Assembly: GCA_003223215.1 (NCBI GenBank)
Contig: QHYH01000084.1
Location: 186,001 to 250,000 of the forward strand
DNA: 64,000 bases
Reading direction: 5' to 3'
DNA from: Acidobacteriota bacterium
Lineage (GTDB): Bacteria > Acidobacteriota > Terriglobia > Acidiferrales > UBA7541
The notes beneath the pieces were generated by a model. The model was not told the origin of the DNA. It worked only from the letters and a program-made list of their open reading frames with translations, and made no database searches. Numbering within the stretch: the first letter of the stretch is position 1; each line of letters begins with the position of its first letter. The position numbers and the translations under genes are program-made. This document shows positions 1 to 64,000 of this stretch, in pieces.

Positions 1-487
1 CCAAATCGCTCAACCCAAACCGCATCAAGAACTCTTTCGACGTCTTATACAGGATTGGCCGCCCAATCACTTCCTTGCGCCCCGCCGTGGAGATCAAATG
101 CTTGTCGAGCAGCGTGCTGATCACCCCCGCTGTATTCACTCCGCGAATCTCCGAAATTTCCGGCGCCGTCACCGGCTGCTTGTACGCGATCACCGCCAGC
201 GTCTCGAGCGCCGGCATCGACAACCTTAGCGGTGGCCGCAAGCTCTTGATAAACCGCCGCACCGCATCATGCTGCTGCGGCTTTGTGTACATCTTGTACC
301 CGCCCGCCACCGCGCGGACTTCGACGCCCCGCTCTTCCGCCGCGTAACTCGCCACCAACTCGTCCAGCGAGGCCTCGACCGCCAATTTTTGTTCCCCCAG
401 CGCTTTTGTCAATTGTTCGACGGTTGCAGGCTCATCCGCCGCATAAATAATCGCTTCCAGGGCCGCTTTTCGTTCTTCATTCGTCAT
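1..487 (-). CDS. scpB: Segregation and condensation protein B (partial, runs off the left edge)
   Basis: ScpB is the winged-helix kleisin partner that, with ScpA and Smc, forms the bacterial condensin complex on the nucleoid. Reading leftwards from an ATG at 487 gives about 162 codons without a stop. They start MTNEERKAALEAIIYAADEP and include the conserved stretch 'LETLAVIAYKQPVTAPEISEIRG' in shortened form ALETLAVIAYKQPVTAPEI, followed by a second winged helix with a GRPILYKTSKEFL motif near the edge. The C-terminus lies outside the window. It sits 247 bp downstream of scpA on the same strand, the usual pairing. The family assignment is firm; only the exact start is inferred. Confidence 0.93.
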   Translation of the reverse strand, partial: MTNEERKAALEAIIYAADEPATVEQLTKALGEQKLAVEASLDELVASYAAEERGVEVRAVAGGYKMYTKPQQHDAVRRFIKSLRPPLRLSMPALETLAVIAYKQPVTAPEISEIRGVNTAGVISTLLDKHLISTAGRKEVIGRPILYKTSKEFLMRFGLSDL

Positions 488-734
488 TCACGCCTCACGC
501 TGCTCCCAGCAATGTAGGGGGGCGCTTTGGCGCGTCCCTCCTTTTGGTCCTCGACCCAAAATCGTCTACTCGTTTCTGATTTCCCCGCCTCTTCCTGCCT
601 TTGCCCCCAGCCCCGCTGCCGCTTCCTCCCTGCTCTCCAGCGGAACCCCGCGTCTTCCTTTCCTGCGTTATCCTCTGCTTTTTCTTTCCGGACCCGCGCC
701 ACTCGTTTAGCCCGAGCGAACCGCTCGCGGGTTC

Positions 735-1694
735 CTAACTGTATTCCTCATCCACCATGCGAATCGCTCCGTTCTCATCAAACACCACGTCGAAGGCCCT
801 GCCCTTCCTTACCACAATCTCTCCAAACATCCTCTCTTGCACCAGGGCCACCGCCTGCAGCTTCACCATTTCCAACACCGCCAGAAACGCCACGATCATC
901 GCGTGCCGCGATGGGCACGCCTCAAAAAATTGAATCAGGTTCACGCTGTTTTCCACACTGGCAATAATCCGCCCACGCAATTGCGCGATCATCTGCGCCA
1001 CCGTGAACTGCTCGTGCTGCAGCTCGATTCGAACGACTTCCTTGCGACGCTCCAGCACTTGCTGAAAAACCTTCACCAAATCCACCAGCGAAACCACCAA
1101 CTCGCCTTCCGTCCTTGGGTCCTGGTACAGCGACTTGTCCGGCTTTGACCACACGTTCTCTTCAATCTGCTGTTTCTGGTACAACAGTTGCGCGGCGTTT
1201 TTGAATTTTTCGTGTTCCACGAGCCGTTGCACCAACTCCGTGCGCGGGTCCGCGGCTTGCTCTTCCGGAGTCGCCAGCGGGTCCGACGGCAGCAGCATTT
1301 TGCTCTTGATATAAATCAGCGTCGCCGCCATGTAAATAAATTCCGCAGAAACATCCACGTCCAATTCTTCCAATTTGTGTAAATAATCCAAATATTGCGC
1401 GGTGATTTCCGAGATGCGAATGTCGTGAATGCTCATTTTTTGCTGCTTGATCAAATCCAGCAGCAAATCGAGCGGGCCCTCGTACATCGGGATGTGAATC
1501 TTGTAGCCGCCAGCGGTTGACGTGGATTGCTCACCGGTGCTTGTGGCGTCGCCTGCGCCCTGCCCGCGCGCCACTCGCCACTCCTCACTCGCCGCTTCTT
1601 TTCCCTCCGCGGGCTCTGCCGCCTTCTTCTCCGCGGAATTCTGCACTCCCTCTCCCGCGCTTTTTCCCGTCAACTTATGCTCGGGCGTCGCCAT
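735..1694 (-). CDS. scpA: Segregation and condensation protein A
   Basis: ScpA is the kleisin subunit that bridges the Smc heads in the Smc-ScpAB complex and acts in chromosome compaction and segregation. The 319-residue product has a low-complexity Ala/Glu-rich head of about 65 residues. The kleisin N-terminal signature follows (YEGPLDLLLDLIKQQKMSI, about residues 71-89), with ISEITAQYLDYL and EFIYMAATLIYIKSKMLLP after it. The C-terminal winged helix (VAFLAVLEMVKLQAVALVQ) is present. The long charged head is unusual and could mean that translation starts further in, but no better start is evident. It lies between trpS and scpB on the same strand, probably co-transcribed. Confidence 0.95.
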   Translation of the reverse strand: MATPEHKLTGKSAGEGVQNSAEKKAAEPAEGKEAASEEWRVARGQGAGDATSTGEQSTSTAGGYKIHIPMYEGPLDLLLDLIKQQKMSIHDIRISEITAQYLDYLHKLEELDVDVSAEFIYMAATLIYIKSKMLLPSDPLATPEEQAADPRTELVQRLVEHEKFKNAAQLLYQKQQIEENVWSKPDKSLYQDPRTEGELVVSLVDLVKVFQQVLERRKEVVRIELQHEQFTVAQMIAQLRGRIIASVENSVNLIQFFEACPSRHAMIVAFLAVLEMVKLQAVALVQERMFGEIVVRKGRAFDVVFDENGAIRMVDEEYS

Positions 1695-1892
1695 TGTTCA
1701 GCTCTCAGTCGTCAGGATTCCGTCAAAACCGAAGGGGGATTGCGAGATTACCCTCTTTCGCTGCGTCCGCGGTTGCTTTGACCTGTGCGTCATCCGGTTC
1801 TTTTGTCTCGCCACGCGTCATTTGCCACTCTGATGACGCGCCAAAGCGCTCTCCTCGAACTCAGGCCTTCGCGCTTTCGACTGCCCCGGCAA

Positions 1893-3251
1893 TTATCCTT
1901 GCTTTTTTTTCCCCGAGCCAAAGATGGCCTCGCGGACACGCCCCATCGTAGCTTGCGCTACTTTTCGCGCCCGCTTGGAACCTTCGTCGATCACCTCGAG
2001 CACGCGCGCAGGATGCCGCTCGAGCTCCACGCGACGCTCCCGCACCGGCCTGATCCATTCAATCAAATGGTCCGCCATTTTTGCTTTGCACTCGATGCAG
2101 CCGATTCCCGCCGAGCGGCAACCATCCGCGGCCCACTCCAGCGTCTCTGGGGTCGAGAACAGTTTATGCCAGTCGTACACCGGACAGACATCCGGGTTTC
2201 CAGGATCGCTACGCCTCTTCCTGGCCGGGTCCGTCATCATCACTTTCGTTTTCGCGCGGATGTCCGCATCGCTCTCGCTCAGCGTGATGGCGTTCCCATA
2301 ACTCTTCGACATCTTGCGACCGTCGAGCCCGGGAATCCTCGGCGTTTTCGTCAGCATCACGCCTGGCTCTTCCAACACAGCCACGGAACGAAAGAATCTT
2401 CCGTCTTGGGCGACTTTTTCCCGAAAATTCCTAAAACCAACCTCGGCGATGTATCTTTTAAGCAGAACCTTGTAGGTCAACACCAGCTGGTTGGTCTCCA
2501 CCGGATCTGGGATTTCAAGCGCCTTTAGTTGCGGGGACAACTCACGAAGTCTCTTCAATACTTTCGCGTTTTCGACCCTTCGGAATAAATCTTCGTCAAC
2601 CTCGAGCCCGTAGTAAGAATTAAAGCTGCGCACGATCTTCCGGCTGATCTCCACGTGTGAAACCTGGTCTTCTCCCACGGGAACCCACAAAGGGACTCCT
2701 GGCTCGCCATACATCACAATGTCCCCGCATTGCAGCACCGGATATCCAAGGAATCCGTAATTGTGCAGGTCCTTGTCCTTGATGTTTTCCAGGGCCTCTT
2801 TGTACGTCGGCACGCGCTCGAGCCAACCGAGCGGCGTCACCATGGACAGCAACAGATGCAGCTCGGCGTGTTCGGGCACGAGGGACTGCTGAAAGATGGT
2901 GCAGTTCGGATGCTTTTCGGGATCAAGGCCGCCTGCCAGGTAATCGGTCGCAATCTCAATCACATTTTGCGCAATTCCGGACGTCTCCGCGTAGTCGCTC
3001 GTCAGCGAATGCCAATCCGCAATAAAGTAGAAGCATTCGTAGGTGGGTTCTTGGCCGGCGCCCGGCATCCGCTCATTTTGCAACCGCACCCAGTTCGCCA
3101 GCGCGCCAAAGTAATTGCCGATGTGCATCCTTCCGGTCGGCCGCATGCCGCTCAAGACGCGCGCCTTTTGCAGCTTGACGCCGCCATCTCTCGTCCCTTC
3201 CGTCTCCTGTTGCACTCTATGCTCCCAACACCCGGTTTTTCCGATACCCAA
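1893..3251 (-). CDS. trpS: Tryptophanyl-tRNA synthetase with an internal insertion
   Basis: This class I aminoacyl-tRNA synthetase charges tRNA-Trp in the cytoplasm. The 452-residue product has the HIGH-type motif HIGN at about residues 43-46 and the GRKMSKSYGN loop at about 311-320. The C-terminal anticodon-binding part (DPGNPDVCPVYDWHKLF) is also typical. Bacterial TrpS proteins are usually near 330-350 residues. The extra length is mostly a charged helical stretch of about 80 residues (roughly 216-298) between the Rossmann core and the KMSKS loop. The first about 26 residues precede the conserved start of the fold, so the true start may be internal, although no in-frame ATG lies closer. 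It is followed 198 bp later by scpA on the same strand. Confidence 0.95.
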   Translation of the reverse strand: MGIGKTGCWEHRVQQETEGTRDGGVKLQKARVLSGMRPTGRMHIGNYFGALANWVRLQNERMPGAGQEPTYECFYFIADWHSLTSDYAETSGIAQNVIEIATDYLAGGLDPEKHPNCTIFQQSLVPEHAELHLLLSMVTPLGWLERVPTYKEALENIKDKDLHNYGFLGYPVLQCGDIVMYGEPGVPLWVPVGEDQVSHVEISRKIVRSFNSYYGLEVDEDLFRRVENAKVLKRLRELSPQLKALEIPDPVETNQLVLTYKVLLKRYIAEVGFRNFREKVAQDGRFFRSVAVLEEPGVMLTKTPRIPGLDGRKMSKSYGNAITLSESDADIRAKTKVMMTDPARKRRSDPGNPDVCPVYDWHKLFSTPETLEWAADGCRSAGIGCIECKAKMADHLIEWIRPVRERRVELERHPARVLEVIDEGSKRARKVAQATMGRVREAIFGSGKKKQG

Positions 3252-3340
3252 GCCAAAAAGCCCGATCCCTCGCTCGGCTCGGGATGAGCGAAACGAGACT
3301 GCACGCGGCGGGGTAAACCTGCCGCTACACTGCCTGCAAA

Positions 3341-4513
3341 CTAGTTCGCGGCGACCTCTTGCCTCTCCGGCGCGCCGAGCAGTTCGCGCGCGATGATCAT
3401 GCGCTGCACCTCGCTGGTCCCTTCGTAGATGGTCAGCACGCGCGCGTCGCGATACATGCGCTCGACCTCCGTCTCACGCGAATATCCAACGCTGCCGTGC
3501 ACCTGCACCGCCTTGTACACCACGCGGTTCACCATCTCGCTCGAATACAGTTTGGCTTTCGAAGCGCTCGCGCCCAGCTTCGTTGGGTGCGTGTCTTTCA
3601 CCCATGCCGCATAATGTGTGAGCCCGCGCGCCGCTGCAATTTCCGTCTGCATGTCCGCGATCATCCACTGAATCGCCTGGAATTCCGCGAGGTTTTTCCC
3701 AAACGCCCTGCGCTGTTTCGCGTATTTAAGGGTCTGTTCGAGCGCGCCCTGCGCCAGCCCCACGCCTTGCGCGGCAATGCCAATGCGTCCTCCGTCCAAC
3801 GCACCGAGCGCAATGCGCAGCCCCTGCCCTTCTTCGCCCAGCCGGTTCTCCACCGGCACCAGGCAATCATTCAGCAAAATTTCAACCGACGGGGAGGAAT
3901 GCTGCCCCATCTTTTCTTCGTGGCGCCCCCGGCGAAACCCGGGAAGATCTGGCTCGACCAAAAATGCGCTGACGCCTTTCCCGCCCGCCGCGGGATCGGT
4001 CTTCGCGAAGACCACGTAAACTCCCGCAACGTTGCCATTCGTGACCCAGGTTTTTGTTCCGTTGAGCTTGTAAACATTTCCGTCGCGCACCGCACGCGCT
4101 TGAATGCCCGCCGCGTCGGAGCCCGCCGCCGGCTCCGTCAGGCAAAAGGCGCCGAGCGTTTCGCCCGTGGCCATGCGGCGCAGATATTTTCTTTTCTGCG
4201 CCTCGTTGCCGAACATCACGAGCGGCGCTTGCACCGCCGAATTCGTCACGCCAATCGCCGTGGACATTGCCGTATGCACGCGCGCCACCTCTTCCAGCAT
4301 CAGCACGTAAGAGACCGTGTCCAGCCCCGGCCCGCCCCACTCTTCCGGGGTCAGCATGCCGCAGCAGCCCATCTCGCCGAGTTTCTGGATCGCTTCGGCG
4401 GGAAATTTCTCCTGCTTTTCCCAGTCCTTGACGAACGGGCGCACCTCCGTCTCCATGAATTGGCGGACGGTGTCGCGGATCAGTCTTTGGTGGTCGTTCA
4501 GCGAGAAGTCCAT
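3341..4513 (-). CDS. Acyl-CoA dehydrogenase
   Basis: This FAD-dependent acyl-CoA dehydrogenase performs the alpha,beta-oxidation of an acyl-CoA and passes electrons to ETF. The product (390 residues from the ATG at 4513) begins MDFSLNDHQRLIRDTVRQF. It carries the two family signatures FCLTEPAAGSDAAGI and VHGSVGYSRETEVERMYRDAR, then the IYEGTSEVQ segment that holds the catalytic Glu in short-chain enzymes. An upstream in-frame ATG at 4540 would add nine residues; I prefer 4513 because the family normally starts close to the DF(x)L motif. Chain-length specificity cannot be read from sequence. It lies alone between trpS and a small membrane protein on the same strand. Confidence 0.93.
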   Translation of the reverse strand: MDFSLNDHQRLIRDTVRQFMETEVRPFVKDWEKQEKFPAEAIQKLGEMGCCGMLTPEEWGGPGLDTVSYVLMLEEVARVHTAMSTAIGVTNSAVQAPLVMFGNEAQKRKYLRRMATGETLGAFCLTEPAAGSDAAGIQARAVRDGNVYKLNGTKTWVTNGNVAGVYVVFAKTDPAAGGKGVSAFLVEPDLPGFRRGRHEEKMGQHSSPSVEILLNDCLVPVENRLGEEGQGLRIALGALDGGRIGIAAQGVGLAQGALEQTLKYAKQRRAFGKNLAEFQAIQWMIADMQTEIAAARGLTHYAAWVKDTHPTKLGASASKAKLYSSEMVNRVVYKAVQVHGSVGYSRETEVERMYRDARVLTIYEGTSEVQRMIIARELLGAPERQEVAAN

Positions 4514-4621
4514 TAGTTCATTGTAACGCGCGGTACGCACGATGCTAACACAGGCAGATGAAGGAGCAGAAGGTTAGCCATCGACGGTAAAAAAAAAACG
4601 CAAAAGAATCAGCAGGAGAGA

Positions 4622-4996
4622 TCACACCCGAGCAGCCGTCGTTGCCGACGCGAGTTCGGCTGACGGCTTTCCTGGGGCGAGGACGAGCAGGGTTACGCCG
4701 GTGATAGCAAGCAGTAGGACGCCGACCGCCTCACTGCGGGGGATCAGGTTATAGAATAGCTGTACGGCCATAACGGCAGCGTGAGCAAAACTCGACCACG
4801 CCGTGAAAGCGATCAGGCTGCGATTTGCGGAGGGGTCGCGAGATGCAAGCAGCAGGAAAATCCCCAGCGTGGCGTACACGCTGAGCATCATCCGCAAGGC
4901 CTCTTGCAGATGCATGGCGAGCAGCGGGTAAGCCGCAGCAGAAAAAAGCAACCCCACCAGCACCAGAACAACCTTCAACGCCCGCTCTCGAGTCAT
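4622..4996 (-). CDS. Small four-helix membrane protein of unknown function
   Basis: The product has 124 residues and four hydrophobic segments: ALKVVLVLVGLLFSAAAYP, MLSVYATLGIFLLLAS, AFTAWSSFAHAAVMAVQLF and AVGVLLLAITGVTLLVLAP. This is the pattern of a small integral inner-membrane protein, similar to a DUF6632-type family that I recognise only loosely. The start at 4996 is chosen because GGAGGT lies five bases upstream. An ATG 90 bases further up would give an unlikely hydrophilic extension. No catalytic residues are apparent and no function can be assigned. It is separated from its neighbours by spacers of about 110-180 bp, so it is probably a single-gene unit. Confidence 0.7.
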   Translation of the reverse strand: MTRERALKVVLVLVGLLFSAAAYPLLAMHLQEALRMMLSVYATLGIFLLLASRDPSANRSLIAFTAWSSFAHAAVMAVQLFYNLIPRSEAVGVLLLAITGVTLLVLAPGKPSAELASATTAARV

Positions 4997-5174
4997 GGGG
5001 ACCTCCGGCCAAAAACTAAACGACAAAGGAACTCCAGGGCGAGCTCCGCCGGCATATCCCTCCAGCGAAATTCGAAAGGTTTCCATAGACCCGCCGCATA
5101 CCGCACTTCAACCAAATGCCACTCTCGCCTTCGCCACTCTCTTCCACCGGTCACAAACCGCCGAGTCGCGCGCC

Positions 5175-5954
5175 TTATAGCTTAAACAGTTCCCGCATGC
5201 GTTTGATTTGCGCGCGGCTGACGGGAATTTCGGTTTGCTTTTTGTCGCTCATTTTGAGCATGTAGCTGGACTTGAACCAGGGCACGACTTCCTTGATGTG
5301 GTGAATGTTCACCAGGAACGAGCGATGCGGACGCCAGAAGGAATCGGAATCGAGCGCGGCGCTTAATTCTTCGAGCGTGCGGTAGTTCGAAGTGCCTTCC
5401 ACGTCCTTGGCCATGACGGTGATGTCGCCGTCCTGGATGGAAGCCCAAATCAAGTCTTCGGCGTCCACGAGCAGAAGGCGCTGCTGCGATTTCACGAGCA
5501 ATCGCACCGGATGGGCAGAGCTTTGTTTCGAATTGCCCAACTGGCTGACGAGCTGCTCGAGCCGCTCGGTGGGACTGGTTTGCGCCTCGATTTCCTTGCG
5601 GGCGCGCTGGATGGCTTTCGAAATGCGCGCCTTATCGAAAGGCTTCAGAACATAATCGACGGCATTCACGTCAAAAGCCTGGACGGCGTAGTGATCGAAT
5701 GCCGTCGCAAACACGACATGCGGAACCTTCATTTTGCGTTCGACGAGTTTCTTCAAGACACCAAAGCCGTCCAGACCGGGCATCTGGACGTCGAGGAATA
5801 CGAGGTCGGGGGAATGCTCCTTGATGAGATTGACGGCGTCGACCCCGTTGCGGCCTTGGCCGATGACGTTGATTTCGGGAAAACCCTTGAGCAGGTAGGC
5901 CAGTTCTTCGCGGGCGGGCTTTTCGTCGTCGACGATAATGGTGTTGATTTGCAT
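5175..5954 (-). CDS. LytTR-family response regulator
   Basis: This two-component DNA-binding regulator has 259 residues from the ATG at 5954 (MQINTIIVDDEKPAREELA). An N-terminal receiver domain carries the acidic pair DDE, a phospho-acceptor Asp in LVFLDVQMPGLDGF and a conserved Lys in DYVLKPF. A C-terminal LytTR DNA-binding domain covers about residues 155-259 (WRPHRSFLVNIHHIKEV and IPVSRAQIKRMRELF). The reading frame stays open upstream, but the domain begins here. No histidine kinase is adjacent, so it is an orphan within this window. It is divergent from the Nudix gene, with 218 bp between the starts. Confidence 0.93.
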   Translation of the reverse strand: MQINTIIVDDEKPAREELAYLLKGFPEINVIGQGRNGVDAVNLIKEHSPDLVFLDVQMPGLDGFGVLKKLVERKMKVPHVVFATAFDHYAVQAFDVNAVDYVLKPFDKARISKAIQRARKEIEAQTSPTERLEQLVSQLGNSKQSSAHPVRLLVKSQQRLLLVDAEDLIWASIQDGDITVMAKDVEGTSNYRTLEELSAALDSDSFWRPHRSFLVNIHHIKEVVPWFKSSYMLKMSDKKQTEIPVSRAQIKRMRELFKL

Positions 5955-6172
5955 GGGCAAGATGTTAGCAGATAAAGAAGAAAGGATGACGAGTGATGGC
6001 GGTGAATGGCCCCTCGCATCTGCCCGGCGGAGACGAGAGGTCGTTCGCAAAAGACGCTCGGGAAAAACGAGTGGCGAGCACGCCCGGGAAGACCGCGGTA
6101 TGGGGCGTCGACCACACAGAAGAATCGAAGATTTCACGGTATGATGTTCGGCGGAGGCTCGCGCGAGGAAAA

Positions 6173-6787
6173 ATGAAGAACTCTTCAGCGGCGCCTTCCC
6201 GGAGGGAAAACCCGGGGACACGCGCTAACGCTCGCTCCTACCCGAGCGCTTTGAATAAGAAGCCCCAGGTGCTGAGCAGCCAGACCGTGTACGCCGGAAA
6301 AGTGTTCGGGATTCGGCGGGACGAAGTGATCGAGCCGAGCGGCGTTCGAACGACGCGGGAAATGATTACACATCCGGGTTCGACGGTGGTGCTTCCGGTG
6401 CTGCCGGACAGGCGGATTCTGCTGATCCGACAGTATCGCCACGCCGCGCGGCAATACCTGTGGGAGTTGGTGGCCGGGCGGATCGATAAAGGAGAAACAC
6501 CACGCGAGGCGGCGAAGCGCGAATTGCGGGAAGAAACGGGTTACCGGGCGAAGCGACTCAAGATCTTTATGGAGTTTTTCCCCACGCCGGGCTTCCTCGA
6601 AGAGAAGATGTACCTGCTGCTCGCCGAAGGCTTGACACCGGGCAAAGCGGAGCCCGAGGACGACGAAAAAATCATCGCGCGGCCCTACACGCGTAAACAA
6701 GTGGAGCAGATGATTCGAAAGGGGAAGTTGCAGGACGCGAAAACCATCGCGGGAGTCCTCTACTATCTGCGGTTTCTTGCCCGTTAA
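6173..6787 (+). CDS. Nudix hydrolase, ADP-ribose pyrophosphatase type
   Basis: The enzyme is predicted to hydrolyse ADP-ribose or a related nucleoside diphosphate sugar. The 204-residue product from the ATG at 6173 has a complete Nudix box at about residues 102-124 (GRIDKGETPREAAKRELREE then TGY). The preceding strands (TVVLPVLPDRRILLIRQYRH) and the downstream PTPGFLEEKMYLLLAEGL match the ADPRase subfamily, in which the conserved Pro follows the box. The start is supported by GAGGAA just upstream; an open frame further upstream codes for low-complexity sequence and is rejected. It is probably cytosolic housekeeping. Exact substrate unknown. Confidence 0.92.
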   Translation: MKNSSAAPSRRENPGTRANARSYPSALNKKPQVLSSQTVYAGKVFGIRRDEVIEPSGVRTTREMITHPGSTVVLPVLPDRRILLIRQYRHAARQYLWELVAGRIDKGETPREAAKRELREETGYRAKRLKIFMEFFPTPGFLEEKMYLLLAEGLTPGKAEPEDDEKIIARPYTRKQVEQMIRKGKLQDAKTIAGVLYYLRFLAR

Positions 6788-7097
6788 CTGGCAGAGTACG
6801 GGTTGCAAGTTACTGTTATATCAGGTGATATACGAAAGGACAGGACCGCTTTTGAAGAGGCCACCGCTTAGAAGGAGGCCTAAGCCATTGGTAAGAAAGC
6901 CTCTAGTCGAATGGAAACGGTTTTGCGGTGCGAAAGTGTGCGTGTTTTTCGGGGCCAGCGGGCGACCGTTCTATTGACTCCGCATGCTCTCGTGGTTAGA
7001 CTCCGGCCAAAATGTGGTTTGGCGGCGCTCGAGCGTAGCATCTCCGGCGCCCGGCGGATGGGGACTAGCCCAAAGTATAGTTAGGAGGCTAAGATAA
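6788..7097. other. Intergenic, cold-shock gene leader
   Basis: No supported gene. Short open frames here lack a ribosome-binding site and recognisable protein sequence. The distal part is the likely 5' untranslated leader of the downstream cold-shock gene and ends in TAGGAGG at 7082-7088. A TATAGT at 7075-7080 is too close to that ribosome-binding site to be its promoter. I see no convincing -35/-10 pair. Confidence 0.4.
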
Positions 7098-7301
7098 GTG
7101 AAAGGAAACGTAAAGTGGTTCAATAACTCCAAGGGCTATGGATTCATCGGTCGCGACGACGGCCCGGATGTGTTTGTGCACTATTCGGCGATTGTGGGCG
7201 ATGGGTACCGAACCTTGCAGGAGGGAGATGCAGTCGATTTTGAGATCGTTCAAGGCCCCAAGGGTCCCCAGGCGGCTAACGTAGCGAAAAACGGGGGTTG
7301 A
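7098..7301 (+). CDS. csp: Cold-shock domain protein
   Basis: This small single-stranded nucleic-acid-binding OB-fold protein acts as an RNA chaperone. The 67 residues start at a GTG and contain both RNA-binding motifs, [10 protein letters not shown] (RNP1-like) and DVFVHYSAI (RNP2-like). They end with the usual GPQAANV strand. The GTG start is fixed by a strong TAGGAGG nine bases upstream and because the reading begins exactly at the conserved first strand ([16 protein letters not shown]). It is monocistronic: a good intrinsic terminator follows at 7325. Cold induction cannot be shown from sequence. Confidence 0.96.
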
Positions 7302-7324
7302 GGATCTCCACAGAATTATGAAAG

Positions 7325-7360
7325 TGGCCGGCAGTTTGTGCCCTCTGCCGGCCATCTTTA
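7325..7360 (+). terminator. Intrinsic terminator after the cold-shock gene
   Basis: The arms TGGCCGGCAG (7325-7334) and CTGCCGGCCA (7345-7354) form a perfect 10-bp GC-rich stem with a 10-nt loop, followed by TCTTTATTCT. It lies 24 bp after the csp stop codon. The converging dehydrogenase gene ends at 7455, so it may also serve that strand, though the U-tract only suits plus-strand transcription. Confidence 0.85.
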
Positions 7361-7454
7361 TTCTGGAAGGCGAAGAAAGCCAAATATCCGGAAATTGCTC
7401 GTTTTCCAAGCAGCGCGTCACGCGCCCAGGCGGCGTCAAGCCTTGCTTGTTTGG

Positions 7455-9287
7455 TTAGCGCCTCTTTTGCGATTCATTCCGATCGGATGACCCGCGATGG
7501 CTGAGGCTCCACACGTATGCTGCGACCGCAGATGCTTGGTCGGGTGTAAGTTGCGCGCCGCCCATCGCCGGCATTGGGCTGCGATATTGCTTTGGCTGCG
7601 ACACACCCTCAATTATGGTTTTCTTGATTCCGGCATAGCTGCCATCGCTCCACAGCCAGTTCTTTCCGGTTAGGGCGGGGCCCAAGGGCGTGGCCTGACC
7701 GCTGTCGCCATGACACCCTGTGCACGCCGCGCCGCCGACTTGACCACGATAAATGCGTTCACCAAGCTCCACCATTTCACGCGTCGCGCCTTGCGGAACG
7801 GGAAGAGCGCCGGTTGCGACCTTACCGGCGTCCGGATGCGTGCCCTCCGGGGGTTGGGCGGGCTGCTCGACAATATCCCCGGCAAGTGCCGCCGCACTGG
7901 GACAAGCAGTGACACTCGGGGTACCGGCGTCGGGGCTCCCACGATAGACAATCCGGTAGATGCGCCCGCGTATGTCGTCAGAGACATAGAGCGATCCATC
8001 CGCTCCCACCGCCAGGCCGGAGGGACGATGCACGGCTTTGGCCGGCGACTTCACTGCTCCCGCGAAGCCATCGGCAAAGATCTCGCACTGGCCAGATGCG
8101 TGATCGCCATCGAGCGGCTGAAAAACCACGTTGTAACCACCTTGCGCATAGGGCGCACGATTCCATGAGCCGTGGAAGCCGATGAAGACGCCGCCTCGGT
8201 AGCGCTCCGGAAATTGTGTCTTGTCGTACAGCACCATGGCATTCGGCGCCCAATGCGCGGGAAAAACCGCAACCGGGCCGATTTTGTTTGCGCATACGCC
8301 GGTCGTTTTGCCGCCGTCGCCGCCATATTCCGGAGCCAGAACCAGCTTTTGCACGAATGCGTCGTAGTAGCACTCGGGCCAGCCATAGTCTCCGTTGTGC
8401 TGCAAGAGCAACAACACTTCTGCCGGAAGCGTCGCTTCCTGGTCCGGTTTGTACACCTCGGGCCAATTCGTGTGCAGTTGGTCCCGTCCGTGCTGGGTCA
8501 CGAACACGCGCCCGCTTGCGTCGATGGCAAAACCTTCGGCGTTGCGGATTCCCGTGGCAAAGCGCTCCGCCGGTGAAAAGCTTTGGTTTGTCTTATTCGC
8601 GTCAAACAACCAGACGCCCCCACGGGTCTCAAGTTCCGTGCAGGGGTTCAGCCCGGGCGACTTGAGCGTGCGATTTTTCAGTTGGCAGGAATTGGTTGCG
8701 CTGGCGACATCGACATACATCGCCCCTTCAGCGTTGATGGCGAATGGATGCATCGGATGGTCGCCGCCCAGCGGTAAGCCGGAAACGATGGTGTCGGCAG
8801 GGCCACTCGGCACGATGGCGCCTGCAGGCAGTCGATAGCGTACGATGCGATCATTGATCTCGGCGAAGATCGATCCTTTATACATGCCGATGCCCGTGCC
8901 GCCTTTGCCGCCACTTTGGACCGTTTCGCCAAAGCGCTCCGTCATGTCGGCTTTGCCTGAGCCGCTCTTGTCTTGCAGGGCTACGAGGAAACCGCCAGGA
9001 TGCGGCGTGTCGTTCCCGTAGTACCTGCCCGACCAGGTGTTGACGTAAAGAGCTCCGCTTGGCGAAACAACCATGTGGCGGGCGTGACCAATACCGTCCG
9101 CAAACACCGTTGCACAAAAACCGGCGGGCAGAGTCAGTCCGCTGCCATCGTTCGGGCACGCTTGGCTCTTGGCTTCTGTAGCGGGATTGGATGGCTTGTG
9201 AGCCGGGCCCAGCGAACGAACCATGCACGTTGCGGCGAGCGCGACGAGGGCAAACAAGAAAGCTTTGAACGGGATGGATAATGGCAT
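7455..9287 (-). CDS. PQQ-type sugar dehydrogenase fused to cytochrome c
   Basis: A periplasmic quinoprotein of 610 residues. The N-terminal signal segment (KAFLFALVALAATCMV) is followed by a six-bladed beta-propeller of the glucose/sorbosone dehydrogenase family over about residues 45-455 (GGDHPMHPFAI, GIRNAEGFAID, YVSDDIRGRIYRI). About 65 variable residues follow, then a C-terminal class I cytochrome c domain with heme motif CTGCH and a later Met in SPMPAM as likely axial ligand. The fusion suggests direct electron transfer from sugar or alcohol oxidation to the respiratory chain. Start: ATG at 9287 with GGAGG six bases upstream. PQQ binding is inferred from the family; substrate unknown. 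Confidence 0.88.
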   Translation of the reverse strand: MPLSIPFKAFLFALVALAATCMVRSLGPAHKPSNPATEAKSQACPNDGSGLTLPAGFCATVFADGIGHARHMVVSPSGALYVNTWSGRYYGNDTPHPGGFLVALQDKSGSGKADMTERFGETVQSGGKGGTGIGMYKGSIFAEINDRIVRYRLPAGAIVPSGPADTIVSGLPLGGDHPMHPFAINAEGAMYVDVASATNSCQLKNRTLKSPGLNPCTELETRGGVWLFDANKTNQSFSPAERFATGIRNAEGFAIDASGRVFVTQHGRDQLHTNWPEVYKPDQEATLPAEVLLLLQHNGDYGWPECYYDAFVQKLVLAPEYGGDGGKTTGVCANKIGPVAVFPAHWAPNAMVLYDKTQFPERYRGGVFIGFHGSWNRAPYAQGGYNVVFQPLDGDHASGQCEIFADGFAGAVKSPAKAVHRPSGLAVGADGSLYVSDDIRGRIYRIVYRGSPDAGTPSVTACPSAAALAGDIVEQPAQPPEGTHPDAGKVATGALPVPQGATREMVELGERIYRGQVGGAACTGCHGDSGQATPLGPALTGKNWLWSDGSYAGIKKTIIEGVSQPKQYRSPMPAMGGAQLTPDQASAVAAYVWSLSHRGSSDRNESQKRR

Positions 9288-9535
9288 GGAGCCCTCCTCA
9301 GGTCACGATCTACCGTGAACGCCCGAAAATATACCCATGCTATGGCGATTGCAACCCGCGCAGCAGCCGGCAGCCATCTTGGGGATCGGAATTTTCGATC
9401 GACAGTTGGCAGTTGGAGGAAATCCCGAGTGGCGGGAGAAAAAAGCAAAATGAAAGCGGCAATACGGCGAGCACAAGGCCAGAGTTCAATGAGAGGAGAA
9501 AGGATAAGGAACAGGGCAAGATGCCACGCGCGTCT

Positions 9536-9960
9536 TTATTCCGTGCGGAGGGCGAATGGGGTCGATAGAAGAGGCTATGCGCGCGGGCAGATAACCCGCG
9601 AAGAAGGCTACGGCAAGAAGAAGAAGGCATGCCGTCATGATGATGGACAAATCGCTCGGGGAGAGGCCGAAGAGCATGCTGGCGATGACCCGGCTCGCCG
9701 CCAGGCTCGAAGGAATGCCAATCGCGATCCCGAACAGTGTCAGGGCCAGCGTCTCGCGCAAAATCAGCCAACGAACGCTGCGCTGCTGCGCCCCGAGCGC
9801 GACGCGAACACCGATTCCGCGCGTGCGGCGGGTGACGCCGTAGGACATCGGCCCATAAAGGCCAATCGAAGCAAGCAGCAGCGCGAGGGCGGCGAGAGAA
9901 GAGTCTCGAAGCTGACGTGGAGTTTCGAGGATACCCGTGCGCACATTTGCGATCATTAGT
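9536..9960 (-). pseudogene. Remnant of an ADOP/FtsX-type permease C-terminus
   Basis: The minus strand encodes the C-terminal transmembrane block typical of acidobacterial ADOP (MacB/FtsX-like) permeases: ALALLLASIGLYGPMSYGV, RRTRGIGVRVALGAQ and a closing PARIASSIDPIR. The N-terminal about 650 residues are absent. Just before the end the frame is shifted: adding one base after ATTCGC would give the normal family ending ...IRALRTE and a stop at 9536-9538. In the actual sequence the frame runs on. The segment before ALALLLAS also looks shortened by about a dozen residues. It is a clear relic, not an expressed permease. Confidence 0.82.
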
Positions 9961-10083
9961 AATTTCGACCGAGTGGTTGAGATAAAGACGTTCGCGCTGC
10001 CGGACCGAAGCGTCCCGCCCTTAACAGTAAAAAACCATCGGTCGCGAGACCGGCTGCTCCTTCCAGGTTTATAATTGGGCGCT

Positions 10084-11871
10084 ATGGACAACAAGCAAAT
10101 CGCACGGATTCTGCGGGACACAGCGCGGCTTCTGGAAATTGATGGCGCGATTATTGGGCGCTATCGGAGCTACGAAAAGGCCGCCGAACTGATCGATAGC
10201 TTGCCGGAATCGGTCGAGCAACTGGTCAAAGAACCGGAAAAGCTCGAGGAACTACCGGGAATCGGCGAACGGATGGTCGAGCATCTGCAGGAGATCGTGA
10301 AGACCGGAGACTATTCGCTGCGGAAGAAGCTGCTGAAAAAATACCCGGTGACGATTCTGGACGTGCTGCAACTGCAGTCGCTGGGTCCGAAGAAAGTGGC
10401 GTTCCTGTGGTCGAACTTTAAAGCAGCTACCGTGGCGGACGTCGAGAGGCTTGCCAGAGAGCAAAAACTGCGCGACCTGCCGGGCTTTGGCGAAAAAAGT
10501 GAACAAAATATTTTGAAGGCGGTGGAGGTTTTCAAGAAGTCCACGGGCCGTTTTCTGATTCACACGGCGGAAGCCGCGGCGCTGGAGCTTGCGGAGCATA
10601 TTAAGAGAGCGGGAAAGGCAGTGGATTCGGTGACGCCCGCCGGCTCGCTGCGGAGAGGGAAAGAAACGGTAGGCGATTTGGACCTGCTGGTCACGCTGGC
10701 GGACGAATCTACGTCGCAGAAACATGTTGATGCGCTTGCCGAACACATCCTGAAATTTCCGGACATCGATCAGAAGCTGGCGCATGGCGAGAACAAAGTC
10801 AGCTTCACACTCACAAATGGATTGCAGGTAGACGTGCGCTTGCTTGAAAAAGAAAACTTCGGCGCGGCGCTGATGTATTTCACGGGCTCGAAAGAGCACA
10901 ACGTAGCGCTGCGCGGCCGCGCGAACGACATGGGATTGACGCTCAATGAGTATGCGCTGGCGACGCTGAAGGGCGAAAAGCCCGTTGCCGGGCGGACGGA
11001 AGAAGAGATTTACGCAAAGCTCAAGCTGGATTACATCCCACCGGAACTGCGTGAAAATACGGGCGAAATCGCGGCGGCGGAACAGCACAAATTGCCACAC
11101 CTCGTGACGCTGAAAGATATCAAGGGCGATTTGCAGATGCACTCGACGGCAAGCGACGGAAAAAATTCGATTGAAGAAATGGCCGAAGCGGCGCGCAAGC
11201 TGGGACACGAATACATCGCGATTACGGATCATTCGAAGGCCGTGACGGTGGCGAACGGATTGGACGAGAAACGGGCGGCGGCGCACATCAAAAAGATTCA
11301 CTCGCTGAGCGAGAAAGAGCTGGGGATTCGCGTGCTTGCGGGCGCGGAGGTGGACATCCTCAAAGACGGGGAGCTGGATTACTCCGACGAAACTCTCGCG
11401 CAGCTTGACGTTATTGTCTGCTCGGTTCATTCGTACATGAATCTGGACCGTGCGGCCATGACCGACCGCTTGCTCGCGGCCATCGAAAACCCCTATACGC
11501 AAATTATCGCGCATCCCACCGGACGGCTGCTGCTGCGCCGCGATCCTTTCGACTATGACATGGAGAAAGTGCTGGACGCCTGCGCGAAACACGGCGTGGC
11601 CATGGAATGCAACTCGTATCCCGACCGGCTGGACTTGAAGGATGTGTACTTGCGGATGTGCAAGGAGCGCGGGGTGAAAGTGGTCATCTCGACCGACGCT
11701 CACACAACTACAAATCTATCGTTTGTCCGCTACGGCGTGACTATGGCGCGGCGGGGTTGGCTGGAAAAGAAGAACGTCATTAATACCCTCCCCGCCGACG
11801 AATTACTGGCCGCCCTGCGGCCCAAGCCCGGCGCGGCCAGCAAAAAGCATTCCGCGAGAGCGAACCGATAG
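10084..11871 (+). CDS. polX: DNA polymerase/3'-5' exonuclease PolX
   Basis: A family X polymerase for gap filling and base-excision repair. The 595-residue product has an N-terminal helix-hairpin-helix fingers region (LPGIGERMVEHLQEI). The nucleotidyltransferase core follows, with GSLRRGKETVGDLDLLV supplying the catalytic Asp pair. A C-terminal PHP domain covers about residues 335-575 with metal-binding clusters LQMHSTASDG, ITDHS, AGAEVDI, SVHS, IIAHPTGR and STDAH. The PHP residues look intact, so exonuclease activity is plausible. I choose the ATG at 10084; a TTG nine bases upstream would add three residues. It is flanked by a permease relic and a converging small secreted protein. Confidence 0.95.
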   Translation: MDNKQIARILRDTARLLEIDGAIIGRYRSYEKAAELIDSLPESVEQLVKEPEKLEELPGIGERMVEHLQEIVKTGDYSLRKKLLKKYPVTILDVLQLQSLGPKKVAFLWSNFKAATVADVERLAREQKLRDLPGFGEKSEQNILKAVEVFKKSTGRFLIHTAEAAALELAEHIKRAGKAVDSVTPAGSLRRGKETVGDLDLLVTLADESTSQKHVDALAEHILKFPDIDQKLAHGENKVSFTLTNGLQVDVRLLEKENFGAALMYFTGSKEHNVALRGRANDMGLTLNEYALATLKGEKPVAGRTEEEIYAKLKLDYIPPELRENTGEIAAAEQHKLPHLVTLKDIKGDLQMHSTASDGKNSIEEMAEAARKLGHEYIAITDHSKAVTVANGLDEKRAAAHIKKIHSLSEKELGIRVLAGAEVDILKDGELDYSDETLAQLDVIVCSVHSYMNLDRAAMTDRLLAAIENPYTQIIAHPTGRLLLRRDPFDYDMEKVLDACAKHGVAMECNSYPDRLDLKDVYLRMCKERGVKVVISTDAHTTTNLSFVRYGVTMARRGWLEKKNVINTLPADELLAALRPKPGAASKKHSARANR

Positions 11872-12054
11872 CGCGTTTCGTGCCCCCTTGGACCAGGTAG
11901 AACGCAACTATCCCCCCGACGATAGCGGCAATGGCCGACATCGAGACCAGGGTTTTGGGGCGATGCCGCGGAGGAGTCTGCGAGCAGTCTCCAGAGAGGT
12001 TCGAATCTTGAGCCTAACGCCCCGGCACATTCTCCTCTTCGGTGCCCGATAAGA

Positions 12055-12528
12055 CTAAGAGGCACCAAGCGGAGCAGAGACGTGCTCGTGGACGACAATC
12101 CAGCCCCCGGCGCGCTTTTCGAGGATCATGGTCCAGCGCCCGTCGAGATGCGAAGTCGCGCCTTGCTTGTTGGTGATGTCGGCACCGAAGGTGAACGTGG
12201 CCCATGCCGGCGAGCCGCGCGAATGCACGCGCAGGTCGTCGTTCATCTTGAGCTTGAGGCTGCTGTTGGGCTCGAACAGAACTTTGCGCACGGTGGCGCG
12301 ATACTCGGCCCAATTGTTGTATTTCAGGGGCGCAAGATCGAAGTAGGTCAGGTCCGGGTCTGCAGCGTAGTAAGGCTCAATCTTCGAAAGATCAAAAGTC
12401 TCCCATGAAGCCACGATCCTGGGAACGAGCGCACGCAGTGCCTGCTCGCTTTGCTGCGCGTGGGATTCGATGACTAGGAAAATAATGGCGGTGCCCGTCA
12501 AAAGCGACAAAGCCCAAAGCTTTCTCAT
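12055..12528 (-). CDS. Secreted NTF2-like (SnoaL/DUF4440-type) protein
   Basis: The product has 157 residues with a signal peptide (MRKLWALSLLTGTAIIFLVI, cleavage likely after SHA). An NTF2-like alpha+beta barrel follows: LRALVPRIVASWETFDLSKI, then AADPDLTYFDLAP, and the closing WTMILEKRAGGWIVVHEHVS typical of SnoaL/DUF4440 proteins. Such domains bind small ligands or act as isomerases; no specific role can be read. The start at 12528 is supported by GGGAGG upstream (minus strand). It is divergent from the DUF4097 gene, so the 194-bp interval probably carries both promoters. A second protein of this general type lies at 60.5 kb. Confidence 0.85.
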   Translation of the reverse strand: MRKLWALSLLTGTAIIFLVIESHAQQSEQALRALVPRIVASWETFDLSKIEPYYAADPDLTYFDLAPLKYNNWAEYRATVRKVLFEPNSSLKLKMNDDLRVHSRGSPAWATFTFGADITNKQGATSHLDGRWTMILEKRAGGWIVVHEHVSAPLGAS

Positions 12529-12722
12529 GGTCGCCTCCCTTTTTGAGAGATTCATTTTGGATCCCGGGGGCCCCGGATTTTGCCGGTATGATAGGCTGCA
12601 CAAGCGACTTAGGCAACCTGAGTTCTCCCGGTAACAAGGCGTTTGCACAGGGGAACATTTCCGGCGGATCAGACGTATCTTCTGGCAGAACGCCAGACTA
12701 TGAGTCGCGGAGGATAGGACAA

Positions 12723-13664
12723 ATGAAATCTCTCCTACGCCCGCCGAGCGGCTATCGCTTGGGATGGGCCTGCGGGGCCGTTCTGGCTGTTTCCCTTTGC
12801 GCGCCCCAAGTTGTGCGGGGCGAGGAAGTGACCAAGTCTTTTGGCGTGACGGGACGGCCGAACGTGCGCGTGGAAACCAATGACGGCAGCGTGCGCGTGA
12901 CGTCCGGAGATGCGAAGCAGGTTGAGTTTCGCGTCGAGTATCAGGGCTATGAATTGGCTAAGAACTTGCGCGTGGACGCGCGGCAAGATGGCAACAAGGT
13001 TGAACTTATCGCGCGCGCGACGGGGCACTGGGGCATGAATTTTGGCTGGGGCCACAATCGGCGGCTGCACATTGAAGTGCGCATGCCACAACAGGGCGAT
13101 TTGCAGGTGGAAACGGGCGATGGCTCGGTCGAAACCAGCGGACTCAGCGGGACGCTGAACGTGCATACGGGCGACGGGGCGGTGAAGGCTAATTCGCTCG
13201 AAGGCACCATTGATCTGCACACTAACGACGGAGGCATCACCGTCGACACGCTGAAAGGCGATATCCGGCTGCGCACGGGCGACGGCTCGATCGAAGGCCG
13301 CGATTTGGATGGCAAGGTGGAAGCAGACTCCGGGGACGGGCATGTGCGGCTGACGGGACGGTTTGCGGCACTCAACGTGAAGACCGGCGATGGCAGCGTC
13401 GATACAAAAGTGCTCTCCGGCTCCAAGATGGCGGCTGACTGGACCTTGCGCACCGGCGACGGGAGCGTGGATATTTCGCTGCCCGCGGACTTCCAGGCCA
13501 ACATCGACGCCACGACCGGGGACGGACACATCAGCATGGGCGGGATTCCCATGACTGTAGAAGGGACATTTAGCAGATCCGCGGTGCACGGCAAGATGAA
13601 CGGCGGAGGCCAGACGCTGACCATCCACACCGGGGACGGCTCCATCCGGCTCAGCAAGAGCTAG
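12723..13664 (+). CDS. Secreted DUF4097-type beta-helix protein with TGDGS repeats
   Basis: The product has 313 residues. An N-terminal signal segment (YRLGWACGAVLAVSLCAP) is followed by a repetitive all-beta body. About ten short repeats centred on TGDGSV/TGDGSI recur every 18-24 residues (ETGDGSVETSGL, HTGDGAVKANSL, RTGDGSIEGRDL, KTGDGSVDTKVL, HTGDGSIRLS), forming a right-handed beta-helix of the DUF4097/adhesin-like family. Function is unknown; in other bacteria such domains occur in surface-exposed or sensory proteins. The start is the ATG at 12723 with GGAGGATAGGA upstream. It is complete and divergent from the NTF2-like gene. Confidence 0.87.
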   Translation: MKSLLRPPSGYRLGWACGAVLAVSLCAPQVVRGEEVTKSFGVTGRPNVRVETNDGSVRVTSGDAKQVEFRVEYQGYELAKNLRVDARQDGNKVELIARATGHWGMNFGWGHNRRLHIEVRMPQQGDLQVETGDGSVETSGLSGTLNVHTGDGAVKANSLEGTIDLHTNDGGITVDTLKGDIRLRTGDGSIEGRDLDGKVEADSGDGHVRLTGRFAALNVKTGDGSVDTKVLSGSKMAADWTLRTGDGSVDISLPADFQANIDATTGDGHISMGGIPMTVEGTFSRSAVHGKMNGGGQTLTIHTGDGSIRLSKS

Positions 13665-14136
13665 CCGCAAGCCAAGTTGAGCGTGCGACGGGACCATCTG
13701 CCCAGTACCAGTACAAAAGGTGCAGGAAATTTGTGTCAGCTTGTGTGCTGCTGCGGTCACACTCGAACGAGGCGGCCAAATCGCAATCCACTGAAAACTC
13801 GACCTGTTACGGTGTGGCAACGGACTTGCCTTTCTTTGAGCAAGACCAGGAGAGCTCCCTTGATCGTCTTCGTCTTGCTTGTCGCCATTCTGATGCTTGT
13901 GGGTATTACTGCCGTCAGCGCGATTGATTTCACGAACGGGAAACGCCGCTGAACGTCGGCCGGGCGAGTCAACGCAAAATCACAAGGTTGAAGAATTCCT
14001 CCGCCCCGGCGAAGCGCGCGGGGCACAAAACCGGCTGCGGCGTTTCTAGCCGAAGCAGGAGTTCGATGAAATCGTTCGCGGCGAATCGCGAACCTAGTAC
14101 GTACAATTCCCTCGCGGCGGAGGGTTAGCACATCGC
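13665..14136. other. Intergenic region, one doubtful short frame
   Basis: No firmly supported gene. It contains only the possible 30-residue membrane peptide described at 13860-13952. The rest shows no RNA gene, repeat or clear terminator that I can recognise. The last about 50 bases precede the DUF2127 gene but carry no convincing promoter. Confidence 0.4.
13860..13952 (+). CDS. Possible 30-residue single-pass membrane peptide
   Basis: A TTG start preceded by AGGAG (13848-13852) would give a peptide MIVFVLLVAILMLVGITAVS followed by AIDFTNGKRR. That is one transmembrane helix with a short basic tail, the layout of many small bacterial membrane proteins. The frame extends upstream without a recognisable domain. 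It could equally be chance; only conservation of the peptide in related genomes would settle it. Confidence 0.25.
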   Translation: MIVFVLLVAILMLVGITAVSAIDFTNGKRR

Positions 14137-14604
14137 ATGCCTGAAGGAAAACTACATGGCCAGGGGCTGCGGATCATCGCCGCGTTCAAACTGCTGAAGG
14201 CGTGCTCGTTGATCGCGCTGGGGGTCGGCGCACTCAAACTGCTTCATCGGGATGTGGCAGCAGTGGTGGAACACTGGATCAACATGTTCCAGGTGGATCC
14301 GCGGAACCATTTCATCAATCTTTTGCTCACAAAGCTCTCGAATTTCGACGACCGCCGACTAAAGGCATTGAGCGTCGGCACGTTTATCTATGCGGGAATT
14401 TTTCTTCTGGAAGGTGTGGGACTTGCGCTGCAAAAGCGCTGGGCGGAATACTTCACGATTTTCACGACCTCTTCGTTGTTGCCGATTGAAATCTATGAAC
14501 TGTTGAAGCGCGCGAGCATCGGGCGAGGCCTCGCGCTGGTCGTCAATCTTGCGGTCGTCGCGTATTTGATTGTCGAGCTGCGGCGGCTTCCCAAGCAACA
14601 TTGA
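14137..14604 (+). CDS. DUF2127 family membrane protein
   Basis: The 155-residue integral membrane protein has the DUF2127 pattern: GLRIIAAFKLLKACSLIALG at the start, a hydrophilic DPRNHFINLLLTKL stretch, then GTFIYAGIFLLEGVGLAL, EYFTIFTTSSLLPIEIYEL and a final helix LALVVNLAVVAYLIVEL. Four transmembrane helices are expected. The family has no assigned biochemical role. No partner gene is adjacent and the next gene converges. Confidence 0.85.
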   Translation: MPEGKLHGQGLRIIAAFKLLKACSLIALGVGALKLLHRDVAAVVEHWINMFQVDPRNHFINLLLTKLSNFDDRRLKALSVGTFIYAGIFLLEGVGLALQKRWAEYFTIFTTSSLLPIEIYELLKRASIGRGLALVVNLAVVAYLIVELRRLPKQH

Positions 14605-14894
14605 AGCGCGATCAAGAATGATTGCGGTGCAGAGACGGCCGATCTCTGCGTCGGCAGACCGCCACGGTGCCGTTTGCCAGATCCGTCGGGAGCTGCTGCA
14701 AGGGGGCGTATTGCACCCGGAGCGGATTGGCTGCCGATGTATCGTTGCCGCCGTTGGTGTCCGTGAAGAACACTGGGAGAGAAAGAGGCGGCGAAGGGTC
14801 TCCGCCGCCCCAGGTTGAGAAGCGCAGTCTCCTGCGGGAACGAAAATGTCGTGATCGATAGGGCGCAGCATGCTGCGTCCTTCGAAAAGAAAGC

Positions 14895-15542
14895 TTACGG
14901 CAGCGTGAGAGTATAGCCTTCCCGTACGATTGCGGCTTTTTCCGTCCCTTGGTAGCTGTAGATGACCACGAGGACTTTATCCGCGCCGACGGCCGGGTCA
15001 CCGCCCATGGCGCTATTCCTCACCACAAAACTGATCTGGCCGTCGCGCATTCTTCCGCGCAGCAGTTCGGTCACGTTAACGGTGCTTCCCTGCCAGCCGT
15101 AATAAGCCCGGACAATGCGGAGATCCTGCTCGCCATCGCGGTCCCGGTCGCCATAATTGTCTGGGCGGTCATTCCAATCGCCGCGATCGCGGCGCACCGC
15201 AAAGGTGGCTACCTCGACAAACCCACCTTCCCGGTAGTCAAATTCACGCTCCCCGTACTTGCGGTTTCTGGCCCGGATGCGCAGGTGTTTCTCCGCGCCG
15301 ACGGCGGGATCGCCGCCCATGGTTTGATTGTTGACGGCCACGCGGCCGTTCACGCCTCCGCGGCCAACCAGGTCCCTAACGATATCGGTGACGTCGTTGT
15401 GCTGGGTCCGGGTGCCGTACTCGGCGCGAACGATCTGCCAGCCGTCGTCCTGGGCGCTCGTTGGGGCGCTCGAGAAGGTAACCGCTGCGGCGACGCAAGT
15501 CGCCGCAAAGACAAAAATTGCATAGCGAGTGGATAACTTCAT
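14895..15542 (-). CDS. Secreted protein with two DUF3395-like domains
   Basis: The product has 215 residues with a signal peptide (YAIFVFAATCVAAAVTFSSA). Two homologous copies of an about 75-residue domain follow. Each begins with I/LRIVRAxYG, carries a TDIVRDL / TELLRG helix and contains the identical MGGDPAVGA loop before a beta-hairpin (LRIRARNRKYGEREFDYREG in copy 1, VLVVIYSYQGTEKAAIVREG in copy 2). This matches the DUF3395 fold found at the C-terminus of DNAJC11-like proteins and in secreted fungal and bacterial proteins. A DR-rich linker separates the copies. The start at 15542 has GGAGGAG upstream. Function unknown. Confidence 0.8.
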   Translation of the reverse strand: MKLSTRYAIFVFAATCVAAAVTFSSAPTSAQDDGWQIVRAEYGTRTQHNDVTDIVRDLVGRGGVNGRVAVNNQTMGGDPAVGAEKHLRIRARNRKYGEREFDYREGGFVEVATFAVRRDRGDWNDRPDNYGDRDRDGEQDLRIVRAYYGWQGSTVNVTELLRGRMRDGQISFVVRNSAMGGDPAVGADKVLVVIYSYQGTEKAAIVREGYTLTLP

Positions 15543-16083
15543 TCGAGACTCCTCCGTGGCGGACGAGCTCCGCCTCATTTCCTTCAATGTAAGCTAGAAC
15601 GGGCGAAGGCATAACGAGAAAAGAAAAGGCGATTGTCCTAATCGTCCATACCCTCGAGCGAAGGCCGCGTGCCTGCAAGGCAGACATAGCCGTTGTCCGG
15701 CATTGCAAACGTGATTGGTCGAGTACGGGGGAGAATCCGTTCCTGCTTCTCATTCATAACCGCCGCGAAGATTAGCCCAGCTCCGGAAGCAGGCGATGCA
15801 TTTGCAAATCCCGCGCGGTCCCCTCATTATTAATGGTTTGTTTCGAGCCGCAACGCGCTTCTGGTGCGGCAATCTTTGAATTGTCTTCAAATTACAATTT
15901 TTATCGGATCGAATTTTGGGAATTTTGACCGTGCAGGAACGGGTTGCGGAAAAGAGCTAGGCTTGTCATCGGAGGGCGGTTTGCGTCTTAGGAATCTGTT
16001 TTTCCTTCGCCCGGGGAAAAGCAGATCCCTCGCCACGTTCGGGATGACGACCAGAACTCCCGGCAGCCTACTAAAGGAGCGGC
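15543..16083. other. Intergenic region with one dispersed repeat
   Basis: No gene supported. At about 16023-16047 there is a GATCCCTCG...TCGGGATGA block resembling blocks at about 3263-3285 and (inverted) 17441-17471. The final bases, TAAAGGAGCGGC, are the ribosome-binding region of the following inositol-phosphate synthase gene. Confidence 0.4.
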
Positions 16084-17397
<1,314 letters not shown>

Positions 17398-17621
17398 GGG
17401 CAGTTGCCGGTCGTCAGCGGGGAAAGTCTTCAGGCTTTCCTTGTGTCATTCCGAGCAACCCAAGCGACGAGGAATCGTGGCTGCATCAGGAGCCGACAAG
17501 ACGGCAACGTGGGCCTCGCGAGACCGTCCTTCCTTTCATCGGATGCGGCAAACCCGAAGTCAACCCAGGTTCCTGGGGCAAACTCCGGCCCGGAAATGAC
17601 ACCCAGCGTAAGTCTTTGCCG

Positions 17622-17972
17622 CTAAGCGTGGGCGGCGGATTTGGCTTCGACGGCGTCGAGGACACGGGCGGAATAAATGAGCGCGGCACCGGCGTTCATG
17701 CTGACGGCCACGCCGAGCGCTTCGGCGATTTCTTCCCGAGTCGCGCCCGCCTGGAGGGCGGCCTCCGTGTGAAACACGATGCAGCCATCGCAGCGCGTGG
17801 TGACCGCGACGGCCAGCGAGATAAGCTGGCGCGTCTTTTCGCCGAGCTTGCTGGTTTTCGAGTTGGCAGCGCTGAGAGTCTGATACCCCTTGACCGTGTC
17901 GGGCGACAGCTTCGCGAGATCGCCGACACGGGCGCCGATTTCCTTGTGGTAGTGATTCCAATCCATGACCAT
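17622..17972 (-). CDS. AhpD-like carboxymuconolactone decarboxylase family protein
   Basis: The product is 116 residues from the ATG at 17972 (AGGAGA six bases upstream). This all-helical AhpD fold carries the redox motif CDGCIVFH at about residues 61-68: a CxxC pair and a His three residues later, as in alkylhydroperoxidase-like proteins. The downstream TREEIAEALGVAVSMNAG helix is conserved too. A peroxidase or thiol-redox role is likely; carboxymuconolactone decarboxylase activity is not implied. An upstream start at 18062 would add 30 unconvincing residues. Confidence 0.88.
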   Translation of the reverse strand: MVMDWNHYHKEIGARVGDLAKLSPDTVKGYQTLSAANSKTSKLGEKTRQLISLAVAVTTRCDGCIVFHTEAALQAGATREEIAEALGVAVSMNAGAALIYSARVLDAVEAKSAAHA

Positions 17973-18253
17973 GGGTTTTCTCCTGTAGGGGGGATCTCCA
18001 TCCGCTGAGACAGTTTTTCGTTTACTGGCAGCGCACTGAAGCGCCCCTAAAATAATTTCCATTTCGATTCCAGAGAACAGCCCGCAGATACCGGACCGTA
18101 TAATGGGATGGCATTATACTCGGTGGGCGCGCGAATGTGATATCTTCTCGAGTTCGCCCTGGCCAGCCTGAGATCAGGGTTAGTTGCAGTAGCGGCCTAG
18201 CCCTTTCCTTTCATGCTCGTAAGAAGTCGACCTAGGGATAAGGAGCGGTTTCC

Positions 18254-19678
18254 ATGAAAAGTTCGTACAACGGCAAACCCATACCAGGCGACGGAAAAGC
18301 CATTGGCTACAGCGGGGGCGAATTGCAAGTGCCGGACGCGCCGATCATTCCGTTCATCGAAGGCGACGGCACCGGACGCGACATTTGGAAGGCGTCACGA
18401 CGCGTGTTTGACGCGGCGGTGGAACAGGCTTATGGCGGGAAGCGGCGCGTGGCGTGGTTTGAAGTCTTCGCTGGAGAGAAAGCGTTCAACACGTTCAAGG
18501 AATGGCTGCCGAATGACACCGTCGATGCCATCCGCGACTTTCGTGTCGCGATTAAAGGACCGCTGACGACTCCGGTGGGAGGCGGGATTCGTTCGTTGAA
18601 CGTGACACTGCGGCAGGTGCTTGAGCTTTATTCCTGCGAACGGCCAGTCAAGTATTTTCCGGGAGTTCCCTCCCCTGTGCGGGCGCCGGAGAAAATGGAT
18701 GTCATGATCTTCCGGGAAAACACGGAGGACGTGTACATCGGAATTGAGTGGAAATCCGGGACGCCGGAAGTAAAGAAGCTGCTGGAATTTTTGAACAACG
18801 AAATGCTGAAAGATGGGAAGAAGCAGATCCGCTGGGATTCCGGTGTGGGTATCAAGCCGATTTCGCCGACGGGGACCAAGCGCCTGGTGCGGCGCGCCAT
18901 CAGGTACGCGCTGGCGAATGGGCGGAAGAGCGTCACGCTGGTGCACAAAGGAAACATCCAGAAATTCACGGAAGGCGCTTTCCGGGACTGGGGCTACGAG
19001 CTGGCGCGCGAAGAGTTCCGCGCGCAGACGGTGACGGAGCGCGAGAGCTGGATTCTCGACAATCAGGACAAGGATCCGGGCCTGGCCGTCGAGCAAAACG
19101 CCGCGATGATCGAGCCGGGACTCGAACAAGCCACGGAAGCGTTCAAGAAAACGGTGTATGACGAGGTAAAGAAGACGCTCGATGCCATTTACTCAACGCA
19201 TGGCCAAGGCCAGTGGAAACAGAAGCTGATGATTAACGACCGCATCGCGGATTCCGTGTTTCAGCAGGTGCTGATGCGTGCGGACGAGTACAGCGTGCTG
19301 GCGACTTCCAACTTGAACGGCGATTACCTTTCCGATGCATGTGCCGCGCAGGTAGGCGGGTTGGGCATGGCTCCCGGGTCGAACATTGGCGACGGCTACG
19401 GCGTTTTTGAGGCGACGCACGGGACCGCGCCGAAGTACGCGGACAAAGACGTCATCAATCCGGGTTCGGTGATGCTTTCGGGCGCGATGATGTTCGAGTT
19501 CTTAGGATGGAAAGACGCTGCGAAGCTGATCGGGGACGGCATTGCGCGCACGATTCAGCAGAAGCGCGTGACGTACGACCTCGAGCGGTTGATGCCGGGC
19601 GCGACCAAGCTGGGCACTTCGGCGTTTGCGTCGGCCATTATTGAGAACATGCAGGGAGCCGCGGCAGCGCGGCGATAA
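18254..19678 (+). CDS. icd: Isocitrate dehydrogenase (NADP-type)
   Basis: A TCA-cycle enzyme that oxidatively decarboxylates isocitrate to 2-oxoglutarate. The 474-residue product shows the substrate loop [13 protein letters not shown] with Ser114 in the position of the E. coli regulatory phosphoserine. [29 protein letters not shown] and the metal-binding [14 protein letters not shown] follow. The cofactor region [17 protein letters not shown] carries the Lys-Tyr pair typical of NADP-specific enzymes. Start: ATG behind AAGGAGCGG. Malate dehydrogenase follows 175 bp downstream on the same strand, so the two may be co-transcribed. Confidence 0.96.
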
Positions 19679-19853
19679 AAAGGAGGGTGAGGAAGCCAAG
19701 GAAGTAAAGGAGGGAAAAGATCAAAAGCTGCCAGTCACTGGCGCGGGAATTTGCAGACGGGGATTCCCGTTCCCCCTCATCGTTTACTTCTTTGAATTTC
19801 CTTTGCCTCATTCGGTTCCAAACGATTCGGTTACGAAAGGACCAGTACACGCG

Positions 19854-20795
19854 ATGAGTCGGAAAAAAGTGACGGTGGTGGGGGGCGGTTTTGTAGGATC
19901 GACCACGGCGCAGCGGCTTGTCGACAAGGAGCTGGCGGACGTGGTGCTGACGGATATTCTGGATGGGCCTCCGGCGGGCAAAGGTCTGGACATGCTGGAG
20001 TCCGGGCCGATTACGCGAACCGATTCGCACGCGTTGGGAATCTGCACGGCGAATGGAGATTATTCCGCGACGGCGAACAGCGACGTGGTGGTGATCACCG
20101 CTGGATTTCCGCGCAAGCCAGGGATGAGCCGCGACGATTTGCTGAAGGCGAACTATGACGTTGTGAAGGGCGTGGTCGAGCAGATCGTCAAGCATTCCCC
20201 GAACTGCATCCTCCTCATGGTGACGAATCCGCTGGACGCCATGGCGCAGGCGGCGCTGAAGGTCAGCAAGTTTCCGAAAAGCCGCGTGATGGGCATGGCG
20301 GGAGTGCTGGATTCGGCGCGCATGAGCGCCTTTGTCGCGATGGAATGCAAAGTAAGCGTGGAGAACGTGCATTCGTTCGTGCTGGGAGGGCATGGTGACG
20401 ACATGGTGCCATTGCCGCGGTATTCGACAGTGGCGGGAATTCCTCTCCCCGACTTGCTGCCGAAAGAACGCATTGATGCGATTGTGGAGCGTACCCGCAA
20501 AGGCGGAGCGGAGATTGTGAATCTGCTGAAGACGGGTTCGGCGTACTACGCGCCGTCGGCGGCAGCGGTGGAAATGGTGGAAGCCATCTTGAAGGACAAG
20601 AAAAAGATTTTGCCCTGCTGCGTGTACCTTGAGGGCGAGTATGGAATCAAAGGCCTGTTCGTCGGCGTGCCGGTGAAGCTGGGCGCGAAGGGCGTGGAAG
20701 AAATTGTCCAGATTAAATTGACGCCGGAGGAAAGCGCGACGCTGCAAAAGTCGGCTCATTCGGTGAAAGAACTCGTTACGGTTTTGGGACTGTGA
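19854..20795 (+). CDS. mdh: Malate dehydrogenase
   Basis: An LDH-like malate dehydrogenase of the TCA cycle, 313 residues from the ATG at 19854. It has the nucleotide loop [12 protein letters not shown], Asp34 at the end of the second strand (NAD preference) and the mobile loop [13 protein letters not shown] with Arg87 and Arg93. Arg at the first position specifies malate over lactate. VTNPLDAM and the catalytic HGDDMVP with His180 complete the active site. The frame is open upstream but codes for a charged spacer, so the family start is preferred. It follows icd and is probably co-expressed. Confidence 0.95.
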
Positions 20796-21059
20796 AGTGG
20801 TCGCTTATCTTCGCCGATCTGCCGCGCGGAGGAGAGCCAGGTGAAGGCCGCAAAGTTTCTGATTCATTATAATTTGTTGGCTCTTTCCCTGCTTCGGTGG
20901 GCAGGCGACGGACCGTGAAGTGCAGCCGGTGCTGAATCGCAACCTCGATTCCGGGGCGGGATCGCAGGACTTCTTGCCTGTGCTGCCATCGCGATTCTGC
21001 AGCCGAAGGCTTCGAGCGCTGGAAAAATTGCTGGCCGCGAAAAATCAGCAGCCGTGAAA

Positions 21060-22067
21060 ATGATGAGGACAGCGATGAGACCTTGGAAAGACTTGTTCTT
21101 TGCGGGGCTATTGGGGTTTGTAGCGATAACGTTGGCCAACAGTGGCGCGGGCGAGACGAAGCCGGTGCGCGTAGCGTTGGTGAAGATGCCCTACGTGGGG
21201 GAGCGGAATGTTCCGGACACTTCGCGTGGGCCGGACTATCTGGAAGAAGGCGGCATTCGACAGCTGCTGGAACAGCAAGGCGTTCAAGTGCAGCCAACGG
21301 TTACGGTGGCGCTGACGGCGGACGAAGAAAGGGCTTACGGTTCGTGGAACCACTTGGCGCTAGCGAGCGGCGATATGACAAAGCTGGTTGCCGAAGAACG
21401 GCGAAAAGGCAATCTTCCGATTGGGCTGTTGGCGAATTGCAACGGACTTTTGGGAATGCTGAGCGGGCTGCAACATTCCGGGCCGTCTGCGAAACCCCTG
21501 CGCGTGGGCATGGTGTTCGTTGACGCGCACGGCGATTTCAATACACCGGAGACGACGCTCAGCGGGATGCTTGGCGGCATGCCGGTGGCGATCGCGGCCG
21601 GGCAGTGCCTGACGCGGATGCGCATGAAGGCGGGACTGGAGCCGGCCATCCCCACGCGGCATATTGTCGAAGTGTGCGTGCGGGATACCGACCCGCTCGA
21701 GCAGGAATTGTTGGACCGCTCGGAGATTCAGCAGCTCACGCTGGACGACGTGCGCACGCGCTCGGCGAACTTGCATAAGGAGATGAAGCGGCTCTCCGAA
21801 CTGACCGACGTGATTTATGTGCACGTGGACATGGACGGGCTCGATCCGCGCGACGTGCCGGGAGTGGCGCTTCCCGTTCCCAACGGACCGACAAGCGCGG
21901 AGCTCGCGGCGGCTCTCACGGAAATGTTAAAGTACGAGAAGGTTGGAGCGTTTGGCGTGGCGGCGATGCCTTATGACGATCACGACAAAACCGGCATTGC
22001 GCGGCATTCGGCGTACAACCTCATTCTTGGCGCCGTTAAGGGCGTGCAGGAGCGGAAGGGCGAGTAG
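21060..22067 (+). CDS. Arginase-family protein with altered first metal motif
   Basis: A ureohydrolase-fold protein of about 335 residues with an N-terminal hydrophobic segment (LFFAGLLGFVAITLANSG), so it is probably exported or membrane-anchored. It keeps two of three manganese motifs: VFVDAHGDFN and YVHVDMDGLDP. In the position of the first motif (normally GGDHS) it has LANCNGLLG, with Asn replacing the first metal-binding His. It may bind a single metal or act on an unusual substrate; arginase or agmatinase activity should not be assumed. A GTG six bases earlier is an alternative start. It stands alone and converges with the siroheme reductase. Confidence 0.82.
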   Translation: MMRTAMRPWKDLFFAGLLGFVAITLANSGAGETKPVRVALVKMPYVGERNVPDTSRGPDYLEEGGIRQLLEQQGVQVQPTVTVALTADEERAYGSWNHLALASGDMTKLVAEERRKGNLPIGLLANCNGLLGMLSGLQHSGPSAKPLRVGMVFVDAHGDFNTPETTLSGMLGGMPVAIAAGQCLTRMRMKAGLEPAIPTRHIVEVCVRDTDPLEQELLDRSEIQQLTLDDVRTRSANLHKEMKRLSELTDVIYVHVDMDGLDPRDVPGVALPVPNGPTSAELAAALTEMLKYEKVGAFGVAAMPYDDHDKTGIARHSAYNLILGAVKGVQERKGE

Positions 22068-22148
22068 ACCTTTGTGGGCTCACCTGCAGAACCGGTTCGC
22101 TTCGACCGGGACGACGGCGAAGCACATCCTCCGACAAGCTTCTAGGTT

Positions 22149-23909
22149 CTAGGCGGCGCACTCGCCCCGGCCGAGTTTGAGAGAGAAGGTTTCCGTATCG
22201 CCCCAATCTAGGAAAATATCCTCGGTCGAGTTTGTGACCGTTGCGAGCGGACGGAGCCGTTCAACAACTGCACTGTCCGGAGTGCGGCCAACCCAATCGG
22301 AGAAGGACTCGCCGGGCTGGCGATCCTGCCGATAAAAAGTGAGGAGTTCGCGGATGATTGCCGGGATCGGGCGGGCAGGGACAGCCATGATTTGACGCGC
22401 AAAGCGCACGCCACCGGCATTGACTTTGCCGCCGAGCAGCAATTGATAGTAAGGAGCTTGCTGGTCTCCGATTTTTCGCACGTTCCCGTAAAAGCCGATG
22501 TCGGCGATGTGGTGCTGCCCGCAGGAATTCGGGCAGCCGCTGATTTTGATGCGAAGCTTCTTGATTTCGGGGTCGTCGTAGCCCTCGAGAGCGCGCGAAA
22601 GTTCGTCGGCCAGCGTCAGCGAACGCGTGATGCCGAGATTGCAAGTCGTGGCACCAGGGCAGGCGGTAACGTCAGAGATGGTGAGCGCTCCCGGAATCGC
22701 CAGGTCGAGCGCGCGGAGGTCATTGTAAGTGGCGCGGGCGCGGTCGAGAGGCACCCAGGGAACCACCAGGTCCTGATTGATGGCAATGCGCACGCCGGTG
22801 AGATCGTGCTTTTCGAGAAGATCGGCGAGGCCACGCATCTGCCGGCTGTGCAACGTTCCCGCAGGAAGCTTGATCCAAATGGCTCCGTAGCCGGTCTGAC
22901 GTTGCGCCATTAGATTGTGCTGGGCCCAGCGATCGTATTCAGAATCGCTTGTGGCATCGTCCAAACTGAGCGTCAGAGGCGCGGGAGAGATATTGACGAG
23001 CACCGGAAGGATCGGAGAAGCGACGGTGAAGACTTCCGCGGGCGCCTGCGAAGTTTTACGCTTTTCAAAGATCAGGCGGCGAAGCTCTTCAATCCCCTTT
23101 TCGCGCAGCACGAATTTCAAGCGCGCCTTGAGTTTGTTCTTGCGGTTGCCGGTTTCGCTGAAGACTCGCAGAACGGCTTCGATAGTAGGCAGCAACTCTT
23201 CTTCCGGCAGAAAATCCGCGAGGACCGCGGACTCGGTTGGGAGGCTGCCCAACCCCCCGCCGACAAGAACTTTGAAGCCGCGATGCGCGGTGCCATTCGA
23301 CCCGCGCACCTGCGCGATCAACCCAACGTCATGAATGCCCGCAACGGCGCAGCCACCGTCATCCGCGCAGCCGGAGAAAGCAATTTTGAACTTGCGCGGC
23401 AAATCGTGAAAATCAGGATGCCGCAACAGGTAGCGCGAGACACCGAGCGCATAGGGCGTAACGTCAAAGGCTTCGCCCGGGCAGATGCCTGCGACCGGGC
23501 AAGCTGTGATGTTGCGCACCGTGTTGCCGCAAGCTTCGCGAGTAGTCAGCCCGCAATCGGCCAGCAAACGCATGGCCACAGGCACATTTTCAAGTTTGAC
23601 AAAATGGAACTGGACGTTTTCGCGCGTCGTGAGATGACCTCGGCCGGTTGAATACTCGTCAGCAATCCGAGCCAGGACGCGAAGTTGCGACGGCTTCAGC
23701 ACGCCGGCGGCAACCTTTACGCGCAACATCTGGAAGCCGGGCTGCCGCTGGCCGTAGGTGCCGTGCTTCAAGCGAAACGGCCGGAATTGCTGCTCGGTGA
23801 TTTCGCCGCGGCGGAGTTGGTGAACGCGCTCGTCAAACCGTGCGATCTCCGCCTCAATCGCTTCGCGGCTGTGCCTTTCCTCGACTTCGGTGGTTGTAGC
23901 GACGGTCAT
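22149..23909 (-). CDS. Siroheme nitrite/sulfite reductase (ferredoxin type)
   Basis: The enzyme carries out the six-electron reduction of sulfite or nitrite. The 586-residue product has two ferrodoxin-like half-domains and the siroheme/[4Fe-4S] signature split as TACPGATTCNLG (C-x5-C) and SGCPNSCGQHH (C-x3-C). The N-terminal half carries the degenerate counterpart (RNITACPVAGICPGE, FSGCADDGGCA). Substrate preference between sulfite and nitrite cannot be settled from these motifs. No ferredoxin, cysH or assimilatory partner is adjacent. Start: ATG at 23909. A hairpin with U-tract lies 54-88 bp upstream on the same strand. Confidence 0.92.
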   Translation of the reverse strand: MTVATTTEVEERHSREAIEAEIARFDERVHQLRRGEITEQQFRPFRLKHGTYGQRQPGFQMLRVKVAAGVLKPSQLRVLARIADEYSTGRGHLTTRENVQFHFVKLENVPVAMRLLADCGLTTREACGNTVRNITACPVAGICPGEAFDVTPYALGVSRYLLRHPDFHDLPRKFKIAFSGCADDGGCAVAGIHDVGLIAQVRGSNGTAHRGFKVLVGGGLGSLPTESAVLADFLPEEELLPTIEAVLRVFSETGNRKNKLKARLKFVLREKGIEELRRLIFEKRKTSQAPAEVFTVASPILPVLVNISPAPLTLSLDDATSDSEYDRWAQHNLMAQRQTGYGAIWIKLPAGTLHSRQMRGLADLLEKHDLTGVRIAINQDLVVPWVPLDRARATYNDLRALDLAIPGALTISDVTACPGATTCNLGITRSLTLADELSRALEGYDDPEIKKLRIKISGCPNSCGQHHIADIGFYGNVRKIGDQQAPYYQLLLGGKVNAGGVRFARQIMAVPARPIPAIIRELLTFYRQDRQPGESFSDWVGRTPDSAVVERLRPLATVTNSTEDIFLDWGDTETFSLKLGRGECAA

Positions 23910-24302
23910 AAAGCATAGCTCCCAAATCTGATCCTTGACGAAATCTCCCGCCGAAAATGAAAAAGCCCACTCACCAGCTTTTCTGGCAAGTGGGCTTCGG
24001 AACTCTTGTGATGCGCTAGGCTAAGTCCGGAAACTCCTCTGGCCAGAGATGCTCGAGCTTTGACACGCAGCACTACACGCGCACCGACAACACATCATCT
24101 GGCAGCAGTTCCTCATCGATAGACAGAATACTTTCCGGGGTCGCCAATGTCAAAGGCAACCCCCTGCCAAAAATTGGATGCATGGAATCTGAAAAAGTAA
24201 TCCACGACCTTCGTGTTCCGATCCCCGTAGTTTCTGATGCCAGCGAGCGCACTAAACCGTTGCTCTACAACGGGTTGCGAGCGCACGAGCAGGCCCGGAG
24301 CA
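23910..24302. other. Intergenic with a minus-strand terminator hairpin
   Basis: No gene supported. It contains the hairpin at 23963-23997 and otherwise nothing recognisable. Open frames here are extensions of the cyclophilin region in other frames. I could not fit a known riboswitch to this leader. Confidence 0.4.
23963..23997 (-). terminator. Intrinsic terminator upstream of the siroheme reductase
   Basis: The arms AAGCCCAC (23963-23970) and GTGGGCTT (23990-23997) are perfectly complementary, with a second short pairing (ACCAG/CTGG) inside. On the minus strand the stem is followed by a run of T (GGGCTTTTTCATTTT). It could simply end transcripts coming from the cyclophilin gene, or act as an attenuator in the reductase leader, because the reductase ATG lies only 54 bp beyond it. 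Confidence 0.75.
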
Positions 24303-25085
24303 TTACTGGGGCTTGCTGGCAGCGGGAGCACCCGCTTTGCTCGCCGCAGGCTTAGCTGGGGCGGCTGACGCGGCGGCGCCAACCACGGTGGCGTGCTTGA
24401 TGACATCCAACTTCGGATACTTCTTGTCGAGATAGGCTTTTCCGAGTTTCGTGATCTGGTCCTGCTCGCCGGTGGGCTGATCGGCGTATTGGTCGTAGAG
24501 CATCTCGACGACTTTCATCCCCTCGGCATCGACCACGCCAAAAGGGGCAAATCCTTGCGAATCGAGGAATGAATTGTCCTTAAAGCTGATGAAAATCTGC
24601 GTGGAGCGCGAGTTGGGCTGCCCGGTTTTCGCGTAAGTGACGTGGCCGCGTTGGTTGCTCTGGGTCACCGGATCGTCCTTGATGTTGGCATCGTTCCAGG
24701 CCGCGGACACCGCCGGGTAGGAACTGATGCCGAATTGCACGACGAAACCGGAAACGGCACGAAACACCACCATATTGTCGTAGAAATGGTGCTTGATGAG
24801 ATTGTAGAAGCGATCCACGCCGATGGGCGCCCAGGCGCGCGTGACACTCATGGTGAAATCGCCGCGCGTGGTCTCGAATTTGACCTGGAAGGTTTCCGGG
24901 GCTTTCTCCTTGAGCTGTGCCGGATGCAGCAATGCCCGGTCGTAGCTCTCTGCCGCGGGTTTTTTGGCGGCGGGTGCCGCAGCCTGGGGTTTCGCTGGAG
25001 CCTGTGCCGGCGTTTGCGCTTGTGCCTGCATCGCGACCGCGAAAAACACAATAGAAATTCCCGTTACCGACTTTCTCATTGCCAT
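24303..25085 (-). CDS. Exported cyclophilin-type peptidyl-prolyl isomerase
   Basis: The product has 260 residues. A signal peptide ends near QAQAQ and is followed by an Ala/Pro-rich linker. A cyclophilin domain (about residues 65-230) follows with WAPIGVDRFYNLIKHHFYDN, FRAVSGFVVQFGI, HVTYAKTGQPNSRSTQIFIS and FAPFGVVDAEGMKVVEML. The Arg in FRAVSGF and Gln in VVQFG match the isomerase active site. A second low-complexity Ala/Lys tail ends the protein. It is predicted to assist folding in the periplasm. It may be co-transcribed with the upstream dipeptidase (37 bp gap, same strand). Confidence 0.92.
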   Translation of the reverse strand: MAMRKSVTGISIVFFAVAMQAQAQTPAQAPAKPQAAAPAAKKPAAESYDRALLHPAQLKEKAPETFQVKFETTRGDFTMSVTRAWAPIGVDRFYNLIKHHFYDNMVVFRAVSGFVVQFGISSYPAVSAAWNDANIKDDPVTQSNQRGHVTYAKTGQPNSRSTQIFISFKDNSFLDSQGFAPFGVVDAEGMKVVEMLYDQYADQPTGEQDQITKLGKAYLDKKYPKLDVIKHATVVGAAASAAPAKPAASKAGAPAASKPQ

Positions 25086-25122
25086 TCTCTCCTCTCCAGA
25101 TCAACCTGCAAAAAGCAAAACT

Positions 25123-26349
25123 CTATTTTTGAGGCTGCTTTGACCGCTCCCTGCTGACACGCTCCACCTCGGCCATAACGCGCAGCGTATTTTCGCCTAA
25201 AATCTTTTTCACGTCATCTTCGGAGTAACCCTTTGTCAAGAGCGCGTCGGTGATTTTCGGAAGCTTCGAAGCGTCCTCCATGCCGTAGGGCATGTTGGCG
25301 CCGTCGAAGTCGGAACCCAGGCCCACGTGATTTATGCCAGCGACTTTCACAGCGTGGTCAACATGCTCCACGATTTTCTTCCAGTCGACGCGCGGGAGTT
25401 CCCCGCGCTCGACGTATTCGCGGGTGAGCCGGTCGCCTTCGAGAAGCTGGCAGGCTTCATCGCCGCCGCAACGCTTCTGCACTTCTTGGCCAATGGCTTT
25501 GTTGATTTCGGGATTGGCCTTCTCGGCGTTGCGAAATTCCTGGCTGAGGAACCCCACGTGGTAGTTGATCTGGATGACGCCCCCCTTTGCGGCCAAGTCC
25601 TTCATCATTTGATCGGTCAGGTTGCGAGGAGCATCACAAAGAACGCGGCAGGAAGAGTGTGAGGCCATCATCGGCGCGTTGCTGACTTCCAGGGCGTCAT
25701 TAAAGGTCTTGTCGCTGACGTGCGAAATGTCCACGATGATGCCGAGGCGGTTCATTTCCCGGACGACTTGCTTGCCGAAATCGGTGAGACCATGGTGCGC
25801 GGGAGTGTCGGTCGAGGAATCCGCCCATTCGTCGTTGCCGCTGTGCGTTAGGGTCATGTAACGAACGCCGAGGCTCGCAAAATGGCGCAGCACGTCGAGG
25901 TCGGAGTTGATCATGTGGCCGCCCTCGACGCCCATCAATGCGGCAATCCTGCCTTGCTTGTGCGCGGCGCGAACCTCGGCGGCGGTGGTGGCCAGAACCA
26001 GGTCCTGGGGATGGGCGCGTACCTGTTCGCGAACGGCCGCAATCTGCGCGAGCGCGCGATTCACCGCTTCTTGCCCGGTGATTTTGCTGGGAATCCAAAT
26101 CGAAAAAAAGATGGCGTGCAGGCCCCCTTCGCGCATGCGGGGAATGTCGATGCTGCCGTCGGTGTGGCGCGCACCCAGATCGAATTTTCCATCGAGGAAG
26201 CGCTGTGTCGTGTCGTCGTGCGTGTCGACAACAATCGAGGAGAAATGAAGTTTCTTGGCGCGTGCCGATATGGCGTCGGGCTTCACGGCCACCGCCAGGA
26301 AACAACAAGCGGAAACACCCAGCGCGGTTGTGCGTAAGATCCGCGACAT
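25123..26349 (-). CDS. Membrane dipeptidase (peptidase family M19), copy 1
   Basis: A zinc dipeptidase related to renal dipeptidase, 408 residues with a signal peptide (LGVSACCFLAVAVKPDAISA). Metal and active-site motifs are complete: VVDTHDDT (His44, Asp46), MGVEGGHMI (bridging Glu), MASHSSCR (second-site His), and VGLGSDFDGA near the C-terminus. It is predicted to cleave dipeptides, possibly D- or dehydro-dipeptides, outside the cytoplasm. It lies directly downstream of a close paralogue on the same strand, a tandem duplication. Confidence 0.93.
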   Translation of the reverse strand: MSRILRTTALGVSACCFLAVAVKPDAISARAKKLHFSSIVVDTHDDTTQRFLDGKFDLGARHTDGSIDIPRMREGGLHAIFFSIWIPSKITGQEAVNRALAQIAAVREQVRAHPQDLVLATTAAEVRAAHKQGRIAALMGVEGGHMINSDLDVLRHFASLGVRYMTLTHSGNDEWADSSTDTPAHHGLTDFGKQVVREMNRLGIIVDISHVSDKTFNDALEVSNAPMMASHSSCRVLCDAPRNLTDQMMKDLAAKGGVIQINYHVGFLSQEFRNAEKANPEINKAIGQEVQKRCGGDEACQLLEGDRLTREYVERGELPRVDWKKIVEHVDHAVKVAGINHVGLGSDFDGANMPYGMEDASKLPKITDALLTKGYSEDDVKKILGENTLRVMAEVERVSRERSKQPQK

Positions 26350-26387
26350 CTCAAGTCACGCTTCTCCATCATGCATAAAACAGATGT

Positions 26388-27611
26388 TTACTGCGCCTGT
26401 AGTTCCCTGCTGACTTTCTCGTTTTGCTCCATGACGCGCAGCAAATTTCCGCCGAGGATTTTGCGGATATCTTCGTCCTTGTAACCTTTGCGCATCAGAG
26501 CCTCGGTGATTTTTGGGAGCTTGGAACAATCTTCCATTCCGTCGGGCATCGTTGCGCCGTCGAAATCGGAGCCCAGACCGACGTAGTCCGGACCGACGAG
26601 TTTCACAACATGGTCGATGTGCTCGATGATTGTTTCCCAACTCACGCGCGGCAAAGCTCCGGAAGCGTCCATCTGCGTCTCGAGGTCTTTCAATTTGCGG
26701 CTGACGCAGTCTTCATCCCCAGAGCATTCCTGGGTAATCTTCTCCGTGGCAGCCACGACGCCGCCGGCAACTCTGTCGTAGGCCTCTTTGTAGGCTTGGT
26801 CGATAAAGCTGCGCTCGTAGTTGATCTGAATCACGCCACCTTTGGCAGCCAGCGCCTTGATCATGTCGTCGGACATGTCCCGCGGATGATTGCAGAGGGC
26901 GCGGCAGGAAGAGTGAGAAGCAATCAGCGGAGCTTTGCTGACTTCCAGGGCGTCAAAGAATGTTTTGTCACTGACATGCGAAATGTCCACCATGATTCCC
27001 TGACGGTTCATTTCGCGAACGACGTCCTTGCCGAAATCGGTGAGGCCGTTGTGCGCGGGCTTGTCGGTGGAGGAGTCGGCCCACTCGTCGTTGTAGAAAT
27101 GCGTGAGGGTCATGTAGCGCGCGCCCAGGTCGCCGAACACGCGTAGCATGCGGATGTCGTTACCGATCATGTGGCCGCCTTCGACGCCGATGAGCGCGGC
27201 GATTTTTCCCTGGGCATGCGCGCGACGCACCGCTTCGGCGGTGCGGCAGAAGACCAAATCTTTTGAATACTTGAGGACGTTCTGGTGGACGGCATCAATC
27301 TGGTCGAGGGCTTTCTCGACCGCGGGCGGACCCATGATGCGGCCATCGATCCAGATGGAAAAGAAAATCGCATTCATGCCGCCTTCGCGCATGCGCGGAA
27401 TATCCACGTGACCGTCGGGATTGCGCTTGCCGAGATCGAAGTCCTTGGAGAAAAAGCGCTGCGTGGTGTCGTCGTGCGTATCGAGCACGATCGAGGAAAA
27501 GTGCAGCTTCTTGGCGCGCGCGGCGATCTCGTCGGCAGAAACGGTGCGCGACAAGAAAAATCCCGCGGTTAGGCAGGCGCTGACACAGAGAGTTACCAGA
27601 ATGCGGCGCAT
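26388..27611 (-). CDS. Membrane dipeptidase (peptidase family M19), copy 2
   Basis: The upstream paralogue of the preceding gene has 407 residues and the same architecture: signal peptide (ILVTLCVSACLTAGFFLSRT), VLDTHDDTTQRF, IGVEGGHMI, IASHSSCRALCNHPRD and VGLGSDFDGATMPDGMEDCSKLPK-type C-terminal motif. The two proteins align along their whole length without large gaps by eye, differing most in the central substrate-facing region (SFIDQAYKEAYDRVAGGVV here). This suggests divergence in specificity after duplication. The spacing of 38 bp to the next gene indicates an operon. Confidence 0.93.
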   Translation of the reverse strand: MRRILVTLCVSACLTAGFFLSRTVSADEIAARAKKLHFSSIVLDTHDDTTQRFFSKDFDLGKRNPDGHVDIPRMREGGMNAIFFSIWIDGRIMGPPAVEKALDQIDAVHQNVLKYSKDLVFCRTAEAVRRAHAQGKIAALIGVEGGHMIGNDIRMLRVFGDLGARYMTLTHFYNDEWADSSTDKPAHNGLTDFGKDVVREMNRQGIMVDISHVSDKTFFDALEVSKAPLIASHSSCRALCNHPRDMSDDMIKALAAKGGVIQINYERSFIDQAYKEAYDRVAGGVVAATEKITQECSGDEDCVSRKLKDLETQMDASGALPRVSWETIIEHIDHVVKLVGPDYVGLGSDFDGATMPDGMEDCSKLPKITEALMRKGYKDEDIRKILGGNLLRVMEQNEKVSRELQAQ

Positions 27612-27683
27612 CGAATCCCTCAGAATGCGGACAGAGTTTACCTTAAAAACGTTCGAAGGCGCACGGACCCCATCAAAAAGTGT

Positions 27684-28436
27684 TCAGCCCAAAAGCCAGC
27701 CAAGCAAGGCTTGTTTCCATGCGTCACGATTCACTTCGGCGATGGATTCGGTGAGCGGAATGTTTTTAGGGCAGGCCTTTACGCAATTTTGCGCGTTGGC
27801 GCATTCCTGCACGCCGCCAGGACCCATCAGCGCTTCCAGGCGTTCGCGCTTGTTCATTGCGCCGGTGGGGTGGATGTTGAAGAGGCGCACCTGGCTGATG
27901 ATGGCCGCGCCGACGAATTGGTTGTGCTCGTTCACTTGCGGGCAAACTTCGAGGCAGTTGCCGCAGGTGATGCAGCTCGAAAGCGGGTAGCCTTTCGCTT
28001 GAACCTGAGGCGAAACCCGCGGGCCTTCGCCGAGATCGTAACTTCCGTCGATGGGAATCCAGGCTTTCACGCGTTTGAGGCTATCAAACATGAACTGGCG
28101 GTCGACGGAGAGATCGCGGACCAGCGGAAATTTCGTGAGCGGTTCGATGCGAATGGGCTGATCGAGATGGTCGACAAGGGCGGAGCAGGCCATGCGCGCT
28201 TTGTCGTTGATAAGCATGGCGCAGGAGCCGCAAATTTCCTCCAAGCAGTTCGAATCGTAGGTGATGGGCGTGGTTTTCTTGCCGGAGCTCGTGACGGGGT
28301 TCTCCGCGATGTCCCGCAGGCAAATGATGACATTCATGGAAGGACGCCAGTTCAGGGAGAATTCCTCCCAGCGCGACGGCTCCTGCGGTCCCGCCTGCCG
28401 CTTTATCTTGATGAGGACTTTTTTCGTTTCGGCCAT
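27684..28436 (-). CDS. sdhB: Succinate dehydrogenase iron-sulfur subunit
   Basis: The electron-transfer subunit of complex II. The 250-residue product has the [2Fe-2S] ligands Cys64, Cys69, Cys72 and Cys84 (NCLEEICGSCAMLIN...MAC). Two further clusters follow, with CITCGNCLEVCP (155-165) and CANAQNCVKACP (212-222). The third group keeps the layout of [4Fe-4S]/[3Fe-4S] proteins. The last gene of the sdhCAB operon, it follows sdhA by 81 bp. Confidence 0.96.
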   Translation of the reverse strand: MAETKKVLIKIKRQAGPQEPSRWEEFSLNWRPSMNVIICLRDIAENPVTSSGKKTTPITYDSNCLEEICGSCAMLINDKARMACSALVDHLDQPIRIEPLTKFPLVRDLSVDRQFMFDSLKRVKAWIPIDGSYDLGEGPRVSPQVQAKGYPLSSCITCGNCLEVCPQVNEHNQFVGAAIISQVRLFNIHPTGAMNKRERLEALMGPGGVQECANAQNCVKACPKNIPLTESIAEVNRDAWKQALLGWLLG

Positions 28437-28517
28437 ACGCCTTTACAAACCGCCCTTTTCAACCGCAGAGACATTCCTCGTCACTACGCACCTCGAGATG
28501 ACCATCCTTATCGGCGG

Positions 28518-30302
28518 TCATCTCGCCGCGTCGTATCTGCGCGCCCGCGGTTTGATCAAAGAAATGTCCACCGGCTCGTACGCAAGCTGAACGTCGCAAT
28601 TGACCCATTTGGCGCGCGTGGTCTTGAGCCAATTGGCATCGTCGCGGTCGGGGAACTCCGGCTTGTAATGCGCGCCACGCGATTCGTTGCGTGCCAAGGC
28701 CCCAAGGGTGATCACCCGGGACAGCACCAGCATGTTTTCTAGCTCGCGCGCGAAGTTCAGCGTCTGGTTGGACCACCTGGTGCGGTCGCTCAAGTTGATT
28801 TTCTTGTAGCGATCCTCAAGCGTTTGAATCTTCGCATGTGCGGCTTGCAAGTTCTTGTTGATGCGCGTCACGGTGACGTGCTCGGTCATCAAGTCTCCCA
28901 GTTCGCGCCAAATGGTAACAGGGTTTTCGGAGCCCTCCTGGCTGATCAGCTTCTGATTCTTTTCTTCCTGACGCTTGCGTTCCGATTCGTATACCGCCTG
29001 CGCGGTAGCCTCGGCGCCCTTTTCAAGATTCTTCACGTACTTGACGGCCGAAGCTCCGGCAAGGCCACCGCCAAAAATGCAAGAGACCAGCGAGTTGGCA
29101 CCGAGACGGTTCGCACCGTGATATTGATACTCGCATTCGCCGGCGGCAAAAATTCCGGGCACATTGGTGGTCTGGTCTTCGCCATTCACCCAGATGCCGC
29201 CCATGGTGTAGTGCATCCCCGGAAAAACCTTCATCGGCTCTTCGCGCGGATCAACACCGAGGAATTTCTCGTAGATTTCAAGGATGCCTTCGAGTCTGCG
29301 GTGCAGGGTTTCGCGCGGGATGTGCGAGACGTCCAGGTACACCGCCGCCTGGCCGTCGAGGCCCAGTTTCTCTTGATAAACGATGCGGTGAATCGCGCGG
29401 GTGGCGATATCACGCGGCACCAAGTTGCCGTACTTCGGATACCACTCCTCCAAGAAGTAGAATCGGTCGGATTCAGGAATGTCTTTAGGACCGCGCTTTT
29501 CGGCAGGATTCCGCGGAACCCACACGCGGCCGCCTTCGCCGCGCGCGGATTCGCTCATCAAGCGGAGCTTGTCTTCTCCGGGAATGGCCGTCGGGTGCAC
29601 TTGGATGAATTCGCCGTTGGCGTAATCCACGCCCTGCTGAAACAGCGCGGACTGCGCCGAGCCGGTGCAAACCACGGAATTCGTCGAGCGGCCGAAGATG
29701 GCGCCGATCCCGCCGGTTGCAAAAATTGCCGCGTCGGCGGGAAACGTTCTTACCTCCATGGACCGTAAGTCCATCCCGCAGATGCCGCGGCACACTCTTC
29801 CCTCGTCGATGACTGCGGCGAGAAAGTTCCAGCCCTCAAATTTCTTGACTCGGCCTTCGGCTTCGTGGCGGCGCACCTGTTCATCGAGCGCGTACAAAAG
29901 TTGTTGGCCCGTGGTCGCGCCGGCGAACGCGGTGCGATGATACAGCGTGCCCCCGAACCGCCGGTAATCCAGCAATCCTTCGGGCGTGCGGTTGAACATG
30001 ACGCCCATGCGATCGAGCAAGTCGATGATGCTGGGCGCAGCTTCGCACATGCGCTTGACGAGCGGCTGGTTGGCCAGAAAATCGCCGCCATAAATGGTGT
30101 CGTCGAAGTGCTTGTCGGTAGTGTCGCCTTCGCCCTTCTGATTTTTCGCCGCGTTGATGCCGCCCTGCGCGCAAACCGAATGCGAGCGTTTGACCGGCAC
30201 GATGGAAAAAAGGTCGACCGGGATTCCGGATTCGGCAGCGCGAATGGTGGCCATGAGTCCGGCCAGACCTCCACCCACGATAATGATCTTCGGCTGTCTC
30301 AT
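28518..30302 (-). CDS. sdhA: Succinate dehydrogenase flavoprotein subunit
   Basis: The catalytic subunit of complex II, 594 residues from the ATG at 30302 (MRQPKIIIVGGGLAGLMATI). It has the FAD-binding glycine loop and the covalent flavin site SHSVCAQGG with His41. The substrate region VHPTAIPGED, ESARGEGGRVW and HYTMGGIWVN and the C-terminal GANRLGANSLVSCIFGG also match. Its ATG overlaps the sdhC stop as ATGA, which fixes the start although the frame is open further upstream. Sequence style is that of the non-mitochondrial (Bacillus/Bacteroidetes-like) SdhA class. Confidence 0.96.
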   Translation of the reverse strand: MRQPKIIIVGGGLAGLMATIRAAESGIPVDLFSIVPVKRSHSVCAQGGINAAKNQKGEGDTTDKHFDDTIYGGDFLANQPLVKRMCEAAPSIIDLLDRMGVMFNRTPEGLLDYRRFGGTLYHRTAFAGATTGQQLLYALDEQVRRHEAEGRVKKFEGWNFLAAVIDEGRVCRGICGMDLRSMEVRTFPADAAIFATGGIGAIFGRSTNSVVCTGSAQSALFQQGVDYANGEFIQVHPTAIPGEDKLRLMSESARGEGGRVWVPRNPAEKRGPKDIPESDRFYFLEEWYPKYGNLVPRDIATRAIHRIVYQEKLGLDGQAAVYLDVSHIPRETLHRRLEGILEIYEKFLGVDPREEPMKVFPGMHYTMGGIWVNGEDQTTNVPGIFAAGECEYQYHGANRLGANSLVSCIFGGGLAGASAVKYVKNLEKGAEATAQAVYESERKRQEEKNQKLISQEGSENPVTIWRELGDLMTEHVTVTRINKNLQAAHAKIQTLEDRYKKINLSDRTRWSNQTLNFARELENMLVLSRVITLGALARNESRGAHYKPEFPDRDDANWLKTTRAKWVNCDVQLAYEPVDISLIKPRARRYDAAR

Positions 30303-30955
30303 TTGGGTATGTAATAGGAAGCAAAGGGGTGCCAATTCAGGCGGAAGCTGAGCACGATAAGAATCCCTGCGACGCCGAACGCAACCCCAATCACGATTCC
30401 AAGCCGGCCCGCGGCCTGCTGCGCTTTGGCGGTGGCCGCCAATCCCCACTTGCAGAGAAAATTCCAGATGCCCACGCCCAGATGAAATGAGGAGGCGAGA
30501 ATCCCGATCACGAAGAACGCCAGGTACCAGGGATTCTGCAAATCGCTGGCTACGGTCGCATAGGTTGACCGGCCGTGGGTCAGCCAGCGCTCGGTGTACA
30601 AATGCCAGCCGATGTAGGCAAACGCGATCAGACCGGTATAGCGCTGCGCCACGTACAGCCAGTTCCCCACCCACGGATAGGAGGAAATGTTGGATTTCCC
30701 GCGCAGCCAGATGTACACGCCATAAACCGCGTGGTACAGCATCGGCAGGAAAATGATGGCCCATTCGACAATGGGCCGGAACGGAATGGTTTGCAGATCT
30801 CGCGAAACTTCGTCGTATTTCGGGGCGTTTACGAGAGCGGCACTGTTCGACCAGAAGTGTTCCGCCAAAAACGCTCCAACGGGGAGTACGCCGGTAAGGG
30901 AATGAAGCTTTCTGAGAAGGTAACTCGAATCAGACTGGCTCGCGGTGGCAGACAT
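30299..30955 (-). CDS. sdhC: Succinate dehydrogenase cytochrome b558 subunit
   Basis: The membrane anchor of complex II, 218 residues with five hydrophobic helices, as in the single-anchor di-heme type B enzyme of Bacillus. Candidate heme-ligand histidines lie in RKLHSLTG, LAEHFW, LPMLYHAVYG, YIGWHLY and SSFHLGVG. This type normally reduces menaquinone. It is the first gene of sdhCAB, with the overlap to sdhA proving co-translation. The next upstream region is a decayed GAF sequence. Confidence 0.93.
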   Translation of the reverse strand: MSATASQSDSSYLLRKLHSLTGVLPVGAFLAEHFWSNSAALVNAPKYDEVSRDLQTIPFRPIVEWAIIFLPMLYHAVYGVYIWLRGKSNISSYPWVGNWLYVAQRYTGLIAFAYIGWHLYTERWLTHGRSTYATVASDLQNPWYLAFFVIGILASSFHLGVGIWNFLCKWGLAATAKAQQAAGRLGIVIGVAFGVAGILIVLSFRLNWHPFASYYIPK

Positions 30956-31567
30956 GCCCTCTCCGCCGCGGGGTTCCTTGCCCGTTCACGCTCAACGAAC
31001 CGGAAGAGAGAGAAACAATCGCGGCTAACTTCAGTATAGGCAGATGCATCGGTCGATGCAAGGAAGCCTGTCCGACGGGGTCCGATGGGATGGTTTTTTC
31101 GCGGACAATGGCGCGCCGGAATTTCGCGACAACCGGCCGGCCATTGACAATAAACTTCAGCGCAACGCGGCATCCGATTCTCTGCGAAGGCATAAACATC
31201 CGCGGGAGACACGCCGGAGTCGATCCGGAAGATCCTGGAGCGCGCCGATTCTTCTAACCGGCAAAGTCATCGGGGTCATCGAAGTCAGCCACAAAGGCGA
31301 AACAGCGGAGAGCGCGAGCCCGGATTTTACTCCGGAGCATCTCGCCAACCTTGCTGACGCTCCTGCAAGCCACTCCGGGAAGCTCGTTGCGGCGCTCCGA
31401 GTAGCGCGACGGAAGTCACGCTGCAACCGGCGTTCGCAACCCCGCAAGCCGCACAGACGAAGGCATCGAAATGGATTGACACTCGAAAACCTTCTTGTTA
31501 CTTTTGCCTTGCCCTAAAATTTTTTCTTGCTCTCAATCCTGTCAGGGAGGCCCGAAAAACCGGCACC
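30956..31567. other. Intergenic with a decayed GAF-domain remnant
   Basis: No intact gene. The first about 90 bp are the sdhCAB promoter region (minus strand). The middle holds the GAF remnant described at 31230-31440. The last 60 bp lead into the arginine decarboxylase gene. No RNA gene or repeat is seen. Confidence 0.5.
31230..31440 (+). pseudogene. Remnant of a GAF sensor domain
   Basis: The translated stretch SAPILLTGKVIGVIEVSHKG, then [20 protein letters not shown], matches the C-terminal half of a GAF domain of the kind found in bacterial sensor and serine-phosphatase proteins (xxPxxxxGxVIGVIEV). It is followed by GKLVAALR. Sequence before it (RRHKHPRETRRSRSGRS) and after it is not GAF-like, no proper start exists, and the frame ends soon. 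It is best read as a degraded fragment, although a long frame (31044-31517) covers it. Confidence 0.6.
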
Positions 31568-32125
31568 ATGGCGTTCGTCGCGAAGAAGATCTTCCTCACG
31601 AAAGGTGTCGGGAAACATAGAGAAAGGCTCTCCAGCTTCGAGCTGGCCCTGCGCAACGCGGGCATTGCGGCGTGTAACATTGTCCGCGTCTCTTCCATCT
31701 TTCCGCCAAATTGCAAACTCATTTCGCGAAGCGAAGGCTTGAAGCACCTGAAGCCCGGCCAGGTGGCGTTTACGGTCATCAGCGAGAATTCCACCAAGGA
31801 ACCTCATCGCCTCATCGCTGCAAGCATCGGACTGGCGCTGCCGAGCGACAAAAGCATGTACGGGTATCTCTCGGAGCACCACTCGTTCGGAGAGACCGAA
31901 GAAGTAGCCGGCGAATACGCGGAAGAGCTCGCTGCCGAAATGCTCGCCACCACGCTGAACGTGGAATTCGATCCCGATTTGTCGTTCGACGAAAAAAAAG
32001 AGGTTTACCGCATCTCCAATAAAATCGTTCGCACCATGAACATCACGCAGTCGGCTGTGGGCGACAAGCGCGGCCTCTGGACCACGGTGCTGGGCGCAGC
32101 CATCCTCATCGGCGAAGACGATTGA
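31568..32125 (+). CDS. pdaD: Pyruvoyl-dependent arginine decarboxylase
   Basis: The enzyme decarboxylates arginine to agmatine with a self-made pyruvoyl cofactor. The 185-residue product has the self-cleavage neighbourhood [11 protein letters not shown], where the chain is expected to break between Ser42 and Ser43 to form beta and alpha subunits. The following [12 protein letters not shown] and [18 protein letters not shown] are characteristic of this family. It opens a region with agmatine deiminase and N-carbamoylputrescine amidase, which gives a coherent arginine-to-putrescine route. Confidence 0.93.
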
Positions 32126-32176
32126 AGCTCACTTTGATGCAAGCAGACGCCGGATGCGAGATCACCTCAGCGTGAA

Positions 32177-32803
32177 TCAGACGTCCAGATCGTAAGCCGT
32201 TTTCAGCCACTGCTTCACCTCCGCGTCGATCTGCGCCGTCGCGGTGAGTTCAATTCGATGGGTGATGCGGTCTTCCTTGGCGAGGCCCCCGGTATCGATC
32301 AGGCGTTTGGGTAATTTCCCTTTGTAGTGTGTCAACGCAAAGCCGAAGTCGACTCGCGAATTCGTCGTCGGCTTGATCTGGGCAAACACGTGTTGCCGAT
32401 AAAGCGGCACGATCGTCTTGCCGGGGCAAACTTTCACGTCATCGCCCAGCGATCTGCCGAGCTTCAGCAACTCTTCAAAGATGGGGCGAAGCTTCTCTCT
32501 CTGCCCCGCATATTGCTCTTCCACATACCGCGCCGCGCTCTTCAGATACGCCTCCGGCGAATCGTCTTCGCCCTTGCCATCGGCACGCTCGGCGATCCAC
32601 CACGCGCTGTTGGTGCCGAGCTTGTGCTTGACCTTTAACCACTCGCGGCGCGACTTCTCGTCTTTCGGCCCTTCTTTCTTGACCACGGCAATCCATTCCT
32701 CGAGGGTGCGCCCGGTCTTGTCTTTCAGCCCGGCCACCCACTTCTGTACCATGGCAACGCCCGGATGTACGTCATAGAGCGCCCGTGATCTCGCGGTAGC
32801 CAT
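32177..32803 (-). CDS. DUF4287/DUF5655 domain protein
   Basis: The product has 208 residues from the ATG at 32803. The N-terminal DUF4287 part has VQKWVAGLKDKTGRTLEEWI, LKVKHKLGTNSAWWIAE. The C-terminal DUF5655 part has VKVCPGKTIVPLYRQHVFAQ, KLPKRLIDTGGLAKEDRITHRI. Both domains are of unknown biochemical function; DUF5655 resembles transport or nucleotide-binding modules only weakly. It starts 5 bp after the stop of the membrane protein upstream, so the two form an operon. It is unrelated by sequence to the flanking polyamine genes. Confidence 0.85.
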   Translation of the reverse strand: MATARSRALYDVHPGVAMVQKWVAGLKDKTGRTLEEWIAVVKKEGPKDEKSRREWLKVKHKLGTNSAWWIAERADGKGEDDSPEAYLKSAARYVEEQYAGQREKLRPIFEELLKLGRSLGDDVKVCPGKTIVPLYRQHVFAQIKPTTNSRVDFGFALTHYKGKLPKRLIDTGGLAKEDRITHRIELTATAQIDAEVKQWLKTAYDLDV

Positions 32804-32807
32804 AACT

Positions 32808-33428
32808 TTAGTTCTGGGCCGCAATGTCGCTTTTCACGAATGTGGCTGCGATGAGTCCCACCAACGTGTAACCGATCGCTTGCGTGATCATGTAGCCTGC
32901 AGTGTAACTCGAAGGAAATTCATACCAATTCCAGTACTCCACATTGGTTGTCAGAGTTGCAAGGATGCCGGCAACCACAACGAATTCCACCCGCGCCCCA
33001 TATCCGCTTCCCGGCGCCGCCCAGGCAAGTAACCAGGCAGCAAGCAGGCCTTCGACAAGATTCAGGAGGCCTTCTCGCGCCAACGCCGCCCCAAAAGGAA
33101 ACGCTCCCGAGGCAGGATGGTAGATCAGGATGCCGTGGGGAGACTGCTCATACTTCTTCGTATAGGCGGGCATGGCCTCTTTGCGCTGCTGGGAAGTCGC
33201 ATTTGGCCCGAGCCCGAAACCGGGAAAGAGATAAAGCCCGCCCTGCGGCAGCGCTGACCGCATGGCGGCCAGCACCGCGGCTTCGTTGGGAATTTCTCCG
33301 ACTCCCATTTCGCCAAGCGGAAGAAACTCGTGCGCCACAAACAACCATACAAACATCGCCACTCCGCCGAGGATCCCCGCAATCACGACTCGCTTGGCCA
33401 CCGCGCCTCCCCCCCACGCGAGGTTCAA
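32808..33428 (-). CDS. Membrane protein of unknown function
   Basis: The product has up to 206 residues, with an N-terminal helix (VVIAGILGGVAMFVWLFVAH), a soluble segment containing GLYLFPGFGLGPNATSQQRK, and at least three more hydrophobic helices (LLNLVEGLLAAWLLAWAAP, VEFVVVAGILATLTTNVEYW, YMITQAIGYTLVGLIAATF). I do not recognise the family with certainty. A GTG nine codons in (VAKRVVIAG) is a good alternative start. It is immediately upstream of the DUF4287 gene on the same strand. Confidence 0.75.
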   Translation of the reverse strand: MNLAWGGGAVAKRVVIAGILGGVAMFVWLFVAHEFLPLGEMGVGEIPNEAAVLAAMRSALPQGGLYLFPGFGLGPNATSQQRKEAMPAYTKKYEQSPHGILIYHPASGAFPFGAALAREGLLNLVEGLLAAWLLAWAAPGSGYGARVEFVVVAGILATLTTNVEYWNWYEFPSSYTAGYMITQAIGYTLVGLIAATFVKSDIAAQN

Positions 33429-33498
33429 ATGTGAGTTAGGTCCTGACTCCCTCGCTGTCCTTAATCTTTATCATTCAGCAAAATACGCTCCCTTTTGC

Positions 33499-34575
33499 TT
33501 ATTTGTCGTGTTTGAAGTGGCCCAGGCGCTGCAACACCGCGCCGGCAATCAGTGGCAGCGCTACCGTGGCATCGTCGAAAACTTCCGCGAACTGGCCGCC
33601 TTCCTCCCTTGGAACGAATTTCCCCCACGACACCGCTTCCGTGTACGTGCTTCCGCTCAACCCGCCCCAGCTTACCGGCTCCGGGCAGATGCGCACGCCG
33701 TAGTTGTAGCGTTTCAGCGGAAGTTTCTTGTAGCCGCGCCGCGCGAGCAACTCCGCATAAACGCCGAATTGCTGTGACCAATTGCGTGGAACGCCGCCGC
33801 CCACGGTGAAAATCCCCATGCGGTTGGTCTCCAGCATGATGCCGGCAAACTTCTCGAAATCTTCGAAGGGGTCGAAACGTAAGACCGGCCGGTCATCCCG
33901 CGTCCGGGCAATCTTGTGGAGAGCAAAGTCGATGCCCAGCTCGGAATCACTAAATGCGGGAACAAACACCGGAACATTGTGCTCGAATGCCGACTTGAGA
34001 ATCCCCCGCCGGTCGACGAAGTGTTTGTGGAGATATTCGCCGATGCGCCGGTGAATCTTCCAACTACAGACGAGTTCTTCCGCGTCCCACTCGTTTAGCA
34101 CGCGCTGCATCACTTCTTCGACGTGATCCAGATTGAGTTCGGGCTCAAGCGAATCATAGACGCGGTTGTACCCGGCCTCGAACAGCGTTTTGTCATCCAT
34201 CCTGGGATCGTAGCGGAAGTGCGACCGGCCGGTCGCTTCCACGAGGCCGTGAGCCATCGATGCGCCCGTCGAGACGATGGCGTTCACAACACCGGATTCG
34301 ATGAGGTCGCAGAAAATCAGCCCCATTTTGCCGACGGTCAAGGCCCCGGAGAGGGTCATCACAACAAAGCACTCTTTATCTCGCGCCATGACCTCGAGCA
34401 CGTCCGCGGCATCGCCTATCTGCCGGCCGGTGAAAGCGGTGTTGCCCATGGCGCGAACGAGATCGTCGATCGTTCGGCAGCGCGCTAAGTCCAGCGGGAA
34501 AATCGGCCGGAGCTTATCTTTGACCGGGTCGTGCAACACCCGGCCGGTTACAGTCTTGTTTTGCTGCCTCCCCAT
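33499..34575 (-). CDS. Deoxyhypusine-synthase-like enzyme (probable homospermidine synthase)
   Basis: The 358-residue product belongs to the deoxyhypusine synthase family. NAD-binding and spermidine-site motifs include MTLSGALTVGKMGLI, VSTGASMAHGLVEATG, VPVFVPAFSDSELGID and VGGGVPRNWSQQ. The catalytic lysine motif is AVSWGKF with Lys319, equivalent to the imine-forming lysine of the eukaryotic enzyme. Bacteria lack eIF5A, and family members in bacteria have been shown to make homospermidine or related polyamines. With putrescine-forming genes next to it, homospermidine synthesis is the likely role. It is divergent from the amidase gene. Confidence 0.88.
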   Translation of the reverse strand: MGRQQNKTVTGRVLHDPVKDKLRPIFPLDLARCRTIDDLVRAMGNTAFTGRQIGDAADVLEVMARDKECFVVMTLSGALTVGKMGLIFCDLIESGVVNAIVSTGASMAHGLVEATGRSHFRYDPRMDDKTLFEAGYNRVYDSLEPELNLDHVEEVMQRVLNEWDAEELVCSWKIHRRIGEYLHKHFVDRRGILKSAFEHNVPVFVPAFSDSELGIDFALHKIARTRDDRPVLRFDPFEDFEKFAGIMLETNRMGIFTVGGGVPRNWSQQFGVYAELLARRGYKKLPLKRYNYGVRICPEPVSWGGLSGSTYTEAVSWGKFVPREEGGQFAEVFDDATVALPLIAGAVLQRLGHFKHDK

Positions 34576-34747
34576 CGCGTCTCCTCGAGCTTAAAAGGTT
34601 AATTGCCTGGAGCGAAAGAACTGCAATCCTGCCGGCGGTTCGTGATGCTACTTGAACGTTCGCAAGATTTTAAGTACAAACGACACACAAAAGAAAGAAA
34701 AATCGCGCATACCAAGCCGCTTCTTGGCTCATGCTAAACTAAATTTC

Positions 34748-35641
34748 ATGGCCGACAAATTCTCCATCGGGCTCGTGCAGATGAAATCCACGAAAAATGC
34801 CGAGGAAAACCTCGCGCGCGCCATCGACAAAATCCATGAGGCGGCACGCCGGGGGGCGCAAATCATTTGCTTGCATGAACTGTTCCGCGGCGAATACTTC
34901 TGCCGGATAGAGGACGCCGAACTCTTTAATCTCGCGGAGCCGATCCCGGGACCCACCACGGAGAAACTCGCGTTGGTTGCCAAAGAAAAGAACGTCGCGC
35001 TGGTCGTTTCGATTTTCGAGCGCCGAGCTCCCGGGGTCTATCACAACAGTTGCGCGGTGCTGGATGCTGACGGCAGCTTCCTCGGGAAATACCGCAAGAT
35101 GCACATTCCCGACGATCCACTTTACTACGAGAAATTTTATTTCACCCCCGGAGATTTGGGCTTTCCGAATTTTGACACCAAGTACGCGCGCATCGGCGTG
35201 CAAATTTGCTGGGACCAATGGTATCCGGAAGGCTCGCGCCTCACTGCGCTCAGCGGCGCTCAAGTGATTTTTTATCCCACGAGCATCGGCTGGCATCCTC
35301 ACGAGAAAGCGCAATTCGGCGCGGCGCAACTGGACGCCTGGAAAACGATTCAACGTGGTCATGCCATCGCCAACGGAGTGTACACCGCCGTTGTCAATCG
35401 CGTCGGTTTCGAAGGGCATCCAGAGAATGGCGACCCCGGATTGGAGTTCTGGGGAAATTCGTTTGTCGCCGATCCTTTTGGCCAAATGATTTCGGAAGCT
35501 TCCCATTGCAAAGAGGAGATTCTTGTCGCCGAATGCGACCCGGAAAAAAGCGAAGAAACCCGCCGCAATTGGCCGTTCCTGCGGGATCGCCGGATTGATG
35601 CGTATCAGCCCATCTTAAACCGCTGGCTGGGCGAAAAATAA
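34748..35641 (+). CDS. aguB: N-carbamoylputrescine amidase
   Basis: A nitrilase-superfamily amidohydrolase that converts N-carbamoylputrescine to putrescine. The 297-residue product has the Glu-Lys-Cys catalytic triad in context: LHELFRGEYFC (Glu44), KYRKMHIPDDP (Lys117) and GVQICWDQWYPE (Cys154). The motifs HIPDDPLYYEKFYFTPGD and YPTSIGWHPHEKAQFG are typical of the AguB branch. Start: ATG at 34748; the upstream in-frame extension is not conserved in character. The agmatine deiminase gene follows 66 bp downstream, consistent with an operon. Confidence 0.95.
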   Translation: MADKFSIGLVQMKSTKNAEENLARAIDKIHEAARRGAQIICLHELFRGEYFCRIEDAELFNLAEPIPGPTTEKLALVAKEKNVALVVSIFERRAPGVYHNSCAVLDADGSFLGKYRKMHIPDDPLYYEKFYFTPGDLGFPNFDTKYARIGVQICWDQWYPEGSRLTALSGAQVIFYPTSIGWHPHEKAQFGAAQLDAWKTIQRGHAIANGVYTAVVNRVGFEGHPENGDPGLEFWGNSFVADPFGQMISEASHCKEEILVAECDPEKSEETRRNWPFLRDRRIDAYQPILNRWLGEK

Positions 35642-35707
35642 CGTGCTCTTGTCTCGCCACACGCCGCTCGTTTACCCCGGGCTTCGCGGGGCCCTCCTTT
35701 TCCTCCG

Positions 35708-36778
35708 GTGCGATCTCCTGTGAGCTCACCCACGCCTGACGCCCTAGGTTTTCGCATGCCGGCCGAATGGGAACCTCATGAGGCTACCTGGCTCGGCTGG
35801 CCGCACGAACTAACCGATTGGCCGGGAAAATTCGCTCCGATTCCCTGGGCCTTCGCGGAAATTGTGCGCCATCTGTCGAGAGTCGAGCGCGTCTTCTTGC
35901 TGGTTGAGAATCGCGAGACGCAAGCACGGGTGCGTTCCATCTTGAAGAAGTCGGGTGCCAACCTTGATACGGTGGAGTTCTGCGTCGCGCCCACCGATCG
36001 CGGCTGGATGCGGGACTGCGGTCCGATTTGCGTTCGAAACAGTTCCGGGGAAGTAGCAATCAACCATTTCCTGTTCAACGGCTGGGCCAAATACTCAAAC
36101 CACAAGAAAGATGCGGCGGTCGTCGCCAACGCAAACAAGAAACTGAAACGCCGCCTCTGGCGACCACAGCGCCAGGGCCGCCGAGTCGTTCTGGAAGGCG
36201 GCAGCATTGACGTAAACGGCTGTGGCACGCTGCTCACGACCGAAGAATGCCTTTTGAGCAAAGTTCAGGAGAGAAATCCCGGCTTCACAAAGGAAGACTA
36301 CGCACAAGTTTTTCGTCAATACCTTGGCGTGAAAAAAGTCCTTTGGCTCAAGAGTGGCATCGCCGGCGATGACACACACGGACACGTGGACGATCTGGCG
36401 CGTTTCGTGAACCCTTCTACCGTCGTAACCGTCGTCGAAACGGACTCGAAGGACGCCAACTACCTACCGCTTCAGGAAAACCTCGAACGGCTGAAGACCA
36501 TTAAGGATCAGGACGACAAGCCTTTGCGCGTGGAAACGCTGCCGATGCCCTCCCCCGTCCATTTCGACAGGCAACGTCTTCCCGCCAGCTATGCAAATTT
36601 TTATATCGCCAATCAACTCGTGCTGGTGCCAACCTTTAACGATGCGAACGACCGCGTGGCCCTCAACACTCTCGCGCGACTGTTTCCGGATCGCGAGGTT
36701 GTTGGCATTCCGTGCCGTGATTTAGTGCTTGGCCTAGGGACGATCCACTGCATGACCCAGCAGCATCCCGCGGGTTGA
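35708..36778 (+). CDS. aguA: Agmatine deiminase
   Basis: A guanidino-group-modifying enzyme that converts agmatine to N-carbamoylputrescine. The 356-residue product begins near FRMPAEWEPHEATWLGWPH. It has the TDRGWMRDCGPICVRN segment, LEGGSIDVNGCGTLLTTEEC, the His-containing GDDTHGHVDDLARF and the catalytic Cys near the end (GLGTIHCMTQQHP, Cys348). All residues expected for the amidinotransferase-fold mechanism are present. Start: GTG at 35708 is used; a GTG at 35720 is equally possible because no clear ribosome-binding site is seen. It acts between PdaD and AguB. Confidence 0.95.
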   Translation: MRSPVSSPTPDALGFRMPAEWEPHEATWLGWPHELTDWPGKFAPIPWAFAEIVRHLSRVERVFLLVENRETQARVRSILKKSGANLDTVEFCVAPTDRGWMRDCGPICVRNSSGEVAINHFLFNGWAKYSNHKKDAAVVANANKKLKRRLWRPQRQGRRVVLEGGSIDVNGCGTLLTTEECLLSKVQERNPGFTKEDYAQVFRQYLGVKKVLWLKSGIAGDDTHGHVDDLARFVNPSTVVTVVETDSKDANYLPLQENLERLKTIKDQDDKPLRVETLPMPSPVHFDRQRLPASYANFYIANQLVLVPTFNDANDRVALNTLARLFPDREVVGIPCRDLVLGLGTIHCMTQQHPAG

Positions 36779-36906
36779 AACTACCGTGTTTCGCGCCTCG
36801 AGACCGGAAGAGCCTGCCCCAGGCTTGCGCTTTCAAGGTTTTTGGTCTGGCGTTCTGGTAGACTTGCCTGCTCTTAGCCGTTTCGAAAGACACGCGGAGA
36901 AATCGC

Positions 36907-37233
36907 ATGTGCCCTTCCTGTCTTTATGGGTTCTTGCTGAGAAGTCCAGCTAGAGAGTGGGACATCCGCGCCGTGCTTCCACACGGCTTTTTCTATTGGG
37001 TTTTGATCGGTCTCGTCGCCGGCTGGCTCGCTGGAAAAATCGCGCGGGGCCGCGGCTTTGGCTGTATCGCGGATGTTGTTCTCGGATTGGTCGGCTCCTT
37101 TGTCGGCGGCTGGGTTTTTGTGAAGCTCGGAATTTTCGGCGGCGGTTTCTGGTATTCGCTCGCGGCCGCGACGCTCGGCGCGGTGATTCTCGTCTCCATC
37201 GCCCATCTCTTTACCAACGGCCACGGACACTAA
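36907..37233 (+). CDS. GlsB/YeaQ/YmgE (transglycosylase-associated) membrane protein
   Basis: The core FYWVLIGLVAGWLAGKIARG, RGFGCIADVVLGLVGSFVGG, and a third helix ending in AHLFTNGHGH match the three-helix, glycine-rich GlsB/YeaQ family often linked to general stress. The first about 25 residues (MCPSCLYGFLLRSPAREWDI...) are not part of the family. The GTG at 36973 may therefore be the real start, although GGAGA precedes the first ATG. It stands alone. Confidence 0.8.
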   Translation: MCPSCLYGFLLRSPAREWDIRAVLPHGFFYWVLIGLVAGWLAGKIARGRGFGCIADVVLGLVGSFVGGWVFVKLGIFGGGFWYSLAAATLGAVILVSIAHLFTNGHGH

Positions 37234-37614
37234 TTCTGCCGGTCCGCAGCGATGATCACCGCGGCGTCTGTCCTTTGCCGGCGCAGCCGTCGCGGCCACC
37301 GCAGCGACGCGAATCACGGCGGCGGACTTCTGTTTCTGCACATTTGTTTGAGAGCAGGTTAAACTTGGGAATACGAGTGGGGGCAGGAGGCCGAAGTGTT
37401 TTCTCATGGGAAGCTCCGAACGATCAACCGGATGCCTGGCCGCAATTTAGCCATGCCAATACAGATTCAAACCTAGGAGGAGTTTTCACTTCCTGATGTT
37501 GCTCGTGAAACTTTGCCACGCCGCCCTAGCTGCTAGCACAGGTTGCGGCCAACTGGTCGGCAAGCGACGATTGGCTATCCTGTCCCGGCCGCTGTCGTGT
37601 GATACGATGCTGGT
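37234..37614. other. Intergenic, nothing recognised
   Basis: No gene supported. A minus-strand frame from 37407 reads a signal-like start but degenerates into the antisense of the preceding membrane protein gene. No terminator or promoter stands out except the immediate leader of RNase J. Confidence 0.35.
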
Positions 37615-39330
37615 TTGCGATGCGGAGTCGATTCTTCCTTGAGCAAGACCCCAGCTAAGACCGTCGGTAAATCACCGGCCTCTCTCACCGCCATTCCTCT
37701 CGGGGGGCTGGGCGAATTCGGTATGAACATGCTGGTGTTGCGACTTGGCGACGACATCATCGTCATCGATGCCGGCATGATGTTCCCGGAATCGGAGCTT
37801 CTTGGAGTTGACCTTGTCATTCCGGACATTTCCTATCTGAAGCAGAACCGCGCGAAAGTTCGCGCAATCGTTCTCACCCACGGTCATGAGGATCATATCG
37901 GCGCGCTTCCGTACATCCTTCGCGACCTTAACGTCCCGATTTACGGGACGCGCTTCACCCTGGCGCTGGTGAAAAAGCGGCTGGAAGAAGCAGGACTACT
38001 GGATTCCACCACGCTGCGCGAAGTCATGCCAGGCCGCACGATCGAAATCGGCCCGTACGAGATTGAATTTGTTTCGGTGACGCACAGCACTTTGGATTGC
38101 GTGGCGCTCGCGATTCGGACGCCACTCGGTGTCATCGTCCACACCGGCGACTTCAAGATCGATCAAACGCCGGTGGACAAGGCCTCTTTCGATTTGCATA
38201 CCCTTGCAAAGTATGGACGGGAAGGCGTGCTGGCGCTCTTCAGTGATTCCACGAATGTGGAGCGCCCGGGTTTCACGCCTTCCGAGCGCGCGGTCGTGCC
38301 GCGCATCGAAGACTTGTGCCGCTCGGCGCCCCGAAGAGTGATTCTGTCCTGTTTCGCCTCCTCGATTCACCGCATTCAACAGGTCATTGATATCGCCGCG
38401 CGCGTGAATCGCAAAGTGGCTTTCGTTGGGCGCAGCATGATCGACAATGTTGAGATTGCGCACTCGCTTGGCCTGCTGCAGATCCCCGACGGCATGGTAG
38501 TGCGCCCGCAGGACATTCGCGGGTTCGATCCGAAGCGCCTTGTCATCCTGGCCAGCGGCAGCCAGGCCGAGCCGATGTCGTCGCTTTCGCGTATCGCCGT
38601 GGACAACCACCGCCACGTCTCCGTGGAGGAGAATGACACGGTCATTCTTTCCGCGCGTATTATTCCTGGCAACGAAAAACCCATCTTTCGCATGCTCGAT
38701 CACATGTTCCGCCGCCGGGCGCTGGTCTACTACGACAACTCCGGGGGCATGATTCACGTTTCCGGGCACGCCAGCCAGGAAGAACAAAAACTGATCCTGC
38801 AACTGGTGAAGCCGAGATATTTTGTCCCTGTCCACGGCGAATACCGCCACCTGTTCCGCCACGCCGCGCTGGCGCATCAGCTCGGGGCTGTTTCCGCAGA
38901 AATTCTCCTGCTGGAGGACGGTCAGGCGGTCGAATTCACGGAAGAGAGGGCACACCGGCGGGATCCCGTCCCGGCCGGCCGTGTGCTCGTGGATTCCGGT
39001 TCGCTAGAAGAAATCGAAGAGGTGGTGATCCGCGACAGAAAACACCTTTCCGAAGACGGCATCGTGGTGCCCATCATCGCAATTGATAAGCACACCGGGA
39101 AGCTCGAATCGCAACCGGAAATTGTGACCCGCGGGCTCATGAGCGAAAATGGCCAGGAACTGCTGGTCGGCGCACGCGAGGTCCTTATGAAAACCGTTGC
39201 CGAATCGAGCTCGGAAGAAAATTCCGATTGGGGTGTGATCAAGGAAAAAATTCGCGTCGATCTCAAAAGGTACATCAACAAACAGACTTCCAAGCGGCCG
39301 CTGATTCTGCCAGTCATCCTCGAGGTCTAA
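37615..39330 (+). CDS. rnj: Ribonuclease J
   Basis: A metallo-beta-lactamase/beta-CASP ribonuclease with 5'-3' exo- and endonuclease activity in mRNA turnover. The product has up to 571 residues. The zinc motif LTHGHEDHIGALP (His89, His91, Asp93, His94), VTHSTLDCVAL and VHTGDFKID are present. The beta-CASP section holds LFSDSTNVERPG and ASGSQAEPMSSL, and FVPVHGEYRHL supplies a further motif. The C-terminal dimerisation and RNA-binding part is full length. Start uncertain: the TTG at 37615 gives the longest form. The TTG at 37639 (MSKTPAKTVGKS) has GGAG about 11 bases upstream and may be used. Confidence 0.95.
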   Translation: MRCGVDSSLSKTPAKTVGKSPASLTAIPLGGLGEFGMNMLVLRLGDDIIVIDAGMMFPESELLGVDLVIPDISYLKQNRAKVRAIVLTHGHEDHIGALPYILRDLNVPIYGTRFTLALVKKRLEEAGLLDSTTLREVMPGRTIEIGPYEIEFVSVTHSTLDCVALAIRTPLGVIVHTGDFKIDQTPVDKASFDLHTLAKYGREGVLALFSDSTNVERPGFTPSERAVVPRIEDLCRSAPRRVILSCFASSIHRIQQVIDIAARVNRKVAFVGRSMIDNVEIAHSLGLLQIPDGMVVRPQDIRGFDPKRLVILASGSQAEPMSSLSRIAVDNHRHVSVEENDTVILSARIIPGNEKPIFRMLDHMFRRRALVYYDNSGGMIHVSGHASQEEQKLILQLVKPRYFVPVHGEYRHLFRHAALAHQLGAVSAEILLLEDGQAVEFTEERAHRRDPVPAGRVLVDSGSLEEIEEVVIRDRKHLSEDGIVVPIIAIDKHTGKLESQPEIVTRGLMSENGQELLVGAREVLMKTVAESSSEENSDWGVIKEKIRVDLKRYINKQTSKRPLILPVILEV

Positions 39331-39633
39331 CCGCCGTCCGTTCGGTTCACTGACCCTTATTCTGGCCGGAGGAGCAAGCTGCGACCTCTCTCGCTTTGCC
39401 CCATGGCGCCAACCGATTGAGACGCACGACCATCTCGTTTTCGACTCACCGCGAAATCCTTTGCAATCCAACTTCGAGTTGGGCTCGCATGAGGCGCTGC
39501 TATTGAAATGCGTATTCCTTAAAGCAGATAATGCCGGTACATTTGACCGCACAAGCGTGGGAAAACCTCGACGACCAAATCATCCGCTTAGCCACGATCG
39601 CCCGGCTGAACTCTCTTAGCTCGAACGGTTGGA
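39331..39633. other. Intergenic, nothing recognised
   Basis: The interval between RNase J and the converging broken phosphoesterase holds no recognisable gene, hairpin with U-tract or repeat. Confidence 0.35.
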
Positions 39634-40838
39634 TTACTGGAAGAAGTCGGCCATGGGGAGCCGCGTCGAGGCGCCCCCAAGTCCCGAGGTGTTCAGTCCA
39701 AACGCCTCGGCGAGCGTGCGCAGGATGTTGGCTCCATCGTAGGTGTTGTTGTAGTTGGCGGGGTCACCAGCCGTGGACTGGTACGCCATCTTGCTCCGCG
39801 TGCTGATGAGCACGGTTTCGATTTGACCGCCGCAGCCTTGTCCGACCGTCGTGGTAGTGCAGTTGGGGCTGCCCGAACTGTCGTTTTCGTCGAAAGTGAC
39901 GATGAGCAAGCCGTCGCCTCCCGGTTGAAAGTAGCTGCTGGCGAGAAGCGGTGTGATGACAGTTTTCAGCCAGCTGTCGAAAGTGGACGCGGACGTGTCG
40001 TGCCCGTCATCGGTGCCGTTCGAGGAGAGCCAGGAGAGATTCGGGAGCGTATTATTGGCCAGGTCCGTGGCGAATTGGCTGAAACAAACAAGGTTGGCCT
40101 TGTTGATGTTTGTAAAGTACTCGAGCGGGTCGTGGCGCACGTAGTAGGTCCCGCTATTCAGGGCCCCGCAGCCGTTACCCGTCTCGACGTAGTCTTTCCA
40201 GGTCTTGCCCGCCTTCTCCACCTCCATGGCAATGTTGTCGGAGGAGCGGGGCAAGCTCGAAGGCGTCTGGCTGTCGTTATTGGTAAAGATTTGTCCCGCC
40301 GTGAAGACCTCGTAGTTGCCGATCGAAGGATGGGTATCGGCCGAATATTTGGTGGCGAGCCCGTACTGATTGGCGAGGAGGTCAAATACGGCATGTTGCT
40401 GCTGTTATAGGTACTGCTATAGGCGCTGTTTTCTCCGATGACGATAAACACATGCCCAAACTGCGGCATCGTGGACGTGGTGTTCACGGTGAGCGTGGCT
40501 GCATTGCTGGTCACGTTTCCCGCCACGTTGCTGACCACGACGACGAACTGCGCGCCGTTATCGGAAGAAGTCGTTGGCGGCGTCGTGTACGTCGCGGAAG
40601 TTGCGCCGCTAATCGCCGCTCCGTTTTTGTTCCACTGATAGCTCAACGGAGCAGCTCCGGTAGCGGTAACGCTGAAGGACGCCGTCTGACCGCTGGTGAC
40701 GGTTTGACTGGCCGGCGGAACCACGATTCGGGGAGCGCTTGGAAGATTGGAAGCGGTGCTACCTGCGCATCCTGCCGTGAAAAGGCCCACCATGCTGATG
40801 GCGAGCAATACAACCAGAGTCCGAAGGCGCATAACCAT
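39634..40838 (-). pseudogene. Phosphoesterase (phospholipase C/acid phosphatase type) with Ig-like domain, frameshifted
   Basis: Two overlapping frames form one protein. The first part has a lipoprotein-like signal (ISMVGLFTAGCAG), an Ig-like domain (PASQTVTSGQTASFSVTATG ... GAAPLSYQWNKNG) and the start of a PF04185-type phosphoesterase (FGHVFIVIGENSAYSSTYNS). The second frame supplies HPSIGNYEVFTAGQ, PNLSWLSSNGTDDGHD, IVTFDENDSSGSPNC and the C-terminus. The switch is at about 40375-40381: one C added to ACCTCCTCGCC would restore one reading of about 400 residues. Either a real mutation or an assembly error. If intact it would be an exported phosphoesterase. Confidence 0.82.
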
Positions 40839-41134
40839 ACCTCAAAATGATTTTCTGGCTAGGAACGCGCGGGGGCGGGGGTGGCGCGAAGGTCTTGCGT
40901 GCCAATGCTTGCGAATGACGCAGCGTTGTAGGGTCCGCGAAATGCCACCAACCTGTCAATCAAGCGAAGACCTTAGCGCGCCGGAGGATTGCGCTGAATT
41001 TCCACCTGCGTAGCACCTGAAAGCAGCGCAGGGTCGCACCCACCCTCCCATGGCCAGCTTCTTGCTTGCTTTCCGCGGGCGGTATAGGCTTTTCGCCTTG
41101 GGGACTGAAATCGCGAAACGCAGGTTGAGGAATC

Positions 41135-42325
41135 ATGACTGAGGCGACCAAGAAGTTGAATATACGCACACGTCGTGTTGCCGTGGCGCTCGTTTTGGCG
41201 CTTTCCTGCGCGGCAATCGCGGCTTTCGCGCAAACTTCCCAAGATTCCCGGCTGGCACAAAAACGCGGCGCACATTTGCGCCACGGCATCAACCTGAGCG
41301 AATGGTTCGCGCAGGTGTATGACCAGAAGGCCTACACCAAGGAGCACTTTGAAACGTGGACCACGGCGCAGGACATCGCCCTGATCAAGGCGATGGAGTT
41401 CGATCATGTCCGGCTGAGCGTCAATCCAGAGCCAATGTTCCGCCGCAAAGAGGCAGACAGAATTCCCGAGGACTACCTGGGATATCTGGATGCCGCGGTC
41501 AAGATGATTCTGGATCAGGGGCTCGCAGTAATCATCGACATCCACCCGGATTCGGACTTCAAGGAGAAATTGGCGAACGACAACGAGTTTGTCGAGCAGT
41601 TCGCCGATTTCTGGCGGGCGCTCGCAAGACACTATTCTTCGTGGAACGCGGATCTGGTTTTTTTCGAGGTTCTGAATGAACCCGAGTTCCGCGACCGCTA
41701 CCGCTGGGAGGGCGTACAGTCCAACTTAGCCGTGGCCATTCGCGAAGGCGCGCCGGCCCAGACCATCGTCCTTGCAGGGGCCAACTGGTCCGCCGACAAT
41801 GAACTGCTTTTCATCGAGCCCCTGCGCGACCCGAATATCATTTATAACTTCCATTTTTACGACCCGCACGTCTTCACCCATCAGGGCGCCAACTGGAGCA
41901 CCAACTTCGTGCACTACCTGAAAGATCTGCCCTATCCTTCGACTCCTGAGAACGTTCAGCAAGCCGCCGCATTGGTGCCCGACGCTGTGAATCGTCTCCT
42001 GGTCATCCGGTATGGCATGGACCGTTGGAGCGTCGCGCGAATTGACGACGAGATTTCCCAAATTGCCGCTTGGGGAAAACGCTGGAACGTGCCGCTAACA
42101 TGCAACGAGTTCGGCGTATACCGCAAAGCGGCCTTGCCCAAAGATCGCGCCGCTTGGATTTCCGACGTGCGGACCACGCTTGAAAAGTATGGCATCGGAT
42201 GGACCATGTGGGACTACAGCGGGGGATTCGCCGTGGCGGTGAAACAAGACGGCCGGGCGGTACCCGACGCGTTGACGGTGAAAGCCCTGGGCCGCACCAT
42301 GCCCGCGCCTCAGCCGCAGAAGTGA
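41135..42325 (+). CDS. Glycoside hydrolase family 5 (endoglucanase-like)
   Basis: An exported (beta/alpha)8 glycosidase of 396 residues. The signal segment VAVALVLALSCAAIAAFAQ is followed by GINLSEWF, FDHVRLSVNPEPMF, VIIDIHPDSDF, the acid/base motif FFEVLNEPEF (Glu182), YNFHFYDPHVF and the nucleophile motif LTCNEFGVY (Glu325). Both catalytic glutamates are in place. The likely substrates are beta-1,4 or related glucans or mannans. A broken toxin gene on the opposite strand runs toward its 3' end. Confidence 0.93.
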   Translation: MTEATKKLNIRTRRVAVALVLALSCAAIAAFAQTSQDSRLAQKRGAHLRHGINLSEWFAQVYDQKAYTKEHFETWTTAQDIALIKAMEFDHVRLSVNPEPMFRRKEADRIPEDYLGYLDAAVKMILDQGLAVIIDIHPDSDFKEKLANDNEFVEQFADFWRALARHYSSWNADLVFFEVLNEPEFRDRYRWEGVQSNLAVAIREGAPAQTIVLAGANWSADNELLFIEPLRDPNIIYNFHFYDPHVFTHQGANWSTNFVHYLKDLPYPSTPENVQQAAALVPDAVNRLLVIRYGMDRWSVARIDDEISQIAAWGKRWNVPLTCNEFGVYRKAALPKDRAAWISDVRTTLEKYGIGWTMWDYSGGFAVAVKQDGRAVPDALTVKALGRTMPAPQPQK

Positions 42326-42344
42326 AGGGCATAGCTGTCCAGGC

Positions 42345-42747
42345 CCAATTCTTGAAGGCATTGAAGAGATCCGCTCCAAGCAGTGCGAAATCGGAAGGAT
42401 TGCGCGTGGCAACCTTTAATCGATGTACACGCGCAGTCGCGGCAATCATGGCATTTTCTTCGAGAAGATGCTCGGACCCGCGTGAGCTAAGCCCGGCCCA
42501 TTCGCGAAAGCAAGCTGCATCCATTGAGAGCAGGTTGCGTGAAGCTTCCATTTGGTCGAGCCAGACTTTGATTTCTCGCCCCTTGTCCGCGTTCCGCCTT
42601 CGAGTGTGCTCGATACCGCGCTGGAGTTTCCCCATTGTGACGGCGGAGATATAGATCTGATCTTCGCGAAGACTTTGCAGCCAGGCTACGACTCCGCCGT
42701 GCGGCTTTGGCTTGCGGAGTTCGGAAACGACACCGGTGTCCGAGCAC
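42345..42747 (-). pseudogene. PIN-domain toxin (FitB/VapC-like), frameshifted
   Basis: Translation on the minus strand gives VSELRKPKPHGGVVAWLQSL, ISAVTMGKLQRGIEHTRRRN, MIAATARVHRLKVATRNPSD and FNAFKNW, the layout of a PIN ribonuclease toxin. Its expected first strand (VLDTGVVSELR, with the metal-binding Asp) is out of frame: removing one base of the CC at 42740-42741 joins it. In addition no stop follows the family end. The frame runs on to 42003 antisense to the GH5 gene. It follows the Phd antitoxin gene, whose stop lies about 10 bp before the toxin start. Confidence 0.75.
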
Positions 42748-42756
42748 GATAATGAA

Positions 42757-43014
42757 TCACTGGAATTCGACCACCTTGCGGCGCTTCAGCGCGCCGCGTT
42801 TCGGAGCTAGATTCTGAAAGCAAGGGCTGGGACCAAGCAGCAAACTCTTCAATGTGGGCCGCGCGGCCTGTTCGAGCCGCCTCCAGTCTTGGATGGGCAC
42901 GAGTACGGCCGTCTCCACGCCGCGGCGCGTGACGATTTGCGACCCTTTCTTCAAGGCTGTGTTTAGGAATTTTGTGAAGCGCGCCTTTGCGTCCTGCAAT
43001 TGCCAAGAAGCCAT
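42757..43014 (-). CDS. Phd/YefM-type antitoxin
   Basis: The product has 85 residues: MASWQLQDAKARFTKFLNTA, then KKGSQIVTRRGVETAVLVPIQDW and a C-terminal toxin-binding tail ending KRRKVVEF. This is the Phd/YefM fold that represses its own operon and neutralises a PIN or RelE-type toxin. Its partner downstream is the frameshifted PIN gene at 42345-42747. A leader of about 150 bp separates it from the divergent GNAT gene. Confidence 0.88.
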   Translation of the reverse strand: MASWQLQDAKARFTKFLNTALKKGSQIVTRRGVETAVLVPIQDWRRLEQAARPTLKSLLLGPSPCFQNLAPKRGALKRRKVVEFQ

Positions 43015-43166
43015 GACTCCCCTCCCTCAGTTCATTTGGCACACCAACTAGTCAGATGTCTAGTCATAACTCTCAAGCAAATCGCTGCTCGGTTGGCGGA
43101 AGTCCAGGAATGCGCTTCGGGGACTAGCTGAGAGCCCGCCATTCTGGACTACAATCCGGGGCAGCC

Positions 43167-43649
43167 ATGCCGCTCACCCTTCGGTCGTATGGGCCGCGCG
43201 ACTTCGCGGCGCTGCACAAGCTGGACCAATCGTGTTTTCCGGCGGGAATTTCCTATTCGAAGATCACCCTTCGCTATTTTTTGACCTTGCCCTCGGCCGA
43301 TTGCGTCGTCGCGGAAGATGGCGGGCGCATCGTCGGGTTCATCGTGAGCGAGGAAAATCCGCCGTTAGCGCACATCATTACGCTCGACGTGGATGCGAAG
43401 CACCGCCGGCACGGCGTTGCTAGCGCGCTCTTGGAGACGCTCGAGGGCAACCTGGCCTTGCGCGGCGTACGCTCCATCTTGTTGGAAACCGCAACCAATA
43501 ATGAACCTGCGGTTGCCTTCTGGAAGAGTCGCGGCTATCGTATCGAGGCGACTTTGAAGCGCTATTATCTCGGCCGCATTGACGCTTACGAGATGCGGAA
43601 AATTCTGCCGGCGACGTTAAATCTACAACCGGTAAAAAAGGAATCCTAA
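43167..43649 (+). CDS. GNAT-family N-acetyltransferase
   Basis: The product has 160 residues. The acetyl-CoA-binding core has LDVDAKHRRHGVASALLETL with the R/Q-x-x-G-x-G/A loop. It is followed by ILLETATNNEPAVAFWKSRG and YRIEATLKRYYLGRIDAYEM, as in RimI-like acetyltransferases. Substrate is unknown; the RimI-like C-terminus suggests an N-terminal amine of a protein or a small molecule. Its stop is 4 bp before uppP, so the two are co-transcribed. Confidence 0.88.
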   Translation: MPLTLRSYGPRDFAALHKLDQSCFPAGISYSKITLRYFLTLPSADCVVAEDGGRIVGFIVSEENPPLAHIITLDVDAKHRRHGVASALLETLEGNLALRGVRSILLETATNNEPAVAFWKSRGYRIEATLKRYYLGRIDAYEMRKILPATLNLQPVKKES

Positions 43650-43652
43650 TCA

Positions 43653-44495
43653 ATGCCGCTCTATCAGGCGATTATCCTTGCCTTGGTGCAAGCGTTGACG
43701 GAATTTCTACCCATCAGCAGCACGGCGCATCTGATTATTTTCCCGTGGCTTGCTGGATGGCCGGACCCCGGACTGGCATTTGATGTGGCGCTGCACGCAG
43801 GAACTCTGCTCGCGCTGATTCTGTACTTCTTCAAGGATTGGCTGACACTGCTTTTGTGCGGATTTGGAATGAACTACCCGGCGACGGCGCCCATCGAGGA
43901 GGTCGCGCACTACCGGAAGATGTTCTGGTATCTGGTGATCGGAACGATTCCCGCCGGCGTGGCCGGGTTGCTATTCCATCACGAAATTGAAGAGAAGTTG
44001 CGCCAGCCAACGATTATCGGCATTTCGGTCGTGCTGATTGCCCTGCTGATGTGGTGGGCGGATTCCAAAAAGGACCTTACGCGCAAAGAGGGCGAATCCA
44101 CCTTGGGAGATGCGCTCGTGATCGGGACGGCGCAAGCGCTGGCATTGTGGCCGGGAGTTTCACGATCCGGAATCACCATTACCGCGGGACTGTTTCGCCG
44201 ACTGACCAGGGCCGCGGCAACTCGCTTTTCGTTCATCCTGTCCGTGCCGGCGATCACCGGCGCGGTGGTGATGGAGCTTCCCAAACTGATCAAGATGCAC
44301 AAAGCCGGCGCCCTCGATTTGCCACTCTCGACGCTCGTCGTCAGTGTGCTCGTTTCCGGCGTCGCTGGCTATTTCGTCATCGCCTTTTTCCTGCGTTACG
44401 TGCAAACACGCACCCTGAAAGTATTTGTTGTCTACCGCCTTGTGTTTGGTATCATGATCCTGGTTTGGGCGTTCCTCCAGGCGGGATTGCGCTAG
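43653..44495 (+). CDS. uppP: Undecaprenyl-diphosphatase
   Basis: An inner-membrane enzyme that dephosphorylates undecaprenyl diphosphate to recycle the lipid carrier of peptidoglycan synthesis. The 280-residue product has motif 1 ALTEFLPISSTAHLI, and motif 2 WPGVSRSGITITAG with the catalytic Arg/Ser. About eight transmembrane helices are typical of BacA/UppP. It is translated directly after the GNAT gene and 50 bp before ftsK on the same strand. Confidence 0.96.
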   Translation: MPLYQAIILALVQALTEFLPISSTAHLIIFPWLAGWPDPGLAFDVALHAGTLLALILYFFKDWLTLLLCGFGMNYPATAPIEEVAHYRKMFWYLVIGTIPAGVAGLLFHHEIEEKLRQPTIIGISVVLIALLMWWADSKKDLTRKEGESTLGDALVIGTAQALALWPGVSRSGITITAGLFRRLTRAAATRFSFILSVPAITGAVVMELPKLIKMHKAGALDLPLSTLVVSVLVSGVAGYFVIAFFLRYVQTRTLKVFVVYRLVFGIMILVWAFLQAGLR

Positions 44496-44545
44496 CGCCA
44501 GCACCCGCCCCGCACTCAGCCTTCCCCAGAAGCTGAGGAGATCCT

Positions 44546-46915
44546 GTGCGCCTTCTTAGTCCGACTGAAAACAAGCGACTGAACGAATTGGTAGGCTTTT
44601 TATGTATTTCGCTGGCGGTTTTGATTGCGCTGGCGCTGATTTCCTATTCCCCGCGAGACGTTTCGTTTAACGTTAGCGCGCAGACGGCCGACAGCGGAGT
44701 GACCAACAACTGGATGGGCCCGGTCGGCGCGCATGCTTCGGACCTGCTCTTCCAGATTTTCGGCTTTGCCGGGTTTCTTCTGCCCATGGCGATCGCCGTG
44801 CTGGGCTGGCGATGGTGCCGCAGCCGGGCTATCGATTCGCAATCCGCCACCCTGGGCGGCTACTTCTTACTGCTGGTTTCCCTGCCATCGCTGCTGGCGC
44901 TGTTTCCCTTCCCCGCCGTGCGCGGTGCCATTCCCGCTGGCGGGACGGTTGGCTCGTTGATTTCGACCGAATTGCTCGCAGGGTTCAACTTCTGGGGAGC
45001 CCTCTTGGTCGCCGTGGCCCTTTTCTTCACGTCCTTGTTTATGACTACACGATTCTCCTTTGCCGGAACACATGCTTGGGCGACCGGGCCGAAAGGGCCG
45101 ATCGGCGCCGTCGAACGCCTAGGCCTTCTCAAGAGGGCCCAAACGCGCTGGCAGAACTGGCGCGAGCGCCGCGAGCAGGAGCGTATGCGCCGCCGAGTCG
45201 AAGAATCGCGCCTTTCCGGAAGAAAGCCTGTGCCGCCACAAGCGATCAACCGAACTGCCCTTCTCGAAACCGGTGGCGCCTTGGCCGATCAGTCGGAACC
45301 GGAAGCTGCTGACGAAGACAGCAAGTCCAGCGTCGCGAAAGCGCCGATTTTTGTTTTTCATCGCGATACGGAAAAACCAGCAGTCAAGAAAACCGGCGAG
45401 CCCAAGATTGCGAAGGGCAACCAGAGTTACAAACTTCCTCCTCCTTCTCTGCTGCACGAAGGCGAGCGCGGCGGGAAGCTCGACGAAGAGGAATTGAAGC
45501 AGCGCGCGCGTGCCATCGAAGCCAAGTGCCAGGAATTCGACGTCCAGGGACGCGTCACGCAGATCAACCCCGGCCCTGTCGTAACCACGTTCGAATTCAA
45601 GCCGGAAGCCGGCATCAAGTACAGCCGGATTATTAGCCTCACCGAAGATTTGTGCCTGGCCCTGCAAGCCGAATCCATCCTGATCGAGCGCATTCCCGGC
45701 AAGTCCACCATCGGCATCGAGGTCCCGAACGACAAGCGCCAGACGATCGCGCTGCGTGAAATCATCGAAGCCCCGGAGTTCATTCATTCCCCAAGCAAGC
45801 TGACCCTGGCCATGGGACGTGACCTGCACGGGCGGATTCGCGTGACGGAATTGGCCGCCATGCCGCACCTGCTCATTGCCGGTTCGACGGGTACCGGCAA
45901 GAGCGTGTTCATCAACTCGCTCATGCTGTCCATCCTGTTCAAGGCCAGCCCGGACGAAGTGAAAATGGTGCTTGTTGATCCCAAACGTTTGGAACTGAGT
46001 CTTTACGAGAACATTCCGCATTTGATAGCGCCGGTCGTCACGGATCCGAAAATAGCTTCGAACGTTTTACGGAACGCTACGCGCGAGATGGAGAACCGTC
46101 TAAAACTGCTGGCACAGCGCGGCGTTCGCAATATCGACCAGTACAACCGCACGTTCAAGAAAGAACAGTCGCTCTCGCTCTTCGACAATGTCGAAGAGTC
46201 GGAGCACAAGCCGCTTCCCTACCTCATCATCGTTATCGACGAATTGGCCGACTTGATGATGGTCGATACCAACAATGTGGAAGAATCCATCACCCGGCTG
46301 GCGCAGATGGCGCGCGCCGTAGGCATTCATTTGATTCTCGCGACGCAGCGGCCCTCGGTCGACGTCATCACCGGCTTAATCAAAGCGAACTTCCCCGCCC
46401 GTATCTCTTTCCGAGTGGCTAGCAAGGTCGACTCGCGCACCATTCTCGATTCGAACGGTGCAGAATCGTTGCTTGGCCGCGGCGACATGCTCTACTTGCC
46501 GGCAGGCTCGGCGCGATTGCACCGGATTCACGGCCCGCTGGTCACGGAAGACGAAATCACCGAAGTCTGCGATTTCTGGCGCGAGCAAGCGCAAGCAAAA
46601 TATCAAGAAGAGCTGCTCGAAGCACCCAAGGAGGAGAATGGCAAGGCCGCCGAAGGAGCAGGCGAACCCGATTCGGATGGCGGCGACGACGTCGACGACG
46701 ACTTGTATCAGGATGCCGTTCGCGTCGTTTGCGACGCCGGACGCGCTTCCACTTCCACGTTGCAGCGCCGCCTGCGGATCGGCTACGGCCGGGCCGCGCG
46801 CTTGATCGACCTCATGGAAAAAGATGGCATCGTCGGCCCCCCCGACGGCACCAAGCCGCGCGAGGTTTTGAAAAACCGCAACTGGATGAAAGAATTCGAT
46901 GCGTCGCAGCATTAG
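44546..46915 (+). CDS. ftsK: DNA translocase FtsK/SpoIIIE
   Basis: A septal DNA pump that clears and aligns chromosome ends at division. The 789-residue product has four N-terminal transmembrane helices (first: LVGFLCISLAVLIALALIS) and a charged linker of about 150 residues. The alpha/beta RecA-like motor follows with Walker A AGSTGTGKSVF (Lys452), Walker B YLIIVIDELADLMM, ILATQRPSVDVITGLIKAN and a C-terminal gamma winged helix (LYQDAVRVVCDAGRASTSTL, QRRLRIGYGRAARLID) that reads KOPS-like sequences. Start: GTG at 44546 with GAGGAG upstream. The 3' end overlaps the next gene by 17 bp. Confidence 0.96.
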   Translation: MRLLSPTENKRLNELVGFLCISLAVLIALALISYSPRDVSFNVSAQTADSGVTNNWMGPVGAHASDLLFQIFGFAGFLLPMAIAVLGWRWCRSRAIDSQSATLGGYFLLLVSLPSLLALFPFPAVRGAIPAGGTVGSLISTELLAGFNFWGALLVAVALFFTSLFMTTRFSFAGTHAWATGPKGPIGAVERLGLLKRAQTRWQNWRERREQERMRRRVEESRLSGRKPVPPQAINRTALLETGGALADQSEPEAADEDSKSSVAKAPIFVFHRDTEKPAVKKTGEPKIAKGNQSYKLPPPSLLHEGERGGKLDEEELKQRARAIEAKCQEFDVQGRVTQINPGPVVTTFEFKPEAGIKYSRIISLTEDLCLALQAESILIERIPGKSTIGIEVPNDKRQTIALREIIEAPEFIHSPSKLTLAMGRDLHGRIRVTELAAMPHLLIAGSTGTGKSVFINSLMLSILFKASPDEVKMVLVDPKRLELSLYENIPHLIAPVVTDPKIASNVLRNATREMENRLKLLAQRGVRNIDQYNRTFKKEQSLSLFDNVEESEHKPLPYLIIVIDELADLMMVDTNNVEESITRLAQMARAVGIHLILATQRPSVDVITGLIKANFPARISFRVASKVDSRTILDSNGAESLLGRGDMLYLPAGSARLHRIHGPLVTEDEITEVCDFWREQAQAKYQEELLEAPKEENGKAAEGAGEPDSDGGDDVDDDLYQDAVRVVCDAGRASTSTLQRRLRIGYGRAARLIDLMEKDGIVGPPDGTKPREVLKNRNWMKEFDASQH

Positions 46916-47492
46916 ATGGCACAAACGCGGCGCTGTGACATTTCTGGCGATCCTGATGCTGCCAGCTGCCATTTGTCGCGCTTCGCCGGCGATGACTGGG
47001 AAGTTTTGGGCCCAGTTTGCCGCCTCTTCTACGCCTCAAAATGGATTACCGGATGGCTACGATCCCCGTCGCGATCCGGAAAAAGACCTGGATGCTGCGC
47101 GCGGGGAGGCGAAAAAAGCCGGCAAAAACATTTTCGTCGAAGTAGGCGGCGAGTGGTGCACCTGGTGCCACATTCTCGACCGCTTCTTTCACGAACATCC
47201 CAATCTTGAGGCGCTTCGCGACAAAAATTACGTTCCCATGAAGGTGAGCATGAGCCAGGAGAATCCCAACCGCGCGTTTTTCTCTCGCTTCCCCTACATT
47301 CATGGGTATCCGCATATCTTCATTTTGGACGCCGAGGGGAAATTGATTCGCTCACAACCAACCAAAGTGCTCGAGGACGGCCAAAGTTACAACGCAAAGC
47401 GGTTTCAGAAATTGCTGGAGCAGTGCGCCCCGAAGCGGCAGCGCGTAGCGCGCGCTGTCCTGTCAAGCCATCTAAGAAAATACGCAATGTAA
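46899..47492 (+). CDS. Exported thioredoxin-like protein
   Basis: The product has 197 residues with a signal peptide (GAVTFLAILMLPAAICRASP). A thioredoxin-fold domain follows with the redox site GGEWCTWCHILDRFF (Cys87, Cys90) and the cis-Pro region IHGYPHIFILDAEGKLIRSQ. The CTWC dipeptide resembles the DsbD-gamma/thioredoxin-7 class rather than cytosolic thioredoxin. It overlaps the ftsK 3' end and is probably translationally coupled. Partner unknown. The island boundary (tRNA-Phe) follows 65 bp downstream. Confidence 0.85.
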   Translation: MRRSIRWHKRGAVTFLAILMLPAAICRASPAMTGKFWAQFAASSTPQNGLPDGYDPRRDPEKDLDAARGEAKKAGKNIFVEVGGEWCTWCHILDRFFHEHPNLEALRDKNYVPMKVSMSQENPNRAFFSRFPYIHGYPHIFILDAEGKLIRSQPTKVLEDGQSYNAKRFQKLLEQCAPKRQRVARAVLSSHLRKYAM

Positions 47493-47557
47493 CCTAATGT
47501 AACCGCAACTGTTTGACTCTTCCTTCTGTGAACCCTAAAATTGAAGGGCCAAATGTT

Positions 47558-47632
47558 GCCGGGGTAGCTCATTGGTAGAGCGCTGCCCTGAAAAGGCAGG
47601 CGTAGCCAGTTCGATTCTGGCCCCCGGCACCA
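47558..47632 (+). tRNA. tRNA-Phe (GAA)
   Basis: A 75-nt cloverleaf including encoded CCA. The acceptor GCCGGGG pairs with CCCCGGC. The D-arm is GCTC...GAGC and the anticodon stem is CTGCC/GGCAG around the loop CTGAAAA, giving anticodon GAA. The T-arm is GCCAG TTCGATT CTGGC. The discriminator is A followed by CCA. It is the left border of the accessory island. The antisense strand is read by the last part of the adjacent recombinase frame. Confidence 0.97.
47619..47632 (+). repeat. Attachment-site core at the tRNA-Phe 3' end (reference copy)
   Basis: The 14-nt sequence ggcccccggcacca forms the end of the tRNA T-arm, acceptor arm and CCA. The same sequence, whole or shortened, recurs at 49002-49012, 51087-51100, 57045-57056 and 58344-58357. 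tRNA 3' ends are classical integration sites, and the island begins immediately to the right. Confidence 0.75.
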
Positions 47633-47685
47633 TCGGAATGCGCCAACTCTTCTTCACCAAAGAAATCTACTTTGCCATGAGCAAG

Positions 47686-48739
47686 ATACGTTTTTTTTTC
47701 CGTTTTCGTTCGTTGCTTCTAGGGTCAGTTGGCCAACGCGCTCGGCAAGCGCCTCGTGCGCCTCCTGGATGTTTTCAGGGCGCGCCAATAGCTCCCGAAT
47801 TTTCGACAGTCGTGACACCGCAAATTCCCTCAACTCTTCGAGCTTTGCGCGCAACGATCCCGGTGCGGGCTCGAGAAGCTTGTCTGTGATGGCGCGCAAT
47901 TCTTTTTCCCGCTCTCCAATCGCGTTCATGATGCTCTGAGACTGCTGGCCTTGCGCTATCGAGTCCGTAAGGCGCTTGAGTTCCAAATCGAGTTCCTGTT
48001 TCCGCTGACGCATTCGCGCAAGCTCTGCGTCCAGCCCGGCATACTGCTCGCTCAGGGCTTCTTCCATCTTCGCGACGGCATAATCGACCACCTCAGTCTT
48101 GCGGACGGATTCAGACAAGCCTTTCAGCAAGCTCTCTTCGAGTTCATCCCGGCGAACGAGTAGCGAATTTGAGCAAACGGTGACCCCGCGTTGATGATGG
48201 AGCGAGCAGCCGTAGCGATCCGCACCATTGCGACCGCGCCCACTGACGAGAGTGATGCTACCGCCACACTCGGCGCACTTCAGCAAACCAGAAAACAGAT
48301 AACGCCTTGGGCCAACAATCAGTCCGGAACTCTCCTGGCCTGGCCTGCCAAGTGTCCGCTTGACCTTCTCAAATCTTCGCCCCGCTGCCGCAAACAGTTC
48401 ATCGGAGACGATCCGGAGATGAGGTGTGTCGAGCGTTGTCCATGATTCAGGGCGCGGCCTGTAGACTCGCTTGCTTGTGCCAGGTACGCGCAATTTGCGT
48501 TTTGTATTCCAGATCGTCTTGCCGACATATTTACGATTCAACAGGACATGACGGACAGAGGAAAGGCACCATGAGCGACTGAAGCGGCCCTTCTGTGGTT
48601 GCGGAGCCAAGACGCCTAGCCAGATTCAGCGCATAGCCGGAAGATGCGCTGTACAATTTCCGCTTGTTCCCTATTCACTTCCAGCTTCGCACTCCCGTCC
48701 CCGTTCTTGACTGACGTATAGCCGAAGCACCTGCCTCCC
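47686..48739. repeat. Direct repeat, recombinase fragment, left copy
   Basis: About 1.05 kb that matches 54629-55719 nearly base for base by eye, apart from a deletion near 48615 and scattered substitutions. The similarity starts at ATACGTTTT and ends at GCACCTGCCTCCC. The two copies lie in the same orientation and bracket the toxin-antitoxin and TOTE segment. Confidence 0.88.
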
Positions 48740-48852
48740 GTGTGGAGTCCGCGAAGGGCAAGCCCTTGCATTCCTCGATGCGTTTTTTGTCCAAGTTCGC
48801 GCCAGTACACTGCATCGATCAAACCGTGAACGCCGATGAGCAGTTCCGCCTG

Positions 48853-48943
48853 GGCCTGCTCCGAGCAGCAAGATCAAGGAGAGCGCGACTTGCGTGATGA
48901 TGAGCGCCTTACTTAATTTGCCGGTGCCGGTGCTTACGCCCAA
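48853..48943 (-). pseudogene. Fragment of an ADOP/FtsX-type permease
   Basis: The minus strand reads GKLSKALIITQVALSLILLL followed by GAG, the signature of the central transmembrane segment of acidobacterial ADOP permeases (compare RRILIVSQVGLSVVLLMGAL in the relic at 62.5 kb). Only about 30 codons remain, and they run straight into the recombinase remnant. This marks a recombination joint. Confidence 0.6.
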
Positions 48944-48971
48944 TAATTCTATTCTCCGGGCGACCCTTCAC

Positions 48972-49012
48972 TGAAGCGGATGTCGCGATCCGTTCGTGCC
49001 GGGCCCCCGGCA
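48972..49012 (+). repeat. 41-bp repeat ending in a shortened attachment core
   Basis: This 41-bp block (TGAAGCGGATGTCGCGATCC... ending ggcccccggca) is identical to 58314-58354. Its last 11 bases are the tRNA-Phe-derived core without the terminal CCA. It indicates an old attachment site or a duplication of one. Confidence 0.75.
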
Positions 49013-49062
49013 TGTCAGAGGCGGTGAGCGACTGGGCCATTTTAGCGGTCCATTTAGGGCCA

Positions 49063-49193
49063 CCCCTTTCCCTCTTGTCGAGGATCTCAGAACGGTCCTC
49101 GCCGTGAAGGGTTCGCTTCGCCGCGCAACACCGGCGCGCCCTTGACCGCTGCGGGCCGTTCTGAGAGAACACCCCTTCCAAGAGGGAAAGGGG
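49063..49193. repeat. 131-bp imperfect palindrome
   Basis: The outer arms CCCCTTTCCCTCTTG (49063-49077) and CAAGAGGGAAAGGGG (49179-49193) are perfectly inverted over 15 bp. Inner arms TCTCAGAACGG (49085-49095) and CCGTTCTGAGA (49156-49166) pair over 11 bp. The whole could fold into one long hairpin. It contains no gene and resembles a miniature inverted-repeat element or a structured RNA. Confidence 0.7.
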
Positions 49194-49332
49194 CAGAGTG
49201 AAAAGTAACCAGACCACCGCTGTTTTGGCCCCTTTTTCCACCGCCATCGACACCCGGCACCAGATTTGCTTTTTCTTTTCGCTACGACTATCGCTTTCCC
49301 GAGCCGCTTCAATTCGTGGCGTGCGATCGCGC

Positions 49333-49362
49333 TTGACTACTTCACATATTGTGAAGTACCAT
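49333..49362 (+). promoter_or_regulatory. HigBA-1 promoter with embedded operator dyad
   Basis: A -35 TTGACT (49333-49338) and -10 TACCAT (49357-49362) are 18 bp apart. Between them lies the dyad TACTTCACA-TA(T)-TGTGAAGTA (arms 49338-49346 and 49350-49358, 3-bp centre). It is well placed for autorepression by the HigA protein. The GTG of higB starts 8 bases after the -10 box, so the mRNA is predicted to be leaderless. Confidence 0.7.
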
Positions 49363-49369
49363 TGGTCCA

Positions 49370-49699
49370 GTGCACATTGTGACGCGCAAGCATCTGAGCG
49401 AGGCCATGCAGGAGTATCCAGATGCTGCGAATGAGATCAAGGCATGGGTCGTTATAGTCGAAGGCGTCCGATGGCACAATTTTGCTGAAGTTCGGCTCAT
49501 GTTTCGGGATGCCGATTACATCAACGGATATGTGGTATTTAACATCCGGCGAAACCGCTACCGGCTCATCACTGTTATTCACTTTGCGAAGACAACAGAT
49601 GAGAAGCGGACGGAAGGACACGTCTACATTCGGTCCTTCCTGACACACAAGGAGTACAACGATCCCCGGAAATGGGATCGGAGATTTGGTGCAAAATGA
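49370..49699 (+). CDS. higB: HigB-family mRNA interferase toxin
   Basis: The product is 109 residues with the HigB (RelE-superfamily) pattern: MHIVTRKHLSEAMQEYPDAA, VEGVRWHNFAEVRLMFRDAD, VVFNIRRNRYRLITVIHFAK and VYIRSFLTHKEYNDPRKWDR. The C-terminal His-x-x-Tyr and the basic IRRNRYRL strand are those of ribosome-dependent mRNA interferases. Start: GTG at 49370, given by the promoter spacing. Its stop overlaps the higA start (ATGA), so toxin and antitoxin are translationally coupled, toxin first. Confidence 0.92.
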   Translation: MHIVTRKHLSEAMQEYPDAANEIKAWVVIVEGVRWHNFAEVRLMFRDADYINGYVVFNIRRNRYRLITVIHFAKTTDEKRTEGHVYIRSFLTHKEYNDPRKWDRRFGAK

Positions 49700-50097
49700 A
49701 TACAGTTCTCGCAGACCCGGCGAAAATGATTGCGAAGGGTGCTCCCCACGTCATACACAATGACAAGGAACTGGAGGTGTATACAAACGCCCTCTTCCAA
49801 TTGACAGCTCTGGAGGACCCCTCTTCCGCAGAAGTGGAAGCAATCGAACTTCTGACCTTACTCGTGGAACGCTACGAACAAGCGCACTACGCAATTCCCG
49901 ACGCGGATGCAGTATCCGTCGTACGGTTTCTCATCGAACAGCAAGGCCTTACGCAACGTGATTTAACGCCGGAATTCGGATCGGAAAGTGCCGTTTCCAT
50001 GTTTCTTGCCGGGCAACGGAAGCTCACGATCGAGCAGGTTCGCAAATTAAGTTCACGATTCAAACTTCCTGCTGATGTCTTCATTCGAAGACGGTAG
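49696..50097 (+). CDS. higA: HigA-type antitoxin with XRE helix-turn-helix
   Basis: The product is 133 residues from the ATG at 49696. An N-terminal acidic toxin-binding half (ELEVYTNALFQLTALEDPSS) is followed by an XRE HTH (VVRFLIEQQGLTQRDLTPEF, AVSMFLAGQRKLTIEQVRKL) and a C-terminal FKLPADVFIRR. The layout is that of HigA proteins of the HigB/HigA (PF09907-linked) group. It is predicted to bind the dyad in the promoter. Its start is fixed by the 4-bp overlap with higB. Confidence 0.92.
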   Translation: MNTVLADPAKMIAKGAPHVIHNDKELEVYTNALFQLTALEDPSSAEVEAIELLTLLVERYEQAHYAIPDADAVSVVRFLIEQQGLTQRDLTPEFGSESAVSMFLAGQRKLTIEQVRKLSSRFKLPADVFIRRR

Positions 50098-50150
50098 CTA
50101 AGGCCACAGACGAAGATCCTTCCCCGCTCCTCCGACTTGGCAGTTACGCG

Positions 50151-50190
50151 GCAGCCAACCGTCAAAAATGGATTGGCAGATGTTCGATCC
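50151..50190 (+). repeat. 40-bp repeat, diverged copy
   Basis: The block GCAGCCAACC...GGCAGATGTTCGATCC aligns without gaps to 51041-51080 and 56997-57036 (same 40-bp length, clear similarity at both ends, diverged middle). It lies between the two HigBA modules. The tRNA-like end CCCCCGGCACCA that follows the other two copies is degenerate here. Confidence 0.6.
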
Positions 50191-50260
50191 AATTCTCTCT
50201 CCGCCGATACTGCACGCCCCTTAAGATTCCAGAGAAGTGAATCTGTTTCGGTTTGACTTC

Positions 50261-50289
50261 TTGACATGCGTTACGTAACGCATTACGCT
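50261..50289 (+). promoter_or_regulatory. HigBA-2 promoter with an 18-bp palindromic operator
   Basis: TTGACA (50261-50266) and TACGCT (50284-50289) are spaced 17 bp. The whole spacer is occupied by a perfect palindrome, ATGCGTTACGTAACGCAT (50266-50283). This is the expected place for autorepression by HigA. The GTG of the toxin gene begins 6 bases after the -10 box, which predicts a leaderless transcript. Confidence 0.78.
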
Positions 50290-50294
50290 AAGAT

Positions 50295-50573
50295 GTGATC
50301 CGGTCGATCCGCCACAAAGGCCTCAAACGCCTTTACGAAGACGACGACCATCGCGGCGTTGTGAGCCAGCACGCCGACAGGCTCCGCGATATTCTCGTTC
50401 GCTTGGACGCGTCGGCTACCGTCGCCGACATGGATCTACCTGGTTTCCGGCTACATCCTCTCAAGGGTGAAATGAAAGGCTCTTGGGCGGTCACTGTCCG
50501 GGCTAACTGGCGAGTGATCTTTCGTTTCGCTGACGGCCATGCGTTCGACGTAGATTATCTCGACTATCATTGA
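50295..50573 (+). CDS. higB: RelE/HigB-type toxin (second module)
   Basis: The product is 92 residues: [60 protein letters not shown] and [20 protein letters not shown]. This is the classical HigB1/'killer protein' (PF05015) sequence with the conserved GxWxVxVxxxWRxxF pattern. The GTG start is set by the promoter. The antitoxin gene begins 55 bp downstream. Confidence 0.93.
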
Positions 50574-50628
50574 GGCATTGCCACGGAAGGATTGCCTTGG
50601 AAGTATTGCCGCTGAAGGAGAACCAACC

Positions 50629-50910
50629 ATGCCGATGAAGAATCCACCCCATCCAGGCGGCTTTGTCCTGCGCCAGTGTATCGAACCGCTAGGCTTGACC
50701 ATCACTCAAGCCGCCGCTGCCCTTGGTGTCACTCGCACCACTCTCTCCGAGCTCGTCAACGGAAAACGCGGCATCTCTCCTGAAATGGCCGTCCGCCTCT
50801 CCAAGGTTTTCGGCGGCAGCCCCGAATCCTGGCTCACCCAGCAGGCCCACTACGACCTTGCCCACCTCCGCACCACCCACATCAAACTCAAACGCCTTCA
50901 ATTCGCCTGA
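50629..50910 (+). CDS. higA: HigA-type antitoxin (second module)
   Basis: The product has 93 residues: [60 protein letters not shown] and [15 protein letters not shown]. This is the canonical HigA family (VapI-like) with the PPHPG motif and XRE helix-turn-helix. The start at 50629 is supported by AAGGAGAACC, a true ribosome-binding site, unlike the leaderless toxin gene upstream. It is predicted to neutralise HigB-2 and bind the palindrome at 50266-50283. Confidence 0.94.
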
Positions 50911-51040
50911 TCGTCCCCGTAAACGCACTCCTCCCAATCCTCAATCCCGGCTAGCCGCACGACTCTACACCCGCCCATGGCTAGGCGTCTGCCAAACGTC
51001 CCGAGATCCAGTCCAGACAGGTTCGCTTCAGACTCATGCC

Positions 51041-51080
51041 GCGGCCAACCACTCGAAACGAACCGGCAGACGTTCGGTCC
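51041..51080 (+). repeat. 40-bp repeat, copy 2
   Basis: Starts GCGGCCAACCACTCGAAACG and ends GGCAGACGTTCGGTCC, nearly identical to 56997-57036. It is followed after 6 bp by the attachment core at 51087. The end of the block (GGCAGACG...TTCG) resembles the GGCAGGCG...TTCGATTC of the tRNA-Phe 3' half, so it may be a decayed tRNA fragment. Confidence 0.7.
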
Positions 51081-51086
51081 ATGCCG

Positions 51087-51100
51087 GGCCCCCGGCACCA
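51087..51100 (+). repeat. Attachment core, copy with full 14-nt match to tRNA-Phe
   Basis: ggcccccggcacca is identical to the last 14 bases of tRNA-Phe. On its right, the minus strand encodes a recombinase-type C-terminus, exactly as at the tRNA itself. It is therefore read as a relic attachment site from an earlier integration. Confidence 0.75.
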
Positions 51101-51190
51101 GTGTAACAGCCACACTCCCGAGCAAATCCCACGTCCCTGACGCGATGTATATCCGGCCTTCCGGCGTGAGCAAAGATGAGGAATCGCGGT
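51101..51190 (-). pseudogene. Relic of a recombinase C-terminus
   Basis: The minus strand reads SSLLTPEGRIYIASGTWDLL then GSVAVTLVPG, with VPG coded by the tRNA-like core. It aligns with the terminal part of recombinase copy 1 (NGKTYLAHGKVDFFGEEELA): G-x-x-Y-x-A-x-G-x-x-D-x-x-G is shared. Only about 30 codons remain. The same relic is at 57057-57150. Confidence 0.55.
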
Positions 51191-51203
51191 GTATAGTCAC
51201 GTT

Positions 51204-51474
51204 ATGGCTAAGGATGTAATCCGCGTCTCAGAAGCGACTTCGCCTCGCTGATGGCCCGCGTGCGCTCTGGCACCGAGGTGGTCATCGAAGACAACTCGCG
51301 ACCTGTTGCCGTCGTTCGGCCGTTGCAGAACCTTACGCTCGTCTGCTCTCGGAATCCCTTCGTCTCTCGCGCGCGCATTGCTCAACCGTGACACTCGATG
51401 GAGACTTCGGGCGTGATCTCGAAGAGACCATCAACAGCCATCGCGAACCTCTCAGCCCGCCCGCATGGGACTGA
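51204..51474 (+). pseudogene. Phd/YefM-type antitoxin, copy A (frameshifted)
   Basis: The start MAKDVIRVSE, the middle LMARVRSGTEVVIEDNSRPV and the end LEETINSHREPLSPPAWD-like tail are in different frames. About a dozen bases are missing after GTCTCAGAAGCG and one more base near 51335. TATAGT at 51192-51197 sits 7 bp before the ATG. A second copy at 57160 carries different frame errors. Confidence 0.7.
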
Positions 51475-51612
51475 TCCTTGACTCCAGCGTGGTTATCGCC
51501 GCCGAACGCCGGGGAGATACTGTCGAAAGATTGATCGAGCGAGTCGTGAGTATGGCCGGGGACCAGGACGCGGCGCTCTCCGCCGTGGGCTTGACCGAAC
51601 TCGTCCACGGCC
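51465..51612 (+). pseudogene. VapC-type PIN toxin, copy A (3'-truncated)
   Basis: Starts MGLILDSSVVIAAERRGDTV with the catalytic Asp and continues to LSAVGLTELVHG, identical in layout to the intact copy at 57426. It then switches abruptly to unrelated sequence at about 51611. Two of the PIN acidic positions and the C-terminal half are lost. The break is the left joint of the TOTE-containing segment. Confidence 0.8.
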
Positions 51613-51672
51613 GGTCCACCTCAGCCCTTTGCCTGCTCGAGGATGCTCGCAGCGTCGCCGGGATGCAAAGTG

Positions 51673-51678
51673 TAGAAT
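51673..51678 (+). promoter_or_regulatory. Predicted -10 box of the TOTE-type gene
   Basis: TAGAAT at 51673-51678 lies six bases before the GTG at 51685, so the transcript would begin at the start codon. There is no ribosome-binding site. No good -35 hexamer is visible. This is a modest prediction. Confidence 0.45.
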
Positions 51679-51684
51679 ACGCTC

Positions 51685-54519
51685 GTGGCTACACCTGTCA
51701 GTTTGCCTATTTTCGAACAAGGTGGCGTGAATCAGCGTTCGCCCGCCCAGGCCAAAGTTGCTCTCTTTCGCTCTCTCTTTCGTGGACGAGAGGATGTTTA
51801 TCCGCAACGATTCGAAAGCCGTAAGACAGGCAGAGCTGGCTATTCGCCGGCTTGCGGCAATGAGTGGGTCCGGGGAATCTGCGAGAAACCTAGAATCAAG
51901 TGCTCCGAATGTCCGCACCAGCACTTCCTTCCCGTTACCGACGACGTAATTCGTTGGCATCTGTGCGGCCAGGACGACAAGGGTCGGGAATTCGTCATGG
52001 GCGTCTATCCGATGCTTAGGGATGAGACCTGTTTCTTTCTGGCCGCCGATTTTGACAAAGCAACGTGGCAGCAAGATGCAGGCGCATTCTTGGAGACATG
52101 CCGCCAAATGAGCGTGCCCGCTGCCCTGGAACGGTCCCGGTCGGGCAACGGCGGGCACGTTTGGTTCTTTTTCAATGAAGCTGTTCCCGCCGCATTGGCG
52201 CGCAAGCTGGGTACACACATACTGACGAAAACCATGGAATGCCGCCCCGAAGTCGGTCTGGATTCGTACGATCGGCTCTTCCCGAGTCAAGACACACTAC
52301 CGGTGGGCGGCTTCGGCAACCTGATCGCGTTGCCTCTCCAAAAACGGTTCCGAGAATTAGGTAATAGCGTTTTCCTCGACGAGCGATTCGTTCCCCATTC
52401 CGACCAATGGAAGTTTTTATCCTTGATCCGCAGAATCAGGCGGCAAGAAGTTGAAGAGATAGTCCACCGTGCCGATATAAAGGGCCAAATAATTGGCGTA
52501 CGTCTGGCGCCTGAGAGTGAGGAAGATGAAGATACGCCGTGGAAGAAACCGTCACGGAGTCGGACAAAAGTTTCAATCATCGGCCCATTACCGGAGAGCT
52601 TGGAACTCATCCTCGGTAATCAAATATACGTTCCTAAAGATGTGTTGCCGCCTGCCCTCCGCAACCGGCTGATCCGGTTGGCGGCGTTTCAGAATCCCGA
52701 GTTTTACAGATTGCAGGGCCTGCGGCTTCCGACTTACGACAGGCCTCGAATTATTGCCTGTGCCGAGGATCACGCCAAGCACATAGGACTGCCGCGCGGT
52801 TGCCTTGATGAAGTCCGTCAAACTTTGTCGGATCTGAACATCAAGGCGCTGGTCCGGGACGAGCGCAACCCCGGCCTGCCGCTGAAAGCAACATTCCAAG
52901 GTGAGTTGCGCCCCGAGCAAACCGTTGCCGCGATTGCCATGCTCGCTCATGATACGGGCGTGTTGGCAGCCACCACCGCCTTCGGAAAGACCGTGGTGGC
53001 CGCGTGGCTGATTGCGCAACGGGGAGTAAATACACTCGTATTGGTGCATCGGCGGCAGTTGCAACTTCAATGGATTGAGCGCCTTTCCACCTTCCTCGGA
53101 ATACCGGCGCGCACTATTGGCCGGATCGGCGGCGGCCGCACAAAGGCGACCGGCTTGCTTGATGTGGCCGTGATGCAAAGCTTGGTCCGAAGCGGTCTCG
53201 TCGACGATCTCGTGAGCAATTATGGCCACCTGATTGTGGATGAGTGTCACCATCTCTCTGCCCAAAGCTTTGAGCAGGTTGCCCGCCAGGCTAGGGCGAA
53301 GTTTGTGACCGGGCTGTCTGCGACCGTCACCCGGAAGGATGGCCAGCATCCGATCATCTTCATGGAGTGTGGTGCCGTACGCTACCGGGACAATGTCCGG
53401 CATGCTGTTGCAACTCACCCCTTTGAGCATAAGGTAGTGGTTCGTGCGACGGGTTTTCGTCCACTACGACCAGCGGATCCTGATGTGCGGGTGCAATTCC
53501 ACACGCTCTATGAAGAACTAATTGCCGATGAGGCGCGCAATCAGCTTATCTGTCAGGATGTCATCCATGCCCTTCGAGAGGGGCGGTCGCCGCTGGTGTT
53601 GACCGAACGAAATGAGCATCTTGACTCCTTGACGAAGCAATTGACCTCTGAGGTGCCGCACCTGATTGTACTCAGAGGAGGGATGCGCAAAAGGGAGCTT
53701 GACGCTACTCAAGCTCGCTTGGCCGCGATTCCTACTGACGAGGCTCGGCTGCTCTTGGCAACCGGCCGCTATGTGGGGGAGGGTTTTGATGACGCTCGAC
53801 TTGACACCTTATTCCTGACGCTGCCCGTCTCGTGGCAAGGGACGATCACGCAGTACGTCGGCCGGTTGCACCGCCTCTTTCACAACAAGCGGGAGGTGCG
53901 CGTGTACGACTACGCGGATCTCAACGTGCCGATGCTGGCGCGAATGTTCGACCGTCGCTGTCGCCGCTACGAAGGTATCGGCTACACGATTCAGCTTCCG
54001 GGAAGCGCAGTGCCGGGCTGGCCCGCAGAAGTGCTCCTCCCCGTCGATCCTGACTGGAAAAGCCAATATGCCACCAGCGTGCGCCGTTTGGTGCGCGATG
54101 GCGTAGATTCCCCTTTGGCAATGCTATTTGTCCATGCTGCCGTAGTCCCGCCGTCAGATGCCGATAGGCCCGCTCGAGCGCGAAGTGCAACGGAGGCATT
54201 TCTCTTTCGCCGATTGGAAACACTAGCCGAGACGGCCGGGAGGTTTCGCTTGAATGCAGAGTTGCCGATTCCCTTCGATGGCTGGGGCCGCATGGAAGTC
54301 GACCTGCTTTGCGAGCCGTCGCACATCGCCATCGAGCTTGACGGCAGACAGCACCTGGGCGACGCTGAAGCCTTCCGGCGAGATCGTCGCAAGGATACAT
54401 TGCTGCAGGAGAACGGTTATCGGGTACTCCGCTTCCTCGCGGAAGACGTCGGCAAATGTCTAGATCAAGTCCTGGACGCTATCCTGCGAGCGTTAGCACA
54501 CCAAAACGTCAGAATCTGA
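51685..54519 (+). CDS. TOTE-type conflict protein: primase, SF2 helicase and DUF559-like nuclease
   Basis: A single 944-residue protein. Residues about 22-260 form an archaeo-eukaryotic primase domain: FRSLFRGREDVYPQRFESRK, Cys57/66/73/76 cluster (CSEC), metal motif AADFDKAT (Asp122, Asp124) and RSGNGGHVWFFF (His158). Residues 400-770 are an SF2 helicase: TTAFGKTVV (Lys435), VDECHH (519-524), GLSAT (543-547), QYVGRLHR (723-730). Residues 835-937 are a Vsr/DUF559-like PD-(D/E)xK nuclease: MEVDLLCEP and IAIELDGRQH (Asp873, Glu884, Asp886). Named motifs appear intact. The domain set matches the TOTE conflict systems proposed from comparative genomics. Target unknown; antiphage or anti-mobile-element function is inferred. 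Confidence 0.88.
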   Translation: MATPVSLPIFEQGGVNQRSPAQAKVALFRSLFRGREDVYPQRFESRKTGRAGYSPACGNEWVRGICEKPRIKCSECPHQHFLPVTDDVIRWHLCGQDDKGREFVMGVYPMLRDETCFFLAADFDKATWQQDAGAFLETCRQMSVPAALERSRSGNGGHVWFFFNEAVPAALARKLGTHILTKTMECRPEVGLDSYDRLFPSQDTLPVGGFGNLIALPLQKRFRELGNSVFLDERFVPHSDQWKFLSLIRRIRRQEVEEIVHRADIKGQIIGVRLAPESEEDEDTPWKKPSRSRTKVSIIGPLPESLELILGNQIYVPKDVLPPALRNRLIRLAAFQNPEFYRLQGLRLPTYDRPRIIACAEDHAKHIGLPRGCLDEVRQTLSDLNIKALVRDERNPGLPLKATFQGELRPEQTVAAIAMLAHDTGVLAATTAFGKTVVAAWLIAQRGVNTLVLVHRRQLQLQWIERLSTFLGIPARTIGRIGGGRTKATGLLDVAVMQSLVRSGLVDDLVSNYGHLIVDECHHLSAQSFEQVARQARAKFVTGLSATVTRKDGQHPIIFMECGAVRYRDNVRHAVATHPFEHKVVVRATGFRPLRPADPDVRVQFHTLYEELIADEARNQLICQDVIHALREGRSPLVLTERNEHLDSLTKQLTSEVPHLIVLRGGMRKRELDATQARLAAIPTDEARLLLATGRYVGEGFDDARLDTLFLTLPVSWQGTITQYVGRLHRLFHNKREVRVYDYADLNVPMLARMFDRRCRRYEGIGYTIQLPGSAVPGWPAEVLLPVDPDWKSQYATSVRRLVRDGVDSPLAMLFVHAAVVPPSDADRPARARSATEAFLFRRLETLAETAGRFRLNAELPIPFDGWGRMEVDLLCEPSHIAIELDGRQHLGDAEAFRRDRRKDTLLQENGYRVLRFLAEDVGKCLDQVLDAILRALAHQNVRI

Positions 54520-54562
54520 GCAGATGTCCAACTTTGTGTTGGGTATAGTCTGGCATAGCCTC

Positions 54563-55719
54563 TCAAACCAGTTTCGGTGCGCCTCCTGGGCGGGCGGTCT
54601 CGACGGTAATCCCGCTCATCTTGCCTGCATACGTTTTCCCCGTTTTCGTTCGTTGCTTCTAGGGTCAGTTGGCCAATGCGCTCGGCAAGCGCCTCATGCG
54701 CCTCCTGGATGTTTTCAGGGCGCGCGAGCAGCTCCCGAATCTTTGATAGTCGGGACACAGCAAATTCCCTCAACTCCTCCAGCTTTGCGCGCAACGATCC
54801 CGGTGTGGGTTCGAGAAGCTTGTCTGTGATGGCGCGCAATTCTTTTTCCCGCTCTCCAATCGCGTTCATGATGCTCTGAGACTGCTGGCCTTGCGCTATC
54901 GAATCCGTAAGGCGCTTGAGTTCCAAATCGAGTTCCTGTTTCCGCTGACGCATTCGCGCAAGCTCTGCGTCCAGCCCGGCATACTGCTCGCTCAGGGCTT
55001 CTTCCATCTTCGCGACGGCATAATCGACCACCTCAGTCTCGAGGACGGATTCAGACAAGCCTTTCAGCAAGCTCTCTTCGAGTTCATCCCGGCGAACGAG
55101 TAGCGAATTTGAGCAAACGGTGACCCCGCGTTGATGATGGAGCGAGCAGCCGTAGCGATCCGCACCATTGCGACCGCGCCCACTTACGAGAGTGATGCTA
55201 CCGCCACACTCGGCACACTTCAGCAAACCAGAGAACAGATAACGCCTTGGGCCGACAATAAGTCCGGAACTCTTCTGGCCTGGCCTGCCAAGTGTCCGCT
55301 TGACCTTCTCAAATCTTCGCCCCGCTGCCGCAAACAGTTCATCGGAGACGATCCGAAGATGAGGTGTGTCGAGCGTTGTCCATTCTGATTCAGGGCGCCG
55401 CCTGTAGACTCGCTTGCTTGTGCCAGGTACGCGCAATTTGCGTTTTGTATTCCAGATCGTCTTGCCGACATATTTACGATTCAACAGGACATGACGGACA
55501 GAGGAAAGGCACCATGAGCGACTGAAGCGGCCCTTCTGCGGTTGCGGAGCCAAGACGCCTTCGCTGTTCAATGTGTGAGCAATGCGCTTGAGCGAATAGC
55601 CGGATTCAGCGCACAACCGGAAGATGCGCTGTACAATTTCCGCTTGTTCTTTATTCACTTCCAGCTTCGCACTCCCGTCCCCGTTCTTGACTGACGTATA
55701 GCCGAAGCACCTGCCTCCC
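54563..55719 (-). pseudogene. Large serine recombinase, copy 2 (N-terminally truncated)
   Basis: It contains the recombinase domain (GGRCFGYTSV, GYSLKRIAHTLNSEGVLAPQ, RKYVGKTIWNTKRKLRVPG), the zinc ribbon (CAECGG) and the long coiled coil (ELARMRQRKQELDLELKRLT). The resolvase domain with the catalytic Ser is absent; before GGRCFGY the frame (open to 55784) is unrelated sequence. Near the 3' end GGGGAAAACG puts the main frame into CRQDERDYR. One base less would give KTYAGKMSGITVETARPGGA and a stop at 54563-54565. It is convergent with the TOTE gene, 43 bp between stops. Confidence 0.85.
54629..55719. repeat. Direct repeat, recombinase fragment, right copy
   Basis: The partner of 47686-48739, about 1.09 kb. 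It is the more complete copy because it retains the segment deleted from the left copy. Sequence beyond both ends differs between copies, so the repeat boundaries are sharp. Confidence 0.88.
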
Positions 55720-55825
55720 ACTGAGGATCCCCACCTAACCTGCTTACAGCGTGCGCTTGCACGCGAGAAATCTTGCGGGAACAAAACTCGCCTGGCGTAT
55801 GTCTAATACAACAAAGGAGCTTTAG

Positions 55826-56917
55826 ATGGCGCAGGCAGTGCGAACGGCTTGGAATGCGAGTCGCCACTGGCTGGCCACAGGATTTCTCGCTTCCACTATT
55901 TTGTTCCTGCTCTTGATGTTCATAAATTGGCGGAATGAACACCGTGGCATCGCCTCACAGAAGGCGACCGGGTTGACATCCGTCTCCGTAGATTCCGCGT
56001 CGGTGTGGCACCAGAAAAGCATCCTTCCGTGGTCCAGCACCGAACGGCACGTGCGATCAGGCCTGGACTCCATCAGCGCCTCGCCTGGCGGTATGACTGG
56101 CGGTGTGCTCGGGGGCGTGCCCGGCAGTGTCCAGTTGGCCGTAAATGGTTCACAACCAGCTACGCCATTGGAAAACACCGAGCGGATGGTAGTTCGTACA
56201 GGGACGCTCGACATCATCGTCGTTGATCCCGTGCAAGCGGCTGAACAGATGCGCGACCTCGCAACGCATCTCTCCGGATTTGTCGTGAGTTCCAGGGTAA
56301 GCGGCAGCGACGAGCGGACACGGTCGGCCCAGGTTACGGTGCGCATTCCCGCCAAATACTTCGATGAGGCGCGAACACAGGTGCGAAGGATCGCCAAAAC
56401 AGTGGAGCAGGACACCGTTGAAGCGCGTGACGCTACGCGCGAGTACGTGGACCAAGAAGCGCGCTTGCGCAACGCTCGCGCCGAGGAAACGCAGTATCTG
56501 GCAATTCTGAAGCGCGCCGCGGCGGTTAAGGACGTTTTGGAGGTGAGCTCGAGGTTGGCCGAGGTGCGGGGGCGCATTGACGAGTCGGAAGCCGATCTGC
56601 GTTTTCTTCATCACCAGGTGGAGATGTCTCTGCTCACGACTAACATCAGTGCGGTGGCTCAGGCCCAAGTGTTCGGCGTCCATTGGCGGCCGCTCTACGA
56701 GGCGAAGTTGTCGCTGCGCGGCGCACTTGTCGGGATGGCTGACTATGCGGACAGTATGGTGGCACTTTTTTTGAATCTTCCGGTGGTAGTGATATGGGGC
56801 TTCACAATCGTGGCGCTGCTGAAGGTCGGCTGGATGGTGCTACGACGTATCGTGCTGATGTTTTTTCCTGGACTAACGACGTGGCTGCGCCCTCCGGTCA
56901 AGTCGCAGGAAGCATAG
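55826..56917 (+). CDS. DUF4349 membrane protein
   Basis: The product has 363 residues. An N-terminal transmembrane helix (FLASTILFLLLMFI) is followed by a Ser/Gly-rich linker. The DUF4349 domain runs from MVVRTGTLDIIVVDPVQAAE through SGFVVSSRVSG and VTVRIPAKYFDEARTQVRRI. A coiled coil (EYVDQEARLRNARAEETQYL) and a C-terminal transmembrane helix (FLNLPVVVIWGFTIVALL) complete it. The domain is extracytoplasmic; function is unknown, though related proteins occur near envelope genes. The gene is intact and lies between recombinase copy 2 and a 40-bp repeat. Confidence 0.88.
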   Translation: MAQAVRTAWNASRHWLATGFLASTILFLLLMFINWRNEHRGIASQKATGLTSVSVDSASVWHQKSILPWSSTERHVRSGLDSISASPGGMTGGVLGGVPGSVQLAVNGSQPATPLENTERMVVRTGTLDIIVVDPVQAAEQMRDLATHLSGFVVSSRVSGSDERTRSAQVTVRIPAKYFDEARTQVRRIAKTVEQDTVEARDATREYVDQEARLRNARAEETQYLAILKRAAAVKDVLEVSSRLAEVRGRIDESEADLRFLHHQVEMSLLTTNISAVAQAQVFGVHWRPLYEAKLSLRGALVGMADYADSMVALFLNLPVVVIWGFTIVALLKVGWMVLRRIVLMFFPGLTTWLRPPVKSQEA

Positions 56918-56996
56918 TTTGCAACGGGAACCTGCACCACTCTGTTAAGCAATTGAAGGGCTTTGCGTGCAACTCTCTCGGAGTGCTCTCATGCCC

Positions 56997-57036
56997 GCAG
57001 CCAACCACTCAAAGCGAACGGGCAGACGTTCGGTCC
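56997..57036 (+). repeat. 40-bp repeat, copy 3
   Basis: GCAGCCAACCACTCAAAGCG...GGCAGACGTTCGGTCC differs from 51041-51080 at only a few positions. Eight bases later comes the shortened attachment core at 57045. Confidence 0.7.
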
Positions 57037-57044
57037 ACTTCCCT

Positions 57045-57056
57045 CCCCCGGCACCA
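57045..57056 (+). repeat. Attachment core, 12-nt copy
   Basis: cccccggcacca matches the last 12 bases of tRNA-Phe. It is preceded by TTCCCT instead of CGGG, and followed on the minus strand by the same recombinase C-terminal relic as at 51101. Confidence 0.7.
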
Positions 57057-57150
57057 TTGTAACAGCCACACTCCCGAGCAAATCCCACGTCCCTGATGCG
57101 ATGTATATCCGGCCTTCTGGCGTGAGCAAAGATGAGGAATCGCGGTGTAT
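57057..57150 (-). pseudogene. Relic of a recombinase C-terminus, second copy
   Basis: The minus strand reads IIHRDSSSLLTPEGRIYIAS, then GTWDLLGSVAVTMVPG, where MVPG is coded by the tRNA-like core. It is nearly identical to 51101-51190. Because it overlaps the antitoxin promoter, the toxin-antitoxin unit begins directly at the end of the recombinase relic. Confidence 0.55.
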
Positions 57151-57153
57151 AAT
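57148..57153 (+). promoter_or_regulatory. -10 box of the Phd/VapC module, copy B
   Basis: A perfect TATAAT at 57148-57153 is followed six bases later by the ATG at 57160, so the transcript is predicted to be leaderless. The -35 region is weak. In copy A the same box reads TATAGT at 51192-51197 with the same distance to the ATG. Confidence 0.65.
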
Positions 57154-57159
57154 CACGTT

Positions 57160-57435
57160 ATGGCTAAGGATGTAATCCGCGTCTCGGAAAGCGGAAGCGG
57201 TGAGCGACTTCGCCTCGCTGATGGCCCGCGTGCGCTCTGGCACCGAGGTGGTCATCGAAGACAACTCGCGACCTGTTGCCGTCGTTCGGAACCTCACGCT
57301 CGTCTGCTCTCGGAATCCCTTCGTCTCGCGCGCGAGCATGGCTCAACCGTCACGCTCGATGGAGACTTCGGGCGTGATCTCGAAGAGATCATCAACAGCC
57401 ATCGCGAACCGCTCAGCCCGCCCGCATGGGACTGA
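57160..57435 (+). pseudogene. Phd/YefM-type antitoxin, copy B (two frame changes)
   Basis: MAKDVIRVSES is followed by an extra A (GAAAGCGG), which moves the DNA-binding part (SDFASLMARVRSGTEVVIED, NSRPVAVVR) into another frame. A second change near 57290 returns to the first frame for PHARLLSESLRLAREHGSTV and EEIINSHREPLSPPAWD. The continuous frame reads a wrong middle (ERLRLADGPRALWHRGG). The ancestral antitoxin had about 90 residues. Its stop overlaps the VapC start. Confidence 0.72.
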
Positions 57436-57839
57436 TCCTTGACTCCAGGGTGGTTATCGCCGCCGAACGCCGGGGAGATACTGTCGAACGACTGATCGAG
57501 CGAGTCGTGAGTCTGGCCGGGGACCAGGACGCGGCGCTCTCCGCCGTGGGCTTGACCGAACTCGTCCACGGCCTCTATCGAGCGCAAGCACCAGAAATGC
57601 GTGTTCGCCGCGAATCCTTCCTGCACGAACTCCTGGCGGACTTAACGGTGTACCCGTACACGAAAGAGACCGCGATGCTGGCAGGCAGGATCGACGGGGA
57701 GCAGCAGAGTCAGGGCGTGGTGATCCCGTTCGGAGACTTGCTCATCGGCGCGACGGCGTTGTCACTCGGCTTTTCGGTGCTGACTGCGAATCTCGGTCAT
57801 TTTCAGAAAATCCCTGGTCTCGCGGTCATGCAACTCTAG
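57426..57839 (+). CDS. vapC: VapC-type PIN-domain ribonuclease toxin
   Basis: The 137-residue product has the PIN layout: MGLILDSRVVIAAERRGDTV (Asp6), AALSAVGLTELVHGLYRAQA (Glu of the second motif), VIPFGDLLIGATALSLGFSV (third acidic residue) and LTANLGHFQKIPGL. In copy A the first motif is DSSVV; here Ser is Arg (DSRVV). It appears full length and potentially active, while the antitoxin frame upstream is disrupted. The start overlaps the antitoxin stop by 10 bp. Confidence 0.9.
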   Translation: MGLILDSRVVIAAERRGDTVERLIERVVSLAGDQDAALSAVGLTELVHGLYRAQAPEMRVRRESFLHELLADLTVYPYTKETAMLAGRIDGEQQSQGVVIPFGDLLIGATALSLGFSVLTANLGHFQKIPGLAVMQL

Positions 57840-58425
57840 CGGGCAGAACAACGGGTTCTCGCCTCGTCCGCAATCGTTATCACGGCGGGAAGCAGCGCGC
57901 TAAATTCCAAATTGTTCGTGTTTTTGTGCAGCGTCGAAAAAATCGTGACCTGCAGAAGCCGAGACTCCTCCACTGCCATCGCTACCGTGTAGCCTTGTTT
58001 ACGCCGCAAATCCCAAAAATCGGACCAGGTGTCCATCTTGTGAGGCTTTGCGATACAGGGGTGATCCGCAGTGTAGCCAGTGCGGCGGCCCGGGTGGTTT
58101 GTTCGTCCGCAAGAGAAAACCATGAATCGAGCGCACTTCCCTGTGAATGCCAGCGTCACCGACACGGGCAGAAATGTGTGGCATTCTGTGTTCGATGCTT
58201 CCGTACGCGCCGACTCAACGAAAGTTGGCCGGCCATGCTCTTTCGGTGAAGGCTTGTGCAGTGCAAGCGTACATCTCATAGCACACGAAGGATTTATGCC
58301 GCGACCTTGATGGTGAAGCGGATGTCGCGATCCGTTCGTGCCGGGCCCCCGGCACCATACGTCCAAGCTCAACCTGGCGCGGATCGCCGTCCCGCTAGGA
58401 GCGTTCGGCCAAGAACGTCCTTCTG
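57840..58425. other. No supported gene; contains an attachment-site repeat
   Basis: Long frames exist on both strands (for example 57836-58372 minus) but none shows a recognisable domain, proper start or coding character. The interval holds the 41-bp repeat and attachment core at 58314-58357. The sequence between 57890 and 58300 is unidentified. Confidence 0.4.
58314..58357 (+). repeat. 41-bp repeat plus full attachment core
   Basis: The first 41 bases are identical to 48972-49012. The block ends with the complete 14-nt core (58344-58357), identical to the tRNA-Phe 3' end. It is the rightmost core found, and is a candidate right border of the island or of its latest element. Confidence 0.75.
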
Positions 58426-58841
58426 TTACGTGAAAGGGTTGGAGATAATCACGCTTCCAATCTTCTGCCCATCCTGAAAGTCTTCACTGTAAAGAACGTC
58501 ACACCGACCTTCGATCGCTGAGGCGACAATCAGCGAATCGTACCAAGCCAACCGAAACCTGGCTCCAATCCGCAGTGCTTCTCCATACAAAGCCGGCGAG
58601 GAATGCACCGCCAGGAGTGGACGAAACGTGGTCGACAAATACTGTTCTGGCTGCTCATGGGCTTCGCAAAGCGGCGCAACGCAACATTGAAGAACTCCTG
58701 CACCACTTGATAGCTGACAATTCCGCCGCGCGTGTCGATTCCCCTTCTGATCAGCCTCGTCGCTTGCGCTGCTTTCTTTGGCGCTCGCGCGTCGAAGGAA
58801 TACACAAAGATGTTTGTATCGAGAAAGAACCTACCGCTCAT
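58426..58841 (-). pseudogene. PIN-domain toxin of the third module, frameshifted
   Basis: MSGRFFLDTNIFVYSFDARA, IVSYQVVQEFFNVALRRFAK and then, in another frame, LSTTFRPLLAVHSSPALYGE, LAWYDSLIVASAIEGRCDVL and YSEDFQDGQKIGSVII form a complete PIN toxin. The frame changes at about 58640-58650 by a single base. The first metal Asp, the second-motif Glu and the WYDSL Asp are all present. Its ATG overlaps the antitoxin stop (ATGAGCGGTAG). Confidence 0.8.
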
Positions 58842-59049
58842 TCAGCTCGTCCCGGCTGAAGCGGCTGCCGGCCTGAACATGCTTTAGGCGTTTCATCAAC
58901 GCGTCGAACTCCTGCGCGCCGCCGCTCTGTGCTGTAAACTGTTCCCGCCACTCACGGAACATGGCGTTCAGCGTCTTGTGCCGGGATTTAGCCAACAGGC
59001 GCGCCTGCTCGATCAACTGTTCGTCCGCACTGAGGGTGATGTTTCTCAT
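58831..59049 (-). CDS. VapB-type ribbon-helix-helix antitoxin
   Basis: The product has 72 residues: MRNITLSADEQLIEQARLLA, KSRHKTLNAMFREWREQFTA and a C-terminal tail VQAGSRFSRDELNER. The first strand and two helices fit an RHH (MetJ/Arc-type) antitoxin that dimerises to bind its operator. The partner is the overlapping frameshifted PIN toxin. A promoter ends eight bases before the ATG. Confidence 0.85.
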   Translation of the reverse strand: MRNITLSADEQLIEQARLLAKSRHKTLNAMFREWREQFTAQSGGAQEFDALMKRLKHVQAGSRFSRDELNER

Positions 59050-59057
59050 ACTTTAAC

Positions 59058-59087
59058 AGTATACACGAGTAACGTATTCAAGTACAA
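59058..59087 (-). promoter_or_regulatory. Promoter of the third toxin-antitoxin module
   Basis: On the minus strand TTGTAC (59082-59087) and TATACT (59058-59063) are 18 bp apart. The predicted transcript start is at about 59051, two bases before the ATG at 59049. There is no ribosome-binding site, so the mRNA would be leaderless. Confidence 0.65.
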
Positions 59088-59144
59088 CCGCTCTCTGTGA
59101 GGACATGTAAGCCTGGTGAAGCCGGTATTCCGCAGGAAATCCAT

Positions 59145-60121
59145 CGGGAAGCTGGGGCGGACGTGGTCATCGTAGCGGCGGGTCCTTTTCAAGGCATGCC
59201 GCTCACGGTGTTGCGGGCATGCATCGCCGAACGCGTGCCGTACGTTGACGTGGCCGACGATCGCGACTTCGTGCGTCGCGCATACGCGCTCGTCGAAACG
59301 CACGCGCCGCCGCACGGAATGCTTGCGCTGATTGGTTGCTCGGTGGTGCCGGGGCTCACGTCATTGCTGACGCGGTTTGCCCAGGCTACCGTCCACCGGA
59401 TCGTCCAAACAAAGATATGCATTTCGCCAGGCACGCAACACCCCCGAGGGCCGGGATCTTTTGCATGCCTGCTTTCCGCTGTTGGAAAAGAGTTCAGTGC
59501 GCCTGCAGATGGCAAGCAGGTGTCCGTCATCGGATGGACGGAGCCAGAGCGGTTTCTTTCCCAGCACCGATGGGCAATCGCACGGTTTACCGTGTGGTGG
59601 ATATTGCGGACCACTTTATTCAGCCACATTATTTCCGAACCCAGACCGTGGAGTTCAGGATCGGCTCAGAACTGCGTGCACTGAACCTGCTGCTTTCGGC
59701 GGTGCGACGGATAAGGCAGGTTCTCGGGATCTCGCTGCGCTGGTTGATTCCGATAGGCCGCGCTCTAATCCATGTTTCGGCGCTACTCGGCTCAACCGCC
59801 GGGGGCGTAATGGTGGAAATTAGCGGTTACTCAGGTAACGAGCGCCTGAGCGAGACCTGGTGTGTTTCTGCTGGTGAAGGCGGCGAACGCATTCCCGCAG
59901 TGCTGACGGCAATTGCAGCGGATATGGTCCTGCGTGGAGAAATCACAGGAAACGGGATAGTACCGCTGCCCGACTGGATCACGCGAGATCGACTCGTCGC
60001 CGAACTCGCTGCCTGGAAAATTAGAGTTGCCGTCCGCTCTGAAGGTGGAGAGTGGCGCGCTTTTGACGATGGGGCAGCGTTCACGAAGTCAACACCGATT
60101 CTCCCTCGTATGGTCGTATAA
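59145..60121 (+). pseudogene. Saccharopine-dehydrogenase-like reductase, truncated and frameshifted
   Basis: Translated pieces ADVVIVAAGPFQGMPLTVLR, ACIAERVPYVDVADDRDFVR and GCSVVPGLTSLLTRFAQATV, then in another frame PAPMGNRTVYRVVDIADHFI and GGVMVEISGYSGNERLSETW, match a saccharopine-dehydrogenase/saccharopine-reductase-type protein. The N-terminal nucleotide loop is missing and one base is lost at about 59548-59556. The C-terminus is ordinary (stop at 60121). It is not functional as assembled. Confidence 0.72.
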
Positions 60122-60472
60122 CGCGCATCGTGGAGTAGCGCTTCTCCTGTTGAAGGGCAGCCAGAGGATCATCGTGATCAACGTTCCCTGGTGTCTCTCA
60201 TCTTCAGAGCGCGTATCGCCCCCCACCTGCTGAATTGGCCTGACCGGACAAGGGTAGTTCCTCCTCGCGGTCCCGAAGTCCGCTTCGGGGCAGTAGGTTC
60301 TCACTCAGACGTCTTCCAATCCAAGATTGTCATTCACCGCCTGAATTCCTATCGGATCACGGGCAACTCTGACCTAACGCGATTAGGGAAGGGTTGCCGA
60401 CAATGCTCGCGGAGGGTCCTCTTTGGCACAATTGGGCGCGATACCTGAACGGTCCTCTCGTGTGGACTCATT
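60122..60472. other. Intergenic, nothing recognised
   Basis: Short frames in this interval show no family signature, start signal or repeat. No terminator is evident after the preceding relic. Confidence 0.35.
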
Positions 60473-60484
60473 GTGTCCTGCGCG

Positions 60485-60934
60485 ATGCCCGCTCAGGACG
60501 GAGGAGGTTCCGTGGATTGTTTGCTCGACGAACTCGTCGCCCTGGAGCGTTCTGCCCTTAACCGCTGGATTAGGTTAGACCCTCAGGGTTACCTCGACCT
60601 CCAAGCCCCAGAGGTAACGTATTTCGATCCGTTTACGGAAAGGCGGGTCGATGGGCTGGACGCGACGCAGTTGCGGCTGGCGCCGATAAAGAGAATGAAT
60701 CCTCCGTTCACGGATCCACGGTACGACATGATCGATCCCAATGTTCGGCGTCATGGAGATGTAGCGCTCCTGACATTCAACCTTGTCAATTACGGAAAAC
60801 TGCCGGATGCTCCGGAACGTGTCTTGGCTCGCTGGAATTCCACCGAGATCTATAGTCGGATTGGCGGGACGTGGAAGATCATCCATAGCCATTGGTCGTA
60901 CATACAGCCGGAACTAAAGCAGACGGGTTCTTAA
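60485..60934 (+). CDS. NTF2-like (SnoaL/DUF4440-type) protein
   Basis: The product has about 149 residues without a signal peptide: LDELVALERSALNRWIRLDP, QGYLDLQAPEVTYFDPFTER, DVALLTFNLVNYGKLPD and YSRIGGTWKIIHSHWSYIQP. The N-terminal helix-rich part and closing beta-strands (WKIIHSHWS) are typical of DUF4440/SnoaL-like proteins, which bind or isomerise small molecules. A GTG 12 bases earlier is an alternative start. The YdeI-family gene follows 57 bp downstream on the same strand. Confidence 0.8.
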   Translation: MPAQDGGGSVDCLLDELVALERSALNRWIRLDPQGYLDLQAPEVTYFDPFTERRVDGLDATQLRLAPIKRMNPPFTDPRYDMIDPNVRRHGDVALLTFNLVNYGKLPDAPERVLARWNSTEIYSRIGGTWKIIHSHWSYIQPELKQTGS

Positions 60935-60991
60935 CGTTCACTTGCGGGCGAAGTGCCATCTATTTGAACGGCGCAGCTGAGGCCAGTCAGC

Positions 60992-61552
60992 ATGACGGCA
61001 GAACTCATGACGTTGCAAGTTCGGAGCCGCAGACAATGGCGGGCGTGGCTGGCAAAGCACCATACGTCAAGTCCAGGGGTCTGGCTCGTCTTCCACAAGG
61101 CCCACACAGGGGTGAAGTCTATTCCCTACGAAGACACCGTTCGTGAGGCGCTGTGCTTCGGATGGATCGACAGTCTCATCAAACGCCTTGATGACGACCG
61201 ATACGCCCTCAAGGTCACGCCGCGGCAGCCCACGAGCAAGTGGTCGGATATCAATCGGAATCGGTGGCTGGAACTTAAGACTGCTGGCCTGCTCACGTCG
61301 GCCGGTCTCGTAGCGGCACCCACGAACAATACCTACGCGCCACGACCAGTAGTCCCCGACCTACCGGTCTACATCGCCAAAGCGCTGAAGGCAAATTCCA
61401 AAGCGTGGGAGTTCTTTAGGGAGCTGGCGCCCACCTACCGACGTGACTTCGTCGTTTGGATTCATACGGCTAAACGACCGGAAACGCGCGAGAGGCGCAT
61501 TCGCGAATCGATCGCACTGATGGCGGCGGGAAAAAAACTTGGCTTGAAGTAG
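60992..61552 (+). CDS. YdeI/OmpD-associated family protein
   Basis: The product has 186 residues: SRRQWRAWLAKHHTSSPGVW, LVFHKAHTGVKSIPYEDTVR, EALCFGWIDSLIKRLDDDRY and TPRQPTSKWSDINRNRWLEL. The motifs ALCFGWIDS and TPRxxxSxWSxxN identify this family. A C-terminal RRDFVVWIHTAKRPETRERR, IRESIALMAAGKKLGLK is also characteristic. E. coli YdeI is linked to envelope stress; the biochemical role is unknown. Complete. Confidence 0.9.
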   Translation: MTAELMTLQVRSRRQWRAWLAKHHTSSPGVWLVFHKAHTGVKSIPYEDTVREALCFGWIDSLIKRLDDDRYALKVTPRQPTSKWSDINRNRWLELKTAGLLTSAGLVAAPTNNTYAPRPVVPDLPVYIAKALKANSKAWEFFRELAPTYRRDFVVWIHTAKRPETRERRIRESIALMAAGKKLGLK

Positions 61553-62044
61553 ATGGAAGCCGGGAGGAGTTCTCGGCAGGTATTTGCAATGATCCGACTC
61601 AGGCTGCTTGCCGCACGCCTTCAACAGGCCTCAGCCATTCGGCGAGTAACGGCAAAGCGGAAGTTATTCCGGCAAGAAGTCTGATTCGAGGACATCGCCA
61701 GTGGTTTCCCCGAACCCCGTTTGTGGCCAACTAATAGAAGTCGATAGTTCGGTGGCCAGAAGCGCGTTTGTCAGTACTAATCCGACGGACGAGCTGATAA
61801 CTGTTGCGGCAGAGACCAAAGCGCGAGTTCGTTGCCGAACGGCGGCGGGAAGGTAATGGTCGCCGACAAAGGTTCCTCCTCTCTGGTGATTCCCGGCTTC
61901 TGAAAATCGGCGAGGATGGGTCCCTTGTCCAGATCCCCCAACATAAGGTGATTCACGTCCAGGAAGCGTTCGGCGGAACCGCAGAGGACCGCGACTTGCT
62001 TCCCATCGGCAGAGGCATCGAGCGACAAGATCAGTCCCGGCGGT
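61553..62044. other. Mostly non-coding; possible minus-strand beta-propeller scrap
   Basis: No intact gene. A minus-strand frame at about 61777-62043 starts SLDASADGKQVAVLCGSAER and continues DVNHLMLGDLDKGPILADFQ, which resembles a PD40/TolB-type beta-propeller repeat (SADGKxxAxL...DVxxxxL). The rest is not recognisable. It lies next to an S9 peptidase tail in the opposite orientation. This suggests a rearranged relic; the assignment is weak. Confidence 0.35.
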
Positions 62045-62360
62045 CACCCTTGGGAGAACAAAGCACTCTGGGAAAAAGTCTCCGCGTTGTACCGTGTGAA
62101 TAACATTACGACCCCCACTCTCTTCATGGGTGGGAGATTGGCTGGAACGTCCCCATCCTTGGTGGTGATCAGATGTACAGGCCTTCAAGCGCCTCGGCTG
62201 TACCACAGAAGTCGTCGTCTACGCCGGCGAATACCACGAATTCAAGACGCCATCCCACGCCAAGGAGCGCCTAGAGCGCTACCTCGCCTGGTATGCCCAC
62301 TTCGTGAATGGTGACTCCAGTCCTGCTCGTCCCGAACCATCTCAAAAATCTGGAGAATAG
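62045..62360 (+). pseudogene. C-terminal relic of an S9-family serine peptidase
   Basis: HPWENKALWEKVSALYRVNN, ITTPTLFMGG, then WNVPILGGDQMY, then TTEVVVYAGEYHEFKTPSHA-like and KERLERYLAWYAHFVNGDS are spread over three frames. They reproduce the end of acylaminoacyl- or dipeptidyl-peptidase-type alpha/beta hydrolases, including the catalytic Asp loop (GEIGWN, Asp lost to Gly) and the His in EYHEFKTP. Two frameshifts and no catalytic Ser domain mean it is dead. Confidence 0.75.
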
Positions 62361-62505
62361 TGAAAACTCGAGTCTTCCCTTCGGATGGGAGGGGCTCGCG
62401 TCCGCCCCCTCTTTCCGAAATCACGGCTGCGCGATCGCTGTTTTCGGTGCTTAATCCACGTGACATTCGGTCTCGCCGGTCGTCTGATACAGCCAGGGGG
62501 ATGCT

Positions 62506-63886
62506 ATGACCTCGTTCTGGCGCGACCTTCGCCATGCTTTGCGGTTTCTTCGCCTCAGTCCCGGCTTCACCCTCGTCGCCGTCTTCACCCTTGCTCTCGG
62601 AATCGGCGCCAACACCGCCATCTTCCAGCTCATTGACTCCATCCGCTTGCGTACCATTCCCGCCAAGAACCCTCAGGAGTTGGGGACGATCAGAATCGCA
62701 GACCGCCACTGGGGCTCCGGCCAGTTCTCCAGCCAGTATTCCCAGCTCACCTTTGGCCGTTTGGTCCGACCAGCGGTTCAATCTGACCACGGGCGGGGAG
62801 GTCCGCAAAGCAAAAGGCATCCGCGTCAGCGGCGATTTCTTTCACGTCCTCGGCGTCGAGCCGATTCTGGGGAGGCTGCTTGGTCCGGCGGATGACCAGC
62901 CGGGTTGCGGCATCTCTGGAGCAGACATCAGTTACGCCTTCTGGCAACGAAACTTTGCCGGCGATCCTTCGGTGATTGGAAAACGCCTCACCCTGGATGG
63001 CAATTCCTTCCAAGTGATCGGCGTCACGCCGCCTGGTTTCAATGGCATTTCCATAGGCGACACCTTTGACGTTGCCGTGCCGATCTGCGTCGAACCCATA
63101 CTTAGCCCGCGCAACAACCGCCTAACGCGCCGTCATGCCTGGTGGCTCGCCACCATTGGCCGCTTGAAACCTGGATGGACCATCGCGCGCGCCAACGCCC
63201 AAATCCTCGCGGTCACGCCCGCCATTTTGCAGGAAACGATTCCTACCGTTTACGATGCCGAAGCAACGAAGAAGTATCTCGAATATAAGCTCGGCGCGTT
63301 TTCCGCCAGCACCGGATTTTCGGAATTGCGCTCGGATTCCGAGACTTCCCTGTGGTTGCTCCTGGGAATCTCCGGACTGGTCTTGCTCATCGCTTGTGCC
63401 AACCTGGCGAACTTGATGCTCGCGCGCGCCAGCGCCCGCGAGCGGCAAATCACCATCCGCCGTGCCCTCGGAGCCACACGATGGCGAATGGTTCGCGAAT
63501 TGCTGTCGGAAAGCTTGTTGCTCGCAGCAGCCGGGTCAACTTGCGGACTGTTTTTGGCTTTCGCGATAAGCCGCATGCTTGTGACTTTCATTAGTACAGA
63601 GCAGAATCAGATTTTTCTGGATCTCGGAATGGATTGGCGCGTCCTGGCGTTCACCACCGGAGTTGCGGCCGTGACGACCGTTTCCTTTGGGTTGGCACCT
63701 GCCCTGCGTGCAACGCGAGCCGAGCCCGCTATGCTACTCCAGTCGGGGAGCCGGGGAGCGACTGTCGGCCGCGAGCGCTTTAGTCTTCGGCGCATTCTTA
63801 TCGTCTCGCAAGTGGGCCTCTCCGTTGTCCTTCTGATGGGTGCGCTGCTTTTTGTCCGGAGTTTGCGCAACTTGACCACCCTGAAT
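62506..63886 (+). pseudogene. ADOP/MacB-type permease, internally deleted and 3'-truncated
   Basis: The start MTSFWRDLRHALRFLRLSPG and FTLALGIGANTAIFQLIDSI are typical of ADOP permeases. At about 62755 the frame breaks (an internal deletion joins SSQYSQLT to VWSDQRFNLTTGGEV). The periplasmic domain and the FtsX core then continue in another frame: LLGISGLVLLIACANLANLM, RRALGATRWRMVRELLSESL and ILIVSQVGLSVVLLMGALLF. Similarity ends at about 63886 (RNLTTLN), and the following bases to the window edge are unrelated. Confidence 0.85.
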
Positions 63887-64000
63887 GTCGGCGACGCGCA
63901 GTGCCGCACCGTCAGGCGCGTCGCATCTGCAGTGGGGAGGGCGCCACTGCGATCTAGCTTGTCCACGAGTACTTGCGCGCAGCATGATCGCCACAAAGTA

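Follow-up and report, generated by a model that had tools for sequence, protein, structure and literature searches.

In the integration-dependent immunity of mycobacteriophage BPs and its relatives (Broussard 2013, as described in PMC9262239 and PMC8092301), the attB site lies in a tRNA gene and the attP site inside the repressor gene. In the portions of these two accounts drawn on here, the reaction is attributed to a tyrosine integrase, the free form is given an ssrA-like end in -AA, and the prophage product is truncated by a stop codon at attL; in the same part of PMC8092301, XXXAA C-termini of the mycobacteriophage Int and Rep proteins were taken as ssrA-like tags. The archaeal suicidal integrases of SSV type are tyrosine recombinases that are cut in two and, in the excerpted text of PMC8371274, are stated to be exclusive to archaea. 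With regard to serine enzymes, the large serine integrases of M. abscessus prophages are reported, in the section of PMC8092301 used here, to have protein-gene targets and cores of 5-8 bp. Paracoccus phage vB_PamS_Pami6 (phiPam-6) carries a serine recombinase predicted to use tRNA-Met, and the sites of most Paracoccus serine-recombinase prophages are given as 'not identified' in the corresponding part of that paper (PMC6536676). In the open-licence literature searched, no account was found of a serine recombinase whose C-terminus is exchanged through att-encoded sequence; coming from open-licence papers only, this absence is weak.

Here, a family of large serine recombinases (LSRs) of soil bacteria and phages is described whose attP site, as read from sequence comparison, forms part of the recombinase gene itself, and in which integration exchanges the last ~13-20 or more codons; that this C-terminal exchange occurs is close to certain. 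The family resembles integration-dependent immunity in that attB lies in a tRNA gene (tRNA-Phe, -Met, -Ala, or -Gln), attP lies in a coding gene, the C-terminus is altered, and an -AA end of the free form is lost on integration (18/20 arms in Acidobacteriota; 10/19 free vs 0/64 integrated tails in viral contigs). However, attP is located here in a serine recombinase gene, not in a repressor gene used with a tyrosine integrase, and antisense tRNA codons take the place of the tail, whereas the mycobacteriophage product is cut short at attL. Because the attP gene is the recombinase and the enzyme is of the serine type, the family is not a member of integration-dependent immunity. With the SSV-type suicidal integrases it shares an attachment site within the integrase gene, a tRNA target, and an integrase altered by integration, whereas these bacterial and phage serine recombinases, unlike the split Int(N)/Int(C), stay whole and change only in their last ~13-20 or more residues. 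Like the large serine integrases of phiC31, Bxb1, TP901-1, and SPbeta, they have Resolvase, Recombinase, and zinc-ribbon domains and a short shared core. A serine recombinase on tRNA-Met, as in phiPam-6, is also seen in the viral-contig branch and in Azospirillum, whereas neither overlap nor tail exchange is reported in the portion of the phiPam-6 account drawn on here (PMC6536676).

The window, i.e., the whole 64-kb stretch of DNA that was analysed, covers positions 186001-250000 of its contig and comes from an 8.8-Mb genome whose close relatives are Acidobacteria group 2 genomes, and it contains a single tRNA gene, for tRNA-Phe (Table 1). A preliminary description had read one minus-strand frame of a recombinase through this gene to a stop at 47569-47571, and the reading is sound: the minus strand from 47736 to 47569 encodes ..KKTYLAHGKVDFFGEEELAHSDGAGGQNRTGYACLFRAALYQ and closes with TGA at 47569-47571. 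Given the placement of the tRNA-Phe gene on the plus strand, it follows that the part from GAGGQNR onward is antisense tRNA-Phe, as had been proposed. The one-base phase break placed at the A9 run was recovered as well; the open reading frame proper of copy 1 (318 aa) ends in LEATNENGKKNVSCSWQSRFLW and a stop at 47654, and relatives are in frame. The relatives L013 and L040 have the unbroken reading TYLAHGKVDFFGDEAMART joined to GGAGGQNRTGYARLFRAALYQ and a stop, and in a close remnant from G025, GTYLAHGKVDFFGEEGLAHS is followed in frame by GGAGGQNRT. At the level of sequence, these relatives confirm that the correct frame of copy 1 is the one entering the tRNA.

The A9 shift is not the sole defect of copy 1, because a TAG codon and frame changes toward the N-terminus mark it as a pseudogene in further ways. 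By eye, the tail of copy 2, PPRRRTETGLRGYARLYPTQ, resembles a tRNA, but it contains no core and overlaps with the end of the adjacent primase-helicase gene. An intact catalytic N-terminal domain is absent from both window copies, being broken in copy 1 and lost from copy 2, which starts after the resolvase domain; these copies are dead remnants.

Table 1. Attachment-site and recombinase features of the 64-kb window
Feature	Position	Strand	Support or comparison
tRNA-Phe(GAA), target of attachment; the tail of the integrated form is read from its antisense strand	47558..47632	+	ARAGORN, Rfam RF00005
Antisense-tRNA tail GAGGQNRTGYACLFRAALYQ plus stop of recombinase copy 1, integrated form	47569..47631	-	
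Attachment core TGGTGCCGGGGGCC, shared by the tRNA (attB/attL) and the ends of elements	47619..47632	-	
attP arm carried by the element, on the side of the recombinase; encodes ..YLAHGKVDFFGEEELAHSD in the frame of the relatives	47633..47690	-	
Recombinase copy 1, C-terminal part; PF07508 (partial) and PF13408; N-terminal part broken	47654..48610	-	
A9 run; frame of copy 1 shifted by one base against the tail	47691..47699	-	Relatives in frame
Degenerate core with decayed P' arm (..IRFSEGSPGE plus stop)	49002..49012	-	
P' arm (second attP arm) of an element; encodes GAGGPAWTERLPVRFEWLAAA plus stop	51034..51099	-	8 synonymous : 1 non-synonymous vs L117
Second attachment core; attP-type junction inside the array	51087..51100	-	
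Remnant tail of a frame-2-lineage recombinase (..LTPEGRIYIASGTWDLLGSVAVT, then LVPGAR), abutting the core	51101..51233	-	Compare L020/L045
Recombinase copy 2; PF07508 and PF13408, resolvase domain missing; tail diverged, without core	54465..55784	-	
Frame-2 recombinase tail, second copy, decayed (..LTPEGRIYIASGTWDLLGSVAVTMVPGE)	56989..57339	-	
Second attP arm (P'), coding GAGGPARTDRDIRFTIKVAA plus stop	58294..58356	-	
Third exact core, at the outermost of the window junctions found	58344..58357	-	

The window is a decayed array of such elements. At least three of them follow the tRNA-Phe gene between 47558 and 58357, with cores at 47619, 49002, 51087, and 58344, and the tRNA-Phe site is an integration hot spot that is occupied in many congeneric genomes. 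A segment comprising a recombinase tail, an antitoxin-like segment, and a PIN-toxin gene is duplicated ~6 kb apart with 92-100% identity (51039-51612 and 56995-57573). Two adjacent HigB-type toxin/HTH antitoxin pairs occupy 49370-50097 and 50295-50910, and 51685-54519 encodes a protein of 944 aa that combines a TOTE-type archaeo-eukaryotic primase with helicase and DUF559 nuclease-like domains, a probable defence or conflict system carried by the array. Elements at tRNA-Phe in other genomes also have cargo of their own, such as a candidate defence system PDC-M60 (A and C components) in G031 (L046:6483-11598) and, in G014 (L115:7496-9857), a tyrosine integrase and a Clp-protease-like protein, the latter curious beside the putative Clp degron discussed below. 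Directly upstream of the tRNA-Phe gene, FtsK and a thioredoxin-like gene are located at 44546-47492; an FtsK-like reading in the same place in another genus (L055) suggests conserved synteny.

Relatives were searched in 101 related genomes first and then in 399 genomes of the wider class; a single scan of genome contigs gave 3 loci only. In the 101 genomes, antisense tRNA-Phe was found directly at the recombinase 3' end in 13 loci, which bears out the earlier proposal that the lineage targets the 3' end of tRNA-Phe. Most of the 13 have no stop codon of their own, and the conserved G-x-[IVW]-D-[FWL]-[FL]-G region runs straight into the tRNA. The integrated tail is GAGGQNRTGYARLFRAALYQ plus stop in the frame 1 sublineage (G001, G020, G024, G027, G030, G031, and G064) and VPGARIELATPAFSGRRSTNELPRH with a continuation to a stop in the frame 2 sublineage (G003, G014, and G017). 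In the wider class, the recombinase likewise enters tRNA-Phe without a previous stop in G136 and, in frame 2, in G286 and G257; it enters tRNA-Met with the tail VAGAGFEPATFGL plus stop in G342, G276, G268, and G203, runs into tRNA-Ala in G264, through tRNA-Phe and beyond in G140, and through tRNA-Gln in G336. At all 20 loci without a disabling junction mutation (tRNA-Phe, -Met, -Ala, and -Gln), there is no LSR stop codon before the tRNA, the exceptions being mutated copies (the window, G012, G032, and G091). Intact relatives that end before the tRNA with another conserved tail, named in the preliminary description as the contrary case, were sought, and none was found among the tRNA-linked copies; in one copy, G112, the frame closes 5 nt from a truncated tRNA-Met without reaching it.

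The phenomenon turned out not to be limited to Acidobacteriota or to tRNA-Phe, given the other tRNA targets, Azospirillum, and the viral contigs described below. In the plasmid relative from Azospirillum sp. B510, the LSR ends in LVAGAGFEPAAFRL plus stop inside antisense tRNA-Met; the other two of three plasmid relatives, from Paracoccus sp. TOH and Thalassospira, have no adjoining tRNA. No second core was found at the far ends of the Acidobacteriota tRNA-Met elements within the 2-20 kb examined. Full-length relatives of 548-616 aa contain Resolvase, PF07508 Recombinase, and PF13408 zinc-ribbon domains and a coiled coil, and match TP901-1 Int and SPbeta YokA in the PDB. As in LSRs, attP and attB share a short identical core, here the 14 bp TGGTGCCGGGGGCC, and their arms differ on both sides.

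This core corresponds to the last 14 bases of tRNA-Phe and recurs without a tRNA inside arrays and at far element ends, with 48 exact matches in 36 congeneric genomes vs 3 for a reversed control pattern. It lies within the recombinase reading frame in both integrated and attP-type forms. In G014, a 15.5-kb element is bounded by attL and attR; its far core is taken as attR because the host DNA after it is homologous to DNA downstream of tRNA-Phe in G022 and G019. The bounds of this element suggest that these LSRs recombine attP with attB. An immediate, base-by-base empty attB/attR junction was not found in host DNA, the nearest homology lying hundreds of bases to 1-4 kb off.

The far side of the core, termed the P' arm, is the sequence that follows the recombinase in the circular form. 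In frame 1, P' arms encode GAGGPVRTVRPYSFSLSLAA, GAGGPVRTVRPCSFSLSLAA, GAGGPVCTIRATEFSLPVAA (with four variants), GAGGQNRSLQPQIEFRVQVAA, and GAGGGSSIARRVEFEVSLPA, and in frame 2 VPGASIARYSHASRLCIPFEIPLAA, VPGARLGCNSRLVIPAIPYKIEVAA, VPGATIEHNNLCIDFRFDLAA, VPGARIAPCRHTVHHIAFRLDIAA, and VPGARPVHSSLRSEFLIELAA (the last at L188), each followed by a stop codon; the window arms GAGGPAWTERLPVRFEWLAAA (at 51100) and GAGGPARTDRDIRFTIKVAA (at 58357) differ by one residue each from L117 and L123, respectively. At 17 of 19 tallied non-tRNA cores, the arm ends in [LVIA][AP]A plus stop in one of the two recombinase frames, against a null expectation of 0.0079 per arm. With L188 added, 18 of 20 arms, in 11 arm families grouped by eye, end in -[LVI][AP]A or -AAA plus stop, in a sample where several arms are related or come from array junctions instead of cognate circles. 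The pattern is missing at L120 and L125, the former probably a partial tRNA and the latter probably a chance match. In the cognate pairs with both element ends on one contig (G031, G003, and G014), the frame of the arm is that of the recombinase in 3/3 cases.

Related P' arms differ from each other at synonymous and non-synonymous positions in ratios of 8:1, 7:1, and ~9:7 in frame, and the ratios are reversed in other frames. Their ends vary by synonymous codons and stops (GCC GCG GCA TGA / GCG GCT GCG TGA; GCA TGA / GCG TAA), the distance from core to stop differs between sublineages, and the bases right after the core are often CGG. That arm differences are mainly synonymous indicates translation of the P' arm and selection on it as protein, and hence expression of the gene with a P' tail while the element is free; selection on the -AA end at the protein level is considered highly probable. 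The circular form ends in ..GAGGPVRTVRPYSFSLSLAA or VPGARLGCNSRLVIPAIPYKIEVAA and the integrated form in ..GAGGQNRTGYARLFRAALYQ or VPGARIELATPAFSGRRSTNELPRH and its continuation. Of the preliminary proposal that the tRNA supplies the last ~20 codons, it stands that integrated copies end in antisense tRNA; no missing end is supplied, however, since before integration the second attP arm already provides a tail, which ends in -[LV]AA plus stop, so that integration replaces one C-terminus by another.

In addition, hybrid junctions, in which the recombinase arm and the P' arm come from different elements, were observed at L046:2591, L047:1579, L122:2907, and L188:4602. Three of these four are in the wrong frame (e.g., GAGGQHSTIQPRL plus stop), as expected from successive integrations at one site.

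A sister branch was found in viral contigs and phages, where 110 IMG/VR relatives fall into two main classes, counted as distinct tails. The 64 distinct integrated-type tails, mostly VA[EGKR]xG[FL]EP[PT]TxxL plus stop in antisense tRNA-Met, include none with an -AA end, whereas 10 of the 19 distinct tails internal to viral contigs and without a tRNA end in -AA (Fisher p=4e-8). The baseline for -AA is 5.1% of other reading frames of >=150 aa on the same contigs (binomial p = 7e-9). The free form ends in ..GGRVVAGERFEQSPQIILGRFVA (also read as ..EMLGGRVVAGERFEQSPQIILGRFVA) in Rhizobium phage RR1-A and in ..GGRVVAEVRSNPSPPFRFGVIAA in Microcystis phage Mae-JY30, while integrated relatives end in ..GGRVVAEEGFEPPTQGL (also read as ..EMLGGRVVAEEGFEPPTQGL). 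The branch is less uniform than the Acidobacteriota arms, and the tag is not universal, because only 10 of 19 free tails of the tRNA-Met branch have -AA and 5 of 19 lack a recognisable tRNA-Met core. Since the residues preceding the final -AA are unrelated between the branches, sequence comparison favours a C-terminal tag rather than a fold.

The following mechanism is proposed. The attP site lies inside the 3' end of the LSR gene and comprises the recombinase-side arm (the end of the folded protein), the 14-bp core, and the P' arm, which encodes a further ~15-20 residues and a stop codon. Crossover with tRNA-Phe would leave the tRNA whole; that P' gives way to antisense tRNA is shown by sequence, and with free forms often ending in -AA and integrated tails in 0/64 cases, integration swaps an ssrA-like -AA tail for the antisense tRNA. 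The -[LV]AA end would be an ssrA-type signal for ClpXP-like proteases, and in an element that has just entered or just been excised the recombinase would be short-lived, limiting integration and re-integration. Integration would then remove the degron signal and change the stability or activity of the recombinase in the resident element. This reading, an exchange plus a degron-type role, is given a probability of roughly 0.7. By analogy with ssrA-like tags, it is rather probable that the -AA end acts as a degron, while the direction of the physiological effect is tentative; an enzyme that is short-lived in the free element and differently stable after integration is the best-supported guess, and the tail swap may be a built-in on/off control. 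Transcription of the integrated gene into the tRNA and translation of either tail would be required. In AlphaFold2 models, both tails follow the last beta-hairpin with pLDDT <50, and the attP tail has no secondary structure, in a shallow alignment with few rows sharing that tail; such predicted disorder suits a tag. The F-x-[IVL]-x-[LVI] pattern that is conserved ahead of -AA in Acidobacteriota exceeds the requirements of a ClpX tag and might form a beta-strand.

Several other explanations have been weighed. An open antisense frame was rejected as evidence in itself, because all three antisense frames of the window tRNA-Phe are open and ~20 open codons are not rare. What exceeds chance, judging from the sequences compared, is that the reading recurs in 20 junction-intact relatives, that two sublineages enter the tRNA in different frames, and that the second attP arm has a coding signal. 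As the window copy is broken and shifted at the A9 homopolymer, its antisense reading could be put down to chance combined with sequencing error; with the reading intact in 20 relatives, this is refuted for the family and next to nothing is left of its probability. Scarcely more credible is the version of the preliminary description, in which an element without a proper end obtains its last codons from the tRNA: the integrated copies indeed terminate within the tRNA, but the P' arms give the free form an end, free phage genomes have full reading frames, and the attP-type junctions contradict it. The attP arms of LSRs are bound by the LSR protein. The P' arm might on this ground be kept as DNA, with the -AA reading as a by-product, and CGG often comes first after the core; yet the differences fall at synonymous positions and involve different stop codons, the distance from core to stop varies, and the -AA frame follows the sublineage, which makes a role as binding site alone very improbable.

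More weight, although still that of an unlikely explanation, is due to a passive overlap, in which attP sits beside the LSR gene end for compactness, gene and site forming one module, with harmless read-through and functionless tails. Read-through would be free of cost because all three antisense tRNA-Phe frames are open; two of them are used, and both tails are predicted to be disordered. On the other hand, the -[LV]AA end of the P' arms is under protein-level purifying selection, occurs far above chance, and is repeated in the sister branch. The tail could also serve as a directionality switch, the attP-encoded form favouring attP x attB and the tRNA-encoded form locking the product or permitting attL x attR. 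Integration is precisely the step at which the tail changes, the tail comes after the C-terminal region close to the coiled coil and beta-hairpin, and the mycobacteriophage integration-dependent systems are described in the part of PMC9262239 used here as lacking an obvious RDF. Such a switch is nevertheless quite unlikely, as what is conserved is the -AA at the very C-terminus, while the other residues vary, as in a protease tag, and the tails are predicted to be disordered.

A C-terminal tail exchange by antisense tRNA in a serine recombinase extends beyond the reading of the preliminary description and is larger than what was stated there. It predicts that C-termini in databases are 'wrong' for either the free or the integrated forms. 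With regard to tool building, an LSR taken from an integrated locus would carry an antisense-tRNA tail and one from a free element an -AA tail, and their stability may differ. If the reading with exchange and degron is true, these enzymes would be a bacterial serine-recombinase counterpart of integration-dependent immunity and of the suicidal integrases, occurring in Acidobacteriota, an Azospirillum replicon, and many viral contigs. The chances are about even that they represent a widespread class of bacterial and phage LSRs with a built-in post-integration switch, in which a degron is replaced by antisense-tRNA codons and the stability or activity of the enzyme reports the integration state without a repressor or RDF. 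The exchange would also suggest a concrete way in which serine integrases that target tRNA genes might restrict integration or undo it.
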